From a bacterium (GTDB taxonomy: Bacteria > Vulcanimicrobiota > Vulcanimicrobiia > Vulcanimicrobiales > Vulcanimicrobiaceae), in NCBI GenBank assembly GCA_021790935.1, contig JAJYFL010000015.1, positions 1 through 59,779 of the forward strand: a stretch of DNA of 59,779 nt. The letters run 5' to 3'. The first letter of the stretch is position 1. Every line of letters begins with the position of its first letter. Below the pieces are notes generated by a model, which did not search any database, had not been told where the DNA came from, and saw nothing but the letters and a program-made list of their open reading frames with translations. The position numbers and the translations under genes are program-made. Shown here one piece after another: positions 1 to 59,779 of the stretch.

Positions 1-122
1 CTCGGCTTCTCGTAATGCTCGTGCTTACGCGCCTCGGCCAAGACGCCGGCCTTCTGGGTGGCTTTTTTGAAACGGCGCAGCGCGCTCTCGATCGATTCGC
101 CCGGAGCTACGCGAACTTCCAT
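1..122 (-). CDS. rpsU: 30S ribosomal protein S21 (partial, runs off the window start)
   Basis: Small-subunit ribosomal protein S21, which acts during translation initiation on the 30S subunit. Forty codons are visible, starting [20 protein letters not shown] and continuing KATQKAGV then [10 protein letters not shown], the conserved N-terminal body of the family. The gene runs off the left edge, so the basic C-terminus is not seen. The ATG at 120-122 is preceded on the minus strand by a purine-rich AAGGGGGG ribosome-binding site. It is read from the promoter at 219-247 through a roughly 90-nt leader with a strong hairpin. Confidence 0.95.
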
Positions 123-190
123 TCTCTACAACCCCCCTTCGGGTCGTTCGGCCTGCCCTGGAAGCAGCCGCCAACGACGCATGACAAGTG

Positions 191-211
191 CGAGGTTCGC
201 CTAGAACCTCG
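191..211 (-). promoter_or_regulatory. Hairpin in the rpsU leader
   Basis: Perfect 8-bp stem CGAGGTTC / GAACCTCG with a 5-nt loop, lying just downstream of the predicted rpsU promoter and inside its 5' leader. No U-tract follows, so it looks more like an RNA stability or regulatory structure than a terminator. The role is inferred. Confidence 0.45.
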
Positions 212-218
212 ATTGCGT

Positions 219-247
219 ACTGTAGCACAGGGCGCCGCCAACGTCAA
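219..247 (-). promoter_or_regulatory. Sigma70-type promoter for rpsU
   Basis: On the minus strand, -35 TTGACG (242-247) and -10 TACAGT (219-224) are separated by exactly 17 bp. It points toward rpsU. The rest of 248-490 upstream holds no convincing gene; the open frames there are arginine-rich shadows. Confidence 0.65.
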
Positions 248-490
248 ATTCGTTTGCCGCAAGGCCCCTCCCTCAGCCCGGCGCGGTATCGCGTTGGTGC
301 TGGCGCTCTTTCAGCACTGTTTCTTGCGCCGACACCGGGACCGGCGCCGGCGGCTACCCCGTCGCTGCGTGTGGCGGTCGGCTTCCCGACAAGGAACCGC
401 CCGGCCGTCGCCTAACGGGGGGCGAGCCGCCGCGTGGCTGATCTTCTCACCCCCGGAGGCACGTGCTTTTGCTTTTCGGGGTGTGCCCAG

Positions 491-955
491 ATGCTGCGAG
501 ACCGTCTGCGCCAGGGAATCGCCGGCGCTTTCTGCGGGTTGGCTCTGCTCGCCGGGCTCGGCTCGCCGGGCTCGGCTCTGCCCACGCCGCAAGTCGCCGT
601 CATCGATTTGCGCATCATCTCAGCCGAGCACGCCGCGCAGTTGCTGCGCCCGCTCTTCCCGCATGCGCGCATTCGTATGACTAGCCGAGGGGAGGCGTTG
701 TTGATGCTACAAGTAGTCCTGGCCTACGTGTTTTTTGCATGCTTTACGGCGGCCCTCGCGTTCAATTTTGGGTGGATGGCAGCGCGGAGGGAACGAACGC
801 CGATTAGGTTGCTTACTTCTTTGGGTCTGGCCGTTCCGGGGGCGGTTTTTGTGGCTGCAGCCTTTGCCCACTCGTTCGGATTGGCATTCGCCGGCCTCTT
901 ATTGATCGGCATTGTGGAGATTGCGCTCTCCTGGTTGCCGCCGGCCGACCCATGA
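491..955 (+). CDS. Secretin-N-domain-like fragment joined to a small multi-pass membrane protein
   Basis: 154 aa from the ATG at 491. Residues 1-30 form a signal peptide (basic start MLRDRLRQG, then a hydrophobic core). Residues about 35-65 (VIDLRIISAEHAAQLLRPLF) resemble the beta-alpha unit of secretin N1 repeats in PilQ/GspD. From residue 72 the chain changes into three hydrophobic helices ending LSWLPPADP. An ATG at 704 with GGGGAGG about 9 nt upstream could start the 83-residue membrane part alone. A truncated secretin gene running in frame into an unrelated membrane gene is the simplest reading. Function unknown. Confidence 0.5.
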   Translation: MLRDRLRQGIAGAFCGLALLAGLGSPGSALPTPQVAVIDLRIISAEHAAQLLRPLFPHARIRMTSRGEALLMLQVVLAYVFFACFTAALAFNFGWMAARRERTPIRLLTSLGLAVPGAVFVAAAFAHSFGLAFAGLLLIGIVEIALSWLPPADP

Positions 956-1082
956 GCAGTGGGCCTTCAATCCGATGGGGGACCTGCCTAAGGCCCCGAC
1001 TAGGTAAAGCCGAACTGAGGGACGATGCAGTACTGTATTCTTTGCGCCGCGCGCCACTGCGGTGCTATCTTTGGCCGGTTAG

Positions 1083-1763
1083 GTGATGAACGAGCGACTC
1101 GCCAGATATGCTAAGAACGTCCTCGCCATTATTGCGGTGAGCGGTTCCGCCGCCTGCACAGCATCTGCTGCGCAGGCCAGACTCCCCGACTGGCTCATAC
1201 TGCGGGTTGGCCAGTCCGCGTACTTTTCACCGGGCGACGGCATGCAAACCGTGGTGTGCCCAACCTTCGAGAGGGTCGTGCGATTCTTCAATTCACCGAA
1301 GTCATTGACGTCACCGAAGTGCCCATTATTGCCGAAGTCAGGGGAACGGGTAACCGTGCTCGGTTGGAAGATGTATGCGGAAGCGCGCAACTGGTTCCAA
1401 CCAATCGTACATGTACGATTCCCGGACGGTTCGGCATCGGCTTGGGTTGGGATCGGTGGCTTAACCCCGGTGGTGCCTCGCGGCACCGTTGTGCTGGTTA
1501 CTGGTAGCGATTGCAGCGATGAGGCCACGCGTCTTCACACCCATGTGTCATCGCTCGCCGCGTGGTTCTCGGCATGCACGGGTGTCGTTATCAAACAGTT
1601 GGCCTCGCGCAGCGACAATCTGCTCGTTGTGAGGTTCAACCGCACGGGAACGGTAATTCGAACTATGTCGACTGGTGTCTGGTACCCGAACATTACGGCC
1701 CCGAACGGAACGCCACGATATCCCGTGGGGATGCTGGCTTGGAAAGACGAATATCGTCGGTAA
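1083..1763 (+). CDS. Secreted hypothetical protein (226 aa)
   Basis: Start is GTG 1083 or ATG 1086. The N-terminus has a basic stretch (NERLARYAK), a hydrophobic core and a small-residue region SGSAAC that could be a lipobox (Cys about 25) or a type I cleavage region. The mature part contains four further cysteines, possibly paired, and no family motif I recognise. First gene of a close-packed plus-strand series reaching 3778, with only 15 nt to the next frame. Confidence 0.65.
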   Translation: MMNERLARYAKNVLAIIAVSGSAACTASAAQARLPDWLILRVGQSAYFSPGDGMQTVVCPTFERVVRFFNSPKSLTSPKCPLLPKSGERVTVLGWKMYAEARNWFQPIVHVRFPDGSASAWVGIGGLTPVVPRGTVVLVTGSDCSDEATRLHTHVSSLAAWFSACTGVVIKQLASRSDNLLVVRFNRTGTVIRTMSTGVWYPNITAPNGTPRYPVGMLAWKDEYRR

Positions 1764-1778
1764 GCTACGACCGCTACC

Positions 1779-2087
1779 GTGCTGGAAAGCGGAATGTTGA
1801 GCCAAAACGACCGCCAGTTGCATTACAGTGGACATCGCCCGACGCCTACGCGGGTGACGTTCAGGACCCGATGTCGCAACGGCCGTATATGTGGATCCGA
1901 AGGCGGCAAATACGAGATCGCTTCTGGACGCGCAGGCCAGCGTCCGAAGGCAGAGTTCACGCAGGCCATGCTTTTCGACTCTGGAACGAACTACCCAGGC
2001 GAGCCGCCGGGCCAAGGCGATCGCGCCGCGGACGAGATCGTTAACGCTCGATTTAACGTTCCGCTCGGAGTCACGGCGGACTGGTAG
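1779..2087 (+). CDS. Possible small protein (102 aa), unknown
   Basis: GTG start 15 nt after the preceding stop; the stop lies 4 nt before the next gene, so it fits the operon spacing. The first third is arginine-rich and unconvincing. The last 60 residues (GKYEIASGRAG, then FTQAMLFDSGTN, ending FNVPLGVTADW) look like genuine protein. A frameshifted or truncated gene is possible. No Shine-Dalgarno is evident. Confidence 0.35.
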   Translation: MLESGMLSQNDRQLHYSGHRPTPTRVTFRTRCRNGRICGSEGGKYEIASGRAGQRPKAEFTQAMLFDSGTNYPGEPPGQGDRAADEIVNARFNVPLGVTADW

Positions 2088-2091
2088 GGAG

Positions 2092-2664
2092 ATGCGCGGA
2101 CCTAAGTGGACGAGCAACGACCGTGCCATCCTTGCGGAATCGCTCCGCAGGACTGGTATCCTGCTGTGCGTTGTTCTCTGCACTTCGTTCGTCGACTGTC
2201 AGAGAACCCATGCGGGAAAGGCCCTACGTTACGTCTGGCCCAGCGAGGGAATCACAATGACACGTCGTCTAAGCCGGCGTCAGGTCCTTGACGTTCTTCG
2301 ACGAGGAGAGCGCATTGTCGAAGTTCGGCTCGGCTCCAAAAGGCTGCTAGACACTGACTCTTTTGCGACGGCGTCCGGAATGAAGGAGATCGGTCCGATC
2401 GAAGTAAGCCAGCCGTTCACAACCGATGCGCATGACGCCGTTTCGGCCCTTGGGTGCGGTTCGCGGTGGCGCGTGATTACGGTTCTCCACCGTGCGTGGA
2501 AGATCGTCTCGTCTCACAGTCTCAGTGGAAGATGTTCGAAGCTGACTCTCACAGACGAGAATGGCCGCGTGATTTTTTCGCAGTACGAATTAAGAAGTGC
2601 TAGGGTTCCGTCCATCTACATTATCAGCGAGGTGGCCCCGGTTAGCCGCACAACCGATCTGTGA
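2092..2664 (+). CDS. Putative lipoprotein/exported protein (190 aa)
   Basis: Begins at the ATG following TAGGGAG. After a polar N-terminal stretch of about 25 residues comes a hydrophobic segment GILLCVVLCTSFVDC, whose final Cys could be a lipobox. The rest is a soluble basic domain with several Cys residues and no recognised family. The stop TGA shares a base with the next ATG (TGATG), indicating translational coupling. The immediate GGGAG-ATG spacing makes the exact start uncertain. Confidence 0.55.
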   Translation: MRGPKWTSNDRAILAESLRRTGILLCVVLCTSFVDCQRTHAGKALRYVWPSEGITMTRRLSRRQVLDVLRRGERIVEVRLGSKRLLDTDSFATASGMKEIGPIEVSQPFTTDAHDAVSALGCGSRWRVITVLHRAWKIVSSHSLSGRCSKLTLTDENGRVIFSQYELRSARVPSIYIISEVAPVSRTTDL

Positions 2665-2768
2665 TGACTTCGCTCCCCAGCGGTCGAAAAGACCTGAGAA
2701 AAGGAGCGGTCATCGTGAAACGCGTCCCGGATCGGCCTCTTTCTCGAGCCATTGGGATTACCGAATGA
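2664..2768 (+). CDS. Possible 34-aa micro-ORF linking two secreted-protein genes
   Basis: ATG overlaps the upstream stop (TGATG) and its TGA overlaps the ATG of the next gene (ATGA). The peptide starts MTSLPSGRKDLRKGAVIVKR and ends RAIGITE; it is basic with no signal peptide. An AAAAGGAGCGG purine run inside it might also serve a downstream start. The overlap geometry is the only support; it may simply be a translation-coupling bridge. Confidence 0.3.
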   Translation: MTSLPSGRKDLRKGAVIVKRVPDRPLSRAIGITE

Positions 2769-3127
2769 TATCTAGGGTACTAACACTTGCGGGTGTGGCG
2801 TTGCTTGTGGGTCTGGGGACGCCGCCTAAGGTATCGCACCCTGCGTCGGGTGCCGTATTCTACCTCCGGTACTGCGGCGGGCACGTAAGGCCCGTGTTGC
2901 ATGTTGAGGCGTATGATCACGGCACCAGTTTACAGCCGCGCGACGTAATCGTCAGCCGGGTGGTGCGGAACCAGGGAAGATCGGGCGGTATTTATGTACC
3001 CCTGCCCGAAGGCGGTTACCAGGTTTCCCTTTACGATGGCCGATGCACTGCGAACCTGACGTTTGCTGTGCTGGCCAATCGCGTGCGGCCAGTGAACGCT
3101 CAGACGATGCGGAGAATCGCATGCTAA
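2765..3127 (+). CDS. Small secreted protein (120 aa), unknown
   Basis: ATG at 2765. A clear signal peptide (MISRVLTLAGVALLVGLGTP) is followed by a compact domain with YLRYCGGHVRPVLHVEAYD and GGYQVSLYDGRCTANL, which looks like a beta-sandwich or carboxypeptidase-regulatory-like fold (not proven). Three cysteines in the mature part, the last being the C-terminal residue. Its stop overlaps the next frame (ATGCTAA). Confidence 0.6.
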   Translation: MISRVLTLAGVALLVGLGTPPKVSHPASGAVFYLRYCGGHVRPVLHVEAYDHGTSLQPRDVIVSRVVRNQGRSGGIYVPLPEGGYQVSLYDGRCTANLTFAVLANRVRPVNAQTMRRIAC

Positions 3128-3303
3128 ATACCGTCAGCGCGCCATCGACAACGAAACCTCTCGGTCTTTGCGGCAGCGGCATGGAAACCACGCCCGGTGC
3201 CGCTCGGGGCGAAGCCTATGGTTGGGGCCCGGCCGATCATCCGCTCACGGGTCTTACGAACCAGTACTTTGCCAACGCCATCGGGGTTCCACCAGATGAA
3301 TAA
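3121..3303 (+). CDS. Possible small protein (60 aa), unknown
   Basis: ATG overlaps the stop of the preceding gene and the TAA lies inside the first codons of the following gene, so both ends are coupled. The peptide is glycine-rich and ends LTGLTNQYFANAIGVPPDE. No transmembrane segment or recognised motif. Support is positional only. Confidence 0.35.
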   Translation: MLNTVSAPSTTKPLGLCGSGMETTPGAARGEAYGWGPADHPLTGLTNQYFANAIGVPPDE

Positions 3304-3778
3304 GGTCCTGCTGTGCGGCCTCCTTCTTGTCTTGACCAGCGCATGCCATAATCTCAGCGCGCCTAAAGTCACGGTCGAATCGGTTATGCTCTCGAAGGGA
3401 GAGAGGGCTGTGCTCTACCGCGACAAGCACGACGTCTTGCTGGCGCTTATTGAAGGACACAAGCTTGAGGAGATCCGCTATCGAGCAGGTGCACAGCCGC
3501 CTGGGTTCAACACATTCGTTGGTCTTGGGCAATCGCCGGAATCGCGTTCGACCATTCGTGGTCAAACCGTCCAAACAATGTATTTAGCGCTGGTTCGGCA
3601 ACTGAATTGCGGTCCCTATAAATCGCAGAGCTCGGTAAGGATCGGGTTAGGTTATTATCAGACGGACAGCAGCTCTGCGCACTGTACCAGAGTCGCCATA
3701 GTAAACAGCCACAAGCGCCTAAAATACGACTGGCAATCCAAGGACGATGCCCATCTCACCTTTTGGCTCATTCCTTAG
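3296..3778 (+). CDS. Lipoprotein (160 aa), unknown
   Basis: ATG at 3296 gives a textbook type II signal, MNKVLLCGLLLVLTSAC, with lipobox LTSAC and Cys17 as the lipidation site. The mature protein has a hydrophilic domain with three further Cys residues and no recognised family. It ends the accessory series; a hairpin follows before the convergent HIT gene. Confidence 0.65.
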   Translation: MNKVLLCGLLLVLTSACHNLSAPKVTVESVMLSKGERAVLYRDKHDVLLALIEGHKLEEIRYRAGAQPPGFNTFVGLGQSPESRSTIRGQTVQTMYLALVRQLNCGPYKSQSSVRIGLGYYQTDSSSAHCTRVAIVNSHKRLKYDWQSKDDAHLTFWLIP

Positions 3779-3836
3779 ACAGTACGCCGATCGGACTTGA
3801 CCTGCTCGGGCAACGCTCGGTTAGGTTACATCGGCT

Positions 3837-3853
3837 CGGGCGCCATGCGCCCG
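3837..3853. terminator. GC-rich hairpin between convergent genes
   Basis: Perfect 7-bp inverted repeat CGGGCGC-CAT-GCGCCCG in the 221-bp gap between the last gene of the accessory block and the convergent HIT gene. No clear T-tract, so it is a candidate intrinsic or bidirectional terminator only. Nothing else is recognised in 3779-3999. Confidence 0.4.
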
Positions 3854-3999
3854 CGGGCCAAGCACGATTCCGACTTACGCAAGCCATGTGCTAGCCTGCC
3901 AGAGTGTGGGTGTAGGGATGAGCGGGCCGCGCGCGCACGCCGCGTCCGCCGCGTAAGATTCGCCAGGGGTTCGCACTGTTCAAAAGGGACCACTAGCCA

Positions 4000-4344
4000 T
4001 CAGCCCGGCGGCCAGTGCATCTGCCGTCCCGCCAATAGGTGTACGTGGAGATGCCCGACGGTCTGTCCCCCGGCCGGGCCCGTGTTCACGACGGCGCGGT
4101 ACTCTTCCAGGCCGAGCTCGCTGCCAAGCCGACCCACGACGCCGAAGAGTTTCGCTACCAGCGCAGGCGGTGCGGCCTCGACGAAGCGGGAGAGGTTGAC
4201 TGCATGCTCGACCGGGATGACCAGCAGATGCGTGGGTGCCTGAGGATTAACGTCCTCGATCGCGACGATCTCGTCATCGCGATACACGAAACTCCCGGGT
4301 ATCTCACCCGCGACGATCTTGCAGAACAAGCAGTTGCGTTCCAT
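4000..4344 (-). CDS. HIT family nucleotide-binding protein (HINT-like)
   Basis: 114 aa, the usual size for HINT-type purine nucleoside phosphoramidases that hydrolyse AMP-linked substrates in the cytoplasm. It begins CLFCKIVAGEIP (zinc-type CxxC), followed by YRDDEIVAIEDVNPQAPTH, LLVIPVEHAVN, and the histidine triad GHLHVHLLAGR near the C-terminus. GGGAG lies upstream of the ATG. Last gene of the pyrG-glycosyltransferase run, 13 nt after the stalk-domain protein gene. Confidence 0.92.
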   Translation of the reverse strand: MERNCLFCKIVAGEIPGSFVYRDDEIVAIEDVNPQAPTHLLVIPVEHAVNLSRFVEAAPPALVAKLFGVVGRLGSELGLEEYRAVVNTGPAGGQTVGHLHVHLLAGRQMHWPPG

Positions 4345-4357
4345 ACGTACTCCCGGT

Positions 4358-5899
4358 CTATCTCGTCTTGATAAAAAACGTCCAGCGCTTTACGGCCGTA
4401 TTCCCGGCACGGTCCGAAACGCGAACGACGACGTGCATCGGACCGTCGGGATATGCGATACCGGGCGTATACTCGATGAAGCGCGCCGTACGCACGGAGG
4501 CCGACGTAACGTCGTGACCGTTCACCGCGATGCTTGCGCTGGAGGGATTCACGCCGATCGCCGATCCGTGAAAGGTGGCGTATATGCTTGGGCGGCGCTC
4601 GTTGACCACGGCTCCGTCGCCCGGCGCGTAGTCGCTCACTACGGGAGGAACGCTCGAGACGGAGATCGTGTTCTGCGACTCGGCGGTCGGCGCTTGCATG
4701 CCGTCGACTTCCAGATGCCCGAAGATCGGCGCGTCTGCAAAACTCACGCTGGCCGATGCGGTGTAGACGGCCGTGTAGACGCCGGGTGTCTTCTCGGTCA
4801 GAGGCAGGCCGACCAGGTACGGACCGATGTCGTAGGTGGCCTCGCCTCCCGGCGTTCCGCGAAGGGTGACCGTAAACGACTCGCCCGCTCGCAGCGGCGC
4901 AGTCGCATCGGCCTCGACCGACACAATCGCGATGCCGGAAGCGGGGACCACCGTCGAGCCCGCCGCTCCGGGCCGCGTCGCGACGATCTGCCGCACCTCG
5001 GAGCTGTCGATGTTATAGCGAACGGTAACCGCATCGCCGACCCGCAGATCGCGCAACGTCGCCGCGCTGCCGTTGAGAGTCACCGAGGTGGCCTTGTCCG
5101 GCGCGATCACGTGTCCGTCGCCAAGCACGAGCTCGCCGTCGCCCACCGCGGCGATCCGGCCGCCGCGTGAGCCGTATGCGTCCACGATCCGCTCGACGTT
5201 GCCGCTGCGGTCCAAATAGAGGTGCGCGAAATCGCCCACGTGGACGTCGCCGATCGTTCCCGGGTTGCTGGTATCGGCATTCACGTCCTGCACGACGACC
5301 TCGGCAGATGCGTTCACATTCAACGTGCGCACCGATGCGTTATATGTGAGCGTAATCGTCGAAGGCACGGAGTTCTCGTCGATGGCCGTTACCGTACCGA
5401 TCTCTTCTTCGCCGGAGCCGTTCGCCACGATGCCGTTTCCGGAGCGTCCGATAAGCGTGGAGACGATATCGACGCTGTTGGTTTGGCGATCGAAGCTCGC
5501 CTGCGCGCCGAGCGCGGCCGTGAAGAACCGCAGCGGCGCATACAGCGTATAGCCGATCTCGACCGGCGCGCTATCGAGAACCACAGCCCGGCCGTCCACG
5601 TGCGCGAGCCGGCTTCCCACGCGCAGTTCGATCGTCTTATAACCCGCATGCGTGACGATGCGGCCGTTCTCGTCCTCGAAGCCTAGCCCCAGCGCCTCTA
5701 TGATGCGCCGCACCGGCACGAGCAGATGGTACTTGTAAAAGCGCGGCGCTGGATCGACGGCGAGCTTCGTCCCGTCGATCACGATGGAGATCGGCTCGAT
5801 CTTCCGGCCTACCGCCCGCGTCGTTGGAGAGGCCGCGCCGGCGGAGACCGACGCAACGGCACAGAGCGCCGCAAGCACCCAGATCGACCGGTGGATCAC
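4358..5899 (-). CDS. Secreted stalk-domain protein (copper amine oxidase N-terminal-like), 513 aa
   Basis: A signal peptide (residues 1-22) is followed by a copper amine oxidase N-terminal-like stalk domain (about 35-150; LLVPVRRIIEALG, IELRVGS, LYAPLRFFTAALGAQASFD). The middle region carries repeated beta-rich segments with short metal-neutral turns, and the C-terminal 180 residues look like Ig-like modules (AGESFTVTLRGTPGG, GVYTAVYTA, VVRVSDRAGNTAVKRW). Probably extracellular or periplasmic. Its ATG overlaps the stop of the upstream glycosyltransferase by 4 bp. Role unknown; enzyme activity is not implied by the stalk domain. Confidence 0.75.
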   Translation of the reverse strand: MIHRSIWVLAALCAVASVSAGAASPTTRAVGRKIEPISIVIDGTKLAVDPAPRFYKYHLLVPVRRIIEALGLGFEDENGRIVTHAGYKTIELRVGSRLAHVDGRAVVLDSAPVEIGYTLYAPLRFFTAALGAQASFDRQTNSVDIVSTLIGRSGNGIVANGSGEEEIGTVTAIDENSVPSTITLTYNASVRTLNVNASAEVVVQDVNADTSNPGTIGDVHVGDFAHLYLDRSGNVERIVDAYGSRGGRIAAVGDGELVLGDGHVIAPDKATSVTLNGSAATLRDLRVGDAVTVRYNIDSSEVRQIVATRPGAAGSTVVPASGIAIVSVEADATAPLRAGESFTVTLRGTPGGEATYDIGPYLVGLPLTEKTPGVYTAVYTASASVSFADAPIFGHLEVDGMQAPTAESQNTISVSSVPPVVSDYAPGDGAVVNERRPSIYATFHGSAIGVNPSSASIAVNGHDVTSASVRTARFIEYTPGIAYPDGPMHVVVRVSDRAGNTAVKRWTFFIKTR

Positions 5900-6911
5900 G
5901 CTCGTCGCTCCTCCAATACCTCACGGTAGACTGCGGCCGTCGCCGTCGCGCAGCGGTCCCACGTCAGACGCCGCGCCAGAATACGTCCTTCATTGACGAG
6001 AACGGCGCGTCGACCCTCGTCGCCGAGGAGCCGCGCCAGCACGCCGCGCAGAGCGGCCGCGTCACGCGCCGGAAACGTTAGAGCGGCCGGCTGCAGCACG
6101 CGCGGCAGCGCGTCCGCGCAGGCGACGACGGGGCACCCGGCCGCCATCGCCTCCAGCATAGGCAAGCCGAAGCCTTCGCCAAGTGCCGGATGGACCAGGG
6201 CCGTCGCTCCCGCAAAATACGCAGCAAGCTTCTCGCCCGGCGCATCGCCGAGCACGCGGATCTCTCCAAGGTTACGCCGGTACGCCGCCAAGGCTCCGCC
6301 GAAATCGTCCTGCCCCGTAAGGTACAGATCGATCGCATGCTCGGGCGGGAGCGTCGACCACGCTTCGAACAGCGTCGGAAGATCTTTGTGGCGCCGGTGA
6401 TTCCCGGCGTAGATCAGATACGGGCGCGGCGCCGCGAACGCAGGCGGCGGCGTCAAGAATTCCTCTCCGGCGCCAAGTGCGACCACGCGCACCTTGGCCG
6501 GATCGACGCCCAGAAAGCGCTCGAGATCCGCGACGGTGCGCTCGTCGTCCGTCACGATGCGCGCCGCACGCGCGCACCCCAAGCGCACCGCAGTGCGGTA
6601 GTAGACGCCGACCTTCCGCTTGAAATACTGCGGAAAGCGCAAGTGGATGAGATCGTGTACCGTCAGGACGTACGGGCGCGGCGCGGCCAGCGGCATATAG
6701 AGCGACGTGAAGTGCGCGAGATCAACGCGAGCGCGACGAATTGCTGCCGGCAGCGCGATTTGCTCCTCCCAGCCGAAGTTCTCACCACGCCCAAACGTCA
6801 CGAACCGCATGTCGGGCGCGACGCGCGGCAGCCTCGCGACCAGCTCGCGCACGTACGCCTTCATGCCGGCCGACATTTGCCGCGTCGAGCGGGCATCGAT
6901 GCCGACGCAGT

Positions 6912-6915
<4 letters not shown>
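5896..6915 (-). CDS. Glycosyltransferase, GT4/GT-B fold
   Basis: 339 aa from the ATG at 6913-6915, which overlaps the stop of the upstream GT2 gene (ATGA). It starts MNCVGIDARSTRQ followed by SAGMKAYVRELV, a typical GT4 N-terminus. The donor-side C-terminal half has YLIYAGNHRRHKDL, YLTGQDDF, and the E-x7-E-like region HPALGEGFGLPMLEAMAAGCPVV. It transfers a nucleotide-activated sugar in envelope glycan synthesis; the substrate cannot be told. Upstream codons exist but lie inside the GT2 gene and are poor protein. Confidence 0.88.
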
Positions 6916-10189
<3,274 letters not shown>

Positions 10190-10193
<4 letters not shown>

Positions 10194-11281
10194 GCCGCGG
10201 AGTTCGATGCCCCTGCGAGCAGCCGCGCGCGCTCGTCCTTGAGCAGCTCCTCGACGATGTGAGAGATCTCGCCGTCCAACGCCGCGCGGATATTTCCAAA
10301 GCTTTGGTTGATGCGATGGTCGGTTATGCGATCTTGCGGGAAGTTATAGGTTCGAATCTTCTCCGAGCGGTCCCCCGTGCCGACTTGACTGCGCCGCATC
10401 GACCCGACGGCCTCTTCCGCTTCGCGCTTCTTACGCGCGTGGAGCACGCTGCGCAGCATCGTCATCGCCTTCTCGCGATTCTGCATCTGCGAACGCTCTT
10501 CACTGCACGAAACGACGACGCCCGACGGGAGGTGGGTGATACGGATGGCGGACTCCGTCTTATTGACGTGCTGGCCGCCGGCGCCGCTGGCCTTGTAGGT
10601 ATCGATCTGCAGGTCGCCCGGCCGGATCTCGATCTCGATCTCTTCGTCAACCTGCGGCAGCACGGCAACCGTTGCCGTGCTCGTGTGGACGCGGCCTTGA
10701 GACTCCGTAACCGGCACGCGCTGCACGCGATGCACCCCGGACTCGTGCTTGAAGTGACGGTATGCGTCGTTGCCGCTCGCCGTGAAGACGATCTCCTTGA
10801 AACCGCCGGCGTCGCTTTCGTTCATCGAGACGATCTCGACGCGCATCTTCTGTATCTCCGCATAGCGCATGTACATGCGCGCGAGGTCGCCTGCGAAGAT
10901 TGCGGCTTCGTCGCCGCCCGCGCCCGCGCGAATCTCGATGAAGACGTCTTTGTCGTCGTCGGGATCCTTCGGAATCATCAACAGCGTGAGGCGCTCCTCG
11001 AGATCCTTACGGCGTGCGCGCAGGCTCTTCGCTTCCTCCTCGGCCAGCGCGTGGAGTTCCGCATCGCCGGCCTCCTTGAGGAGAGCCTCGTTGGAGGCAA
11101 ACTCCTCCAGCGTCTTCTTGTAGAGCCGGTAGACGCCGACGGTCTCTTCGATCGCCGCGCGCTCCTTGACGAGCGCGGTATAGCGCATCTGGTCGAACGC
11201 GCCGCTCGGGTGCGCGAGTTCGCCCTCGATCTCGTCGAAGCGTTTCCCAATCTGCTCGAGCCGCTCGTAGAAGGTACTCAT
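10190..11281 (-). CDS. prfA: Peptide chain release factor 1
   Basis: 363 aa. Terminates translation at UAA/UAG. It has the GGQ loop ASGAGGQHVNKTESAIR, a domain-2 region RVPVTESQGRVHTSTATVAV in which the RF1 PxT tripeptide reads PVT, and the RF1-specific KIRTYNFPQDRITDHR. Start chosen at the ATG 11279-11281 (MSTFYERL); 13 upstream codons fall in a repeat-rich spacer. First gene of the prfA-prmC-pyrG run. Confidence 0.97.
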
Positions 11282-11297
11282 AGATTTCACACTCATG

Positions 11298-11388
11298 CTT
11301 CGACAGGCTCGGCATGACATCGTGCCGCCACGCCCTTTGCCATCCCCAACCCTGTCATCCGGAGCCTGTCATCCTGAGCCTGTCGAAG
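11298..11388. repeat. REP-like dispersed palindromic repeat
   Basis: CTTCGACAGGCTCGGCATGACA (11298-11319) is the near-perfect inverse of the copy at 11367-11388, and a degenerate third unit TGTCATCCGGAGCC lies at 11353-11366. The pair can form a large hairpin upstream of prfA. Another copy of the same unit is at 26820-26842. Confidence 0.75.
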
Positions 11389-11405
11389 GGCGAACAGCGT
11401 ACAAC

Positions 11406-11437
11406 AAGAGCGAGTCGCTTCGAAGCGGCTCGCTCTT
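11406..11437 (-). terminator. Strong hairpin terminator after rpmE
   Basis: Nearly perfect inverted repeat with arms AAGAGCGAG and CTCGCTCTT enclosing CGCTTCGAAGCG. On the minus strand it follows the rpmE stop by 15 nt and is trailed by GTTGT. It separates rpmE from prfA. Confidence 0.65.
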
Positions 11438-11452
11438 ACGATTCCGGCGAGG

Positions 11453-11725
11453 TTAGGCGCCTGCGGCGGCCTTCTCGGCCTCTCGTCTCGACTGGCGGGC
11501 CGCAGCCTCTTCCTGCTTCTTCTTCGCCGCGGCGGCACGCTGGTTGAACTTGTCGACGCGGCCCGCGGTGTCGACGAACTTCTGCTGGCCGGTGAACAGC
11601 GGATGGCACGCCGAACAGATCTCGACGGCAATCTCCGGAAGGGTGGAGCCGGTCACGAACGCGGCGCCGCAGGCGCAGTGCACCTTGGCTTCGCGGTACC
11701 ATTTGGGGTGGATCTTCTCTTTCAC
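11453..11725 (-). CDS. rpmE: 50S ribosomal protein L31
   Basis: 90 aa from GTG 11725, giving [10 protein letters not shown], which matches the canonical L31 start (M-K-x-x-IHP). An earlier in-frame GTG at 11734 would add three residues. Zinc-type cysteines are present (HCACGAAF and CSACHP). A lysine/alanine-rich tail extends beyond the usual length. A TGATATAAT box lies only about 10 nt upstream of the start, so the mRNA leader would be very short or absent. Monocistronic, closed by the hairpin at 11406-11437. Confidence 0.93.
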
Positions 11726-11734
11726 AGCCTCCAC

Positions 11735-11743
11735 ATTATATCA
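11735..11743 (-). promoter_or_regulatory. Extended -10 promoter for rpmE
   Basis: TGATATAAT on the minus strand: a perfect TATAAT with a TGn extension. No good -35 at 17 bp. Initiation 6-8 nt downstream would fall almost on the GTG at 11725. Confidence 0.55.
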
Positions 11744-11773
11744 GGCCTGGCAAGGGCAGTTTCCCACAACCGG

Positions 11774-13822
11774 TCACGGCGCCTTGGTGCCGGTGATTCC
11801 CTGGATCAGATGGCCCGCAAAGGGGACGCCCAAGCCCGTGACCTCGTCATAGCCGGGGCCGGCCAGGCAACAGCCGGCGATCGGCGTCGAGCTGGGGGTG
11901 GGGTTCGGGGGCAGAGCCGCATTGTTGCCGTAGAGCACGTCGTAGAAGACCTGGGCGTACGGCAGCCCCGGCGTAAAGGCCGACGGACCGCCCGTGGTTC
12001 CGGCGTAGGCCTGGCCGTAGATCGCGTAGATCAGCGGGTCGGGGTTGCCCAGACGGTACGGGTGCGGCCCACTCGCGGTCGCACACGACGGGCTGGCCTT
12101 GCACGCGTCGAGCACGAGCGCCCACATCGCAGCGGCCTCGGGGGCCGCGGCGCTGGTGCCGCCGCTCGGGCCGATGCCGGCGTCCTTGAAGTTGGCATTC
12201 ATCAGCAGGGCGGGTCCGGTCGCCGGATCGGCCATGAGCGCCAGATCCGGAACCTCCCGCATCGTCACGCCGGGGACGTTCTTGGCCTGCCATGCCGGCG
12301 CGGTGAAGACCCCCGAGACGCCGCCGCCGCTGCCGACGTTGTTTGCAAACGAACCGTCACCGCCGCCGGTGGTCTGGTCGGCCCAGGCGGTGATGTCGCC
12401 AAGCAGCTTGCCGGTATTATCCATCGGCGCGTTCACGCCGCCCACGCCGACGACCGACGGATCGGAGGCCGGGTAACTGACGCACGGCTGCGCGAGCGGC
12501 GCGCCGGTGTTCGGATCCTGGCACGACTCCGCACCCGTGTCGCCGGAGGAGACGAAGACCGCGATTCCCTCGGCTGCCAGCGACGCGAACTCGGTCGGCC
12601 CGATCCCGGTACCGTTACTATTCAGGTAGCCTCCGCCAATCGTATTCGACTCGCCGCCGCCGTAGCTCAGCGAGATCGCGTCGGCCGTGTCGTCCGCGAT
12701 CGCCTGCTGGATCTCGTCGTCGGCGATCGCCAAGCCCTGCGCGCCGACGCAGGTCGAAGGCGCGCCGATGTAACTGCAATCCAACGTGTTAAAGGCCAAA
12801 TAGAACAGGACGCTCGCACCCGGCGCAAGCGAGGCGGCCTGCTCGGTGTCGAGCTGCGCTTCGCCGTCCTCGGGGTTACAGGTCGCGCTCGGCGCCTCGG
12901 AGGTACCGCCCGAGCAGGTGTCGGTGACCGGCGGAGGCGTGGCCAGACCGTTTGGGTGTGGATCGACGCTGCCGGTGCCGGTGTTACCGTTGGGAGTACT
13001 CGCAGGTTGCGGAGAGGCCGGGACGAGCGTCACCGTCGCCTCGCGCGCTTTAAACAACTTCCCGTACTCAGGCACGTCGGCGCTTGAGATGGGGCCGGTG
13101 CCGATGATGCCGATATCGATCCCGGTGCCGTCGAATCCCGCCGACCAGGCGCCCGAGTAGTCGAAGCCGTTCGCGATCTGCGCCGGCGAGTACCCGGCAA
13201 AGCTCGTGTTCGAGGCACGGATCAGATAGCTGCGCGCGATCGTCGCCGCGACGAGGTGCGTGACCGACGTCACCGGCAGGGGCTGCGAGAAGTGCGGCGC
13301 CTGCACCGGCGCGACGAACGTCTGCCCGGCACGCCGGTAGAAGCCGAACTTCGTACCGAAGGCGGCCTCGAACTGCGCCTGCGTGCCGCTGACGACCAGC
13401 GCCTCACGCTGCGGCCACCCGCCGACGCCCATGCCGTGGGCGGCAAAGTAGTTCGCGACGGCGTTATAGTCGCTCTGCGAGGCACCGAAGCGTGCGCCGA
13501 TCTCCTGCGGCGTCAGGAAATGCCGGTAGACCGGCGAGGCCGGGTCGCTCGCCGCTTGCGCGTAGGCGAGCAGGCCGCGCTCGTCGCGCATGCGCACCAG
13601 CACGTTCACCGAGAGGCTCCCGAACGTCGCGGGCCCGAGGTACTGGGACTCCGCAAGATACGCCTGCCCCCACGTGAAGTCGGCGAGGGCCTGCGGCCCG
13701 GTGTAGGGCTGCAGCGCGGCCGGCAGCGTGGAAGCCGCCGGGAGCCCGCCTTTTCCGCCGCAGGCGGCGAGCACCAGCACGGCAGCGGCGACGGCCGGCA
13801 TAAGAATGCGCATCTTGCTCAT
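11774..13822 (-). CDS. Sedolisin (S53) family peptidase, lipoprotein, with pro-kumamolisin domain
   Basis: 682 aa. Lipobox LVLAAC (Cys21) predicts surface or periplasmic anchoring. An N-terminal activation domain (about 50-225; LTPQEIGARFG, VNYFAAHGM-like) precedes the S53 catalytic domain, which has GEAQLDTEQ (Glu/Asp pair), ISLSYGGGES, and the serine motif GGTSAAAPEAAAMWALV. A calcium-site-like C-terminus ends TGLGVPFAGHLIQGI. S53 enzymes usually act at acid pH. Its ATG overlaps the stop of the upstream lipoprotein gene by 4 bp, implying joint expression. Confidence 0.92.
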   Translation of the reverse strand: MSKMRILMPAVAAAVLVLAACGGKGGLPAASTLPAALQPYTGPQALADFTWGQAYLAESQYLGPATFGSLSVNVLVRMRDERGLLAYAQAASDPASPVYRHFLTPQEIGARFGASQSDYNAVANYFAAHGMGVGGWPQREALVVSGTQAQFEAAFGTKFGFYRRAGQTFVAPVQAPHFSQPLPVTSVTHLVAATIARSYLIRASNTSFAGYSPAQIANGFDYSGAWSAGFDGTGIDIGIIGTGPISSADVPEYGKLFKAREATVTLVPASPQPASTPNGNTGTGSVDPHPNGLATPPPVTDTCSGGTSEAPSATCNPEDGEAQLDTEQAASLAPGASVLFYLAFNTLDCSYIGAPSTCVGAQGLAIADDEIQQAIADDTADAISLSYGGGESNTIGGGYLNSNGTGIGPTEFASLAAEGIAVFVSSGDTGAESCQDPNTGAPLAQPCVSYPASDPSVVGVGGVNAPMDNTGKLLGDITAWADQTTGGGDGSFANNVGSGGGVSGVFTAPAWQAKNVPGVTMREVPDLALMADPATGPALLMNANFKDAGIGPSGGTSAAAPEAAAMWALVLDACKASPSCATASGPHPYRLGNPDPLIYAIYGQAYAGTTGGPSAFTPGLPYAQVFYDVLYGNNAALPPNPTPSSTPIAGCCLAGPGYDEVTGLGVPFAGHLIQGITGTKAP

Positions 13823-15300
13823 CGCACGAACCCTCCATTACGCCGGTTCAGGATGCGCCGGTAGAAGCGCATCATCAGCCGCTCGCGACTCCTTCGCTCG
13901 CGGTCGACCGCGGTGAGAAACCGCGCTCGTGCCGCTGCGAACATCTGTGGCGTAATCGCTCGGGCGGACGACTGCGCGCCGTTCGCGCCTTCGCTGCGGC
14001 GGCCGATTGCATTGACGACCGCGCCCGGCTGCAGCGTCAGCGTCTCCGCGATCGTGGACGTGCTTTGGGGCGCGTTCGAGAACGAGAGCAACGCCAACTG
14101 GTCCCCCAAATAGTCGTAGTAGGTCGTCTGCAGGTCGGTCATGACGACGCAGACCGGGCCGAAGCCTTGCACGACGTAAGCCTGCGTCTGCTGCTGGTCG
14201 GTGTAACCCAAGATCGTATCGAGCCGGTCGACGTTCTGCGTGATGCGCGTACCCGACGTGCCGTATGCCGACGGGACGTTGCAAGAAGCGGGGAAGGCGA
14301 CGCCCAGCCCCTCCGCGTCGGTCTCGGTATAGAACGCCGGCGGCGTCGCGTACCACTGCGGAACGGAGAGCACGATCGGCGGCGTCGTAGGCGCCGGAGT
14401 CGGCGTCGGCGCGCCCGGCGAGGCGCTGGGCACGGGAGTCGGCGGCGGCGGTGTAGCGTAGTTCAGGCTCACCGTGATCTGCGGCGAGGCCGATGGAACC
14501 GGCGAAGGGGCGCTATACGTGATCGAAACGATTTGACCGCCGGCGGCACCGCTGAGGCCGATAAAGTTATTGCTGCTATACGTGCCGCTGCCGTCGGCGT
14601 TCTCCACGATCGACGACTTGATGTTGCCGGCGAGCTGCACGGTTGACTCCGTGTAGGTTCCCCCGGCGCTGTAGATGCGCGTCGAACTCGTACCGTCGGA
14701 GTCGTTCTCGGTAATGGTCACCGCCGGGGAGTTCGTCCACGACGCTCCGCCGATCTCGGGCAGTTCGTCGAAGATCTGCGGCGTCGCGTAGGCATAGGCG
14801 TAGGTATCGGGCGGCGTGGCCGAGTCGCTGGAGGTCCACCCCCAGAGCACGAAGTCGAGCCCGATCGGCGTCACCGTGTAGCCGTACCATGCGTTGCTGG
14901 TGAGCGTCGACGTGCGCAGCGGATACGTGTCGGTCTCGACGGTTTGGAAATCGACCGGCGCGGGCGAAGGCGCGGCGTACGGATACGGCGACGCAACCAC
15001 GGTGACAACCTGCGAGACCGTGGCGGCCGTCGTCGTCGCCGGGAGCGGCGAAGGCGATGGATAGTTGAAGACGTTGCTCTCTGAAAGCGTTCCCGCGAAC
15101 GTAAAGCGATCCCCGACGGCGGCAGGACGCTGGCCGGCGTAGCCCGGCAGACTGCTTGGGCTCGAACTCGGAACGGTCGTCGGAACGGTCGACGGATAGC
15201 CCCCCGGCGGCGACCCGCCGCCGCTACTACAGGCAGCGAGGCCCGCCGCGAGCGCCACGACGGCGGCGAAAACGAGTCGGGTCGTCAACCTGCGCTCCAA
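13819..15300 (-). CDS. Large exported lipoprotein with Ser/Thr/Pro-rich linkers, unknown
   Basis: 493 aa with a signal peptide and lipobox AAGLAAC (Cys24), then a low-complexity Pro/Ser/Thr linker, repeated beta-rich segments with further proline-rich spacers (such as PTPAPTTPP), and a basic C-terminus (ending RRILNRRNGGFVR) of about 35 residues that may be a helix. No catalytic motif found. It is translationally coupled to the S53 peptidase, so partner or substrate roles are possible but unproven. Confidence 0.7.
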   Translation of the reverse strand: MERRLTTRLVFAAVVALAAGLAACSSGGGSPPGGYPSTVPTTVPSSSPSSLPGYAGQRPAAVGDRFTFAGTLSESNVFNYPSPSPLPATTTAATVSQVVTVVASPYPYAAPSPAPVDFQTVETDTYPLRTSTLTSNAWYGYTVTPIGLDFVLWGWTSSDSATPPDTYAYAYATPQIFDELPEIGGASWTNSPAVTITENDSDGTSSTRIYSAGGTYTESTVQLAGNIKSSIVENADGSGTYSSNNFIGLSGAAGGQIVSITYSAPSPVPSASPQITVSLNYATPPPPTPVPSASPGAPTPTPAPTTPPIVLSVPQWYATPPAFYTETDAEGLGVAFPASCNVPSAYGTSGTRITQNVDRLDTILGYTDQQQTQAYVVQGFGPVCVVMTDLQTTYYDYLGDQLALLSFSNAPQSTSTIAETLTLQPGAVVNAIGRRSEGANGAQSSARAITPQMFAAARARFLTAVDRERRSRERLMMRFYRRILNRRNGGFVR

Positions 15301-15476
15301 TTCATCTGCTCCAATACATGGGTCCCGAGCACGACATATAAAGCCCGCGGAAGCCTATCCCGCGGTCTCCGACGATTCTAGCACCCTCTCCTTCGCCGTG
15401 ACCATCGGTCATCTTCCCGACTCTTCGCACCCCCGAAGAACAGGATTCGAAGCAAGCGGCGGCGTTAACCCCTGCA

Positions 15477-18146
15477 ATGGCTCTTTCGTGGGTGGAGGCG
15501 GCGCCTACCGCTTCGCGCCAGTTCGTTCTTGCCGCGATCGAAGCGTCCGACCGCCCGGCGCACGTCCTCGTCGCCGGAGCAGGCTTGGGCAAGACCTGGG
15601 CCCTAAACGCGTTGCGCGCGCGGGCGGAACCGGAGCGGCCGGTATTCTCCGTTCGCTGCATGCCGTTTGCGCGCGCAGTGCCGTTCGAGCCGGTCTCCTC
15701 GCTGCTGCGCCTGCTGCAAGCCTCCGGGCGTATCGGCTCGCCGTGGCTGGAAGCTCCGGCCGGCGACGATCTCGGGCGGATGCAGGCCGTGCGTGATGCT
15801 CTGGCTGCCGCCACCACTGCGGGCGCGTTCACGATCCAAGCCGACGACCTGCACTACTGCGATGCATCGTCTCTGCAGACGTTTGAATACTGCATCGAGC
15901 GCCTCCAGGATTATCCGATTCTGTGGATCTTCGCCGCGCGGCCCGGTTTCGAACGAGTGGCCGAGTTCGAAGGAAATCTTGGCGCGCACGGATTGCTCGC
16001 GCGCCATCCGCTCTCACCACTCTCCGCAAGCGAGATGCGCGACTTCGCGCTCGCACTCGACCCGGCACTCACTACTTCGGAGATCGAGCGCCTCGCCGAG
16101 CGCAGCGGCGGCAACCCATTTTTCGTCGAGGCGCTGATCCGAAGCAACTTCGACGAGATGTCGCCGGAGCTGCGCATCGCGCTGCGAACGGCCGTCAAAG
16201 CGTTGGGCGACGATGCCAGGAAGATCGCGACCGCGCTTGCGGCCGCGCGCGTTCCGCTAGATATGCGCGGTATCGTTCGCGCCGGCGCGCTCGCGCCGTC
16301 GCGGGTGCAGACCGCTCTCTTCGAACTCCTGACGCACGGCGTCATCGTCGCGTCCGCCGAGAGCACCTACACAATGCGCCACGATCTGCTCTGCGACGCC
16401 GTGGTGGAATCCGCCGATCCCGCGGACCTCGCCTACGCGCATCGCATCATGGTCGACCTGACCGCCGACCGGTGGCAGCAAGCCGGCCACCTCGAAGCCG
16501 GTCACCGCGGCGAACGCGCCGCGGAGCTCTATCTCGACCTGCTTTTCGAGGCTATGGAGCGCTTCGAACACGACGAGGCCCTGCGCGCCGCCGATTCCGT
16601 CATGCGTTTGACGCCGGAGGAGTCCGACCGGCATACGGTGGCCCGCGCCGCCCGCACGATCGTCGAGCGCGCTTTCGATAAGGTGCATGACGGCGTCCAC
16701 CTGCTGCCGCGCGCCGAACTCGACCGCCTCTTGGGATCGCTGCCGCTCTCGCTGCGCGTGCGGTGCGAAGCAGCCTACTACACGCACCCGCTCGATGCGC
16801 TCGACGGACGCGAACGAGCCGAGCTCGTGGCCTTCATCGAACTCTGCAGCGAGCAAGCCATCGCGGGCCTCGCGCCGTACTATAACGTCATCGCGCGGTT
16901 CCATTACGCTGCCGCCGAATTCGAAGCTGCCAAGCTCGCGCTCGAGAGCGCTCTGAAGTGCCTGCGCGACGCACCCTCCCCCCGCACCGAGACCCTGATT
17001 CATTTGAATTACGGGCACGTGCTCGTGAGGTCCGGCGCCTCCAGTGCCGGTATCGAGCTCATGGAACGAACGATTTTGAGGGCCGCCGAGGCCGGCTCCC
17101 CGGACCTGGTCGGCTACGGCTGCTGCATGCTGATGTACGATCTGGAGGCGGCGGGCCACTACGACGAGATGATCTACTGGGGCGAGTATGCGCTGAACTT
17201 CCCGGGACCCAAGCGCCGCCATTGGGATGCCATCGTCCTCGTAAACCTTGCCGGTACCGAGCTTTTCGCCGGCCGCCCCGAGCGCGCGCTCGCGCGACTT
17301 GCGAGCGCAGCCATACGATTCGAGCACCTCGCTCCGGCGCAACACGCGACGGTCGCGGTTCCACGCGCCTCCGCGTTCCTCTACACCGATCGGTTCGAAG
17401 AGGCCCGCCGCGTCTTGGACGAAGCGCTGGCCAATCCCACGCGCGATTTCGTACGGCTGCAGATCCTGCGTTTGCGCGGCCTGTATCTCGAACTGCAGGG
17501 CGACTACGACCGGGCCGCGGCCGTGCTGGCCGCCGTCGGGGAAGTTCGGCGCGACGGCGCTAACGCGGTGCTGGCCCAGGCCGAAGCGCTGGCGGCCTAC
17601 GCGCGCATCGCATTCGTGCGCCGCTCCGATCCGCCCGACCCCGCGCACCTCGAGCCCTTCCGCGGCTTCCATCCGATCGTCGCGAACGCCATCGCGCTGG
17701 CATCGGCCTACGCGGCACTCACGCAGCGCCCGAGCGCAGCCAACGCGCGCCGGCTGCTCGAAGCATGCACCGGCATCGCGGACCCGTTCCTACGCGCGCT
17801 CGACCGGCTCGAGGCGGCCAAAGTCCTGCGCAGCACCAAACTCTGCAGCGAGATTGCGACCGCCTTTGCCTCGATCGGTTCGCAGACGATGGCCGAACGC
17901 GCCCGTGCGGCTGCCGGGGAGGCGATCCGAATCGGCCGCGCGGCATCTTCGCTGACGCCGCGCGAGTTGGAGATCGCACTGCGCATCGCCGCCGGCTTGA
18001 CCAATCGCGAGATCGCAGCCGAACTCGGCCTCTCCGCCAAGACGGTTAGCACGCACGTCTCCAGTATCCTCGGCAAGTGCCAGCTGCGCTCGCGCGTTGA
18101 AGTCGCGCTGCTGGCCGCGCGCGGCGAACTGCCTCTCTACTGCTAA
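15477..18146 (+). CDS. LuxR-type regulator with STAND/AAA ATPase module (889 aa)
   Basis: Large MalT/LAL-like architecture. Walker A is VAGAGLGKTWAL (residues about 32-43). The NB-ARC/AAA segment includes TIQADDLHYCD and LWIFAARPGF, then a winged-helix region, a long TPR-like helical sensor (about 300-800), and a C-terminal LuxR helix-turn-helix (SLTPRELEIALRIAAGLTNR, then REIAAELGLSAKTVSTHVSS). Probably an ATP-dependent transcription activator with unknown ligand. Divergent from the 13819-15300 lipoprotein gene with 176 bp between, so it might control that operon (inference). Confidence 0.9.
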   Translation: MALSWVEAAPTASRQFVLAAIEASDRPAHVLVAGAGLGKTWALNALRARAEPERPVFSVRCMPFARAVPFEPVSSLLRLLQASGRIGSPWLEAPAGDDLGRMQAVRDALAAATTAGAFTIQADDLHYCDASSLQTFEYCIERLQDYPILWIFAARPGFERVAEFEGNLGAHGLLARHPLSPLSASEMRDFALALDPALTTSEIERLAERSGGNPFFVEALIRSNFDEMSPELRIALRTAVKALGDDARKIATALAAARVPLDMRGIVRAGALAPSRVQTALFELLTHGVIVASAESTYTMRHDLLCDAVVESADPADLAYAHRIMVDLTADRWQQAGHLEAGHRGERAAELYLDLLFEAMERFEHDEALRAADSVMRLTPEESDRHTVARAARTIVERAFDKVHDGVHLLPRAELDRLLGSLPLSLRVRCEAAYYTHPLDALDGRERAELVAFIELCSEQAIAGLAPYYNVIARFHYAAAEFEAAKLALESALKCLRDAPSPRTETLIHLNYGHVLVRSGASSAGIELMERTILRAAEAGSPDLVGYGCCMLMYDLEAAGHYDEMIYWGEYALNFPGPKRRHWDAIVLVNLAGTELFAGRPERALARLASAAIRFEHLAPAQHATVAVPRASAFLYTDRFEEARRVLDEALANPTRDFVRLQILRLRGLYLELQGDYDRAAAVLAAVGEVRRDGANAVLAQAEALAAYARIAFVRRSDPPDPAHLEPFRGFHPIVANAIALASAYAALTQRPSAANARRLLEACTGIADPFLRALDRLEAAKVLRSTKLCSEIATAFASIGSQTMAERARAAAGEAIRIGRAASSLTPRELEIALRIAAGLTNREIAAELGLSAKTVSTHVSSILGKCQLRSRVEVALLAARGELPLYC

Positions 18147-18202
18147 AGTGAAAATGGCGCATCCGCGCTGCGCGCTCCGCGCCCCCCGTCGGCAAAGCCG
18201 CC

Positions 18203-18224
18203 GGGGCCCCCGGCCTTCGGCCCC
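18203..18224 (+). terminator. GC-rich hairpin after the LuxR gene
   Basis: Arms GGGGCC and GGCCCC, with a nested GGCC-TTC-GGCC, 57 nt downstream of the stop. No T-run. The rest of the 166-bp spacer is palindrome-rich and non-coding. Confidence 0.35.
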
Positions 18225-18312
18225 AGTGCATTTCCATTCGCTTCCATGCGGGCCCCAGCCGCACCGCTGCAACAAAACCGTGCGCCTTCCCGTTTAAGGA
18301 GGGATGAAGACT

Positions 18313-18918
18313 ATGATGAGACTCGCCTTGCTGGCCGCATTCATCGCCGCCGCGGTACCCGCGGGCGGCGCTCACGCTTCCGAGCGCAGATTCACGCGCG
18401 ACGGTGCGGTCATCCGCAATAGCGGCTCGACCAACTTTCTCGGGTATACGGTGAAAGTATGGTCCGATGGCCAGGTCTGGGCGAGTGCCACAGGTCGAGA
18501 CGGCGCGCCCGTCGGTCGCCCGCGAACGGCGCGTGCCGGAACCGAGCTCGTAGAGCGCTTCTTCGCCGACGTACAGGCCGCACGTGATGGTCACGCGACC
18601 GGGACGCCATGCATGAAGAGCGCCTCCTTCGGCAGCACGACCACCGTGCTGTGGCATGAATGGACTTCGCCGGACCTCTCCTGCCCGGGAGGCGATCGCC
18701 TAACGCGCGTGCTGCGCTCCGACGTGCTCGGGATCGAGAGCGCGGCCGGGGTCTCCACCCTTACGCGCGGTACGGTCCGCCTGCCGATCAACGAGCCGCG
18801 GCGCAAGCCCAGCGAGGTGCCCCCGGCGTCCGCCTCTCCGAGCCCCCGGACGGTAGATGCCGGCACGGCATCGAAAGAGGCAGCCCCGTCCCCGAACTCA
18901 CCCCTGCATGAGGAGTAG
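18313..18918 (+). CDS. Exported hypothetical protein (201 aa)
   Basis: ATG 18313 sits 9 nt after an AAGGAGGG ribosome-binding site; the ATG at 18304 abuts it and is a less likely start. Signal peptide MMRLALLAAFIAAAVPAGGA. The mature domain has two cysteines (GTPCMKS and LSCPGG) that may pair, and the last 45 residues are Pro/Ser-rich. No family recognised. Overlaps the next gene by 11 bp. Confidence 0.65.
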   Translation: MMRLALLAAFIAAAVPAGGAHASERRFTRDGAVIRNSGSTNFLGYTVKVWSDGQVWASATGRDGAPVGRPRTARAGTELVERFFADVQAARDGHATGTPCMKSASFGSTTTVLWHEWTSPDLSCPGGDRLTRVLRSDVLGIESAAGVSTLTRGTVRLPINEPRRKPSEVPPASASPSPRTVDAGTASKEAAPSPNSPLHEE

Positions 18919-19483
18919 TACCATCACCGCGAACCGTCCGCTCTCTTTCGTTGCCCTGGCCGCGCTCTGCGCCGTCTTTGCCGCAGCCGCGCCGCGGGCC
19001 CAGGCCCTGGCTCAGGCTACGCCGCCACCCCCGCAAGCCATACTGCCGCACGCGCTCCCGACGGCCACGCCTTCGCTCCATCCAACCGGCTCCCCGACGC
19101 CCGCGCCGCCGGTCGAAAGCGAAACCGACAAGAACCGCGTGGGCATTACCGGCGTGTGGGAGGTCCAGATCCAGCCCGACGGCGGACACACGGTCTACAC
19201 GCATTTCAAGTTGACCCAGACGGGTACGGCCTTGATCGGTGAGTATCTCGACACCAACGGCAAGCACTATCCGTTAGCCGGCAGCGTCGACGGGAAGAAC
19301 GTGCGAATCGTCGTCTCCAAACCCGACGGCACGACCGTAACCTTTACCGCCGCCGTCGACGGAACGACGGATATGCTGGGCATGATGGATACGCCCAAGA
19401 ACCAGATCGTCTTTACCGCGGCCTATCGGCCGAAGTACAAGTGGCTCGACAACATCGCCCCGGGCACGGGGATGGGGCCGTAG
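18908..19483 (+). CDS. Exported hypothetical protein with proline-rich linker (191 aa)
   Basis: ATG inside the 3' end of the previous gene. A signal peptide (about 32 residues, AAAAPRAQALA) is followed by a Pro/Thr-rich linker to residue about 70. The compact beta-rich C-terminal domain has GVWEVQIQPDGGHTVYTHF, TQTGTALIGEYLD, and DGKNVRIVVSKPDGT, reminiscent of lipocalin-like or stress-response beta-barrels. Function unknown. Confidence 0.7.
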   Translation: MRSSTITANRPLSFVALAALCAVFAAAAPRAQALAQATPPPPQAILPHALPTATPSLHPTGSPTPAPPVESETDKNRVGITGVWEVQIQPDGGHTVYTHFKLTQTGTALIGEYLDTNGKHYPLAGSVDGKNVRIVVSKPDGTTVTFTAAVDGTTDMLGMMDTPKNQIVFTAAYRPKYKWLDNIAPGTGMGP

Positions 19484-19505
19484 TAGGTTGCGGAGAAACC
19501 TGCTA
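19481..19505. terminator. Bidirectional hairpin between convergent genes
   Basis: TAGTAGGTT / AACCTGCTA (8 of 9 pairs) around a 7-nt loop. It includes the stop codon of the plus-strand gene and lies 5 nt from the leuD stop. Confidence 0.5.
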
Positions 19506-19510
19506 GACCG

Positions 19511-20023
19511 CTAGCCGCTCTTCTTCTCTGCGAGCCTCCGCTCCACGTACGGCTTCAAGCCGCCGGCCTCGATCAGCGACTGCATGAAGGGCGGGAACGC
19601 GACGGCCTTATAGCTCGTGCCTTTGCTGAGGTTGCGCACCGTGCCGGCCGTCGAGTCGACCTCCAGTTCGTCACCCGTTTCGATGCCATCGACCGCTTCG
19701 ACCGATTCGAAGATCGGCAAGCCGATGTTCAGGGCATTGCGATAGAAGATTCGCGCAAAACTCTTGGCGATAACCGCGGCCGTACCCGCACCCTTGAGCG
19801 CGATCGGCGCCACTTCGCGGCTCGAGCCGCAGCCGAAGTTCGTATCGGCGACCACGATGTCGCCGGGCTTCATCCTCACCGCGTACTCCGGATCGAGTCC
19901 TTCGAGCGCGTGCTTGCCGAGTTCGGCCGGATCGACGAGGTTGCAGTACTTTCCGGGAATGATGACGTCCGTATCGACGTTCTTTCCGTATTTATGCGCG
20001 AAGCCGCGGAGCCGGCGTTCCAT
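19511..20023 (-). CDS. leuD: 3-isopropylmalate dehydratase, small subunit
   Basis: 170 aa, the short HacB/LeuD2 class. Forms the swivelling domain that completes the active site of LeuC in leucine synthesis. Motifs: KYGKNVDTDVIIPGKYCN, DTNFGCGSSREVAP, and SFARIFYRNALNIGLP. Starts 7 nt after leuC, an evident two-gene operon. Confidence 0.95.
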   Translation of the reverse strand: MERRLRGFAHKYGKNVDTDVIIPGKYCNLVDPAELGKHALEGLDPEYAVRMKPGDIVVADTNFGCGSSREVAPIALKGAGTAAVIAKSFARIFYRNALNIGLPIFESVEAVDGIETGDELEVDSTAGTVRNLSKGTSYKAVAFPPFMQSLIEAGGLKPYVERRLAEKKSG

Positions 20024-20030
20024 CTTCTTC

Positions 20031-21314
20031 TTACACTCCCACTGCGCTGACGATGCGCGGATCGGTAATCTTCCCGGTCAGCGCCGATGCCGCGCACGTC
20101 GCAGGCGAACCGAGGTAGACCTCGGCCTTCGGCGACCCCATGCGGCCGACGTAATTGCGGTTGGTCGTCGAGAGGCAGCGCTCGCCGTCGCCGAGCGTCC
20201 CCATGTGGCCGCCGAAGCACGCACCGCAACCCGGGGTGTTGACGGCGCAGCCTGCGCCTGCCAGCGTCGTAAGGATGCCCTCCTCCGCCGCTTGCATCCA
20301 CACGGCTTGCGAACCGGGATTCACGATCACGCGAAGGTTCGACGCGATCTTTTTGCCCGCAAGCATCGCCGCAACGACGCGAAGATCCTCGATGTAGCCG
20401 TTGGTGCACGAGCCTATAAAAACCTGATCGAGCGGAATATCTTCGCGCGTGACCTCCGTAACCGAACGCACGTTGTCGGGCGTATGCGGGCACGCAATCT
20501 GCGGTTCCAGGCGGTCGACGTCGATCTCGACGACACGCTGATAGGCCGCGTCGCCGTCGGCCCGCTCGACCACGAACTCACGGCTCGTACGTTCGCGTAC
20601 GTATGCGATCGTCTTTGCGTCGGCGTGGAAGATGCCGTTCTTGGCACCGGCTTCGATCGCCATGTTCGCCATGGTGATGCGCCCGGTGATCGAGAGCTCG
20701 TCCACGGTCGGTCCGTGAAACTCGATCGCACAGTACGTCGCGCCGTCGATGCCGAGCATTCCGATCGTCTGCAGCATCAGATCCTTGGCGAAGACCATCT
20801 CGCGCAGCTTACCGCGGTAGACGATCTTGATCGTGGGCGGAACGCGCAGCCACACCTCGCCGAGAATGAAGGCCGCGGCGATATCCGTCGACCCCATCCC
20901 GGTCGCAAAGGCTCCGAGGGCCCCGAAGGTGCAGGTGTGCGAGTCGCCGCCGACGATCGCCTCGCCCGGCGCAATCAAACCCTCCTCGGGGAGCACGACG
21001 TGTTCGATGCCGCCGCGGCCGACATCGTAAAAGTGCTTGACGTTCTGCTCGCGAGCGAAATCTTTCATCATCTTCGCGAGATTGGCCGATTGCGCGTCCT
21101 TCGCCGGTACGAAGTGATCTTCGACGAGCGCGATCTTCTCTGGGTCGAAGACGCGGTCGGCACCCGCGATCGAACGCATCACGCCGATGCTCACGGCGGC
21201 GGATAGCTCGTTGGCAAGAACGAGGTCTACCCGCGCGTTGATGATCTGCCCGGGCTCGACCCGTTCGAGTCCCGCGTGGCGAGCCAAGATCTTTTCGGTG
21301 AGCGTCATGCCCAT
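20031..21314 (-). CDS. leuC: 3-isopropylmalate dehydratase, large subunit
   Basis: 427 aa aconitase-superfamily enzyme isomerising 2- to 3-isopropylmalate. Has the Fe-S cysteines in IGSCTNGYIEDL and PGCGACFGG, plus VGGDSHTCTFGALGAFATG. Start taken at the ATG 21312-21314 (MGMTLTEKILARHAG); the open frame upstream is arginine-rich non-family sequence. Confidence 0.96.
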   Translation of the reverse strand: MGMTLTEKILARHAGLERVEPGQIINARVDLVLANELSAAVSIGVMRSIAGADRVFDPEKIALVEDHFVPAKDAQSANLAKMMKDFAREQNVKHFYDVGRGGIEHVVLPEEGLIAPGEAIVGGDSHTCTFGALGAFATGMGSTDIAAAFILGEVWLRVPPTIKIVYRGKLREMVFAKDLMLQTIGMLGIDGATYCAIEFHGPTVDELSITGRITMANMAIEAGAKNGIFHADAKTIAYVRERTSREFVVERADGDAAYQRVVEIDVDRLEPQIACPHTPDNVRSVTEVTREDIPLDQVFIGSCTNGYIEDLRVVAAMLAGKKIASNLRVIVNPGSQAVWMQAAEEGILTTLAGAGCAVNTPGCGACFGGHMGTLGDGERCLSTTNRNYVGRMGSPKAEVYLGSPATCAASALTGKITDPRIVSAVGV

Positions 21315-21434
21315 GCTGCGGCATCGTCCTTTCCGTTGCGGCGGTAGCCATAGACTTACGCGCGCCGCGGGCACACTCCCCCGAGCCGTAGCCCAGGCTG
21401 GAAACCGGCGCCGGCGGCGAACCCTCACCGCATC

Positions 21435-22709
21435 ATGCCCGATCGCCAATTTGGCTTCTCGACGCGCGCAATTCATGCGGGAACCCCGCCGGACCCACAG
21501 ACCGGTTCGCGCGCCGCGCCGATCTATCAGACCGCAGCATACGTCTTCGGATCGACGGATCAGGCGGCGGAGCTCTTCCAACTACGCGGCTACGGGCACA
21601 TCTACAGCCGCATCAGCAACCCCACGGTTGCGGCCTTCGAGGAACGGATCGCAAGCCTCGAAGGCGGCCTCGGCGCCGTTGCGTTCGCGAGCGGACTCGC
21701 AGCCCAGCTCTGCCTCGTGCTCTCGCTGGCGCAGTCCGGAGACCATATCGTGAGCTCGGAGAACGTCTACGGCGGAACCGTCACGCAGTTCGGCGTCACC
21801 CTCAGGCGATTGGGCATCGACGTGACCTTCGTACCCGTCGACGATCACGACGCCATACGGGCGGCCATCGGACCGCGGACGAAGATGCTCTTCGCCGAGA
21901 CCATCGGCAACCCGTCCGGCACGATCGCCGATCTCGAGCGCCTCGCCCAGATCGCGCACGACGCCGGGGTGCCGCTGGCGATCGACAACACCTTTGCATC
22001 CCCGTATCTCTGCCGCCCGATCGAGCACGGCGCAGACCTCGTGGTACACTCGGCAACCAAGTTCTTGTCGGGTCACGGCACGCTCGTCGGTGGCGTGCTC
22101 GTCGAGTCCGGCACGTTCCCATGGGGAAACGGTCGCTTTCCGATGCTCTCGGAGGCGAGCCCCGGTTATCACGGCAAGGTCTTCACCGAGACGTTCGGCG
22201 AGTATGCGTTCCTCATGCGGGCGCGCGCCGAAGTTCTGCGCGACGTCGGTGCGGTACTCTCGCCGATGGACGCGTGGCTGCTGCTGCTTGGCCTCGAGAC
22301 GCTGCCGGTTCGCATGCAGGCGCACGCTCGCAACGCCCGCGAGGTTGCACGATTCCTGAACGCGCGCGCTGAAGTCGAGTGGGTCCGTTATCCGGGCTTC
22401 GAGGACAACCCGCAACGCGCGCTGGCCGAAAAGTACCTCCCGCACGGTACAGGTTCGATCTTCACCTTCGGCATCCGCGGCGGCCGCGCCGCGGGCCGGC
22501 GATTCATCGACGCGCTGGATCTCTGGAGCCACGTCGCGAACGTTGGCGATACGAAGAGTCTGGTGATTCATCCCGCGTCCACCACCCACGCGCAGCTCAG
22601 CGACGAGGAGATGCTCAAGGCGGGCGTCGCACCGGAATCAATTCGCCTCTCGGTCGGTCTCGAAGACGTCGAGGACCTGATCTGGGATCTCGAGCGGGCG
22701 CTACGGTGA
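21435..22709 (+). CDS. metY: O-acetylhomoserine sulfhydrylase / aminocarboxypropyltransferase
   Basis: 424 aa PLP enzyme of the Cys/Met metabolism family, making homocysteine (direct sulfhydrylation) from O-acetylhomoserine. N-terminal [20 protein letters not shown]; the PLP lysine is K209 in [14 protein letters not shown]; the C-terminal [18 protein letters not shown] and [17 protein letters not shown] are typical. Its stop overlaps the GTG of the next gene. No riboswitch was recognised in the 120-bp leader shared with leuC. Confidence 0.93.
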
Positions 22710-23185
22710 TTCTCGATACCGCCTCGCAGCTGCGCGCGCTGCTCGAAGCCGCCCAGAGCGTCGCCGTGGTCGGCGCGTCGGCCAACGAATTGCGCCCGAG
22801 TTACACCGTCTTCAGTTACCTTCGCACCAAAGGCCGCTACGACGTAACGCCGATCAATCCAACGATCGCGCAGATCGACGGCGTGAAGGCCTTCCCGTCG
22901 CTCACCGCATACGCCGCGCAGCGCGGCGCTCCCGATATCGTCGACGTCTTTCGCAAGCCGAGCGAAGTCGTCGACGTCGTGAAAGAGGCGATCGCGGCCG
23001 GTGCCAAAGCGATCTGGTTTCAATACGGTGTCATCAACGACGACGCGATCCGCCTCGCGGACGAGGCCGGTCTCGCCGTCGTCGTTGATCGCTGTTTGAA
23101 AGTGGAGTCCGCGCGCTTGGACGGCGGCCTCTCCACGAGCGGCCTCAACAGCGGCTCGATCACCAGTCGCCGCCGGAATCTGTGA
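22706..23185 (+). CDS. CoA-binding (Rossmann) domain protein, YccU-like
   Basis: 159 aa, GTG start in GTGA overlap with metY. A single CoA-binding domain: SVAVVGASANELRPSYTVF, YDVTPINPTIAQIDGVKAFPSL, DIVDVFRKPSEVVDVVKEAI, and AIWFQYGVINDDA. Members are often annotated as CoA-binding proteins linked to acyl-CoA ligases; the cellular role is unclear. The following LuxE-like gene starts immediately after its stop. Confidence 0.88.
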   Translation: MILDTASQLRALLEAAQSVAVVGASANELRPSYTVFSYLRTKGRYDVTPINPTIAQIDGVKAFPSLTAYAAQRGAPDIVDVFRKPSEVVDVVKEAIAAGAKAIWFQYGVINDDAIRLADEAGLAVVVDRCLKVESARLDGGLSTSGLNSGSITSRRRNL

Positions 23186-24301
23186 ATGCCCGGCTCCTAT
23201 AGCCGCGACACGGCAGAACTCGACGCGGAGATCCTGCAGGCGATCGGCGCCTGGCACGTACGCGGGCGGCAGCTCGCCGACGCAGAGTTCGACGATCTCG
23301 CGCTGCGCATCCTCGCGTACCAATTGCGCTACAATCTGCCGTACGCGCGCTACTGTGCGAGCCTAGGCGTCAGCGGCCGATCGCTGCCGGCAACGTGGGA
23401 GGCGATCCCGGCCGTGCCGGCCGCCGCTTATAAAGAAGCGGCCCTCTGCACCTTCGATCCGGCCGCTGCCGCGCTCGCCTTCGAAACCTCGGGCACGACG
23501 AGCGGCACCGGCGGCCGCCATTACATGGAAAAGCGCGATCTCTACGACGCCGCACTGCTGGCGGGCTTCGACCGCTTCATGCTGCCCGACGCCGCGCGCT
23601 TGCGTTACTTCAACCTCGTCCCCAACCCCCACGACCGCCCGGAGAGTTCCCTCGGCTATATGATGGCGCGGGTCGCAGCCGGCCGTGGCGACGGCGAGAC
23701 GGGCTGGTACCTGCGCGGCGACCGCCTCTTCGCCGATGCGTTCGTCGCCGATATCGCCGACGCCATCGAGCGCGAGCAGCCGGCCTGCATCGCCGGGACC
23801 GCATTCGCGCTCGTGCGGCTGCTCGACGATCTCGAGCGGCGCGATCGCGTCTTCCGCTTGCCGGCCGGATCGCGCATCATGGAGACCGGCAGTTTCAAAG
23901 GCCGCGCGCGCTTCGTAGAACGCGGCGAGTTCTACCGGAGGCTCGCCGCATCTTTCGGCATCTCCGAGGATCGCGTCGTCGCCGAATACGGCATGACCGA
24001 GCTCACGAGCCAATATTACGATCGCGACCCGGGCGGGCCGGGTGGACGCGTCAAGGCGGCGGCACCGTGGCTGCGCTCGCGCGTCGTCGGGCCGGATGGC
24101 CGGCGCCTGCCGCGCGGCACGGTGGGCGCCCTCGTACACGTCGATCTCGCCAACCGCTCCTCGTGCGTAGCCGTCGCGACGGAGGATCTGGGCGTCGAAG
24201 CCGACGGAGGCATCGTGCTGCTCGGACGGGAGCGCGGCGCGCAACTGCGCGGCTGCTCGCTCGACGCCGAAGCGCTCCTCGCGGCCGGCGACGGCGCGTG
24301 A
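23186..24301 (+). CDS. LuxE-like acyl-protein synthetase/ligase
   Basis: 371 aa, the length of LuxE (acyl-protein synthetase family, ANL superfamily). Adenylate-binding motif FETSGTTSGTGG (about residues 93-104), then YFNLVPNPHDRPESSLGYMM, RIMETGSFKGR, and EYGMTELTSQYYD. In luminous bacteria LuxE activates a fatty acid and passes the acyl group to the LuxC reductase, and here a LuxC homologue follows with a GTGA overlap. No luxAB is nearby, so bioluminescence is not implied. Acid substrate unknown. Confidence 0.85.
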   Translation: MPGSYSRDTAELDAEILQAIGAWHVRGRQLADAEFDDLALRILAYQLRYNLPYARYCASLGVSGRSLPATWEAIPAVPAAAYKEAALCTFDPAAAALAFETSGTTSGTGGRHYMEKRDLYDAALLAGFDRFMLPDAARLRYFNLVPNPHDRPESSLGYMMARVAAGRGDGETGWYLRGDRLFADAFVADIADAIEREQPACIAGTAFALVRLLDDLERRDRVFRLPAGSRIMETGSFKGRARFVERGEFYRRLAASFGISEDRVVAEYGMTELTSQYYDRDPGGPGGRVKAAAPWLRSRVVGPDGRRLPRGTVGALVHVDLANRSSCVAVATEDLGVEADGGIVLLGRERGAQLRGCSLDAEALLAAGDGA

Positions 24302-25521
24302 CGCTGCGCGCGCTGCCCGCCCGCACCATCGTGCGCGCGATCGCCGCTGCCGCGCGCCGCTGGCGCGACGCCGATTTCGCACCGCACGCGCAGCTCGCTG
24401 CGGCGGTTGCGGCGCGCACGGGCTACGCGCGTTCGGCCGTCGAGTACGCATTCGACGCCCTCTTCGCACCGATGACCGAGGCGGCGTTGCTCTCGGCGAT
24501 CGCGGGCGAACTGGGCTGCGTCGAAGCGTTGGACGGTTTCGTGCGCCGCGAGGGGCGGCCGGCGGCATGGGCCGCTCCGATCGGCCGCGTCTGCGTGATC
24601 GCGTCGCGGACGACGATCGGCGTAGCACTTCCGGCAGCGGCATTCGCGCTCTGCGCCAAGTGCGAGGTCGAAGTAAAGGACCGCGAGGACGGGCTCGCCG
24701 CGGCGTTCTTCCGAACGCTCGCCGCCGAACTCCCTCAACTTGCCGGAGCCGCGCGCGCTCGGCCTTGGAGTTCCGTCGAAGCGTCCGCGCAGGATCTCGC
24801 GAGCTTTGACGCGGTCGTGGCGTTCGGCCGGACCGAAACGCTCGCGACCGTTCGCAACGCCTGCGCACCGCAGGCGCGGTTCGTCGGCTACGGCAGCCGC
24901 GCGAGCGCGGGATACGTCTGCGTGGAGACGCTGAGCGACGAACTGCGGGCGGAGGCCATCGCCGCCGGTGCGGCCCGCGATCTCGTGCTCTACGATTCGG
25001 AGGGATGCCTCTCCCTGCACGCGCTCTTTGCCGAACGCGGCGGAGGGATATCACCGTTCGAGTTCGCGGCCATGCTCGGGCGCGCGGCCCGGTGCGCGAC
25101 GCTCGAGTTTCCAGCCGCGCAAACCGATCCCGCAATTCTGGCCGCTCGCGGCGCCGCGCGCGATCTCGCGGAGTTTCGCGCGGCGGCCGGTACGGGCGCG
25201 GCGTTCGCGAACGACGCCGTCGATTACGCCATCCTCTTCGATCCCCTCCGGGAGGCGCCGCCGCTCTTCATCCCGCGCACGCTCGGCGTGATCCCGGTCG
25301 AGGGCCCGGCCGAAGCGCTGGAGTACCTGCGGCGGCACGGCCTCGAGCTCGAAGGGTTTGCACTCTCCGAGGCGCGCCCGGATCTCGTGCGTCTGGCAAG
25401 CGATGCGGGCGCCGTCCGCTTGACGCGTTTCGGCGAACTTCAACGTCCTCCGATCGGCGGCAACCACGGGGGGCGCCCGCGTGTTGTCGAGTTCGTCCGA
25501 TGGATCGACAACGAACTGTGA
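24298..25521 (+). CDS. LuxC-like acyl-CoA/acyl-protein reductase
   Basis: 407 aa, GTG start in GTGA overlap. Belongs to the aldehyde-dehydrogenase-fold LuxC family that reduces activated acyl groups to aldehydes with NADPH. Visible: RVCVIASRTTIGVALPAAAFAL, FVGYGSRASAGYV, and the catalytic cysteine C237 in YDSEGCLSLHALF. The C-terminus ends VVEFVRWIDNEL. Its partners suggest the aldehyde is passed to the downstream aminotransferase (inference). Confidence 0.85.
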   Translation: MTLRALPARTIVRAIAAAARRWRDADFAPHAQLAAAVAARTGYARSAVEYAFDALFAPMTEAALLSAIAGELGCVEALDGFVRREGRPAAWAAPIGRVCVIASRTTIGVALPAAAFALCAKCEVEVKDREDGLAAAFFRTLAAELPQLAGAARARPWSSVEASAQDLASFDAVVAFGRTETLATVRNACAPQARFVGYGSRASAGYVCVETLSDELRAEAIAAGAARDLVLYDSEGCLSLHALFAERGGGISPFEFAAMLGRAARCATLEFPAAQTDPAILAARGAARDLAEFRAAAGTGAAFANDAVDYAILFDPLREAPPLFIPRTLGVIPVEGPAEALEYLRRHGLELEGFALSEARPDLVRLASDAGAVRLTRFGELQRPPIGGNHGGRPRVVEFVRWIDNEL

Positions 25522-26858
25522 ACGACGACGCGTTCGAGCACCTCCGCACCACCGTACCCGGCGCGCGAACCAACGCGCTGATGCCGGCTCTGCGCCGCTA
25601 CGAATCGCACAACGTCACATACGTGGATCGCGACACGCCCGTCTTTTGGGAGTCGGCGCAGGGCGCGACCGTCACCGATGTAGACGGCAATCGCTACATC
25701 GACCTCACGGCCGCATTCGGCGTAGCCAATACCGGCCACAGCAACGCGCGCGTCGCCTCCGCGATCCACGATCAGGCTCGGCGTTTGATGCACGCGATGG
25801 GCGACGTGCACCCAACCGAAGTCAAGGTGAAGTTGCTCGAAACGCTCGCCACGATCGCGCCCCCCGGCCTCACGAAGACGTTTCTCGCTTCCTCGGGTTC
25901 CGAAGCGGTCGAGGCCGCGCTCAAGACGGCGATGCTCGCCACGGGAAAGCCGTCGTTCGCCGCGTTCGGCGGCGCGTACCACGGGCTCTCGTTCGGAACC
26001 CTCGAAATCGCCGGCATCGAGAAGTTTCGCGCGCCGTTCGCGGGCGCTTTGCGCAATCGGGCGTTGCAACTTGCCTATCCGCGCGCAACCGCCGCACTCG
26101 ACGAAGGCGCAGCCGCGGCACTTGACCAGACGCGCAGCGCGCTGCGCGGCCGCGACGACCTCGCGGCAGTCGTCGTCGAGCCGCTGCTGGGCCGAGGCGG
26201 CTGCATCGTTCCGCCGAAGGGCTATCTCGCCGGTCTGCGCGCGCTCTGCGACGAGATGCGCATCCTCTTGATCTTCGACGAGATCTACACCGGTTTCGGC
26301 CGCACGGGCACGATGTTCGCAGCGCAGCACGAGGGCGTTGTCCCGGACATTCTCTGCGCCGGCAAGGCGATGGCCAACGGCTTCCCCATCTCTGCGACGA
26401 TCGCCAAACCCCAGATCATGGATGCATGGCCGGTATCGCGCGGCGAGGCATTGCACACCTCTACGTATCTCGGGAACCCGATGGGCTGCGCCGCCGCGCT
26501 CGCCAACATCGCCGAGATCCAACGGCTCGATCTCCCGGCACGCGCGAGCCGACTGGGATTGGCTCTCGCCTCGCGCCTCGACGCATTGCGCGCGAGCGGC
26601 CACGTCACCGGCGTGCGTGGGCGCGGCTTGATGTGGGGCGTCGAGCTGCGCGACGGCGCATCCGCCGAACGCGTCGTGAAGGCGGCGCTCAAGGCAGGCG
26701 TCATCGTGCTGCAGGCCGGCCCCGATGGTAACGTCCTCTCGATCACGCCGCCGCTCGTCATAACGCAACGGCAGCTCTTCCGCGCAATCGAGATCCTGGC
26801 CGATTGCATTGAGGCAACGCCCTTCGACAGGCTCAGGATAACAGAAGGAGGCGATTAG
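25518..26858 (+). CDS. Class III PLP aminotransferase
   Basis: 446 aa from the GTG overlapping the LuxC-like stop; an ATG 18 nt earlier is possible. 4-Aminobutyrate/glutamate-semialdehyde-type fold: SSGSEAVEAALKTAM, AYHGLSFGTL, LIFDEIYTGFGRTG, PLP lysine K283 in CAGKAMANGFP, and HTSTYLGNPMGCAAAL. Likely converts an aldehyde to an amine (or the reverse). The final codons (PFDRLRITEGGD) are encoded by a dispersed repeat unit (26820-26842), so the native C-terminus was probably shorter. Confidence 0.93.
   Translation: MNDDAFEHLRTTVPGARTNALMPALRRYESHNVTYVDRDTPVFWESAQGATVTDVDGNRYIDLTAAFGVANTGHSNARVASAIHDQARRLMHAMGDVHPTEVKVKLLETLATIAPPGLTKTFLASSGSEAVEAALKTAMLATGKPSFAAFGGAYHGLSFGTLEIAGIEKFRAPFAGALRNRALQLAYPRATAALDEGAAAALDQTRSALRGRDDLAAVVVEPLLGRGGCIVPPKGYLAGLRALCDEMRILLIFDEIYTGFGRTGTMFAAQHEGVVPDILCAGKAMANGFPISATIAKPQIMDAWPVSRGEALHTSTYLGNPMGCAAALANIAEIQRLDLPARASRLGLALASRLDALRASGHVTGVRGRGLMWGVELRDGASAERVVKAALKAGVIVLQAGPDGNVLSITPPLVITQRQLFRAIEILADCIEATPFDRLRITEGGD
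26820..26842 (+). repeat. REP-like unit embedded in the aminotransferase 3' end
   Basis: CCTTCGACAGGCTCAGGATAAC, the same unit as at 11298-11319 (and inverse of 11367-11388), with small differences. It encodes the last residues of the aminotransferase and is followed by AGAAGGAGG, the ribosome-binding site of the next gene. Confidence 0.75.
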
Positions 26859-26859
26859 G

Positions 26860-27891
26860 ATGACGCGCGTGCTGAGAGTAGGTATCGTCGGATCGGGCTT
26901 CGGCGTGGTGGCGCACTTGCCGGCCGTCGCGGCGCACCCCGGTTTGAAACCGGTGGCGCTGGCCTCGCCCAACCGGGCCGCGGCGGTCGCGCGGGAAGGC
27001 CGCATCCCAAATGCGTTCCGCAGCTGCGCCGAGATGGTCGCGGGCTGCGAACTCGACGCCGTTATCGTGGCCTCGCCGCCGTTCGCGCATTACGACGACG
27101 TCCTAGCCGCCCTGGCAGCCGGCAAGCACGTCCTGTGCGAGAAGCCCTTCGCCCTCGACGTCGCGCAAGCCGAGGCGATGCTGGCAGCCTCGCGCGGGGC
27201 CGGAACGGCTTGCGGCATCGCGCACGAGTTCCGCTGGGTACCGCAGCGCGCGGCGATCAAGGAGCTCATCGTAAACGGCCACCTGGATCCGCTGCGCGAG
27301 TTGGAACTCACGCAGTTGAGCGGCATGCGCCGCGCCTCCCACGAACGCGAGAACGGCTGGATCTTTCGGAAAGCGACCGGCGGCGGCGTCGCCGGTGCGC
27401 TGCTCTCGCACCTCGTCGACACGGCGAATTGGTGGGCCGGCCGGGCTCCGCTGCGCAGCACCGGATACCTCCGCACGGCGAATCCGGTCCGGCATGGCCC
27501 CGGAGGCGCCTTCACGACCGATGTGGACGATGGTTCTTTCGCACTCCTGGATTACGGTGAGGGCCTGATCGCGCGCATCACCGTCGATGCAACGACGGCG
27601 GTCGATTCCCTTACGCTCGGCGCGCACGCGGAGAACCGCACGGCCATCGCGAGCGGGACGAGTTTGGACGAGATGCGCCTCTTCGCCGTCGACCAAGGCG
27701 AGACGTCTGAACTCGAATGCACCTCGTCGCCCTACGCGCGTTTTGCATCGCTCGGCGGCAACGTGCCGTTGCTCATGCAGCTCTACGACGAATGGATCTT
27801 GCAGATTCGGACCGGTGCGAGCGCGTTGCCGGCCTTCTCCGAAGGTGTACAGACCCAGCGCACGCTGGCGGCGGTCGGCTACGGCGTTTAG
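26860..27891 (+). CDS. Gfo/Idh/MocA family NAD(P)-dependent oxidoreductase
   Basis: 343 aa. The Rossmann N-terminus VGIVGSGFGVVAHLPAVAAH, the AVIVASPPFAHYDDVLAAL segment, and the signature HVLCEKPFALD mark the family; the C-terminal sheet domain has GGGVAGALLSHLVDTANWW. Acts on sugars or related polyols; substrate unknown. Strong AGAAGGAGG site upstream; last gene of the metY-to-oxidoreductase run and convergent (4-bp overlap) with the phosphatase gene. Confidence 0.92.
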   Translation: MTRVLRVGIVGSGFGVVAHLPAVAAHPGLKPVALASPNRAAAVAREGRIPNAFRSCAEMVAGCELDAVIVASPPFAHYDDVLAALAAGKHVLCEKPFALDVAQAEAMLAASRGAGTACGIAHEFRWVPQRAAIKELIVNGHLDPLRELELTQLSGMRRASHERENGWIFRKATGGGVAGALLSHLVDTANWWAGRAPLRSTGYLRTANPVRHGPGGAFTTDVDDGSFALLDYGEGLIARITVDATTAVDSLTLGAHAENRTAIASGTSLDEMRLFAVDQGETSELECTSSPYARFASLGGNVPLLMQLYDEWILQIRTGASALPAFSEGVQTQRTLAAVGYGV

Positions 27892-29543
27892 CCCGAGGTG
27901 AAGATAGCGCTGACGCGCAGGGCTAGGATCGCCGTGTCGTCGGTGTGGGTCGGGTTGACGACGACCCGGCGATAGATCGCGAGCGCCGGATTGGGCGACG
28001 GCTCTCGTACCTCCGCTCGCATCGCTTCTCGCAGCGCGCGTTCGCCCTCCAAAGCGTCGCGATCGAACTCCGTCAAACCGTCGGTGTAAAAGACCGTGAG
28101 CGAGCCCGGCGGCAGCAGCGACGTGCATGCCGTACCGGGGGACTCATGCCGCATGCCGAGCGGAAGACCCTCGGCGTCCAGGCTGCGAATCTCCCCGGTG
28201 GGCAGGCAGACGAGCGGCGCCGGATGGCCCGCCGTGCTGTATGCGATCGTGCGGGTTCGTGGATCGTAGATGCCGCAACCGGCGGTTGCAATCCACTCCG
28301 GGCGCTGCATGCGCAGCAGCCGGTCGGCATGCTCCAATGCAGCTGAGGGATCGCGGCCGTCGATCGCCGCGGAGCGTAGCGCCTGGCGAATCTCGCCCAT
28401 CACGATCGCCGCATCCAAGCCGTGCCCGACGACGTCGCCGATAGAGAGCGCGACCCGTCCGTCGGGAAGCGCGAACGCGTCGTACCAATCGCCGCCGACG
28501 TGAACGCCGACGGCGGCAGGCACGTACGCCGACGTAAAGACGGTGCCCTCGCTCACCGGCAGATCGCGCGGTAGAATCGCCTCTTGAAGCGTCTTCGCTA
28601 CGTGGTGCTCGCGCTGATACCGCAGTGCGTTTTCGAGCGCCGCTGCCGCGCGATGCGCGATCTCGGCGTACAGCGGCAACTCACTCTGATGCAACCGCCG
28701 ATTCCGCGAGACGCAACCGAAACTGATGGCGCCGATGCTGCGCCCGTGCGCGCGCAGCGGAACCACCAGCGCCGAGCGCAGGCCCAACGCGCGCAACAGC
28801 TCGTAATGTTCCGGGTTCGGAGCCGAAGCGAGCAGCATCGCGTCGGTCACCTCCGGCATGAAGACGGGCTCGCCGGCGCGCAGCATCGCTGCGACGGCCG
28901 GATCGGTTGTACGCAGCGGAAAGCGTTCGTGAATCCGGCGCAGGAGATCGGCATGGGAGGGCCGCGCATGCGCGATCGCAAGCGGCCGCAGCACCTCGCC
29001 CTCGACGGCGACGACTTGGCAGTAGTCGGCGAGTGCCGGCACGACGGCGTGGGCGAGATTGTGCATGAGGAGGCTCGGGTCAAGCGATTCCCCGAGCGAT
29101 CGCCCGAGCTGCGCTAGAATCCGCAGTATATCTTCGGCGCGCTTCTGATCGTGAATGTCGGTGCACGTCCCGAACCATTTGACGATGCGCCCATCGGTCG
29201 ACCGCAACGGAACGGCGCGAGCTAAGAACCAGCGATAGGCCCCGTCGTACCGCCGGATGCGGAACTCGGCGTCAAAAAGATCCCCCGAGGCGAGCGTCTC
29301 CCGACGCTTGGCAAGCATCGGCGGGAGATCGTCGGGATGCACCGCAGCCTGCCAGCCGTCTCCGAGGCACCGCTCGAGCGTCATGCCCGTATACTCGAAC
29401 CAGCGCGTATTGAAGTAGGCGGCCCGGCCGCGCACGGTTGCGCTCCAGACGATCTGCGGAATCGCTTCGGCGAGCAGTCGGTACTCGCCGGTCAATTCAA
29501 ACGGCACAAGCGGCTGTGCTGCAGATCTACGGGCTCGGGTCAC
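27888..29543 (-). CDS. PAS-GAF-SpoIIE/RsbU-type PP2C phosphatase
   Basis: 551 aa from GTG 29543 (AAGGCGG upstream). A PAS domain with PAC (about 20-135; LLAEAIPQIVWSATVRGRA, EFRIRRYDGAYRWFLARAVP) is followed by GAF (about 150-310) and a C-terminal PP2C domain: VGVHVGGDWYDAF, SIGDVVGHGLDAAIVMG, and LTVFYTDGLTEFDRDALEG. RsbU relatives dephosphorylate anti-anti-sigma factors in response to signals sensed by PAS/GAF. No RsbV/RsbW partner is encoded here. Overlaps the S8 peptidase gene by 17 bp. Confidence 0.9.
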   Translation of the reverse strand: MTRARRSAAQPLVPFELTGEYRLLAEAIPQIVWSATVRGRAAYFNTRWFEYTGMTLERCLGDGWQAAVHPDDLPPMLAKRRETLASGDLFDAEFRIRRYDGAYRWFLARAVPLRSTDGRIVKWFGTCTDIHDQKRAEDILRILAQLGRSLGESLDPSLLMHNLAHAVVPALADYCQVVAVEGEVLRPLAIAHARPSHADLLRRIHERFPLRTTDPAVAAMLRAGEPVFMPEVTDAMLLASAPNPEHYELLRALGLRSALVVPLRAHGRSIGAISFGCVSRNRRLHQSELPLYAEIAHRAAAALENALRYQREHHVAKTLQEAILPRDLPVSEGTVFTSAYVPAAVGVHVGGDWYDAFALPDGRVALSIGDVVGHGLDAAIVMGEIRQALRSAAIDGRDPSAALEHADRLLRMQRPEWIATAGCGIYDPRTRTIAYSTAGHPAPLVCLPTGEIRSLDAEGLPLGMRHESPGTACTSLLPPGSLTVFYTDGLTEFDRDALEGERALREAMRAEVREPSPNPALAIYRRVVVNPTHTDDTAILALRVSAIFTSG

Positions 29544-31158
29544 CCACCGCCTTCGCGAGCGCGTGGTAGACGTCCAGTCTTCCACAGCCCTGTTTTGGAT
29601 CGTTGATGTTGTCGGCGGTCGAGCAGAGATCCGAGAATACCTGCGCCGCCGGCACGCCAACACCTAGGAGTAACGCCGCCGCACCTGCGACGTGGGGCGC
29701 AGCCTGCGACGTTCCCGCGATCAAGACGCGGCAGTCGGGCGTTCCCGTACCGGATGGGTAGTCGCCGGTGCAGTTCGCGCTCGAATCCAAACTCGAATCG
29801 ATGTTCTCGATCCAATGGAGGTCGTCGATGTCCGTATTGCTCGACGGGTCGCCGCCCGGGGCGACGAGCCCCCACTGTGGATTCGATGCGTCGTAGTTCG
29901 AGTACGAGGCGACGTCCTCCGTAGTAGGCGCTGTTGCGTCGTTGAGCGCCGAGGCGCCGACCGCGATCACGCCGATGTTCCCCGCCGGACAGTCGAGCGT
30001 GCTGCTGGTTTCGTTGCCCGCCGCTGCGACCACGACGACTCCCGCCGCGATCGCGTTCTCGATCGCATTCGATTCCGTCGGATCGGTCTGCGCGCAGGTC
30101 TGCCCTGAGTTCGGTGGAGATCCCAGGCTCAGGTTGATAACCCCCGCGCCGTTCGCCACCGCATTGGTGATGGCGCTGGCCTCGTCCGCGGTGTTCGCCT
30201 GGCATTGGGTGTTGGTCGAGCCCGGCGCGCAGCCGCCCGTCGGGGGAGTCGGGAAGATGCGGTAGATCATCAGCGGCGTGTTGTAGCCTGCGCCCGCGAA
30301 GCCGAGCGCGTTATCCGTGCCGGCGGCCGCGATGCCCGCGACGTTGGTGCCGTGACCGTCGTAATCGGTGACGTACTGGCTCTGGGTCGCGACGCCGTTG
30401 AGGGTGATGTAGCATTGCGTGTAGACGACCTTACCGCTACCGAGTTCCGGTTGCGTGAGATCCGCCCCGGTGTCCACGATCGCGATCGGCGGCCCTTTGA
30501 TCGCGCCGGGATAGATCTTGCCGGTCGTGTTCGCCTGGCTGTACCCCCAGGCTTGCCCGAGGCCGATCACGTGCATATCCCATTGGCCGGGAATCCCCGC
30601 CGCCTCGTAGTACGGTCCCGTGGTCGGCGGGAAACCGTCGTAGTATGGATCGTTCGGCACGAGCGCCGTCGTTGAAAGCGCCTGCCGGTACGAGATCCGC
30701 GAGACGCTGCGGACGCCGGGCGCCGCCGTTAGGCGAGCCATCATCGCGGCGAGCTGCCCAGGGGCGACGTGAAGGATCTGGGTCACGGTGCCGAGGTGCG
30801 TGAAGCGCAGCTCGCGCACGACCCGTACGTTCGCCGCGGATTCAACGCTTCTGGCGCCGGTGAGGGACGACTGCGCCGAGCTCACGGCAAGCATATCCGG
30901 AACGTACCCGAGGCGCGCGGCCGCTCCGGGCGCCCGCCGCGCGCCCGCGCTGCCGGCGGCGCTACGGGATGCGAAAGACATCGGGGTGGCGCCGCTGCTC
31001 GGGCACCCGGCAGCCGGCGGCGGCGGCGGCTGCGTTGGCATCGGCGTCGGCACCGGAGAGCTCCCTCCCCCGCCACCGCCGCAGGCAGCCAGCGCCAGCG
31101 TCGCCATCACGGCCAGGGCCTTCATTCGAACGATCGGTTTCACGACTGCGCACCTCAT
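29527..31158 (-). CDS. Subtilisin-like (S8) peptidase, lipoprotein
   Basis: 543 aa from the ATG 31156-31158. Lipobox LALAAC gives Cys26, then a Gly run and Pro-rich linker. A putative propeptide (about 60-165; RELRFTHLGTVTQILHV) precedes the catalytic domain with Asp (IAIVDTGADLTQPELG), His (YDGHGTNVAGIAAAG) and Ser (IAGTSQAAPHVAGAAAL) plus VVVVAAAGNETSS. Extracellular protease. ATG 31125 (MKALAVMATL) is an alternative start. Confidence 0.92.
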   Translation of the reverse strand: MRCAVVKPIVRMKALAVMATLALAACGGGGGGSSPVPTPMPTQPPPPPAAGCPSSGATPMSFASRSAAGSAGARRAPGAAARLGYVPDMLAVSSAQSSLTGARSVESAANVRVVRELRFTHLGTVTQILHVAPGQLAAMMARLTAAPGVRSVSRISYRQALSTTALVPNDPYYDGFPPTTGPYYEAAGIPGQWDMHVIGLGQAWGYSQANTTGKIYPGAIKGPPIAIVDTGADLTQPELGSGKVVYTQCYITLNGVATQSQYVTDYDGHGTNVAGIAAAGTDNALGFAGAGYNTPLMIYRIFPTPPTGGCAPGSTNTQCQANTADEASAITNAVANGAGVINLSLGSPPNSGQTCAQTDPTESNAIENAIAAGVVVVAAAGNETSSTLDCPAGNIGVIAVGASALNDATAPTTEDVASYSNYDASNPQWGLVAPGGDPSSNTDIDDLHWIENIDSSLDSSANCTGDYPSGTGTPDCRVLIAGTSQAAPHVAGAAALLLGVGVPAAQVFSDLCSTADNINDPKQGCGRLDVYHALAKAVGDPSP

Positions 31159-31196
31159 AGTTGCCTGGCACTCCGGGCCTTCGGTAGTTACGTTAG

Positions 31197-32471
31197 TTAC
31201 GTTGGCGGGCAAGCGTTTTGTTCCCAATCCCTCAGCTGTTTCCACAGCACTCCGAGTGCGAAGGTCGTAGCTCGATCCTGAACGACCTCACGCTGCCCGC
31301 GCACGTCTATCTGAAACGTCCGCGCCCGCCCGTCGGTGCCGGCCAGCCCCACGAAGACCAGGCCTACGGGCTTTCCGGGTACGCCACCCCCCGGACCTGC
31401 GATCCCGGTCGAGGCGAGGCCGAGATCTGCACCCAGACGGCGGCGCACGCCGAGCGCCATCTCGGCCGCAACCTCCGCGCTCACCGCCCCGTGCCTCTCG
31501 ATATTCCGTTCGTCGACACCGAGCACCGTCGCCTTTACCGAGTTTTCATAGGCGACGACTCCCCCGGCGAAACTTGCCGAGGATCCGGGAACCGCCGTGA
31601 GCGCCGCGCAGATACGGCCGCCCGTACACGACTCCGCGACCGCGAGCCGCTGCCCGCGCGCTTGCAGCAACCCGTGGACCGCTCCGGCGAGCGTCTCTTC
31701 GCCGGCGCCATAGATGTGGCCGGCCAAGCGTTCGCCGAGCTCGCGCCGCACGGGCTCGATGAGCGCCTCGGCGGCCGCGCGCGACGGCGCCTTTGCCATG
31801 ATCTTGACGTCGCACCGGCCGGTGTGCGCGAGCACCGCGATCTTTGGGTTCTCGAGCGCCCGAAAGAGATCGTCGATGCGGTGGTCGATCTCCGATTCCG
31901 AGATGTTGATCGTGTGAAGCACGCAGGTATGGATCGCGTCGCGCATGCCGAAGCGCTCGCGCAGCCACGGCAGCAGCCGATCGGCCAGCATCGGTTTCAT
32001 CTCGTGCGGCACGCCCGGCATGCAGGCGACGAACTTCCCATCGGCGCGTGAGGCGACGAAGCCCGCAGCCGTTCCGTTGGGGTTCTCCAGTATGTAAGCC
32101 CCACGAGGCAGCATCGCTTGCTTTCGGTTGTTCTCGCGCATCGGCCGGCGCAGTTGCTCGAAAAGCGCTTCGATCGCCCGCAGCGACGGCTCGTGCAGTT
32201 CCGCGCGCAGGCCCAGCACGTCGCAGACGCTCTCCTTCGTCAGGTCGTCGACGGTCGGTCCGAGGCCGCCCGTCGTTATCACGCCGTCCGCATGCTCGAG
32301 CGCCGCGGCGATAGCCGCCGCGATGCGCGGGCGGTTGTCGCCCACGGCGCGCGTGCCGTAGACGTCGATTCCGCAGGCGGCCATGCGTTCGGCGACATAC
32401 GCGGTATTGGTATCGAGGAGCTGGCCGAGCAGCAGCTCGGTGCCGACGGCCAGGATCTCGACCGACGGCAT
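31197..32471 (-). CDS. cinA: CinA: competence/damage-inducible, nicotinamide-nucleotide amidase
   Basis: 424 aa. The N-terminal MoCF-like domain (VEILAVGTELLLGQLLDTNT, ITTGGLGPTVDDLTKE) is an ADP-ribose pyrophosphatase-type module in this family; the C-terminal PncC domain (LAVAESCTGGRICAAL, STGIAGPGGGVPGKPVG) deamidates NMN. It thus fits the adjacent NAD synthesis genes. ATG shares one base with the upstream stop (TAATG). Confidence 0.95.
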   Translation of the reverse strand: MPSVEILAVGTELLLGQLLDTNTAYVAERMAACGIDVYGTRAVGDNRPRIAAAIAAALEHADGVITTGGLGPTVDDLTKESVCDVLGLRAELHEPSLRAIEALFEQLRRPMRENNRKQAMLPRGAYILENPNGTAAGFVASRADGKFVACMPGVPHEMKPMLADRLLPWLRERFGMRDAIHTCVLHTINISESEIDHRIDDLFRALENPKIAVLAHTGRCDVKIMAKAPSRAAAEALIEPVRRELGERLAGHIYGAGEETLAGAVHGLLQARGQRLAVAESCTGGRICAALTAVPGSSASFAGGVVAYENSVKATVLGVDERNIERHGAVSAEVAAEMALGVRRRLGADLGLASTGIAGPGGGVPGKPVGLVFVGLAGTDGRARTFQIDVRGQREVVQDRATTFALGVLWKQLRDWEQNACPPT

Positions 32472-33079
32472 TACGGCTTCTCCGCAGCGTGCGGCAGCAG
32501 CCCGCGCAATTCGTCTTCGAACCAGCGCGGATAGCCAACCGTGGCCTCCATCTCGAATCCGTCGGCCGCATCGATCATCGCCCGGCGGCGCACGCTCGAC
32601 TCCTCGGGCGCCGGATGGCGGCGGCGAACGCGGGCGCGCTGCGTCGCCAGGCACTCGACGAAGCGCTCGAATTTCGCATCCATGACGCGCTGCAGCGCGA
32701 CCTTCAGCACCTTGCCGACGCGCGGCGCGAGACCAGCGGTCGAGATCGCAATACGAACCGGCCCGGCCTTTGCGATCGCGGCCATGGAGACGAACCCGTA
32801 TGCCGGCTGATCGATGCAGCAGAGGAGAAACCCGCGTTCGTCGGCGAGGCGGCGCAAGCGCGCCGAAAGCTGCGCGTCTTGCGGCGTCGATATCACGAAA
32901 AATGCATCGCTCACGTCTTCGTCGCGCAGATCTGCGACATCCCGTATCCAGCGCACGGTCGCGCCGGCCTCGCGCAACGCGGCTTCCTTTTCGATCGCCT
33001 CACGATCGCCGGCCGCTCCGATCACCACGCACGTGCGCCCGGTCAGGTTGAGGCTCACCGGAAAGAACGCTCTACTCAT
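32471..33079 (-). CDS. Precorrin-2 dehydrogenase / siroheme-synthase N-terminal-like protein
   Basis: 202 aa, similar to the CysG/Met8 N-terminal half: FFPVSLNLTGRTCVVIGAAG (NAD site), DAFFVISTPQDAQLSARLRR, and RIAISTAGLAPRVGKVLK. It oxidises precorrin-2 and inserts iron in siroheme synthesis. The dinucleotide motif reads GAAGDRE instead of the usual GGGxVA, and there is no uroporphyrinogen methylase domain. The last 60 residues are divergent. ATG directly follows the nadE stop. Confidence 0.8.
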   Translation of the reverse strand: MSRAFFPVSLNLTGRTCVVIGAAGDREAIEKEAALREAGATVRWIRDVADLRDEDVSDAFFVISTPQDAQLSARLRRLADERGFLLCCIDQPAYGFVSMAAIAKAGPVRIAISTAGLAPRVGKVLKVALQRVMDAKFERFVECLATQRARVRRRHPAPEESSVRRRAMIDAADGFEMEATVGYPRWFEDELRGLLPHAAEKP

Positions 33080-33928
33080 TCAGAAATCCACCGGCCGCAG
33101 GTAGAACTCATTGATCGCCGTGTTCGTGAGCATCGCCGTCGTCGGTAAGTGGCGCTTCCAGTGGGTCCCCTCGACTCGCCGGCGCACCAGGCGCACGTCG
33201 TCGGCTGCAAAGCCGCGCTCGATCAACTGCGCGTCCGAGTAACCGACGAGCAACTGGGCGAGAATCGCGTCGGCACGCGCGTAGGTGATGCCCAGATCGC
33301 CCTCGTCGGTTTGATCCGCTTCGAGATCGGCACTGGGCGCTTTATCGACGAGCGCTTGGGGAACGCCGAGATACCGGGCAAGCTCCCATACTTGCGTCTT
33401 GAACAGGTCCCCGAGCGGATTGACCGGCGGAGTATCGTCGGCGTGCCACGTGAAATATCCGAGTAAACGTTCGGTCTTGTTTCCGGTTCCGACCGGCAGC
33501 GCGTCGAGCTTCGCCGATTGATCGAAGAGGACGAGCATCCGCACGCGCGCCATCACGTTCCCCCGGCGGCGCGCGTCGGCATCCGGCTCGAACTGCAGGT
33601 AACCGTCGACCGCAGCGGTGATCTCAATGGTCCGCTCGGCGATCCCGAGCGCCTCGACCACCGACCGCGCGTCGGTCAAACTCGAAGGGCTCGACGCGGC
33701 GTAAGGCATGCGGATCGCGTGCACGTTCTCCGGGCCTAGTGCCCGCGCGCAGAGAAAGGCCGTGACGGCGGAATCGACTCCGCCGGAGAGCCCGACGACG
33801 GCGCGCCCGATCGAGCGGCGCTCGCAGATCTCGTCGCGCAGAAATGCTTCCAGCCAGCGGGCGGCGAGCGCCGCATTGAGCGGCGGCGGCGCCGCACCGC
33901 GGCCCTGCCCTTCAATGACCTGCAGCAT
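33080..33928 (-). CDS. nadE: NAD+ synthetase domain protein
   Basis: 282 aa. ATP pyrophosphatase family: PP-loop VVGLSGGVDSAVTAFL, then GTGNKTERLLGYFTWHADD, NPLGDLFKTQVWELARYLGVP, and SADLEADQTDEGDLGITY. Adenylates and amidates nicotinic acid adenine dinucleotide. It has no glutaminase domain, but the upstream gene encodes a nitrilase-fold protein whose 3' end overlaps by 17 bp, so the pair may form a split glutamine-dependent synthetase. Confidence 0.94.
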   Translation of the reverse strand: MLQVIEGQGRGAAPPPLNAALAARWLEAFLRDEICERRSIGRAVVGLSGGVDSAVTAFLCARALGPENVHAIRMPYAASSPSSLTDARSVVEALGIAERTIEITAAVDGYLQFEPDADARRRGNVMARVRMLVLFDQSAKLDALPVGTGNKTERLLGYFTWHADDTPPVNPLGDLFKTQVWELARYLGVPQALVDKAPSADLEADQTDEGDLGITYARADAILAQLLVGYSDAQLIERGFAADDVRLVRRRVEGTHWKRHLPTTAMLTNTAINEFYLRPVDF

Positions 33929-34841
33929 CGCGTCCGCCGCGTGGAATCGGCAACTCTTCGTCGAGCAGCAGATCGGGTAGGACCGCGCGCAGATCGCCCA
34001 GCAGCGGGAGGGTTGCCCGTGCCAGATCGATCTCGCGCGGGTCGATCTGCGCGCGCAGCACGAACGCTCCGAGAAGCGGCGCCGCAACGACGATGCCTCC
34101 CCAGGGATCGATCACGCACGACGAACCGGTCATTCCCTTGCCGCCCTCGAACCCGGCGAGCCCCGCGTAGACGATGTAGACGCCGTGCTCGGCGGCCGTC
34201 GATTGAAGGATCGAGCGCCAGCGCACGACGCTCGCGAGCTCATCCCCCGACTCCACGCCCCGCCCCGGTGCCGCACTCGGCACGATCAGGAGGCGCGCGC
34301 CTTTGACCGCCGCCACCGTGGGTACGATCGAGTGCCAGATATCCTCGCATATAAGCATCGCCGTGCGCCCCAAGCGCGTTTCAAAAGTCTGCAGGCGCCG
34401 GCCGCGCGAGAGGAAGCGCTCTTCGTCGAATACGCCGTACGTCGGCAGGAAGAGCTTGCGATGCACGTGCAGTACGTGCGCAGCCGTTCCCTCGACGCGC
34501 AGGTAGACGGCGCTGTTGTAATAGGTTCCCTCGAAGTTTTCATAAAAGCCACAGGCGATATCGACCGCGCGCCCGCCGTTTACGCCGCACCACGCACGCG
34601 CGAGGTCCGCCGCGAAATTATCCGCAGCGAGCGCGAGCTCGTAGACCGCGCCTTCCAAGAAATACCCGGTGAGCGCCGCCTCCGGCAACACGACGAGATC
34701 GGTCGGCCGCTCGCCGATCTGCGCGAAAACCTCGCACAACGCGTCGAGGTTTTCGCGATAGCGTCCCTTGCGCGGCTTGGTTTGAACGACGGCGACGTCG
34801 AACGGGCAGGCACCGGAGCCTGCGCTACCGAGCGGTTCCAC
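33912..34841 (-). CDS. Nitrilase-superfamily amidase, probable glutaminase partner of NadE
   Basis: 309 aa from GTG 34841, overlapping the upstream stop by 17 bp. The triad is visible: Glu in DLVVLPEAALTGYFLE, Lys in HVLHVHRKLFLPTYGVF, and Cys in TAMLICEDIWHSIVPT. The sequence YGVFDEERFL is typical of NAD-synthetase glutaminase domains. Gene overlap with nadE supports ammonia supply to it; stand-alone amidase activity is the alternative. Confidence 0.88.
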   Translation of the reverse strand: MEPLGSAGSGACPFDVAVVQTKPRKGRYRENLDALCEVFAQIGERPTDLVVLPEAALTGYFLEGAVYELALAADNFAADLARAWCGVNGGRAVDIACGFYENFEGTYYNSAVYLRVEGTAAHVLHVHRKLFLPTYGVFDEERFLSRGRRLQTFETRLGRTAMLICEDIWHSIVPTVAAVKGARLLIVPSAAPGRGVESGDELASVVRWRSILQSTAAEHGVYIVYAGLAGFEGGKGMTGSSCVIDPWGGIVVAAPLLGAFVLRAQIDPREIDLARATLPLLGDLRAVLPDLLLDEELPIPRGGRDAAGH

Positions 34842-36261
34842 TACGTGCGATCCCCGGCTCGAGCTCGACCGGCGTCCGCGCAAGCATCTGCGCCGCGCAC
34901 TCTTCTGCGGGGTAGGTCCAAATCTCGGCCATCGTCGGGTGCAGATGCGGTATTCGCATGAACTCTTGCACGGTCGCACCATAGTGCAACGCGACGACGA
35001 CCTCGTGGATGAGATCGGAACCATACGCTCCGATGATGGCGGCGCCCAGAATCCGTCCGTCCAGCGGCGATGCCATCATCTTCACGAAACCCTTGGTCTT
35101 CCCGAGGCATTGCGCCTTGCCGTGCTCCGCGAAGGCGTAGCGCCCCTTCACGTACGCGACCCCGGCCGCCTGCAGCTCGCGCTCCGTCATCCCCGCTACC
35201 GCAATCTGCGGTTCGCTGAAGATCGTATGCGTCTTCTGCAGATCGTACACCGCGCGCTCCGGGCCGCCCAGCACCGCGTTGCGGGCCGCGATCTCGCCTT
35301 CGTAGATCGCCACGTGCACTAGCAGATGTTTCCCGGTTACGTCGCCGACCGCGAAGACGTTGGGATCGCCGGCGACGCGCATCGTGTCGTCCACCTCGAT
35401 TCCGGCGATCGGGTGATACGCGATGCCGGCTTTCTCCAAGCCGAGGCCGGCAACGTTGGGGACGCGACCCAAACAGTAGAGGATCTCCTCGGCATCGATC
35501 TCGGCGTCGACGTCGCCGGTCCGCACGTGCACGACTTTCCCGCCGGCGCGCGTGCTCGCGCGCAGCACGCGGGTTCCCGTCAGCACCTCGATGCCTTCCT
35601 CGCGAAAGTACGCCGTGAGCGCATCGCCGATATCGTGATCCTCGCCGGAGAGCAGATGGGGGCTGCGCAGCAGGATCGTCGTCTTCACTCCCATGCGCGC
35701 GAAGAACTGACCGAGCTCGCAGCCGATGTAGCCGCCGCCCAAGACGATCAGCGACTTTGGAAGCCTCCGTACGTCGAGCGCACCGTCGCTATCGATGAAG
35801 CCCGCTTGAGCGAGGCCCTCGATCGCCGGAGGCGCGACGACGCTCCCGGTCGCTACGATAAACTTCGGCGCCTCGAGAACCACGCCGTCGCCGACGTGCA
35901 GCACGTGGGGCGAGAGGAAGCGCGCCGGTCCTTCGTATAGCGGAAAGTTGCGGATGCCCTCGATGCGAAAGCCGGCGAACTCCTTGACGAGTTCGCGCTT
36001 GCGCCGCGCGACGTGCGGAAAGTCCACCGTAATCTCGCCTGCGTGGATGCCGAGCTCGGCGGCGTCGCGCATATCCTGCAGCGCGTCGCTGGAGGCGAGC
36101 AGCGTCTTGCTGGGCATGCAGCCGCGCAGGATACAGAGCCCCCCGAGCGGTCCACGGTCGACCAGGGCTACGTCTGCGCCAAGATCGCGGGCCGTGCGCG
36201 CGGCCGCGTACCCGGCCGAACCGGCGCCGACCACCACGAGATCGTGCCGGATAGGATTCAT
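34825..36261 (-). CDS. Class I pyridine nucleotide-disulfide oxidoreductase (lipoamide dehydrogenase/mercuric-reductase type)
   Basis: 478 aa. FAD site LVVVGAGSAGYAAARTARDLG; redox disulfide GGLCILRGCMPSK (C-x4-C); NAD site LIVLGGGYIGCELGQFFARMG; VFAVGDVTGKHLLVHVA; and the C-terminal His-Glu pair HLHPTMAEIW. No 2-oxo-acid dehydrogenase subunits are nearby, so the substrate disulfide is undefined. ATG overlaps the glpX stop by 4 bp. Confidence 0.9.
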   Translation of the reverse strand: MNPIRHDLVVVGAGSAGYAAARTARDLGADVALVDRGPLGGLCILRGCMPSKTLLASSDALQDMRDAAELGIHAGEITVDFPHVARRKRELVKEFAGFRIEGIRNFPLYEGPARFLSPHVLHVGDGVVLEAPKFIVATGSVVAPPAIEGLAQAGFIDSDGALDVRRLPKSLIVLGGGYIGCELGQFFARMGVKTTILLRSPHLLSGEDHDIGDALTAYFREEGIEVLTGTRVLRASTRAGGKVVHVRTGDVDAEIDAEEILYCLGRVPNVAGLGLEKAGIAYHPIAGIEVDDTMRVAGDPNVFAVGDVTGKHLLVHVAIYEGEIAARNAVLGGPERAVYDLQKTHTIFSEPQIAVAGMTERELQAAGVAYVKGRYAFAEHGKAQCLGKTKGFVKMMASPLDGRILGAAIIGAYGSDLIHEVVVALHYGATVQEFMRIPHLHPTMAEIWTYPAEECAAQMLARTPVELEPGIARSGTAR

Positions 36262-37235
36262 CTACGCGGGCGCGCGGCGAGCCGGTGCACCGACTCGATG
36301 AAGCGCACGGTTCCGTCCGCGTGCATGACGATCGAGTGCGTCCGAGCGTTGTTGCCGAAGAAGCGCACGCCGCGAACTAGATCGCCATCCGTGATTCCGG
36401 TCGCGCAGAAGATCACGTTCTCGCCTTTAGCGAGATCGTCGATCGTGAGCACGCGCGCGAGGTCGCCGAAGCCCATCGCCTTCGCGCGCTCGGCCTCCTC
36501 CGGGTTGCGCGGCTCGAGGCGCCCCATGAAGTTTCCACCCAAACACTTGATGGCCGCGGCGGCCAGCACGCCCTCCGGCGCCCCGCCGGTGCCCATCGCG
36601 ACGTGTATGCCGGTACCCGGAACGGCGGTCGCGATGCACGCGTCGACGTCACCGTCGGAGATCAGTTTGATGCGCGCGCCCGCTTCGCGAACCTCCGCAA
36701 TGAGCTGCGCGTGCCGAGGGCGATCGAGGATGACGACGGTTACGTCGCTCAGCGGCTTCTCGAGCGCATTGGCGACCGCCTCGAGATTGTCGCGCACGCC
36801 GGCGTCGATGTGGACGAAGGGCGCGGCCTTCATGCCGACCGCCAACTTCTTCATGTACGAGTCGGGAGCGTGCAGCAGCCCGCCGCGCTCGGAGATCGCC
36901 ATCACCGCGATCGAGTTGGGCAAGCCGTTGGCCACGAGGTTGGTGCCCTCGACGGGATCGACCGCGATATCGACTGCGAAACCGCCGCGCCCCAGCTCTT
37001 CGCCGATGAAGAGCATCGGCGCTTCGTCGCGTTCGCCCTCGCCGATCACGATTCGCCCGGCAATATTCATGCCATTGAGCGTTTCGCGCATCCGCTCCAC
37101 GGCGGCCCCGTCGGCGATGTCGCGCTCGCCTCGGCCCATCCAGCGAGAGGCCGCGAGCGCGGCGTTCTCCGTAACCTTCACGAAATCCAGCGACGTCACC
37201 GGGCTGTCGGGGGGCTGCATACTCGTGCTTGCCAT
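36258..37235 (-). CDS. glpX: Fructose-1,6-bisphosphatase, class II
   Basis: 325 aa. Gluconeogenic phosphatase: ASRWMGRGERDIADGAAVERM, GRIVIGEGERDEAPMLFIGE, the metal site IAVDPVEGTN, VVILDRPRHAQLI, and MGTGGAPEGVLAAAAIKCLGG. First gene of a long minus-strand run to the PP2C gene. The start codon lies inside a small inverted repeat. Confidence 0.96.
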   Translation of the reverse strand: MASTSMQPPDSPVTSLDFVKVTENAALAASRWMGRGERDIADGAAVERMRETLNGMNIAGRIVIGEGERDEAPMLFIGEELGRGGFAVDIAVDPVEGTNLVANGLPNSIAVMAISERGGLLHAPDSYMKKLAVGMKAAPFVHIDAGVRDNLEAVANALEKPLSDVTVVILDRPRHAQLIAEVREAGARIKLISDGDVDACIATAVPGTGIHVAMGTGGAPEGVLAAAAIKCLGGNFMGRLEPRNPEEAERAKAMGFGDLARVLTIDDLAKGENVIFCATGITDGDLVRGVRFFGNNARTHSIVMHADGTVRFIESVHRLAARPRR

Positions 37236-37244
37236 AGAGGCAAG
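37228..37244. promoter_or_regulatory. Inverted repeat at the glpX start
   Basis: CTTGCC-ATAGA-GGCAAG, a perfect 6-bp dyad that contains the glpX ATG, in the 52-bp gap between divergent genes. Candidate operator; could be chance. Confidence 0.3.
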
Positions 37245-37287
37245 GCTACAAGGGAAGCGGTATGATTCCTCTTAACCTCCTCTCTTC

Positions 37288-38808
37288 GTGCACGTACAAC
37301 GACAGCAACCCTCGCTCTCCCGGCCGCTCGCCGCCGGCGCGGCCTCGGCGTTCGCCGCCGGATGGGCGCCGCTCGCGGCCGTCCTGCTCGCCGGTGCGAG
37401 CCTCGGGTTCTTTGCGTGGTATGCGATCCTCATACCGGTCCACGAGCCCGCGATGCTCGACGTCGGCCTACCCGCCTTCGTGGTTATCGGAGCGCTGCTC
37501 GCCGTCTGGGCGTGGACCTCGTACGGCGCCTACTTCGCACGGCGTACCGGGATCAAGTTCGATCGAGCGCTCCAATACGACGCGGTCTCCTGGATCGCGT
37601 TCGTCCTGCTCTGGCTTTCTTTCGTCCTGCCGCTGACGCTGACGCGCGGCTCCGGCCTCTTCGTGGCCCTGATCGGAATCTTCGCGATCTGCAAGCTCTT
37701 GGTGGCCGCGCGCTTCAACCAGACCGTGCGGGACGTACTGGTCGATTTTGCGACGACCCGCTTCGCCATCATCGTCATCGCCGAGCTCGCTGCTGTCATC
37801 ATCGGCCAGCGAGCCGGCCAGCACGTGCAGGAATCGCGCAACCTGTTGCTGGCCGTATGGGGACGATGGGATGCCGTACACTACCTCTCGATCGCAACCG
37901 TCGGGTATCACGGCACCGATATGGCTTTCTTCCCGCTCTTCCCGGTTCTCATCGCTATCTTGGGCAAGCTCGTCGGCAACCACTTGGTCGCGGGGCTCGT
38001 CATATCGAACGCGGCATTCTTCTTCGGGCTGCTCTTCCTCTACAAGCTCGTCGAACACGAATTCGACCGTACGGTCGCGCGGCGAGCGATCTTCTACGTC
38101 TCGATCTTTCCGACGGCGATCTTCTTTTCGGCGGTCTATACCGAGTCGCTCTTTTTCATGCTCACCGTGGCGTCGTTCTATTACATGCGCGAGCGCAAAT
38201 GGTGGCTGGCCGGCTTCATCGGCTTCTTCGCCGCCCTTACCCGAGCGGAAGGCGTGCTGCTCGCCATACCCTTCTGCATCGAATGGTACGCCGCGTATCG
38301 CAGCGCTCTGCGCCGCGCCCTACCGCAACTCGCCGCCGCGGCGCAGATCCCGCTCGGCCTCGCCGTCTATATGGGTTATCTCTGGGTGCTCAACGGCGAC
38401 CCCCTGTACTTTTCGCACGTGCAGGCGCATTGGCACCGTCATCTCGCGATGCCGTGGACAAGCGTCGTCAATTCCATTCACTTGATCGCAACGGCCGTCA
38501 ACCCGCAGACGATCGCGAACCAGTCGCTCGAACTGGCCTTCACGGCGCTTATGATCGGCGTGCTGATCGCCGGCTGGAACCGCCTGCGGCCCTCGTACGT
38601 CGCGTGGATGGGGCTCTCCATTCTCGTGCCCATGTCCACCTCGAGCCTGATGAGCATGCAGCGCTTCGCGCTCGTGCTCTTCCCGATGTTCGCGATCCTC
38701 GCACTGTGGGGCAGGCGCCCGGCGGTGAATAACCTCATCGTCGCGCTCTCCCTTCCGCTCTTAGGGCTTTTTACCGTGCTCTTCGCAAACTGGTACTGGG
38801 TTGCCTAA
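37288..38808 (+). CDS. PIG-V-like integral membrane mannosyltransferase
   Basis: 506 aa, GTG start, about ten transmembrane segments. WDAVHYLSIATVGYHGTDMA followed by FFPLFPVLI matches the catalytic loop of PIG-V family (GT-C) enzymes, and FPTAIFFSAVYTESLF plus ALTRAEGVLLAIPF are typical. Uses a lipid-linked sugar at the membrane. The Shine-Dalgarno is poor. Followed with overlap by GtrA and a GT39-like enzyme, suggesting one membrane glycan pathway. Confidence 0.85.
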   Translation: MHVQRQQPSLSRPLAAGAASAFAAGWAPLAAVLLAGASLGFFAWYAILIPVHEPAMLDVGLPAFVVIGALLAVWAWTSYGAYFARRTGIKFDRALQYDAVSWIAFVLLWLSFVLPLTLTRGSGLFVALIGIFAICKLLVAARFNQTVRDVLVDFATTRFAIIVIAELAAVIIGQRAGQHVQESRNLLLAVWGRWDAVHYLSIATVGYHGTDMAFFPLFPVLIAILGKLVGNHLVAGLVISNAAFFFGLLFLYKLVEHEFDRTVARRAIFYVSIFPTAIFFSAVYTESLFFMLTVASFYYMRERKWWLAGFIGFFAALTRAEGVLLAIPFCIEWYAAYRSALRRALPQLAAAAQIPLGLAVYMGYLWVLNGDPLYFSHVQAHWHRHLAMPWTSVVNSIHLIATAVNPQTIANQSLELAFTALMIGVLIAGWNRLRPSYVAWMGLSILVPMSTSSLMSMQRFALVLFPMFAILALWGRRPAVNNLIVALSLPLLGLFTVLFANWYWVA

Positions 38809-39220
38809 CTCCTTCGCTCGCCTCACGCGGCGCCGCGGCGTTCGCCAGTTCGTGAAGTTCGGCATCGTCGGCGCCTCCGGCTTCGTCGTCAATCTCATCT
38901 TCTTCACGATCCTCCAGCGACTCACGGCCTTACCGTTGCTCCTGGACAACTCCGTCGGCTTCATGGCCGGAGGCGTATCCAACTACTTCCTCAACAGGCT
39001 CTGGACGTTTCGATCGACCGGACACGCGGCCAAAGAGGGCGCGCAGTTTCTCGCCGTATCCTTCGTCTCGCTGCTGGTCAGCGACGGGGTCTTCTATCTA
39101 CTAGACCGTTCCCACCCACTTCACCAGCACCATCACACCGTCTGGTTCCTCGCAACGCTCTCGAGCATCTTCGTGAACTTTTTTCTCAACAAATACTGGA
39201 CCTTCAAGCACGTCCGGTGA
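38801..39220 (+). CDS. GtrA family membrane protein
   Basis: 139 aa, TTG start overlapping the previous stop by 8 bp. Four transmembrane helices; FVKFGIVGASGFVVNLIFF, VSNYFLNRLWTF, and SIFVNFFLNKYWTF are the GtrA signatures. Family members are thought to move polyprenyl-linked sugars across the membrane or support GT-C enzymes. Ends in a GTGA overlap with the next gene. Confidence 0.92.
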   Translation: MPNSFARLTRRRGVRQFVKFGIVGASGFVVNLIFFTILQRLTALPLLLDNSVGFMAGGVSNYFLNRLWTFRSTGHAAKEGAQFLAVSFVSLLVSDGVFYLLDRSHPLHQHHHTVWFLATLSSIFVNFFLNKYWTFKHVR

Positions 39221-40854
39221 CCGATCGCAGATTCGCGCCGATCCTCATGCGCGCCGGCCTTGCGGCGATTCTGCTGCTTGGGATCGGGCTTCGCCTCAAG
39301 GGAATACACGACCCGATCCTCGACCATCCCGGTTGGCGGCAGGGAGACACCGCGTCGATCGCGCGCAACTTCGCGACGCTACAGTATAACATCCTCGACC
39401 CGCAAACCAACTACGACGGCCCGCCTCCGAACTACGTCGAGCTCGAACTGCAGATCGTTCCGTTTCTGGCCGCAACGCTCTATAAACTATTCGGCATCCA
39501 CGAAATCTTCGGCCGGCTCGTCACGCTCGCATTCAGCGTCGGCACCATCGGCGTTCTGGCGCTTTTCGCGCGCTGGCTGTTCGCAAGCGAGATCGCCGGG
39601 CTCGCCGCGGCGCTGCTCTACGCCGTCATGCCGGGCAGCGTCTATTACGGCCGTACGTTCATGCCGGATACGGCGATGGTCTTCTTCATGACGGCCGCGC
39701 TCTACGCCGCGGCCCGGTTTTTGGTCGAGGACGAAGCGCTGGACCGGCGGCGGCTAGCGCGCGTCACCGCCCTGCTGGCCGCGGCCTTTCTCGCAAAACC
39801 CGTCTCGCTCGCCGCGCTCGTTCCAATCGGTGCGATGATCGCGGACCGGGCGCGGGCCGGACGCACCATGCGTGCGAGCGCGATGGCGGTGCTCATTGGC
39901 GTGCCGCTGATTTTGCTCTACCTCTACGACCGGCGCGTGGCGGCGCACGCCGAGTGGCACTGGGCGAGTGGCATCGTGACGCTGCACGTGCTGCCCGCCC
40001 TGCGCGCGGCGCTAACCAACGGCGGCGCCTTCGCCCTGAAACTCGTGCAGATGCGAATCGTGCTGGGGATGCTCGCGACGACGATGCTCGGGCCGGCATG
40101 CACCGCCCTCGCCGTGCTCGGCTTCATCTTCTTACCGCGCACGGTGCGCTCGCGTTCGCTCCTGTGGGGCTGGCTCGCCGGTGGTCTGCTCTACGTCTAC
40201 GTGGTCGTCACGGTCGAACGCGTCGACTACTACATGTACCCGCTCCTTCCGCTAGCAGCTCTGACGGGCGGAGCCTTTCTCGCAAGACTCGTCGATGCCG
40301 TTCGTAGCGCGGACGTTTCGAAGACGCTGAAATTTGCGGCGGCCGTGGCCGGCGCGGCGGCGGTCGCGCTGGTCGTCCGGCAGAATTTGGCGATCGTCGC
40401 ACCCTATTACCATTACAGCAAGCGGGTCTACCGCGACGCGATCGCGCTGCGGGCCGAGCTCGTCCCCGGCACCCTCGTCGTCATGGGTCATTACGATCCG
40501 TCGATCCTCTACTACATCGGTCACTACGGTTGGGAGGAAGATCCGTACCTTTGGACGCCGTTCGACGAAGAGAGCGCGATCCGCAAAGGCGCCCGTTACT
40601 TCATCGCGATCGAAAAGAACCGCTTCTATCACAACGTCGAACTCTGCGCCTGGATGCAGCGCTTTCCGGTCCTCGACCCTAAGGCGCAGTGGCCCGTGTA
40701 CGAAACGTTTCCAACGAAGGTCAAGCCCGGCGCGCGCGCGCAGTGGCGGCAGTTCCGAATAGCCGAGCGGGCCGGCCGCGCGCGCGCTTGGCTCGACGCC
40801 CACGGTCTCTGCCCCGTTACGGCAACGGCGGAAGCGAAGCCGAGGCCCCGATGA
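39217..40854 (+). CDS. GT39-like (PMT/ArnT type) membrane glycosyltransferase
   Basis: 545 aa, GTG start, multi-pass. The first loop carries DHPGWRQGDTASIARNFA, the acidic/Arg motif region of GT-C enzymes, followed by FGIHEIFGRLVTLAFSV and YAVMPGSVYYGRTFMPDTAM. The C-terminal soluble part begins near residue 395. Its last 44 bases, including the stop, are inside the 51-bp direct repeat at the left edge of the island. Confidence 0.85.
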   Translation: MTDRRFAPILMRAGLAAILLLGIGLRLKGIHDPILDHPGWRQGDTASIARNFATLQYNILDPQTNYDGPPPNYVELELQIVPFLAATLYKLFGIHEIFGRLVTLAFSVGTIGVLALFARWLFASEIAGLAAALLYAVMPGSVYYGRTFMPDTAMVFFMTAALYAAARFLVEDEALDRRRLARVTALLAAAFLAKPVSLAALVPIGAMIADRARAGRTMRASAMAVLIGVPLILLYLYDRRVAAHAEWHWASGIVTLHVLPALRAALTNGGAFALKLVQMRIVLGMLATTMLGPACTALAVLGFIFLPRTVRSRSLLWGWLAGGLLYVYVVVTVERVDYYMYPLLPLAALTGGAFLARLVDAVRSADVSKTLKFAAAVAGAAAVALVVRQNLAIVAPYYHYSKRVYRDAIALRAELVPGTLVVMGHYDPSILYYIGHYGWEEDPYLWTPFDEESAIRKGARYFIAIEKNRFYHNVELCAWMQRFPVLDPKAQWPVYETFPTKVKPGARAQWRQFRIAERAGRARAWLDAHGLCPVTATAEAKPRPR

Positions 40855-40861
40855 CGGCGCT
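40811..40861 (+). repeat. 51-bp direct repeat, left copy (island boundary)
   Basis: Begins GCCCCGTTACGGCA and ends TGACGGCGCT. Identical at 46 of 51 positions to 43607-43657 in the same orientation. Covers the end of the GT39-like gene. Confidence 0.85.
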
Positions 40862-40900
40862 GCGGTTGGCGTTATCCGCGGGCGAGAGCGAGATCCCACC

Positions 40901-40924
40901 GTCAACTCGGCGGGGGATCGGAGC
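40901..40924 (+). repeat. 24-bp direct repeat within the island, first copy
   Basis: GTCAACTCGGCGGGGGATCG followed by GAGC; matches 42746-42769 at 21 of 24 positions in the same orientation. Confidence 0.6.
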
Positions 40925-40983
40925 AAAGGCTGGGAATGCCCTTTCCGTAGAAATCTTGGAATATTCTGAATCGGAGATGCATA

Positions 40984-41355
40984 GTGCCGGTATCCACCAG
41001 AGCCAATCTTCAGCTTGTCTACGTATCAGACATCGAACGATCGACGGCGTTCTACAAGACTATTTTCAATGTTGAACCGTCGTTTACGAGCCCCCGCTAT
41101 GTCGCATTTCCGGCCAGCGGCGAAGCGCTATTTGCCATTTGGACTGGCGGTGGAAAGCCGGATGCGACGGCGCCGCGGTACTCTGAGATAGGCATCATGC
41201 TGCCGGCCAGTGAAAATGTCGATCGCCTCTATAAGGAATGGCGAGAAAACCTCGACATCAAGGTCGTCCGTGAGCCATACACCGACGTCTTTGGCCGCAC
41301 TTTCCTTCTCGCAGATCCCGATGGTCATATTATTCGGGTATCCATGAAAGATTAA
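40984..41355 (+). CDS. VOC (glyoxalase/bleomycin-resistance fold) protein
   Basis: 123 aa. A single vicinal-oxygen-chelate domain: LQLVYVSDIERSTAFYKTIF at the N-terminus, and TFLLADPDGHIIRVSM at the C-terminus. Substrate not predictable; the metal-ligand pattern is incomplete, as is common in small VOC proteins. First gene of the island. Confidence 0.88.
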   Translation: MPVSTRANLQLVYVSDIERSTAFYKTIFNVEPSFTSPRYVAFPASGEALFAIWTGGGKPDATAPRYSEIGIMLPASENVDRLYKEWRENLDIKVVREPYTDVFGRTFLLADPDGHIIRVSMKD

Positions 41356-41393
41356 TCTGCTTGCCTATCGATATCCGGCTTGCGCAGCCCCCC

Positions 41394-42119
41394 ATGAGCG
41401 CCGAGATCCTGACTTCAGCCGTTCACTATGCTTCGGGCGACCTTTCATTCCGTGGGTTCCTCGCAAGGCCGCACCAAGGCGACGCCCGCAGACCCGGAGT
41501 CCTTGTCGTACCGGAGTGGTGGGGCCTCGATGCCTACGCGAAACACCGGGCCGAGCAGATTGCCGGACTAGGCTATGTGGCTCTCGCCGTTGACATGTAC
41601 GGCGATGGAATCACCACCCGCGACGCCGCAACGGCGGCCGCGCTCGCGCGCGATACTCGCACCGGCGCCGTCGCTCGGGAACGAATCAACTGCGCGCTTC
41701 GCGTATTGCGGGAGCAGCCTGAAGTCGATCCTAACCGCATCGCCGCCGTCGGCTTCTGCTTCGGCGGTTCGGTTGCGCTCGAACTGGCGCGGTCCGGGGC
41801 TGAGATTTGCGGTGCCGCATGCTTTCATGGCAGCCTCGCAACGCCAACACCGGCACGACCGGAGACGCTGAAGGCATCGATCCTCGTCATGAACGGAGCG
41901 GACGACAGCTTCGTGTCCAAGAACGAACTGCAGGCCTTTGAGGACGAAATGCGCGCTGCAGGGGCAGATTGGCAACTGTTCTCGCTCGGGGGAGCGGTAC
42001 ACAGCTTCAGCAATGCAGCAGCCGATGTTGCCGGCATCCCCGGCATTGCGTTTCACGCACGCAGCGAGCGGCGAGCGTGGCGCGCCTTTGAGGACTTCTT
42101 GTTGGAGGTGTTCTCTTAG
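41394..42119 (+). CDS. Dienelactone hydrolase family protein
   Basis: 241 aa from ATG 41394 (a TTG at 41361 would add 11 residues). Alpha/beta hydrolase: VLVVPEWWGLDAYAKHRAEQ, the nucleophile Cys in AAVGFCFGGSVALELA, the acid in MNGADDSFVSK, and His in LGGAVHSFSN. Hydrolyses dienelactones or related esters. Its 3' end is partly duplicated at 42593-42661. Confidence 0.9.
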   Translation: MSAEILTSAVHYASGDLSFRGFLARPHQGDARRPGVLVVPEWWGLDAYAKHRAEQIAGLGYVALAVDMYGDGITTRDAATAAALARDTRTGAVARERINCALRVLREQPEVDPNRIAAVGFCFGGSVALELARSGAEICGAACFHGSLATPTPARPETLKASILVMNGADDSFVSKNELQAFEDEMRAAGADWQLFSLGGAVHSFSNAAADVAGIPGIAFHARSERRAWRAFEDFLLEVFS

Positions 42120-42140
42120 GCCACGGACGGGAACAACCAT
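42030..42140 (+). repeat. Dienelactone hydrolase 3' end, source of partial duplication
   Basis: Two blocks, 42030-42062 and 42105-42140, recur at 42593-42625 and 42626-42661 with 2 differences each. The 42 bp between them is missing in the second copy. Confidence 0.8.
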
Positions 42141-42299
42141 CGGTGAGTTGAGGCACGCCGCCCATTCGGATATGGAACCCTCTTCGGAACGAATGGTAGG
42201 ATGTACAGGCAATATCGCATGATCTCGTAAGGCAGGGTGCCGATTTCGTGCTCAACAAACCGGCGCCACCTCTGCCTGGGAGCTGCCAGGAGGATGGAA

Positions 42300-42560
42300 A
42301 TGGTAGACAAGAACGTCGCACTCATGGCGCTCGCGCTATCGGATTTGCTGGCCATAGCTGGAATCGTGTATACACCTCGGCTCGCGTCTTGGTTTTCGAT
42401 CTACGGAAAAAAGATACGTAGCCTGCCCAAGAGATCACCCCTTTGCTATCTCCCATCGAGCAACGTGACAGAATCGCACTACCGACGCATCTACTACTTC
42501 ACATTTGGGAGCTCGGCAATCTTTCTCACGTATATTATGGCGCTTCAATTGAGGCGGTAA
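42300..42560 (+). CDS. Small membrane protein (86 aa), unknown
   Basis: ATG 42300 is preceded by AGGAGG 7 nt upstream, an excellent ribosome-binding site. Two hydrophobic helices (VALMALALSDLLAIAGIVY and YYFTFGSSAIFLTYIMAL) flank a basic loop. No family recognised. Ends directly before the duplicated hydrolase tail. Confidence 0.65.
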   Translation: MVDKNVALMALALSDLLAIAGIVYTPRLASWFSIYGKKIRSLPKRSPLCYLPSSNVTESHYRRIYYFTFGSSAIFLTYIMALQLRR

Positions 42561-42592
42561 AGGGTTCCCCCGGCGTCCGAATCTCGCGCGCC

Positions 42593-42661
42593 GCCGGAAT
42601 CCCCGGCATTGCGTTTCACACACGCGAGGTGTTCTCTTAGGCAACGGACGGGAACAAGCAT
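42593..42661 (+). repeat. Truncated copy of the dienelactone hydrolase 3' end
   Basis: Direct duplicate of 42030-42140 with an internal 42-bp deletion (14 codons). The terminal EVFS-stop and following ACGGACGGGAACAA are retained. Confidence 0.8.
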
Positions 42662-42745
42662 GTTGTCGAGAAACGGCCCGAGCTTCCCTCGTCTTTTCAG
42701 CGAAGTTTCGCCCGGCGTCATCGTAGGCAAGGGTTCGAGCCGCCT

Positions 42746-42769
42746 GTCAACTCAGCGGAGGAACGGAGC
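42746..42769 (+). repeat. 24-bp direct repeat within the island, second copy
   Basis: GTCAACTCAGCGGAGGAACG followed by GAGC; partner of 40901-40924. Confidence 0.6.
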
Positions 42770-42886
42770 GCCGCGGGGTCTGGCCGAGCCGCGCCAGCCC
42801 GGCTATCTCCTTGCTATCGACCGCTCCGCATAGCGGTGGCGTCGCGCAGGAGGTCGAGCCGGTCAACCGAATCGGATTAGGTATAC

Positions 42887-43102
42887 ATGCCGAGACGTGT
42901 AATCGACGGTTTCGAAATTCGGATTTACACTCGTGGCGAGCGCGGGCACCGGCCGCACGTTCACGCTAGAGGCAACAGCGGCGAAATCGTCGTGCTTCTC
43001 GATCCCGTCAGCGAGCGCGAGAATCGTGGGATGTAGATCGGCGAAGCGCGGCGGACCCTGCGCGTGATCGCAGAGCATAGCGACGCGCTGCTCGAACTCT
43101 GA
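42887..43102 (+). pseudogene. DUF4160 family gene interrupted by an in-frame amber codon
   Basis: ATG 42887 opens MPRRVIDGFEIRIYTRGERG followed by HRPHVHARG, the conserved DUF4160 start with its PHVH motif, then VVLLDPVSERENRGM and TAG at 43034-43036 (codon 50). Translation resumes in the same frame as IGEARRTLRVIAEHSDALLEL to TGA at 43100-43102, matching the family's C-terminal helix. So a single in-frame stop interrupts an otherwise complete 71-codon gene. Upstream of a DUF2442 gene, the usual partner. Confidence 0.75.
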
Positions 43103-43112
43103 AGGGATTGTC

Positions 43113-43535
43113 ATGGCGACTAAGATTCCGAGGCTCACGAAGGCGGAGCATGACGCGGCAACGCGACGCGGCGAAGCAAGGGCGAAATTGCCGAGCGCGC
43201 TGGTGGCTGCAGAACTCGATGAGGAAGCGAAAACGGTCCGCCTGCGCTTCCGCGCAGGCGTTGAACTTGCGATTCCGATCAAAGCCATTCAAGAAATTGC
43301 AAACGCACCGATCGCGCGTCTTCGCGACGTGCAGGCGTCCTTGCTTGGCGACGGTTTACTGTTCGCTGACGCCGACGTTTCGATCTACGTTCCGGGTCTG
43401 CTGCGCGACTTGTTCGGCGATGCGTTCGCCGGCGCGCTCGGCAAAATTGGCGGGCGCGCAAAATCGCCGGCGAAACGTGCTGCCGCGCGTAGGAACGGCC
43501 GCAAGGGCGGACGCCCACGCAAGGCCGCGGCTTGA
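43113..43535 (+). CDS. DUF2442 domain protein
   Basis: 140 aa with GAAGGG 7 nt upstream. The core ELDEEAKTVRLRFRAGVELA, IPIKAIQEIA, and GDGLLFADADVSIYVPGLLRDLFG matches DUF2442. The Lys/Arg/Ala-rich C-terminal tail (AKSPAKRAAARRNGRKGGRP) is typical of nucleic-acid-binding tails. Pairs with DUF4160 in many genomes, often regarded as toxin-antitoxin-like; activity is unproven. Confidence 0.85.
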   Translation: MATKIPRLTKAEHDAATRRGEARAKLPSALVAAELDEEAKTVRLRFRAGVELAIPIKAIQEIANAPIARLRDVQASLLGDGLLFADADVSIYVPGLLRDLFGDAFAGALGKIGGRAKSPAKRAAARRNGRKGGRPRKAAA

Positions 43536-43606
43536 TGGAAAACCCGCCCCATAACGCTGCCGCTCCTAACGACTACGTCACCGCACTGGCGGCGCCGGCG
43601 CTGGAA

Positions 43607-43657
43607 GCCCCGTTACGGCAGCGGCAGGAGCGAGGCCGAGGCCCCGCTGACGGCGCT
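43607..43657 (+). repeat. 51-bp direct repeat, right copy (island boundary)
   Basis: Partner of 40811-40861 (46/51). Contains, on the minus strand, the last 45 bases and stop codon of the TPR lipoprotein gene. Confidence 0.85.
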
Positions 43658-44272
43658 TTGGCCCTGCTGCGACTGCGGCACGCCCGACTCCACCAGTTGG
43701 CGATAGGCGATCAGCCGGTTGGTGTTCTTCGCAACATCGAGCTGTAACTCGTAGGACTGTTCGATGGCGCTGGTTAGGTCGCTCGTATCGTACGTATAGT
43801 CGAAACGTTCGATCGCCTTCAAAATCAGTTTGTTCGAATCTTGCAGTGCGGCGTACGCCTTGCGGATATCCTTGCCCGCAGCCCGATAGGTCGGGTAGTT
43901 AGAGATCACGATCTCGCGCTTCAACTTAGCCTGCTCGATCGCCGCGCGCAGCCCTTGGAGGCGCACGCTGCCCGGGTCGTACTTCGCCGCGGCGTTGAGC
44001 GTCGCGAGCGCGTCTTCAAAATTAGAGTGCCGGTAATCTACGTCCGCTACCGCAATCGACGCCTTCGAGAAGCCCGCTCGCGCCAGCGGATCTTTTGGAT
44101 CGACGCGCAACGCCAGCCGGTATGCCAACTCCGCCTCGTGCAGGCTCCCGCGCTCGAGGGCGATCCGGCCCTGATGGACGCGCGTGCTGACGATCCAGTG
44201 CTCGACCGTTCCGGCGCAACCGGTCGTTGCCAGCGCGAGCGCGAAGGCAACGAAGCGAACCAAGCGCGGCAT
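43613..44272 (-). CDS. TPR-containing lipoprotein
   Basis: 219 aa. Lipobox ALATTGC (Cys19) after MPRLVRFVAFALALA; AAGGAGG upstream. Two to three TPR-like helical hairpins (RIALERGSLHEAELAYRLAL, DPLARAGFSKASIAVADVDY, FEDALATLNAAAKYDPG), then a long helical/coiled-coil tail. Probably a membrane-anchored scaffold. Downstream of the Amj-like gene by 11 nt, suggesting a shared role in envelope assembly (inference). Confidence 0.82.
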   Translation of the reverse strand: MPRLVRFVAFALALATTGCAGTVEHWIVSTRVHQGRIALERGSLHEAELAYRLALRVDPKDPLARAGFSKASIAVADVDYRHSNFEDALATLNAAAKYDPGSVRLQGLRAAIEQAKLKREIVISNYPTYRAAGKDIRKAYAALQDSNKLILKAIERFDYTYDTSDLTSAIEQSYELQLDVAKNTNRLIAYRQLVESGVPQSQQGQSAVSGASASLLPLP

Positions 44273-44283
44273 GCGGTCCTCCT

Positions 44284-45093
44284 TCAGCGGTTGATGAGGT
44301 TCGCACCCCAGGCGATGAAGAGCGCCGCGGGGTACAAGAGCGCTTGCGAGAGCAGGGTCCCGACGATGGCGCTCAAGGAGAGATAGAACACCAAAGACTT
44401 CACTTCCTCGACCGGGCGCTCGCCGCGGACCGCTTGGTCGGTAATGAAGGCTGACGTCGGGTCGACGATGAGGGTAAACGATATCGTCGCGATTCCGTTG
44501 ACCAGCCCCGACGCGAGAATGGCCGTGCGCGCGGCGTGCGGATCGAGCAGGCTCGCATAGGCTGCCGCCACGACGCCGACGGCGTAGACCGCCGTAACGA
44601 TGATGTTCGCCGCGATCAGTTTGAACGGAACGTGCGCGACCTTGAACCGGCGCCACTCCGCGGGCCGGGGCGTCTGCACCGAGCGCCCGATATCCAAGAC
44701 GACACCGACGTTGGCAACGCGCAGGATCGCGCGCGGCAACGAGCGCAGCCGTTCGAAGGCCGCGATGCCGCGCCGGAACAACATCAGGAAGGTCGGCAGC
44801 ATCAGCGCGCCGATCGCCGTGCCGATCGTTCCGGCAAAGATGATCAACCGCATCTGGTGATCGTACTGGTGCTCGGCCAGCACCGTCCACGCCGGACCGC
44901 GGCGCGCGAACGCGCTGGCCCTGTCGCTGATCGATCCGAGCATCGGCGAGTAGAAGAGATTGGCAAAGCGGCTCGCGGTGACGAAGAGATTGAAGAGCGA
45001 GATCGAGGTGGCAATTCGCAGCATCTGCACGCCGGCCAGGCGCGCGGCGTAGGCCCCGATGGTAAGCGTCTGCAGTATCAGGTTCAGCACCAC
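44284..45093 (-). CDS. Amj-like (DUF2837) lipid II flippase family protein
   Basis: 269 aa multi-pass membrane protein. IGAYAARLAGVQMLRIATSI then LFNLFVTASRFANLFYSPML matches the family of Bacillus Amj, an alternate lipid II flippase; IFAGTIGTAIGALMLPTFLMLFRRGI and VDPTSAFITDQAVRGERPVE continue it. First usable start is GTG 45093, but the frame is open 40 nt further up and the N-terminal helix may begin earlier. Flippase function is inferred from the family only. Confidence 0.7.
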   Translation of the reverse strand: MVLNLILQTLTIGAYAARLAGVQMLRIATSISLFNLFVTASRFANLFYSPMLGSISDRASAFARRGPAWTVLAEHQYDHQMRLIIFAGTIGTAIGALMLPTFLMLFRRGIAAFERLRSLPRAILRVANVGVVLDIGRSVQTPRPAEWRRFKVAHVPFKLIAANIIVTAVYAVGVVAAAYASLLDPHAARTAILASGLVNGIATISFTLIVDPTSAFITDQAVRGERPVEEVKSLVFYLSLSAIVGTLLSQALLYPAALFIAWGANLINR

Positions 45094-45133
45094 GGCCGCG
45101 ATGAGCTGCCACGACCAAAAGGCATCGACGGGG

Positions 45134-46390
45134 TTATGCAGCGCTGCGACTCCAGGCGATGGCCGACTCGTCGACCGGACCGAGCACGCACAGGCCCAGG
45201 TTGCGCTCGGTCAGCAGTTCGGATGCGAGCTCCCGGACCTCCTCGGCGCTGACGGCGTCGATGCGCTCCTCGATCTCTTCGGTCGTCAGCTCGCGGCCCA
45301 GCGAGAACTCGCTACGGCCCAGCCGAATCATTCGGCTGGACGTGGACTCGAGGGAGAGCGTCAAGTTCCCTTTGATGTGCTCCTTCGCCAGACGAAGTTC
45401 GCCGTCGCTCACCCGGCGATCGCGTAGATGCGCGAACTGCTCGCCGATAACGTCGATGCACTCCTGAACGTTTTGCGGCGAGGCGCCGGCGAACACGCCG
45501 AACAGACCGGCGCCCCGGTAACCGGCCTGAAATGAATAGACCGTGTAGACGAGCCCGCGCTTCTCCCGTATCTCCTGAAAAAGGCGGCTCGACATGCCGC
45601 CGCCCAGGATCGTATCCAGCACCGAGAGCGCGTAGCGGCGGTCGTCGCGCACCGAGAGCCCGCGCGTCCCAAGGATCATATACGCCTGTTCGCTGTCCTT
45701 ATAGCGAAAGAGCGATGCGGGTTTGGCCTGCGGTGTCTCCGGCTCCGGCAACTCGCACGCGCCGCGGTACTCCGCCAGATGCCCGCCGAAGAGCGAGACG
45801 ACGTCGTCGTGTTCCACGTTCCCGGCCGCGGCCACGACGATCGCATTGGGTGCGTAGCGGCGTCGCATGTGATCGCGAAGATCGTCCGGCGTCACGCGCG
45901 CGACCGTCTCCGCGAAGCCGATCGTCGGCGCGCCCAGATTGCTGCCCTGCCACATCGTTTGCAGGAAGAGATCGTGGATCAGCTCGTCGGGCGAATCGTC
46001 GTACATCTTGATCTCTTCGAGTACGACGTTCTGCTCCTTGGCGAGCTCCTGCGCGTTGAAGGTCGAGTTGAGAAACATATCCGAGAGCATGTCGGCAGCC
46101 AAAGGCACGTGCCGGTCGATGACCTTCGCGTAGTAACAGGTGGTCTCTTTATCCGTGAACGCGTTGAGGTTCCCGCCGACGCCATCCATCTCTTCGGCGA
46201 TGGCTCGCGCCGTACGCCGCTGCGTGCCTTTGAAGAGCATGTGTTCGACCAGATGCGAGATCCCACGCCGATCCGCGGTTTCGGCCGCCGAACCGACGTC
46301 CGCCCAAATGCCCACGCAGGCCGAACGGAACGCCGGCATCGATTCGGTGATGACGCGAACGCCGTTGGCGAGCGTCGTCTTGCGATACAT
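45134..46390 (-). CDS. M16 family zinc peptidase (processing-protease type)
   Basis: 418 aa. The inverted zinc motif HLVEHMLFKGT (HxxEH) with the distal Glu in NVVLEEIKMYDDSPDE defines an active pitrilysin-type peptidase. Also ILGGGMSSRLFQEIREKRGLVYTVYS and the second M16 domain. Length fits the single-chain bacterial MPP-like group. Cytoplasmic, no signal peptide. Starts directly after the secreted-protein stop. Confidence 0.93.
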   Translation of the reverse strand: MYRKTTLANGVRVITESMPAFRSACVGIWADVGSAAETADRRGISHLVEHMLFKGTQRRTARAIAEEMDGVGGNLNAFTDKETTCYYAKVIDRHVPLAADMLSDMFLNSTFNAQELAKEQNVVLEEIKMYDDSPDELIHDLFLQTMWQGSNLGAPTIGFAETVARVTPDDLRDHMRRRYAPNAIVVAAAGNVEHDDVVSLFGGHLAEYRGACELPEPETPQAKPASLFRYKDSEQAYMILGTRGLSVRDDRRYALSVLDTILGGGMSSRLFQEIREKRGLVYTVYSFQAGYRGAGLFGVFAGASPQNVQECIDVIGEQFAHLRDRRVSDGELRLAKEHIKGNLTLSLESTSSRMIRLGRSEFSLGRELTTEEIEERIDAVSAEEVRELASELLTERNLGLCVLGPVDESAIAWSRSAA

Positions 46391-47158
46391 CTACCGCATC
46401 ACTTTAAAAGCCGAGCCGGCCCACTCCTCGTCCCAGTAGACGTTCGTTCCGTCGAGCATTCGTGCCGTCATCGACGAGGCGCTCTCGCCCCGGCGGACGG
46501 TAATCGTGAAGACATTGCGGCTCGTCGGCACGGCCTTGTCGCCCGAGACCACCGCCCCCTTGCGCACGGGTATCGGAATCTGGGCCCAAACGTCGACCTC
46601 GCCGACCGGCGCTGCCGCGAAGGTCCGCTCGATCAGGGCACGCACCTCTGCGATGAACTGCAGGCGCCCGATCCGCCGGTGAAACTTGACGCCGGAGATC
46701 CGCAGGCCCGCGACCTCGTGGCTGCCGACGCCGTCGGCGTAGACGTTGAGCACCTGGGCCGGCCACTCCGTCGTGAAGAGCGCCCGGCCGATGGCCGTGG
46801 CCGACGCCCGGCGGTTACCCGATGCGCGGGCATCGGCGTCGAGCGTCGCGATCGTGGGCGCAACGACGGGACCGAGCGGCCTAGGCGCCGCGTAGACCGG
46901 CGAGCATACGAACGCCGAGGAGAGCACGGCCGCGAGGATGGCAGCGGCCGCTCCGGGCCATCCGCTCCTAGGAGGCTGTCGGAGTTGAGCCGTTTTCGGA
47001 TTTGGCGCCGAATTTTGTTCGGAGACGAGGCGCGAAGAAGGAGCGAAGCCGTAGCTTCGTGACTGATGAGCAACGAAGTATTCGGGCAAAAGGCGGCCCA
47101 AAGATGGAAACGTGCTTAACTCCGACAGTCTCCTAGTAACTCTGCGCAAAATAGGCAC
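46391..47158 (-). CDS. Secreted protein with MITE-encoded N-terminal insertion (255 aa)
   Basis: GTG 47158 lies within the proS 3' end. Residues 1-8 (MPILRRVT) are followed by 55 codons from the MITE, then SGWPGAAAAILAAVLSSAFVC and SPVYAAP. Removing the MITE joins the basic start to the hydrophobic core and restores a normal signal peptide. The mature domain (GRLQFIAEVRALIERTF, EVDVWAQIPIPVRKG, NVFTITVRRGES, ending GSAFKVMR) is an unrecognised secreted domain. With the insertion, export may be altered; an in-frame GTG inside the hydrophobic region is a fallback start. Confidence 0.65.
   Translation of the reverse strand: MPILRRVTRRLSELSTFPSLGRLLPEYFVAHQSRSYGFAPSSRLVSEQNSAPNPKTAQLRQPPRSGWPGAAAAILAAVLSSAFVCSPVYAAPRPLGPVVAPTIATLDADARASGNRRASATAIGRALFTTEWPAQVLNVYADGVGSHEVAGLRISGVKFHRRIGRLQFIAEVRALIERTFAAAPVGEVDVWAQIPIPVRKGAVVSGDKAVPTSRNVFTITVRRGESASSMTARMLDGTNVYWDEEWAGSAFKVMR
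46969..47135 (-). mobile_element. MITE-like element, copy 1 (proS/secreted-protein junction)
   Basis: 167 bp from TA to TA. Termini TAGGAGGCTGTCGGAGTT and the inverse of TAGGAGACTGTCGGAGTT form 20-bp terminal inverted repeats flanked by a TA target. Central dyad GAAGC-CGTA-GCTTC. No transposase. Same length as the copy at 56536-56702, which is its reverse complement with a few differences. Confidence 0.88.
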
Positions 47159-48599
47159 TCACTTTCGCTGGCTCGCCGCACGCTACGCAGTGCGTTCCGG
47201 GCGGTTCCTCGAGGGCTCGCGTGTTGCGCGTCGTAGCGCCGGTCTGCCCTTTCACCCGCGCCTCGCACTCGTCGCGGCCGCACCATGGAATATCGATCAT
47301 GCCCGCACGGGAGGTGCAGTATCCCACGAACGTCTCTCGATCGCGCGCGCGCAGCGTGTGCGATTCGAGAAAGGCTCGGGCTTGCCGATAGAGCGAGGCC
47401 TGAACCGCTTCGAGCAGCTCGCGGATGGCGCCCTCGAGGCGATCGAACGCCACGACCGTTCTCGAACCGTCCTCGCCCTTGCGCATGTCGCGCCGCACCA
47501 CGACCGCCGCACCGGCCTCGACGTCCTTCGGTCCGATCTCGACGCGCAGCGGCACGCCGCGCATCTCCCACTCGGTAAACTTCCATCCCGGGGACTGATC
47601 GCGATCGTCCACGCGTACGCGCAGCCCCGCCGCCCGCAATCCGTCAGCCAGTTCGTGTGCCTTGGCGACCGTGTCGCGCCGTTCGCCCTTCACGATGGGC
47701 ACGAAGACCGCCTCGACCGGTGCGAGCTTCGGCGGTATGCGCAAGCCGCGGTCGTCTCCGTGCGTCATGATCACCGCCCCGAGCATGCGCCACGACATAC
47801 CCCACGAGGTGGTGTAGGCGTGTTTGATCTGGCCGTCCGCATCGGCGAACGTGATATCGTAGGCCTTTGCGAAGTTCTGCCCGAGGTCGTGCGAGGTTGC
47901 CGATTGGAGCGCCTTCCCGTCGGGCATCAGCGCTTCGATCGAGAACGTCTCGACCGCTCCCGGAAAACGTTCGCTCGCGCTCTTAGCGCCCGCATAGACC
48001 GGAACGGCCGCGACGTTTTCGGCAAACTCGCGGTACACGTCGAGCATGCGCAGCGTCTCCTCTCGCGCCTCGCGCGCCGATGCGTGCGCCGTGTGCCCCT
48101 CCTGCCAGAGGAACTCCATCGTGCGCAGAAAAGGCCGCGTCGCCTTCTCCCAGCGCACCACGTTCACCCACTGATTGATGAGGACCGGGAGATCGCGATA
48201 CGATTCGATCCACTGCGCGTACATCGTGCCGATCATCGCTTCGGAGGTCGGCCGGATCGCGAGGCGCTCGGCGAGCCGCTCCGCGCCGCCGTGCGTCACC
48301 CACGCCACCTCGGGCGCGAAGCCTTCGACGTGCTCGGCTTCCTTCACGAGCAGACTCTCGGGGATCAGCAGCGGGAAGTAGGCGTTTTCGTGGCCGGTCG
48401 CCTTGAAGCGCTGGTCCAGATGCTTCTGGAGATTCTCCCACATCCCGAAGCCGTAGGGGCGCAGGACGACGCAGCCGCGCACGGGCGAATACGAGATCAG
48501 CTCGGCTTTCAGCGTCACGGCCGTGTACCACGCCGAGAGATCGGCGGATTTCGGCGGGATCTCTTTGAGCGGCGGGCTCTGCGGGGCGGATTGCGACAT
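47133..48599 (-). CDS. proS: Prolyl-tRNA synthetase, archaeal/eukaryotic (type 3) form
   Basis: 488 aa. Charges tRNA-Pro. SADLSAWYTAVTLKAELISY, VRGCVVLRPYGFGMWENLQK, and LAIRPTSEAMIGTMYAQWIE then FLRTMEFLWQEGHTAHA are the class II motifs of this form; the C-terminal domain contains a four-Cys zinc-type set (IPWCGRDECEAR and HCVACGEPA) and ends in the typical terminal Tyr (YFAQSY). No bacterial editing insertion. Start ATG 48597-48599. The TAG stop is TA plus the first base of the MITE. Confidence 0.95.
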   Translation of the reverse strand: MSQSAPQSPPLKEIPPKSADLSAWYTAVTLKAELISYSPVRGCVVLRPYGFGMWENLQKHLDQRFKATGHENAYFPLLIPESLLVKEAEHVEGFAPEVAWVTHGGAERLAERLAIRPTSEAMIGTMYAQWIESYRDLPVLINQWVNVVRWEKATRPFLRTMEFLWQEGHTAHASAREAREETLRMLDVYREFAENVAAVPVYAGAKSASERFPGAVETFSIEALMPDGKALQSATSHDLGQNFAKAYDITFADADGQIKHAYTTSWGMSWRMLGAVIMTHGDDRGLRIPPKLAPVEAVFVPIVKGERRDTVAKAHELADGLRAAGLRVRVDDRDQSPGWKFTEWEMRGVPLRVEIGPKDVEAGAAVVVRRDMRKGEDGSRTVVAFDRLEGAIRELLEAVQASLYRQARAFLESHTLRARDRETFVGYCTSRAGMIDIPWCGRDECEARVKGQTGATTRNTRALEEPPGTHCVACGEPAKVSAYFAQSY

Positions 48600-48687
48600 A
48601 ACCGGCCCACGGTTCGGAGAAAACGCGCGCCCGGCCTCCTCCAAACCACCAGGCTACGGCGGCGCCGCTTTTGAAAGTGCCGGCATT

Positions 48688-49302
48688 ATGCCGAAATTCA
48701 CGCGGATCTACACGCGAACGGGCGACGACGGGACGACCGGTTTGGTCGGCGGTCAGCGCATAAAAAAGAGCAGCCTGCGCATCGAAACCTACGGGACGCT
48801 CGACGAAACCAGCGGAGCGATCGGCCTCGCGCGAACCGCGCTCCGGCCGCTGCTCGAAACGCACTCCCGGGCGCGGCGGCTCGACCGCTGGCTCTCCTGG
48901 GTGCAAGACGTGCTCTTCAATCTCGGCTCGGAGCTGGCTACGCCGGCCGAGAGCCGCCGCGATGGGATGCCCTTGGCCGGCGATCCGCAGGCTCGCGCCC
49001 TCGAACGCGCCATCGACGAAGCCCAGTCCGACCTGCAGCCTCTCGACCGTTTCATTCACCCGGGCGGTTCGTATCCGGGGGCGTTCCTGCACCTCGCTCG
49101 CGCCGTATGCCGTCGCGCCGAGCGTCTACTCGTGGCCCTGCGCGAAGAGGACGTCTCCGTATCGACCGGCGCGGTGCGCTGCGTCAACCGCCTCTCCGAC
49201 GCGCTCTTCGTATGGTCGCGCTGGATCAACGCCGAACTGGACGAGCCCGAGCACGCCTGGAATCCGTCTACTCAGCCGCCGGAACCAATCTCCCCGTCTT
49301 GA
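48688..49302 (+). CDS. Cob(I)alamin adenosyltransferase, PduO type
   Basis: 204 aa. Makes adenosylcobalamin from ATP and cob(I)alamin. N-terminal FTRIYTRTGDDGTTGLVGGQR, YGTLDETSGAIGLART, and C-terminal FIHPGGSYPGAFLHLARAVC then RCVNRLSDALFVWSRWIN are signatures. ATG 48688 chosen for family fit. Divergent from proS; its 3' end overlaps the convergent NUDIX gene by 35 bp. Confidence 0.95.
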   Translation: MPKFTRIYTRTGDDGTTGLVGGQRIKKSSLRIETYGTLDETSGAIGLARTALRPLLETHSRARRLDRWLSWVQDVLFNLGSELATPAESRRDGMPLAGDPQARALERAIDEAQSDLQPLDRFIHPGGSYPGAFLHLARAVCRRAERLLVALREEDVSVSTGAVRCVNRLSDALFVWSRWINAELDEPEHAWNPSTQPPEPISPS

Positions 49303-49825
49303 GCGCGTAGCGCAAGAGCGCGGCAACGGTAACCGCGTCGTTGATCTGTCCCGAGGCGGCTGCCGCGAAGGCGACGGCTTCAGGGACGCGGACCAGTTCG
49401 ATGCTCTCGACCGGTTCGAACTCCGTCTCCACGTGTTCGATGCCGCGCGCCACGAAGAGTTCGACTGGCGAGTTCATGATCGATGGAATCTCGTAGAGCC
49501 GCCCCAACGGCTCCCACTCGGCTGCAACGACGCCGAGCTCCTCGCGCACCTCGCGCCGGGCGCAATCGAGGGCGCTCTCCCCGGGCTCGGCCCCGCCCTT
49601 GACGACCTCGAGTATCTGGGCCTGCGCTCCAAAGCGCGCTTGGCGCGCGAATAGAAGGTCGCCGCCATCGGCGACGAGGACCGCCGACGCCGCGGGCGTC
49701 ACGATCAGGGCGTGCTCGCCCGGCCTCCCCGTAGGATGAACGATCTGGTGAATCTCGATGGCCAGCCATGCGTTGCGGTAGATCTCGCGGCTTCCGCTTC
49801 GCTGATACGCTTTCATCGTCGCCAT
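49268..49825 (-). CDS. NUDIX hydrolase, ADP-ribose pyrophosphatase-like
   Basis: 185 aa from ATG 49825 (49816 also possible). The NUDIX box GGAEPGESALDCARREVREE followed by LGV is complete. Preceding ALIVTPAASAVLVADGGDLL and the following WEPLGRLYEIPSIMNSPVEL fit the ADP-ribose/sugar-nucleotide group. Longer upstream frames would overlap the divergent permease gene. Confidence 0.9.
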   Translation of the reverse strand: MATMKAYQRSGSREIYRNAWLAIEIHQIVHPTGRPGEHALIVTPAASAVLVADGGDLLFARQARFGAQAQILEVVKGGAEPGESALDCARREVREELGVVAAEWEPLGRLYEIPSIMNSPVELFVARGIEHVETEFEPVESIELVRVPEAVAFAAAASGQINDAVTVAALLRYALKTGRLVPAAE

Positions 49826-49871
49826 ACTTTCGAGGTAGGGCGCGGGATGTTCTGCTGCGAACCCGAGGCGC

Positions 49872-51389
49872 ATGTCGTTCGCCTCCCGCCTATTCGCCAC
49901 CACGAACGTCGATAATCTTCGAAAACTTTCCAAACAGAAGATCCTACGCCGAGCGCTAACGGCCAAAGACCTCATCGCCATAGGGCTCGGGACGATGATC
50001 GGCGGCGGCATCTTCACGACCATCGGCACCGGCGTCAAAGGTGCCGGTCCCGCCGTCATCGTCTCCTACCTCCTGGCGGGCCTCACCTCGTTCTTCGCCG
50101 CGCTGTGCTATGCCGAGCTCGGCGCGATGGTGCCGATCGCCGGCAGTGCGTACACCTACGCCTATGCGACCCTCGGCAAACTCTTCGCTTGGATCATCGG
50201 GTTCGCGCTCATCTTCGAATACGGCATCAGCGCCGCTCCCGTGGCGCAGCAGTTCTCCGCCGCCATTCAGGATGTATTCAAGACGATCGGGATCGCGCTG
50301 CCCGCGTGGGCGCAGCAATCGAATCTCGTCGTGCACGGCCCGTGGTGGCAACTGGGCAGTTGGGATCTGCCGCACTCGCAGTTCGACGTGGTCGGGGCGC
50401 TCTTCGTACTCGGGCTCTCCGTGCTGCTCTCGATCGGAATACGCGAGTCGGCCACGACCAATAACATCTTCGTCGTGCTCAAGATCTCGGCGCTCGTCGT
50501 CTTCGTCATCGCCGGCATGTGGCTCTTCCACGCAGCGAACCTGCACGATTTCAACCCTTTCGGCTGGGGAACGCTGCGGCCGTTCGGCGGCACGGTCGAA
50601 TCCTCACAGCCGTACGGCATCATCCCGATCAGCGCGTACGTCTTCTTCAGCTACATCGGTTTCGATACCGCGACGACGACCGCCGAGGAGTGCAAGAACC
50701 CCCAGCGCGACATCCCAATGGGCGTCATCGGCGCGCTCGCCATCGGTACCGTTATCTATTGCGCGACCGCGATCGTGCTGGTCGGCACGGTCCCCTGGAA
50801 GCACGTGCCGATCAAGAACCCGCTCGTTTACGCGCTGGCGCCGCTCCATATGCCCCTGCTGAACTGGATCATCACGATGGGCGTCTTGGCCGGCACGACG
50901 AGCGTCGCGCTCGCCTCGCTGCTCGGCCAGACGCGCATCTTCTACGTCATGGCCCGCGACAAGATGCTGCCGCCGGCCGTCGCGATCATCCATCCGCGTT
51001 TCAAGACCCCGATCCTAACGACGATGATCACCGGCGTGGTGGTCGCGGCGCTCACGCTCATCGTACCGCTGAACAATCTGCTGAACTTAGTGAATATCGG
51101 GACGCTGATCGCGTTCACCGTCGTCTGCGGGGGCGTCCTCGTCTTGCGCAAGCACAAGCCCGATCTGCCGCGAACCTTTCGCGTGCCTTTCGTGCCGCTC
51201 TTCCCGATTCTCGGCATCGTACTCTCGCTGTTTCTTGCCGTATTCGGTCTCTCTCGCGCGACATGGATCTGGTTCGCGCTGGCGCTCGTCGCAGGCCTGA
51301 TCTTCTTCTTCTCTTACGGTTTCCGAATGTCGAAGCCCGAAGAGATCGTGCCGGTCGACGAACCTGAGGGCATCGCGGAGTACATGTAG
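49872..51389 (+). CDS. APC family amino acid permease (cationic amino acid transporter type)
   Basis: 505 aa with twelve or more predicted helices. Begins RALTAKDLIAIGLGTMIGGG then IFTTIGTGV, the APC helix-1 motif; FFAALCYAELGAMVPIAGSA and VFFSYIGFDTATTTAEECKN then PQRDIP are conserved. Imports an amino acid with H+ or by exchange at the inner membrane; specificity unknown. Confidence 0.93.
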   Translation: MSFASRLFATTNVDNLRKLSKQKILRRALTAKDLIAIGLGTMIGGGIFTTIGTGVKGAGPAVIVSYLLAGLTSFFAALCYAELGAMVPIAGSAYTYAYATLGKLFAWIIGFALIFEYGISAAPVAQQFSAAIQDVFKTIGIALPAWAQQSNLVVHGPWWQLGSWDLPHSQFDVVGALFVLGLSVLLSIGIRESATTNNIFVVLKISALVVFVIAGMWLFHAANLHDFNPFGWGTLRPFGGTVESSQPYGIIPISAYVFFSYIGFDTATTTAEECKNPQRDIPMGVIGALAIGTVIYCATAIVLVGTVPWKHVPIKNPLVYALAPLHMPLLNWIITMGVLAGTTSVALASLLGQTRIFYVMARDKMLPPAVAIIHPRFKTPILTTMITGVVVAALTLIVPLNNLLNLVNIGTLIAFTVVCGGVLVLRKHKPDLPRTFRVPFVPLFPILGIVLSLFLAVFGLSRATWIWFALALVAGLIFFFSYGFRMSKPEEIVPVDEPEGIAEYM

Positions 51390-51398
51390 GCAGGAGCG

Positions 51399-51866
51399 CT
51401 ACCGGGTGTGCGCGCCTCCGTCGACGACGCCCGGCACGATCACGTCGACGCGCGCGGTGCGAGCATCGTACGTCACGGCGACGCCGAAAGCTCGCTCGAA
51501 GGCCCTCAACCCGAACATGACGCGGCCCCGCACGAGGAAGGGCGCATGCGCAAGCGTCATCGGCATGCGGTCGAGCGTCGCGCGCCGATTGCCGATCTTC
51601 AAGCGCAGCGTACGATCGCCGCGCACTACGACGACCGCGTCCTTCTTTTGGTCGTAGCGAATCTGCGCGCCGAGCGCATCGCCGAGCGCTCGCAGCGGAA
51701 CGAAGACCCGGTTCGAGACGGTCGTGACCGGCGGGACGTCGCTCTGCAGCCGCCGGCCGTCGACGCGTACGACCACCGGGCGCGAGGTCGACAGCAGGAC
51801 CGAAGCCCCGAGCGCGGCCACTCCCGTCAGCGCCAGCATGCCCCATGAGGGGCGCCGGTAGGTCAC
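51399..51866 (-). CDS. Secreted single stalk-domain protein (copper amine oxidase N-terminal-like)
   Basis: 155 aa. A signal anchor (WGMLALTGVAALGASVLLS) is followed by one copper amine oxidase N-terminal-like domain: VRVDGRRLQSDVPPVTTVSN, RVFVPLRALGDALGAQIRYD, VVVVRGDRTLRLKIGNR, and VMFGLRAFERAFGVAVTYD. Resembles the N-terminal domain of the 4358-5899 protein. Probably an envelope binding or scaffold module. 15 nt after the ispG stop. Confidence 0.82.
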   Translation of the reverse strand: MTYRRPSWGMLALTGVAALGASVLLSTSRPVVVRVDGRRLQSDVPPVTTVSNRVFVPLRALGDALGAQIRYDQKKDAVVVVRGDRTLRLKIGNRRATLDRMPMTLAHAPFLVRGRVMFGLRAFERAFGVAVTYDARTARVDVIVPGVVDGGAHTR

Positions 51867-51881
51867 CCGTCCGTTGACCCG

Positions 51882-53012
51882 TTAACGCGGTTCGGCGTAG
51901 TCCGGATACTTTTCGGCAATGACGCGTTCGATCTCGAGGCGCAGGGCATCCAGCAACTCCGCCTCCGGGAAGGTGCCGACCAACTCGCCCGCACGATAGA
52001 TGGCGCCCTTGCCTTTACCACCGGCAACGCCGACATCGGCCATCTTCGATTCGCCCGGCCCGTTCACGACGCACCCCATCACGGCGACCTTCACCGGCGC
52101 CGTGTACTCCTTCGCGATCGCTTCGACGCTGCGGCCGAGCTCGAGCACGCTGATCTCCGCCCTTCCGCACGACGGGCATGCGGTGATCTCAAAGCCCTTT
52201 TCGCGCAAGCCGAGCGATTTGAGGATCGCCCAGCAGACGGGAACCTCTTCGACCGGATCGGCGGCGAGCGAGACGCGGATCGTATCGCCGATGCCTTCGA
52301 AGAGCAGGATCCCGAGGCCAATCGACGATTTCACCGTGCCGTCCCGCAGGAGGCCGGCCTCGGTGATGCCCAGGTGAAGCGCGTACGGCGTCTTGCGCTC
52401 GCGCAGGCGCCGGTCCATGAGACGGTAGGCCTCGACGGTCGCGATCACCTCATGTGCCTTGAGCGAGATCACGATATCGGTGTGTCCGAGCTCTTCCAGA
52501 ATCGTGACGTGCCGCAGAGCGGATTCGACCATCGCGGCGGCGGTATGGCCGAGCGTCTTCTCGAGATCGGGTGCGAGCGAACCCATGTTTACGCCGATGC
52601 GGATCGGGATTCCGCGCGCCTTCGCCGCCTCGACCACTTCCTTCGTTTTCGCGTAGTCGCGGATGTTGCCGGGGTTCAAGCGCAGCTTCGCGACGCCGGC
52701 ATCGATCGCGGCCAGCGCCATGCGGTGATCGAAGTGGATGTCGGCGACCACCGGGACGGGCGACCGGTGTACGATCGCGGGCAGTCCGGCTGCGTCGGGC
52801 GCGTCCTTGACCGTCACGCGAACGATCTCGCAGCCCTCCATCGCGAGGGCGTAGATCTGCTCGAGCGTCTTCTCGGCATCGGCCGTATCGGTCGTCGTCA
52901 TCGACTGCACGGCCACCGGATGATCGCCGCCGATCCACACGCTCTTCGCATCGGCTTTACCGGTTTTGTTTTGCAGAAAGACCGGTTTACTGCTGCGCCG
53001 CAAACGGATCAC
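51882..53012 (-). CDS. ispG: 4-hydroxy-3-methylbut-2-en-1-yl diphosphate synthase (flavodoxin)
   Basis: 376 aa. Sixth MEP-pathway step, converting MEcPP to HMBPP. VAVQSMTTTDTADAEKTLEQ, RLNPGNIRDYAKTKE, and GVNMGSLAPDLEKTLGHT; the 4Fe-4S cysteines are in ACPSCGRAEIS and VMGCVVNGPGES. Follows rseP by 3 nt in the dxr-rseP-ispG run. Confidence 0.97.
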   Translation of the reverse strand: MIRLRRSSKPVFLQNKTGKADAKSVWIGGDHPVAVQSMTTTDTADAEKTLEQIYALAMEGCEIVRVTVKDAPDAAGLPAIVHRSPVPVVADIHFDHRMALAAIDAGVAKLRLNPGNIRDYAKTKEVVEAAKARGIPIRIGVNMGSLAPDLEKTLGHTAAAMVESALRHVTILEELGHTDIVISLKAHEVIATVEAYRLMDRRLRERKTPYALHLGITEAGLLRDGTVKSSIGLGILLFEGIGDTIRVSLAADPVEEVPVCWAILKSLGLREKGFEITACPSCGRAEISVLELGRSVEAIAKEYTAPVKVAVMGCVVNGPGESKMADVGVAGGKGKGAIYRAGELVGTFPEAELLDALRLEIERVIAEKYPDYAEPR

Positions 53013-53015
53013 GGG

Positions 53016-54146
53016 CTAAAACGGACCCTTCCCTTGGAAGATGCGCACGGCGTTGTAGAAGTTGATAACGAGCATAAGAGCGAGGAGCACGCCTAAGCCC
53101 GTGACGTGCACGAGCGCCTCCTTCTCCGGGTCGACGGGCTTCCCGCGGATGAGCTCGGCAACGATGAAGGCCCCTCGCCCGCCGTCGAGCGCCGGCAGCG
53201 GTAAGAGATTGAACAGGCCGAGCGCGAACGAGATGAGTGCCGCAAAATAGAGGTACGGCCCCCATCCGAAGTCCTGAATCGTAACGGCCGCCTGGCCCAT
53301 CCCGACGACGCCCGACACCTTGCCCGCGTAGACCTGCGGATGGCTGACGATCAGCGCGAGGCTCCCCACCGTGCCCTGCGCGATGGCCGCAAACTCCGAT
53401 GCAGTCGTCCGTACCGCTTCCACGAGACCGACGCGCGCGTACTCCGGAACCGGCGAGAACCCGATGCAGCCGAGATTGCTCTCGGGAGGCGGGCAATGCA
53501 CCGGGGTCACCGAGACGCTCGACGCTGCGCCGTTACGCACGTATGCGATATGCAGCGGCTTACCGTATGAAGCGTGGATGAGCCCGATGAGTTGGTCGCC
53601 GCCGTGAATCGCGGTGCCGTTCACCGCGACGATGCGGTCGCCGGTGCGCAGCCCCGCTTTTTGGGCCGGCATATTCGCCACCATGGGTCCGACCAGCGGC
53701 TGTAGTTTGTTGCTTTGGACGCCGAAGAAGATCGCGCCGAAAAACAGGATCGCCAGCGCCAGGATGAAGTTCGCCGCCGGACCGGCCGTTACGATTGCGA
53801 GGCGCTGCCACGGCGATTTCGCTTGAAAATTGTCGTCCGTCGGCGCACCCGCCGAGCGGAATTCACGTTGCTGTTCGGCCTCGCTGCTCTTGCCGTCCTC
53901 GCCCTGCATCTGGCAGTAGCCGCCCAGCGGGAGCGCGCGAACGGAATACAGCGTGTGGCTGCGAGGACTTCTCCAACCGACGATCTTCGGTCCCATTCCG
54001 AGCGCAAATTCGAGAACCCGAACGCGGTTGAGGCGCGCAACGAGGAAGTGCCCGTACTCGTGCAAGACGACGAGCACTGAGAGCACGACCACGAAGGTCA
54101 CGATCTTCTCGACTTGGTCGAGATTGATCAGCGCAAACACGGGCAT
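53016..54146 (-). CDS. rseP: Site-2 zinc metalloprotease RseP (M50)
   Basis: 376 aa membrane protease of regulated intramembrane proteolysis. HEYGH zinc motif in LVVLHEYGHFLVARLN, VGWRSPRSHTLYSVRALPLG, one PDZ domain (about 140-215; MPAQKAGLRTGDRIVAVNG), and the C-terminal LFNLLPLPALDGGRGAFIVAE. Located between dxr and ispG, the common gene order; starts directly at the dxr stop. Confidence 0.95.
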   Translation of the reverse strand: MPVFALINLDQVEKIVTFVVVLSVLVVLHEYGHFLVARLNRVRVLEFALGMGPKIVGWRSPRSHTLYSVRALPLGGYCQMQGEDGKSSEAEQQREFRSAGAPTDDNFQAKSPWQRLAIVTAGPAANFILALAILFFGAIFFGVQSNKLQPLVGPMVANMPAQKAGLRTGDRIVAVNGTAIHGGDQLIGLIHASYGKPLHIAYVRNGAASSVSVTPVHCPPPESNLGCIGFSPVPEYARVGLVEAVRTTASEFAAIAQGTVGSLALIVSHPQVYAGKVSGVVGMGQAAVTIQDFGWGPYLYFAALISFALGLFNLLPLPALDGGRGAFIVAELIRGKPVDPEKEALVHVTGLGVLLALMLVINFYNAVRIFQGKGPF

Positions 54147-55310
54147 CTATACCTCAATCCGGGAAGCAAGTTCCGCAGCAACTGCTGCGGCACGGTCGCG
54201 CGCCAGGCGGTCGGCCGCCAATACGGCACCCAATGATACCTCGGCCGGTTCCACTTCGTGCATGACGTTTTCGACCACGCGAGCGATCCGGCCGAAAGCG
54301 AGCTCCCCTCGTACGAACGCCTCCACGGCGATTTCGTTTGCGGCCGAGAGAATCGCCGGCATGGTGCCGCCCGCCGACAACGCCTCGTAGGCCAAGCGCA
54401 GGCAAGGGAATCGTTCGGGGTCCGCACGTTCGAAATCGTACCCAAGATGCGCCGTCTCGATGGAGCCGCCCATCGCCGCAAGGGGCTCGAGCGGCGCAGG
54501 CCCGGGCTCGATCAACCGTTCCGGGTAGGCGAGAGCATAGCCGATGGGCAAGCGCATATCCGGGGCCGCGAGTTGCACCTTCACGCTTCCGTCCGTGAAT
54601 ATCACGAGGCCGTGAACGATCGACTGCGGGTGCACCACGATCCGGATTCGATCCCCGGGTATCCCGAACAAGCGGCTCGCCTCGATGACCTCGAGGCCCT
54701 TGTTCATCATCGTCGCTGAGTCGACGGTGTTCTTGACGCCCATCCTCCACGTCGGATGCGCGAGCGCCGCCTCCAGGGTCGCTGCCTCCATCTCTTCCTT
54801 GCTCTGCAGCCGGAACGGCCCCCCGGAAGCCGTGAGAACGATCGCAGCGACGCACGCCGGGTCCTCGCCGACCAAGCATTGGAAGATCGCCGAATGTTCG
54901 CTGTCGACCGGCAGGATGCGCGAGCCGCTTCGCCGCGCCGCCGCCGTCATCAACTCTCCGGCCGCCACGATCAGTTCTTTGTTGGCCACCGCGATATCCG
55001 TGCCGCGTTCGAGCGCGGCAAAGACCGCCTCGAACGCCACGAATCCGTCGGTCGCGGCAAGCAGGACGTCGGGCGCGGAGCCGACCGCGACGCGCAGCAG
55101 CCCTACGGGTCCGTCGTCGGCGCAGGCCGTCACCGCGGGTGTAAACCGCTCGGTCTGCTCGCGTAGCCGCTCGACCCGGCGCCCTGCCGCCAGGCCGACG
55201 ACTTCGAAGCGCTCGGGGTGGCGCGCTATGACGTCGAGCGCCTGCGTGCCGATCGAACCGGTCGAGCCGAGGATCGCCACGCGCCTACGCATCGCCGCCC
55301 TCATTCCCAC
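54147..55310 (-). CDS. dxr: 1-deoxy-D-xylulose 5-phosphate reductoisomerase
   Basis: 387 aa from GTG 55310 (GAGGG upstream; ATGs 6 or 18 nt later are alternatives). Second MEP step, NADPH-dependent. RVAILGSTGSIGTQALDVIA, IAVANKELIVAAGELM, LPVDSEHSAIFQCLVGED, LTASGGPFR, and HPTWRMGVKNTVDSATMMNK are signatures. Adjacent to cdsA with 6 nt between. Confidence 0.97.
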   Translation of the reverse strand: MGMRAAMRRRVAILGSTGSIGTQALDVIARHPERFEVVGLAAGRRVERLREQTERFTPAVTACADDGPVGLLRVAVGSAPDVLLAATDGFVAFEAVFAALERGTDIAVANKELIVAAGELMTAAARRSGSRILPVDSEHSAIFQCLVGEDPACVAAIVLTASGGPFRLQSKEEMEAATLEAALAHPTWRMGVKNTVDSATMMNKGLEVIEASRLFGIPGDRIRIVVHPQSIVHGLVIFTDGSVKVQLAAPDMRLPIGYALAYPERLIEPGPAPLEPLAAMGGSIETAHLGYDFERADPERFPCLRLAYEALSAGGTMPAILSAANEIAVEAFVRGELAFGRIARVVENVMHEVEPAEVSLGAVLAADRLARDRAAAVAAELASRIEV

Positions 55311-55316
55311 GAGCCC

Positions 55317-56186
55317 TCACCCCGGATACAAGAAGCCTAAGATATGCAGCGCTGCAAAGAACGCCATGCCGCCGAACAAGTATGAATCGAACCGGTCCAG
55401 GACTCCGCCGTGGCCGACGATTGCCGAGCCGGCATCCTTCACGCCGGCGTCGCGTTTGAACGCGGATTCCACCAGGTCGCCGGCTTGGGCCGCGAGGCAC
55501 GTAAAGGCGCCCAGGCTCGCTCCCTGCCACCACGCCATGTGCAGAAAAGGCGTAATCGCAAGCCCGGCACCGGCTGCGGTAACGATGACGAGCGCGCCGA
55601 GGCTGCCCTCGACCGTCTTCTTCGGCGATACGCGGGTCAAGCGATGGCGCCCGAATAGCGAGCCGACAATCATCGCCGAGGTATCCGTGAGAGCGATCAG
55701 GACGATGGCGTAAAGGGCCCAGTAGAGCCCCGAATACGGTACTTCGCGAATGTAGACGAAGTACGTCAAGAGTTTCCCGATGTAGAGCACCGAGAGCAGC
55801 GTGTAGGCCGTGCGGGCAAAGTACCCCTTCTGATCGCCGTACATCCCAAGCCAGAAGGCGGCGAAGACGATGGCCGCGAGCAGCACCCCCTCCCACTTCT
55901 GCAGCATGTGGAAGACCGCCAGCGAGATATATCCAAAGACGCCGGCCATCGCCACCGGATACTGCAGAGGCTGCCCTTTGATCTCGCAGAGTTTCGCGAG
56001 CTCGTAGAGGCTGGCTAAGCCAACCACCATGATGGCAAGGTAGAACAGCCACGGCACGAAGACGGTCCCAAGCCCAACCACGGCCAGCAACACGCCGGCG
56101 AGGATGCGGCGCACCGCGATCAAACGAGCCGGCGAGCTCGGTGAGGAGGCCGCGGGGCTTGCGGTCACGCTCCCCCGAAGCGCCAC
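55317..56186 (-). CDS. cdsA: Phosphatidate cytidylyltransferase
   Basis: 289 aa, GTG start with AAGGGCGG upstream; about eight membrane helices. Makes CDP-diacylglycerol. The signature SAFKRDAGVKDAGSAIVGHG followed by GVLDRFDS is intact; VSPKKTVEGSLGALV is also typical. The uppS gene that usually precedes cdsA is not present; a 75-codon frame and a MITE lie upstream instead. Confidence 0.95.
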   Translation of the reverse strand: MALRGSVTASPAASSPSSPARLIAVRRILAGVLLAVVGLGTVFVPWLFYLAIMVVGLASLYELAKLCEIKGQPLQYPVAMAGVFGYISLAVFHMLQKWEGVLLAAIVFAAFWLGMYGDQKGYFARTAYTLLSVLYIGKLLTYFVYIREVPYSGLYWALYAIVLIALTDTSAMIVGSLFGRHRLTRVSPKKTVEGSLGALVIVTAAGAGLAITPFLHMAWWQGASLGAFTCLAAQAGDLVESAFKRDAGVKDAGSAIVGHGGVLDRFDSYLFGGMAFFAALHILGFLYPG

Positions 56187-56265
56187 TGCCGCCCTTGAAA
56201 ATCCATCAATGCACGTCCGCCATCAACAACTCCGTATAGGCCACCCCCGGTAGAGCGGGAAGTTC

Positions 56266-56279
56266 GAGAGGCGCCTCTC
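56266..56279. promoter_or_regulatory. Perfect palindrome upstream of cdsA
   Basis: GAGAGGCGCCTCTC, 14-bp perfect dyad 80 nt upstream of cdsA and 29 nt after the small ORF. Candidate operator or processing site. Confidence 0.3.
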
Positions 56280-56307
56280 TCCGCCTGGTGGGGCGAGCAC
56301 GCGCGGT

Positions 56308-56535
56308 TCAATCGTACCGTTCGTACGACTCGTACCCGCAGACCAGCCCGACCACCTCTTCCTCGCCGCCGTCGGGCGAGCGCTGCAGGCTCGTCGCTGC
56401 ACGCAGGACGCGCAGGGAACCAAGCCCCACCCACGCGCCGACCGGTGCGAGTACCGAAAACCGCACGCAACGCCCGGCAAGAATCCGGCGAGCTTGCGTC
56501 TCCGGCAGGAGCACCAGATCGGCGGCGGCCGGCAC
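56308..56535 (-). CDS. Small protein between frr and cdsA (75 aa), unknown
   Basis: GTG at 56533-56535 directly abuts MITE copy 2; a GTG inside the MITE would add 8 residues (MLNSDSLL). The peptide has PAAADLVLLPETQARRILAG, PVGAWVGLGSLRVLRAATSL, and ends GLVCGYESYERYD. It looks like a real compact soluble domain, faintly like ASCH-type folds, but no family is assigned. Without the MITE, the GTG would overlap the frr stop (TAGTG) with GGAGG just upstream, so the two genes were probably coupled. Confidence 0.55.
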   Translation of the reverse strand: MPAAADLVLLPETQARRILAGRCVRFSVLAPVGAWVGLGSLRVLRAATSLQRSPDGGEEEVVGLVCGYESYERYD

Positions 56536-56702
56536 TAGGAGGCTGTCGGAGTTAAGCACGTTTTCATCTTTGGGCCGCCTCTTGTCCGAATACTTCGTTG
56601 CTCATCAGTCACGAAGCTACGGCTTCGCTCCTTCTTCGCGCCTCGTCTCCGAACAAGATTCGGCGCCAAATCCGAAAACGGCTCAACTCCGACAGCCTCC
56701 TA
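56536..56702 (+). mobile_element. MITE-like element, copy 2 (frr 3' end)
   Basis: 167 bp from TA to TA, reverse complement of the element at 46969-47135. Terminal inverted repeats TAGGAGGCTGTCGGAGTT at both ends. The last three bases (CTA on plus) are the complement of the frr TAG stop. Confidence 0.88.
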
Positions 56703-57257
56703 TACCTCCATGATCTCTTTCTCTTTGGAGGCGACGATCTGGTCGATCTCCTTCACGTACCGGTCGGTGAGCTTCTGCAACTGCTCCTGTAGGCGCTTGC
56801 CGTCGTCTTCGGTGATGCGATGGTCTTTGAGCTGCGCTTTCAGATCATCGTGCGCTTTATGGCGCACGTTGCGAACGGCGATGCGGCCGTCTTCGGCTTT
56901 CTTCTTCACGACTTTGACGAGATCTCTGCGACGCTCCTCGCTAAGCGGCGGGATACCGAGGCGGATGGCGTTGCCGTCCACGTTCGGCGTCAGGCCGAGA
57001 TCGCTTTTCTCGATGGCCTTCTTGATATCGCCCACCGTATTGCGATCGAACGCGGCGATAACCAGCGTGCGAGGGTCGGGCGTGCTCACGCTCGCGATCT
57101 GCTTGAGCGGGACGGCTGCGCCGTACGCTTCGACGTGGAGACGATCGAGCAGCGCCGGGGTGGCGCGCCCCGTACGTATCGAGGAGAACTCGGCGCGCGT
57201 CGCCTCGACGCATTTGAGCATCTTGCTATCGGCATCTTTGAGTGCGGTATCGGGCAT
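56700..57257 (-). CDS. frr: Ribosome recycling factor
   Basis: 185 aa. Releases ribosomes after termination with EF-G. KMLKCVEATRAEFSSIRTGR, the VEAYGAAVPLKQIASVSTPD segment, and IPPLSEERRRDLVKVVKKKA are conserved; it ends KEKEIMEV, the normal C-terminus. Start ATG 57255-57257. The stop TAG is completed by the MITE's first base. Confidence 0.97.
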   Translation of the reverse strand: MPDTALKDADSKMLKCVEATRAEFSSIRTGRATPALLDRLHVEAYGAAVPLKQIASVSTPDPRTLVIAAFDRNTVGDIKKAIEKSDLGLTPNVDGNAIRLGIPPLSEERRRDLVKVVKKKAEDGRIAVRNVRHKAHDDLKAQLKDHRITEDDGKRLQEQLQKLTDRYVKEIDQIVASKEKEIMEV

Positions 57258-57273
57258 CGATTTTCTCCAAGCG

Positions 57274-58029
57274 CTAGCGTGGCGCGACGAATGCGCTCGA
57301 CGAGCTCCCGTCGCGCATGACCAGGGTTCCGATCGGTTCGCCCCAGACGACACGCCGGATGTTACCCGGAACGGTCATGTTGAAGACGACGATCGGCAGG
57401 CCGTTATCCATGCAGAGCGTGAGCGCAGTGTTGTCCAAGACTTCCAGCCCCCGCTGGAGCACCTCCAGGTAGTCGAGGCGGTCGAATCGGGTAGCCGTCG
57501 CGTCTTTCTGCGGATCGGCCGAGTAGATCCCGTCGACCTTCGTCGCCTTGAGAATGGCTTGCGCGTCGACTTCGACGGCCCGCAAAGCGGCCGTGGTATC
57601 GGTCGTGAAATACGGGTTCCCCGTGCCGGCCGCAAAGATGACGACGCGCCCCTTCTCCAGATGGCGGATGGCACGGCGGCGGATGTAGGGTTCGGCGATC
57701 TGATGCATGGCGATCGCGGTCTGAACGCGGGACGGCATGCCCATGCGTTCGAACGCATCCTGCAACGCGAGCGCGTTGATAACCGTCGCGAGCATTCCCA
57801 TGTAATCGGCCGTCGCCCGATCCATACCGGCCTGCTCGTGGACTTTGCCGCGCCAGATATTCCCGCCGCCGACTACTACCGCCACCGAGACGCCGTCGCG
57901 GCTCACCTCGGCTATCTGGGCGGCCATCGCGCGAGTCGTCTCGACGTCGACGCCGCTTTGCGGCCCGGCGAAGGCTTCGCCCGATATCTTTAGGAGAATG
58001 CGCGAGAATCTCGGCTGCGCTGTCGTCAC
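57274..58029 (-). CDS. pyrH: UMP kinase
   Basis: 251 aa, GTG start. Amino-acid-kinase fold: [53 protein letters not shown], and [20 protein letters not shown]. Phosphorylates UMP to UDP. Between tsf (6 nt) and frr (16 nt), the standard order. Confidence 0.97.
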
Positions 58030-58035
58030 GGCCGT

Positions 58036-58644
58036 TCAGTTGTCCCCAAGTGCGAACTTCGCGAAGCGCCGAACGCGGATGTTCTCGCCAAGAACCCCAA
58101 CGGCGCCTTTGATCAGGTCGTCGACGGTCATCGAGTCGTCCTTCACGAACGGCTGGTCGAGCAGGCAGCGCTCCTCGTACCACTTGTTGAGTTTCCCATC
58201 GACGATCTTCTGCGCGACCTCCGCCGATTTCCCGGGAGGGACGCTCGCGGCAAGCTCCGCGCGAATCCGTTCGACGACCTCCGGCGGAACGCCGGAACGA
58301 TCGACGTACTGCGGCGACATCGCAGCGACGTGCATGGCAATATCGCGAGCCAGATCCCCAAACTTCTGGCTCTTGGCTACGAAATCGGTTTCGCTGTTTA
58401 CCTCGACAAGAACCCCGATCTTACCGCCCGCGTGGACGTAACTGGCAACGAGCCCTTCGTTGGCGGCGCGCTCGGCCTTCTTCTGCGCCTGCACCGCACC
58501 CCGCTCGTGCAAGAGCGCCTTGGCCCGCTCGAAGTCGCCACCCGCTTCAAGGAGTGCCGTGCGGCAATCCATCATCGGCGCGCTGGTCGCTTCGCGCAGC
58601 TTTTTGACGTCTTCGGCTTTGGGTTGATACGGCGTGGCAGACAC
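58036..58644 (-). CDS. tsf: Elongation factor Ts (short form)
   Basis: 202 aa, GTG start with GGAG upstream; shorter than the E. coli form, as in many non-proteobacteria. DVKKLREATSAPMMDCRTAL, the key TDFV in VEVNSETDFVAKSQKFGDLA, and GENIRVRRFAKFALG. Nucleotide exchange for EF-Tu. 56 nt after rpsB. Confidence 0.96.
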   Translation of the reverse strand: MSATPYQPKAEDVKKLREATSAPMMDCRTALLEAGGDFERAKALLHERGAVQAQKKAERAANEGLVASYVHAGGKIGVLVEVNSETDFVAKSQKFGDLARDIAMHVAAMSPQYVDRSGVPPEVVERIRAELAASVPPGKSAEVAQKIVDGKLNKWYEERCLLDQPFVKDDSMTVDDLIKGAVGVLGENIRVRRFAKFALGDN

Positions 58645-58700
58645 GGGTGAACTCCAGTTTTTAGCGCGGTTTTTCGAAAAAAGCGAGGCCGGTTAGGCCT

Positions 58701-59495
58701 CTAGACGGCGGCCTGCTCGGCCTCGGCCAGGGTCATCACGGGTTCGGCCGGCTCGGCATAGGCGCTATAATCGACCGCCTCCTCGTCGCCCTCCGAATCA
58801 TGGGCCGACTCCGTCTCGGTTCTCCCTTCGATGATTGCGTCGGCGACCTTGCCGACCATCAGCCTCACCGCCCGAATGGCATCGTCGTTGCCGGGGATCG
58901 GGTAATCGATCTCGTCCGGATCGCAGTTGGTATCGATGACGGCGATGATCGGAATCTTCAGCTTGCGGGCCTCCAGGACGGCGATCCGCTCTTTCTTCGG
59001 ATCGACGATGAAGACCGCATCCGGGAGCCGGTGCATATCTTTGATGCCGCCCAGAAACCGCTCGAGCTTGCTCATCTCTTCCTGCAGCTTCGCAACTTCC
59101 TTCTTGGGAAGGCGGTCGAAATCGCCCTGCAGTTTCATGTTTTCGAGTTCGCGCAGGCGCGCGATGCGCTTTTGAATGGTCGAGAAGTTCGTCAGCGTCC
59201 CGCCCAGCCAGCGCTGGTTCACGAAAAAGGTTCCGGCGCGCTCCGCCTCTTCTTTGACGACGTCCTGCGCTTGCTTCTTGGTGCCTACGAAGAGTACGAC
59301 TTTGCCCGCCCGCGACATCTGCTTGACCGCTTCGTAGGTCTCGCGGAGCTTTTGAACCGTCAGCGCGAGATCGATGATGTAGATGCCGTTGCGCTCTTGA
59401 AAGATGTACGGCTTCATCTTGGGGTTCCACCGCCGGGTCTGGTGGCCGAAGTGGACGCCGGCCTCGAGCAGCGCCCGCATGGATATGACCGACAC
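58701..59495 (-). CDS. rpsB: 30S ribosomal protein S2
   Basis: 264 aa, GTG 59495 with AAAGGA 8 nt upstream. [20 protein letters not shown] then [35 protein letters not shown], and [20 protein letters not shown] are conserved. The acidic C-terminal tail of about 40 residues is longer than usual. First gene of the rpsB-tsf-pyrH-frr operon. Confidence 0.97.
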
Positions 59496-59593
59496 GCGTC
59501 GTTCCTTTCTGATCCCGGGCCGGCATCCATCCTGGCGCCTAACCGCACGTGGAGACCATCGCGCCCCCCATCCGTGTGGGGCGAAGTGATGCT

Positions 59594-59610
59594 TTGCCCG
59601 CGAAGGGCAA
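59594..59610 (-). promoter_or_regulatory. Hairpin in the rpsB leader
   Basis: TTGCCC-TTCGC-GGGCAA on the minus strand, about 8 nt into the predicted transcript and 99 nt before the start. Possible site of S2 autoregulation or transcript stabilisation (inference). Confidence 0.4.
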
Positions 59611-59617
59611 CCGCGCG

Positions 59618-59647
59618 ATTATAGCACGGGGCCGCGGCCGCCAGCAA
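59618..59647 (-). promoter_or_regulatory. Sigma70-type promoter of the rpsB operon
   Basis: Perfect -10 TATAAT (59618-59623) and -35 TTGCTG (59642-59647) with an 18-bp spacer on the minus strand, giving a leader of about 115 nt. Beyond it, 59648-59779 holds no gene I can support. Confidence 0.7.
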
Positions 59648-59779
59648 TGGTTCGAATCGCGCCACTTTAGATCTTACCGGGCCGGGTATCGTCGCGCCAG
59701 AAAGAATCTTACCGGCAGGACCCTCCTGCGGCGAACCCCCAGCCATGGATGCAAGGGCTTGCCGACAGTACACCGAGGA

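Follow-up and report, generated by a model that had tools for sequence, protein, structure and literature searches.

On its minus strand the window, the whole stretch of 59,779 nucleotides analysed here, carries the prolyl-tRNA synthetase gene proS (47133..48644), whose longest ORF encodes 503 amino acids with the Pfam domains tRNA-synt_2b, HGTP_anticodon and ProRS-C_1. It is followed by an ORF for a probably secreted protein that matches no Pfam or NCBIfam family, and directly downstream of this by a gene for an M16 peptidase (45134..46390, minus strand; Peptidase_M16 and Peptidase_M16_C). In this bacterial family the gene for the probably secreted protein usually lies directly 3' of proS, and the protein (window 46391-46966) is present in 51 of 60 related genomes. 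At the junction of the two genes sits a mobile element of 167 bp including both copies of a TA dinucleotide (46969..47135, not assigned to a strand), its boundaries being set by 83 copies with their flanks and by an empty site in a sister species. The downstream ORF is open through this element: from a GTG (47156..47158, minus strand) it runs over 46391..47158 and 255 amino acids, and from a TTG that is the probable start it runs over 46391..47149 and 252 amino acids. An earlier note on this DNA had described the element as stop-free in the frame of the secreted protein and the net insertion as 165 bp (167 minus the duplicated TA), divisible by three, and the coordinates agree on both points.

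The element is palindromic and is bounded by CTAG at 46968-46971 and 47133-47136. Without its two TA copies it measures 163 bp, which leaves no room for a transposase gene, and its net addition of 165 bp corresponds to 55 codons. Both ends carry 16-bp terminal inverted repeats (TIRs; GGAGGCTGTCGGAGTT / AACTCCGACAGTCTCC), one at 46971..46986 on the plus strand and the other at 47118..47133, where it reads GGAGACTGTCGGAGTT on the minus strand. TA flanks both ends in nearly all copies and is the duplicated part of the target, the outer bases differing among copies (TTAG...CTAA, CTAG...CTAT). The same genome harbours 22 further copies with 95-99% identity as well as related size classes of 168, 223, 128/131 and 74-97 bp, and matches were obtained in 36 of the 99 genomes of the bacterial family; a second copy within the window (169 bp, 56535..56703, plus strand) is intergenic and shows the TA duplication as CTAG...CTAT. 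The inferred insertion targets conform to YTAR (CTAG, CTAA, TTAG, TTAA) in 71 of 83 copies, with CTAG in 54. YTAR is the insertion target rule of IS5, and in this respect the element resembles the IS5 type. With its inverted repeats, duplicated target and dispersed near-identical copies, the window element is a non-autonomous, MITE-like mobile element with the TIR GGAGNCTGTCGGAGTT that targets YTAR and duplicates TA.

A search of this genome and a set of relatives, draft assemblies of a kind that loses such repeats, yielded no PF13358, PF01609 or PF13340 transposase flanked by the element's TIRs; PF01609 occurs at loci devoid of these TIRs, and PF13340 is absent from the draft assembly of this genome. 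Loci sharing the core of the element in G084 and other genomes were considered as an autonomous partner and dismissed, being further short elements with other ends. Repeats of about 170 bp at L257-L276 (G084, G086, G081 and others) have only the central 50-90 bp in common with the element and differ at their ends, conservation in this comparison being higher in the core than in the inverted repeats. Folded as RNA, the element gives a strong hairpin (-67.7 kcal/mol, z = -6.9), and it has no match near the gathering score of any known RNA family.

The empty site is found in G002, a sister species of the same genus (locus L010, contig JAJXWN010000157.1) that is about 95% identical on both flanks, and it provides the uninterrupted orthologue that the earlier note had proposed to look for among close relatives. 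G002 reads GTG CCT ATT TTG CGC AAA GTT ACT AGG GGG ATG ATC CTC (MPILRKVTRGMILAAVLCSAFV; with the following codon GCG included, MPILRKVTRGMILAAVLCSAFVCSPVYA), so joining n-region to h-region in frame (MRKVTRGMILAAVLCSAFV...), and its proS ends in ...SY TAC TAG, as in the window. Excision had been predicted to restore the same continuity in the window, and the window's own flanks, when joined, indeed give MRRVTRSGWPGAAAAILAAVLSSAFV..., or MRRVTRSGWPGAAAAILAAVLSSAFVCSPVYA from the TTG start. Beside the insertion point the window is 21 nt longer than G002, which is 7 codons shorter just downstream, and both length differences (21 and 165) are multiples of three.

The proS stop TAG (47135-47133, minus strand) is intact despite the element, as already recorded in the earlier note, and the end of the ProS protein is unaltered at the level of the sequence. 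TA is the target-site sequence and G the first base of the element, and G002 has TAC TAG at the same place without any element; the stop survives because it was itself the target, TA together with the element's first G rebuilding TAG. The earlier note went further and saw one element specially satisfying two overlapping genes. This we do not uphold: the stop is rebuilt at about half of all copies, so the intactness of proS needs no special property of the window copy, and the open frame is one of six. The transcript would gain the strong hairpin right after the proS stop, which may affect processing of the mRNA.

Element sites lie exactly at a gene stop codon in 43 of 83 cases overall. This genome has 47 sites, divided into 26 at stop codons, 6 inside genes and 15 between genes, while 257 genomic CTAG sites used as a control divide into 27, 160 and 70; for the 39 sites in relatives the corresponding figures are 17, 10 and 12. 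Against the control proportion of 27/257, Fisher tests give p = 5e-11 for this genome (26/47) and p = 2e-6 for the relatives (17/39), values that come from draft genomes and from sites with shared ancestry. Insertion sites were rebuilt by joining the flanks at one target and the 257 controls were handled identically, genes being predicted by a simple caller whose codon model had been trained on the window together with 400 kb of the genome; the same 400-kb sample was the source of the controls. The fractions 43/83 and 26/44 leave out three sites of this genome whose ends match the repeat pattern poorly. A second comparison left out gene-internal sites, because selection would remove insertions there, and the excess remains (odds ratio 3.3-4.5, p <= 4e-4 over gene-calling thresholds), although part of it could stem from genes missed in the control.

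YTAR contains the stop codons TAG and TAA but not TGA. About 25 of 33 joined-flank queries match continuous, empty sequence in the sister species G001 or G002, and at 13 of the 15 stop-codon sites compared in detail the sister protein terminates at the identical position, on TAG or TAA; the predicted stop codons at element sites are confirmed as native. Called CDSs contain 15 of the 83 copies, many of which are close to a gene end. Among the stop-codon sites of this genome, 18 have the element antiparallel to the gene and 8 have it in the gene's own direction, the window case representing the rarer orientation. A broader proposition would be that the family has an intrinsic preference for stop codons, mediated by YTAR and perhaps by something at the 3' ends of genes, that it has a built-in means of entering operons, between or within overlapping genes, which leaves the upstream protein at full length, and that it occasionally creates new N-terminal stretches downstream; in this general form we regard it as a tentative and rather unlikely conjecture.

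The element possesses one open frame of six, the one that coincides with the frame of the downstream ORF and yields a predicted peptide stretch such as LSELSTFPSLGR. Shuffled elements of the same composition average 0.47 open frames out of six, with one or more in 39% of them; given an insertion at the end of proS, about one in six options of orientation and phase keeps the downstream ORF open. Nearly all near-identical copies have a net length of 165 bp, whereas the 168-bp subfamily does not, the multiple-of-three length being a trait of the near-identical subfamily. The frame is closed in the copies of G106, and among divergent copies it is open in 17 of 30 and the net length is a multiple of three in 10 of 30. 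Coding-like selection on the open frame was rejected, as shuffles are often open and divergent subfamilies closed. At L110:997-1893 a further copy of the element is spanned, in the same open frame, by the ORF of an ABC-transporter ATPase. This ORF was discarded as a second N-terminal addition, its upstream GTG being confined to this genome and missing from both sister species; translation probably begins at the ATG that follows the element, and the read-through would be fortuitous.

The C-terminus of ProS, YFAQSY, is conserved, and its Phe codon TTT followed by GCN creates a TTG in the +1 frame. In the window this TTG (47147..47149, minus strand) lies within the proS codons TAT TTT GCG, 17 nt before the end of the proS stop; in relatives the first of these three codons is TAT or TAC. 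Among 31 orthologues of the bacterial family that adjoin proS, the downstream gene shares the frame of the TTG in 18 of 20 genomes with TTT vs 4 of 10 with TTC (Fisher p = 0.007, an optimistic value because the orthologues share ancestry); one further genome has another codon at the Phe position. In five orthologues (L011, L015, L024, L027 and L030) no ATG, GTG or TTG other than this TTG occurs between a point 60 nt ahead of the proS stop and the beginning of the aligned region. A start at the proS stop or shortly past it (about -4 to +21), either additional or sole, occurs in G002, which carries a further in-frame ATG 4 nt after the stop, and in roughly one third of the relatives, and the predicted start position varies within the bacterial family.

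The earlier note had placed the start of the downstream gene at the GTG (47158). A start upstream of the element is indeed probable, but this GTG is probably not it: it is shared with G002 and not general in the bacterial family, and more relatives share the TTG that lies nine bases downstream. In the window the stretch from element to hydrophobic core lacks an in-frame ATG, GTG or TTG; the first to follow, GTG 46927, would remove half of the core, and the two TTGs that the element itself contains are not preceded by a clear ribosome-binding site. An ATG with AGGAG upstream lies just past the element (46959..46961, minus strand), out of frame and with an ORF of only 26 amino acids. We conclude that the downstream gene of the window probably starts at TTG 47149, a choice based on the TTG position that recurs across the orthologues and on hydropathy, and that the start in this genus is most likely located within proS, ahead of the insertion. 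The element would therefore separate the basic n-region from the hydrophobic core, its 55 residues being added between MRRVTR and SGWPGAAAAILAAVLSSAFVCSPVYA; the splitting of n-region from h-region by about 55 residues, first suggested in the earlier note, is in the light of the probable upstream TTG start in relatives probably real.

Both the joined flanks and G002 display the features of a putative Sec signal peptide, with a short basic n-region, a hydrophobic core and an AXA-like cleavage site. The predicted protein has 67 residues before the core with the element vs 12 without it, and the core itself is intact, with a maximal Kyte-Doolittle value of 2.33 in either form. Long n-regions are tolerated in some exported proteins. 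For the extended protein, whose export is a prediction, function and loss of function are both possible. A comparison of the downstream ORF with that of G002 over 183 codons shows 19 base changes that fall in synonymous codons and 10 that fall in non-synonymous ones.

The reading that we favour, and hold to be reasonably probable, is that the MITE-like element inserted recently into the TAG stop codon of proS, where TA and the first G of the element rebuild the stop and leave ProS unchanged. The frame of the next gene overlaps the end of proS, and with its present orientation and phase the element adds the 55 sense codons near the 5' end of that gene; ribosomes starting at the TTG would pass through the element, and the hydrophobic core would then be preceded by about 67 residues rather than about 12. 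Speaking against this reading are the variable start position in the bacterial family, with G002 and roughly one third of the relatives having starts around the proS stop, the AGGAG with its out-of-frame ATG just downstream of the element, where a native start may conceivably have been lost, and the RNA hairpin, which may hinder or process the message. The open frame might on the other hand be a bystander, the 55 codons remaining untranslated and the downstream gene being silenced or using a non-canonical or cryptic start past the element. Such an outcome would fit with a frame that is one of six and commonly open in shuffles, with the probably fortuitous read-through at the ABC-ATPase gene and its private GTG, and with the third of relatives that start at or after the proS stop; but the stretch from element to core offers no in-frame start short of the core-halving GTG 46927, and the 21- and 165-nt differences from G002 both preserve the frame, and we consider it doubtful, though not to be neglected.

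Far less credible is a downstream gene that has recently become a pseudogene, its native AGGAG..ATG (46961) after the proS stop having been disabled by an indel or by the insertion. AGGAGCGGATG does come right after the element, albeit out of frame and with its 26-residue ORF, and this genome and G002 differ by 21 nt at that very spot. Yet the rest of the ORF is intact, with the base changes relative to G002 given above, a pattern that very recent loss would equally show, and a start at the TTG inside proS is shared more widely.

Several known repeat families resemble the window element in part. Pneumococcal BOX repeats overlap 58 genes, and in 36 of these the repeat provides the stop codon at the very 3' end without clear truncation; some BOX repeats carry transcribed ORFs (PMC3049150). 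Like BOX, the present elements are small non-autonomous repeats at gene stops; unlike them, BOX elements are modular and not of the TIR/TA kind, and the parts of that study considered here do not describe stop rebuilding by TA duplication (PMC3049150). The hairpin-forming QMITE1 and QMITE2 of Coxiella comprise several copies that overlap gene 3' ends by 1-3 bp and supply only the stop, as well as in-frame insertions in ORFs; their sequence differs from that of the window element, and the relevant passages list the cases singly and give no excess over target sites (PMC5896051). MITEPsy1, a short MITE of Pseudomonas syringae, uses CTAG or YTAA as insertion sites, which closely resemble the YTAR target found here, but it has a 4-nt duplication, other TIRs and a proposed parent, ISPsy2, and no stop-codon habit is reported in the sections drawn upon (PMC3189936). 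Rickettsia RPEs (Ogata et al., reviewed in PMC10969869) are palindromic elements of about 150 bp that lie in frame in protein-coding genes. According to the account in that review they are frequent within coding sequence and have a conserved peptide (PMC10969869), whereas only 15 of 83 copies of the window family are in called genes and the open frame is not conserved in their divergent copies; an RPE-like habit of in-frame insertion was rejected on these grounds and on the 17/30 open frames and 10/30 multiple-of-three lengths of divergent copies. The window element combines habits of BOX, QMITE and MITEPsy1 and is unlike RPEs. Within the openly licensed literature we found neither a test of stop-codon insertion against target availability nor the rebuilding mechanism.

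By pairing a target motif that contains a stop with ends that rebuild it, a mobile element can be almost harmless, and it can settle exactly at gene ends and even inside gene overlaps. The window offers a rare natural test of how long an N-terminal extension a signal peptide can bear. In annotation, an ORF that runs through such an element calls for a check of relatives before its N-terminus is accepted.

Other arrangements were observed around these genes and sites. In G036 a different, REP-like repeat (L012:1384-1501; RLRMTSGNRVFSFVMLSLSKHA in translation) occupies the corresponding junction, separating proS from the orthologue of the downstream gene. In another family of the same class the domain of the downstream protein sits within ORFs of about 390-530 amino acids. 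Finally, L114 in this genome (G000) and L189 in G001 show the element, through a shared insertion or through independent hits, at apparently the same stop codon in two sister species, the site being empty in G002.
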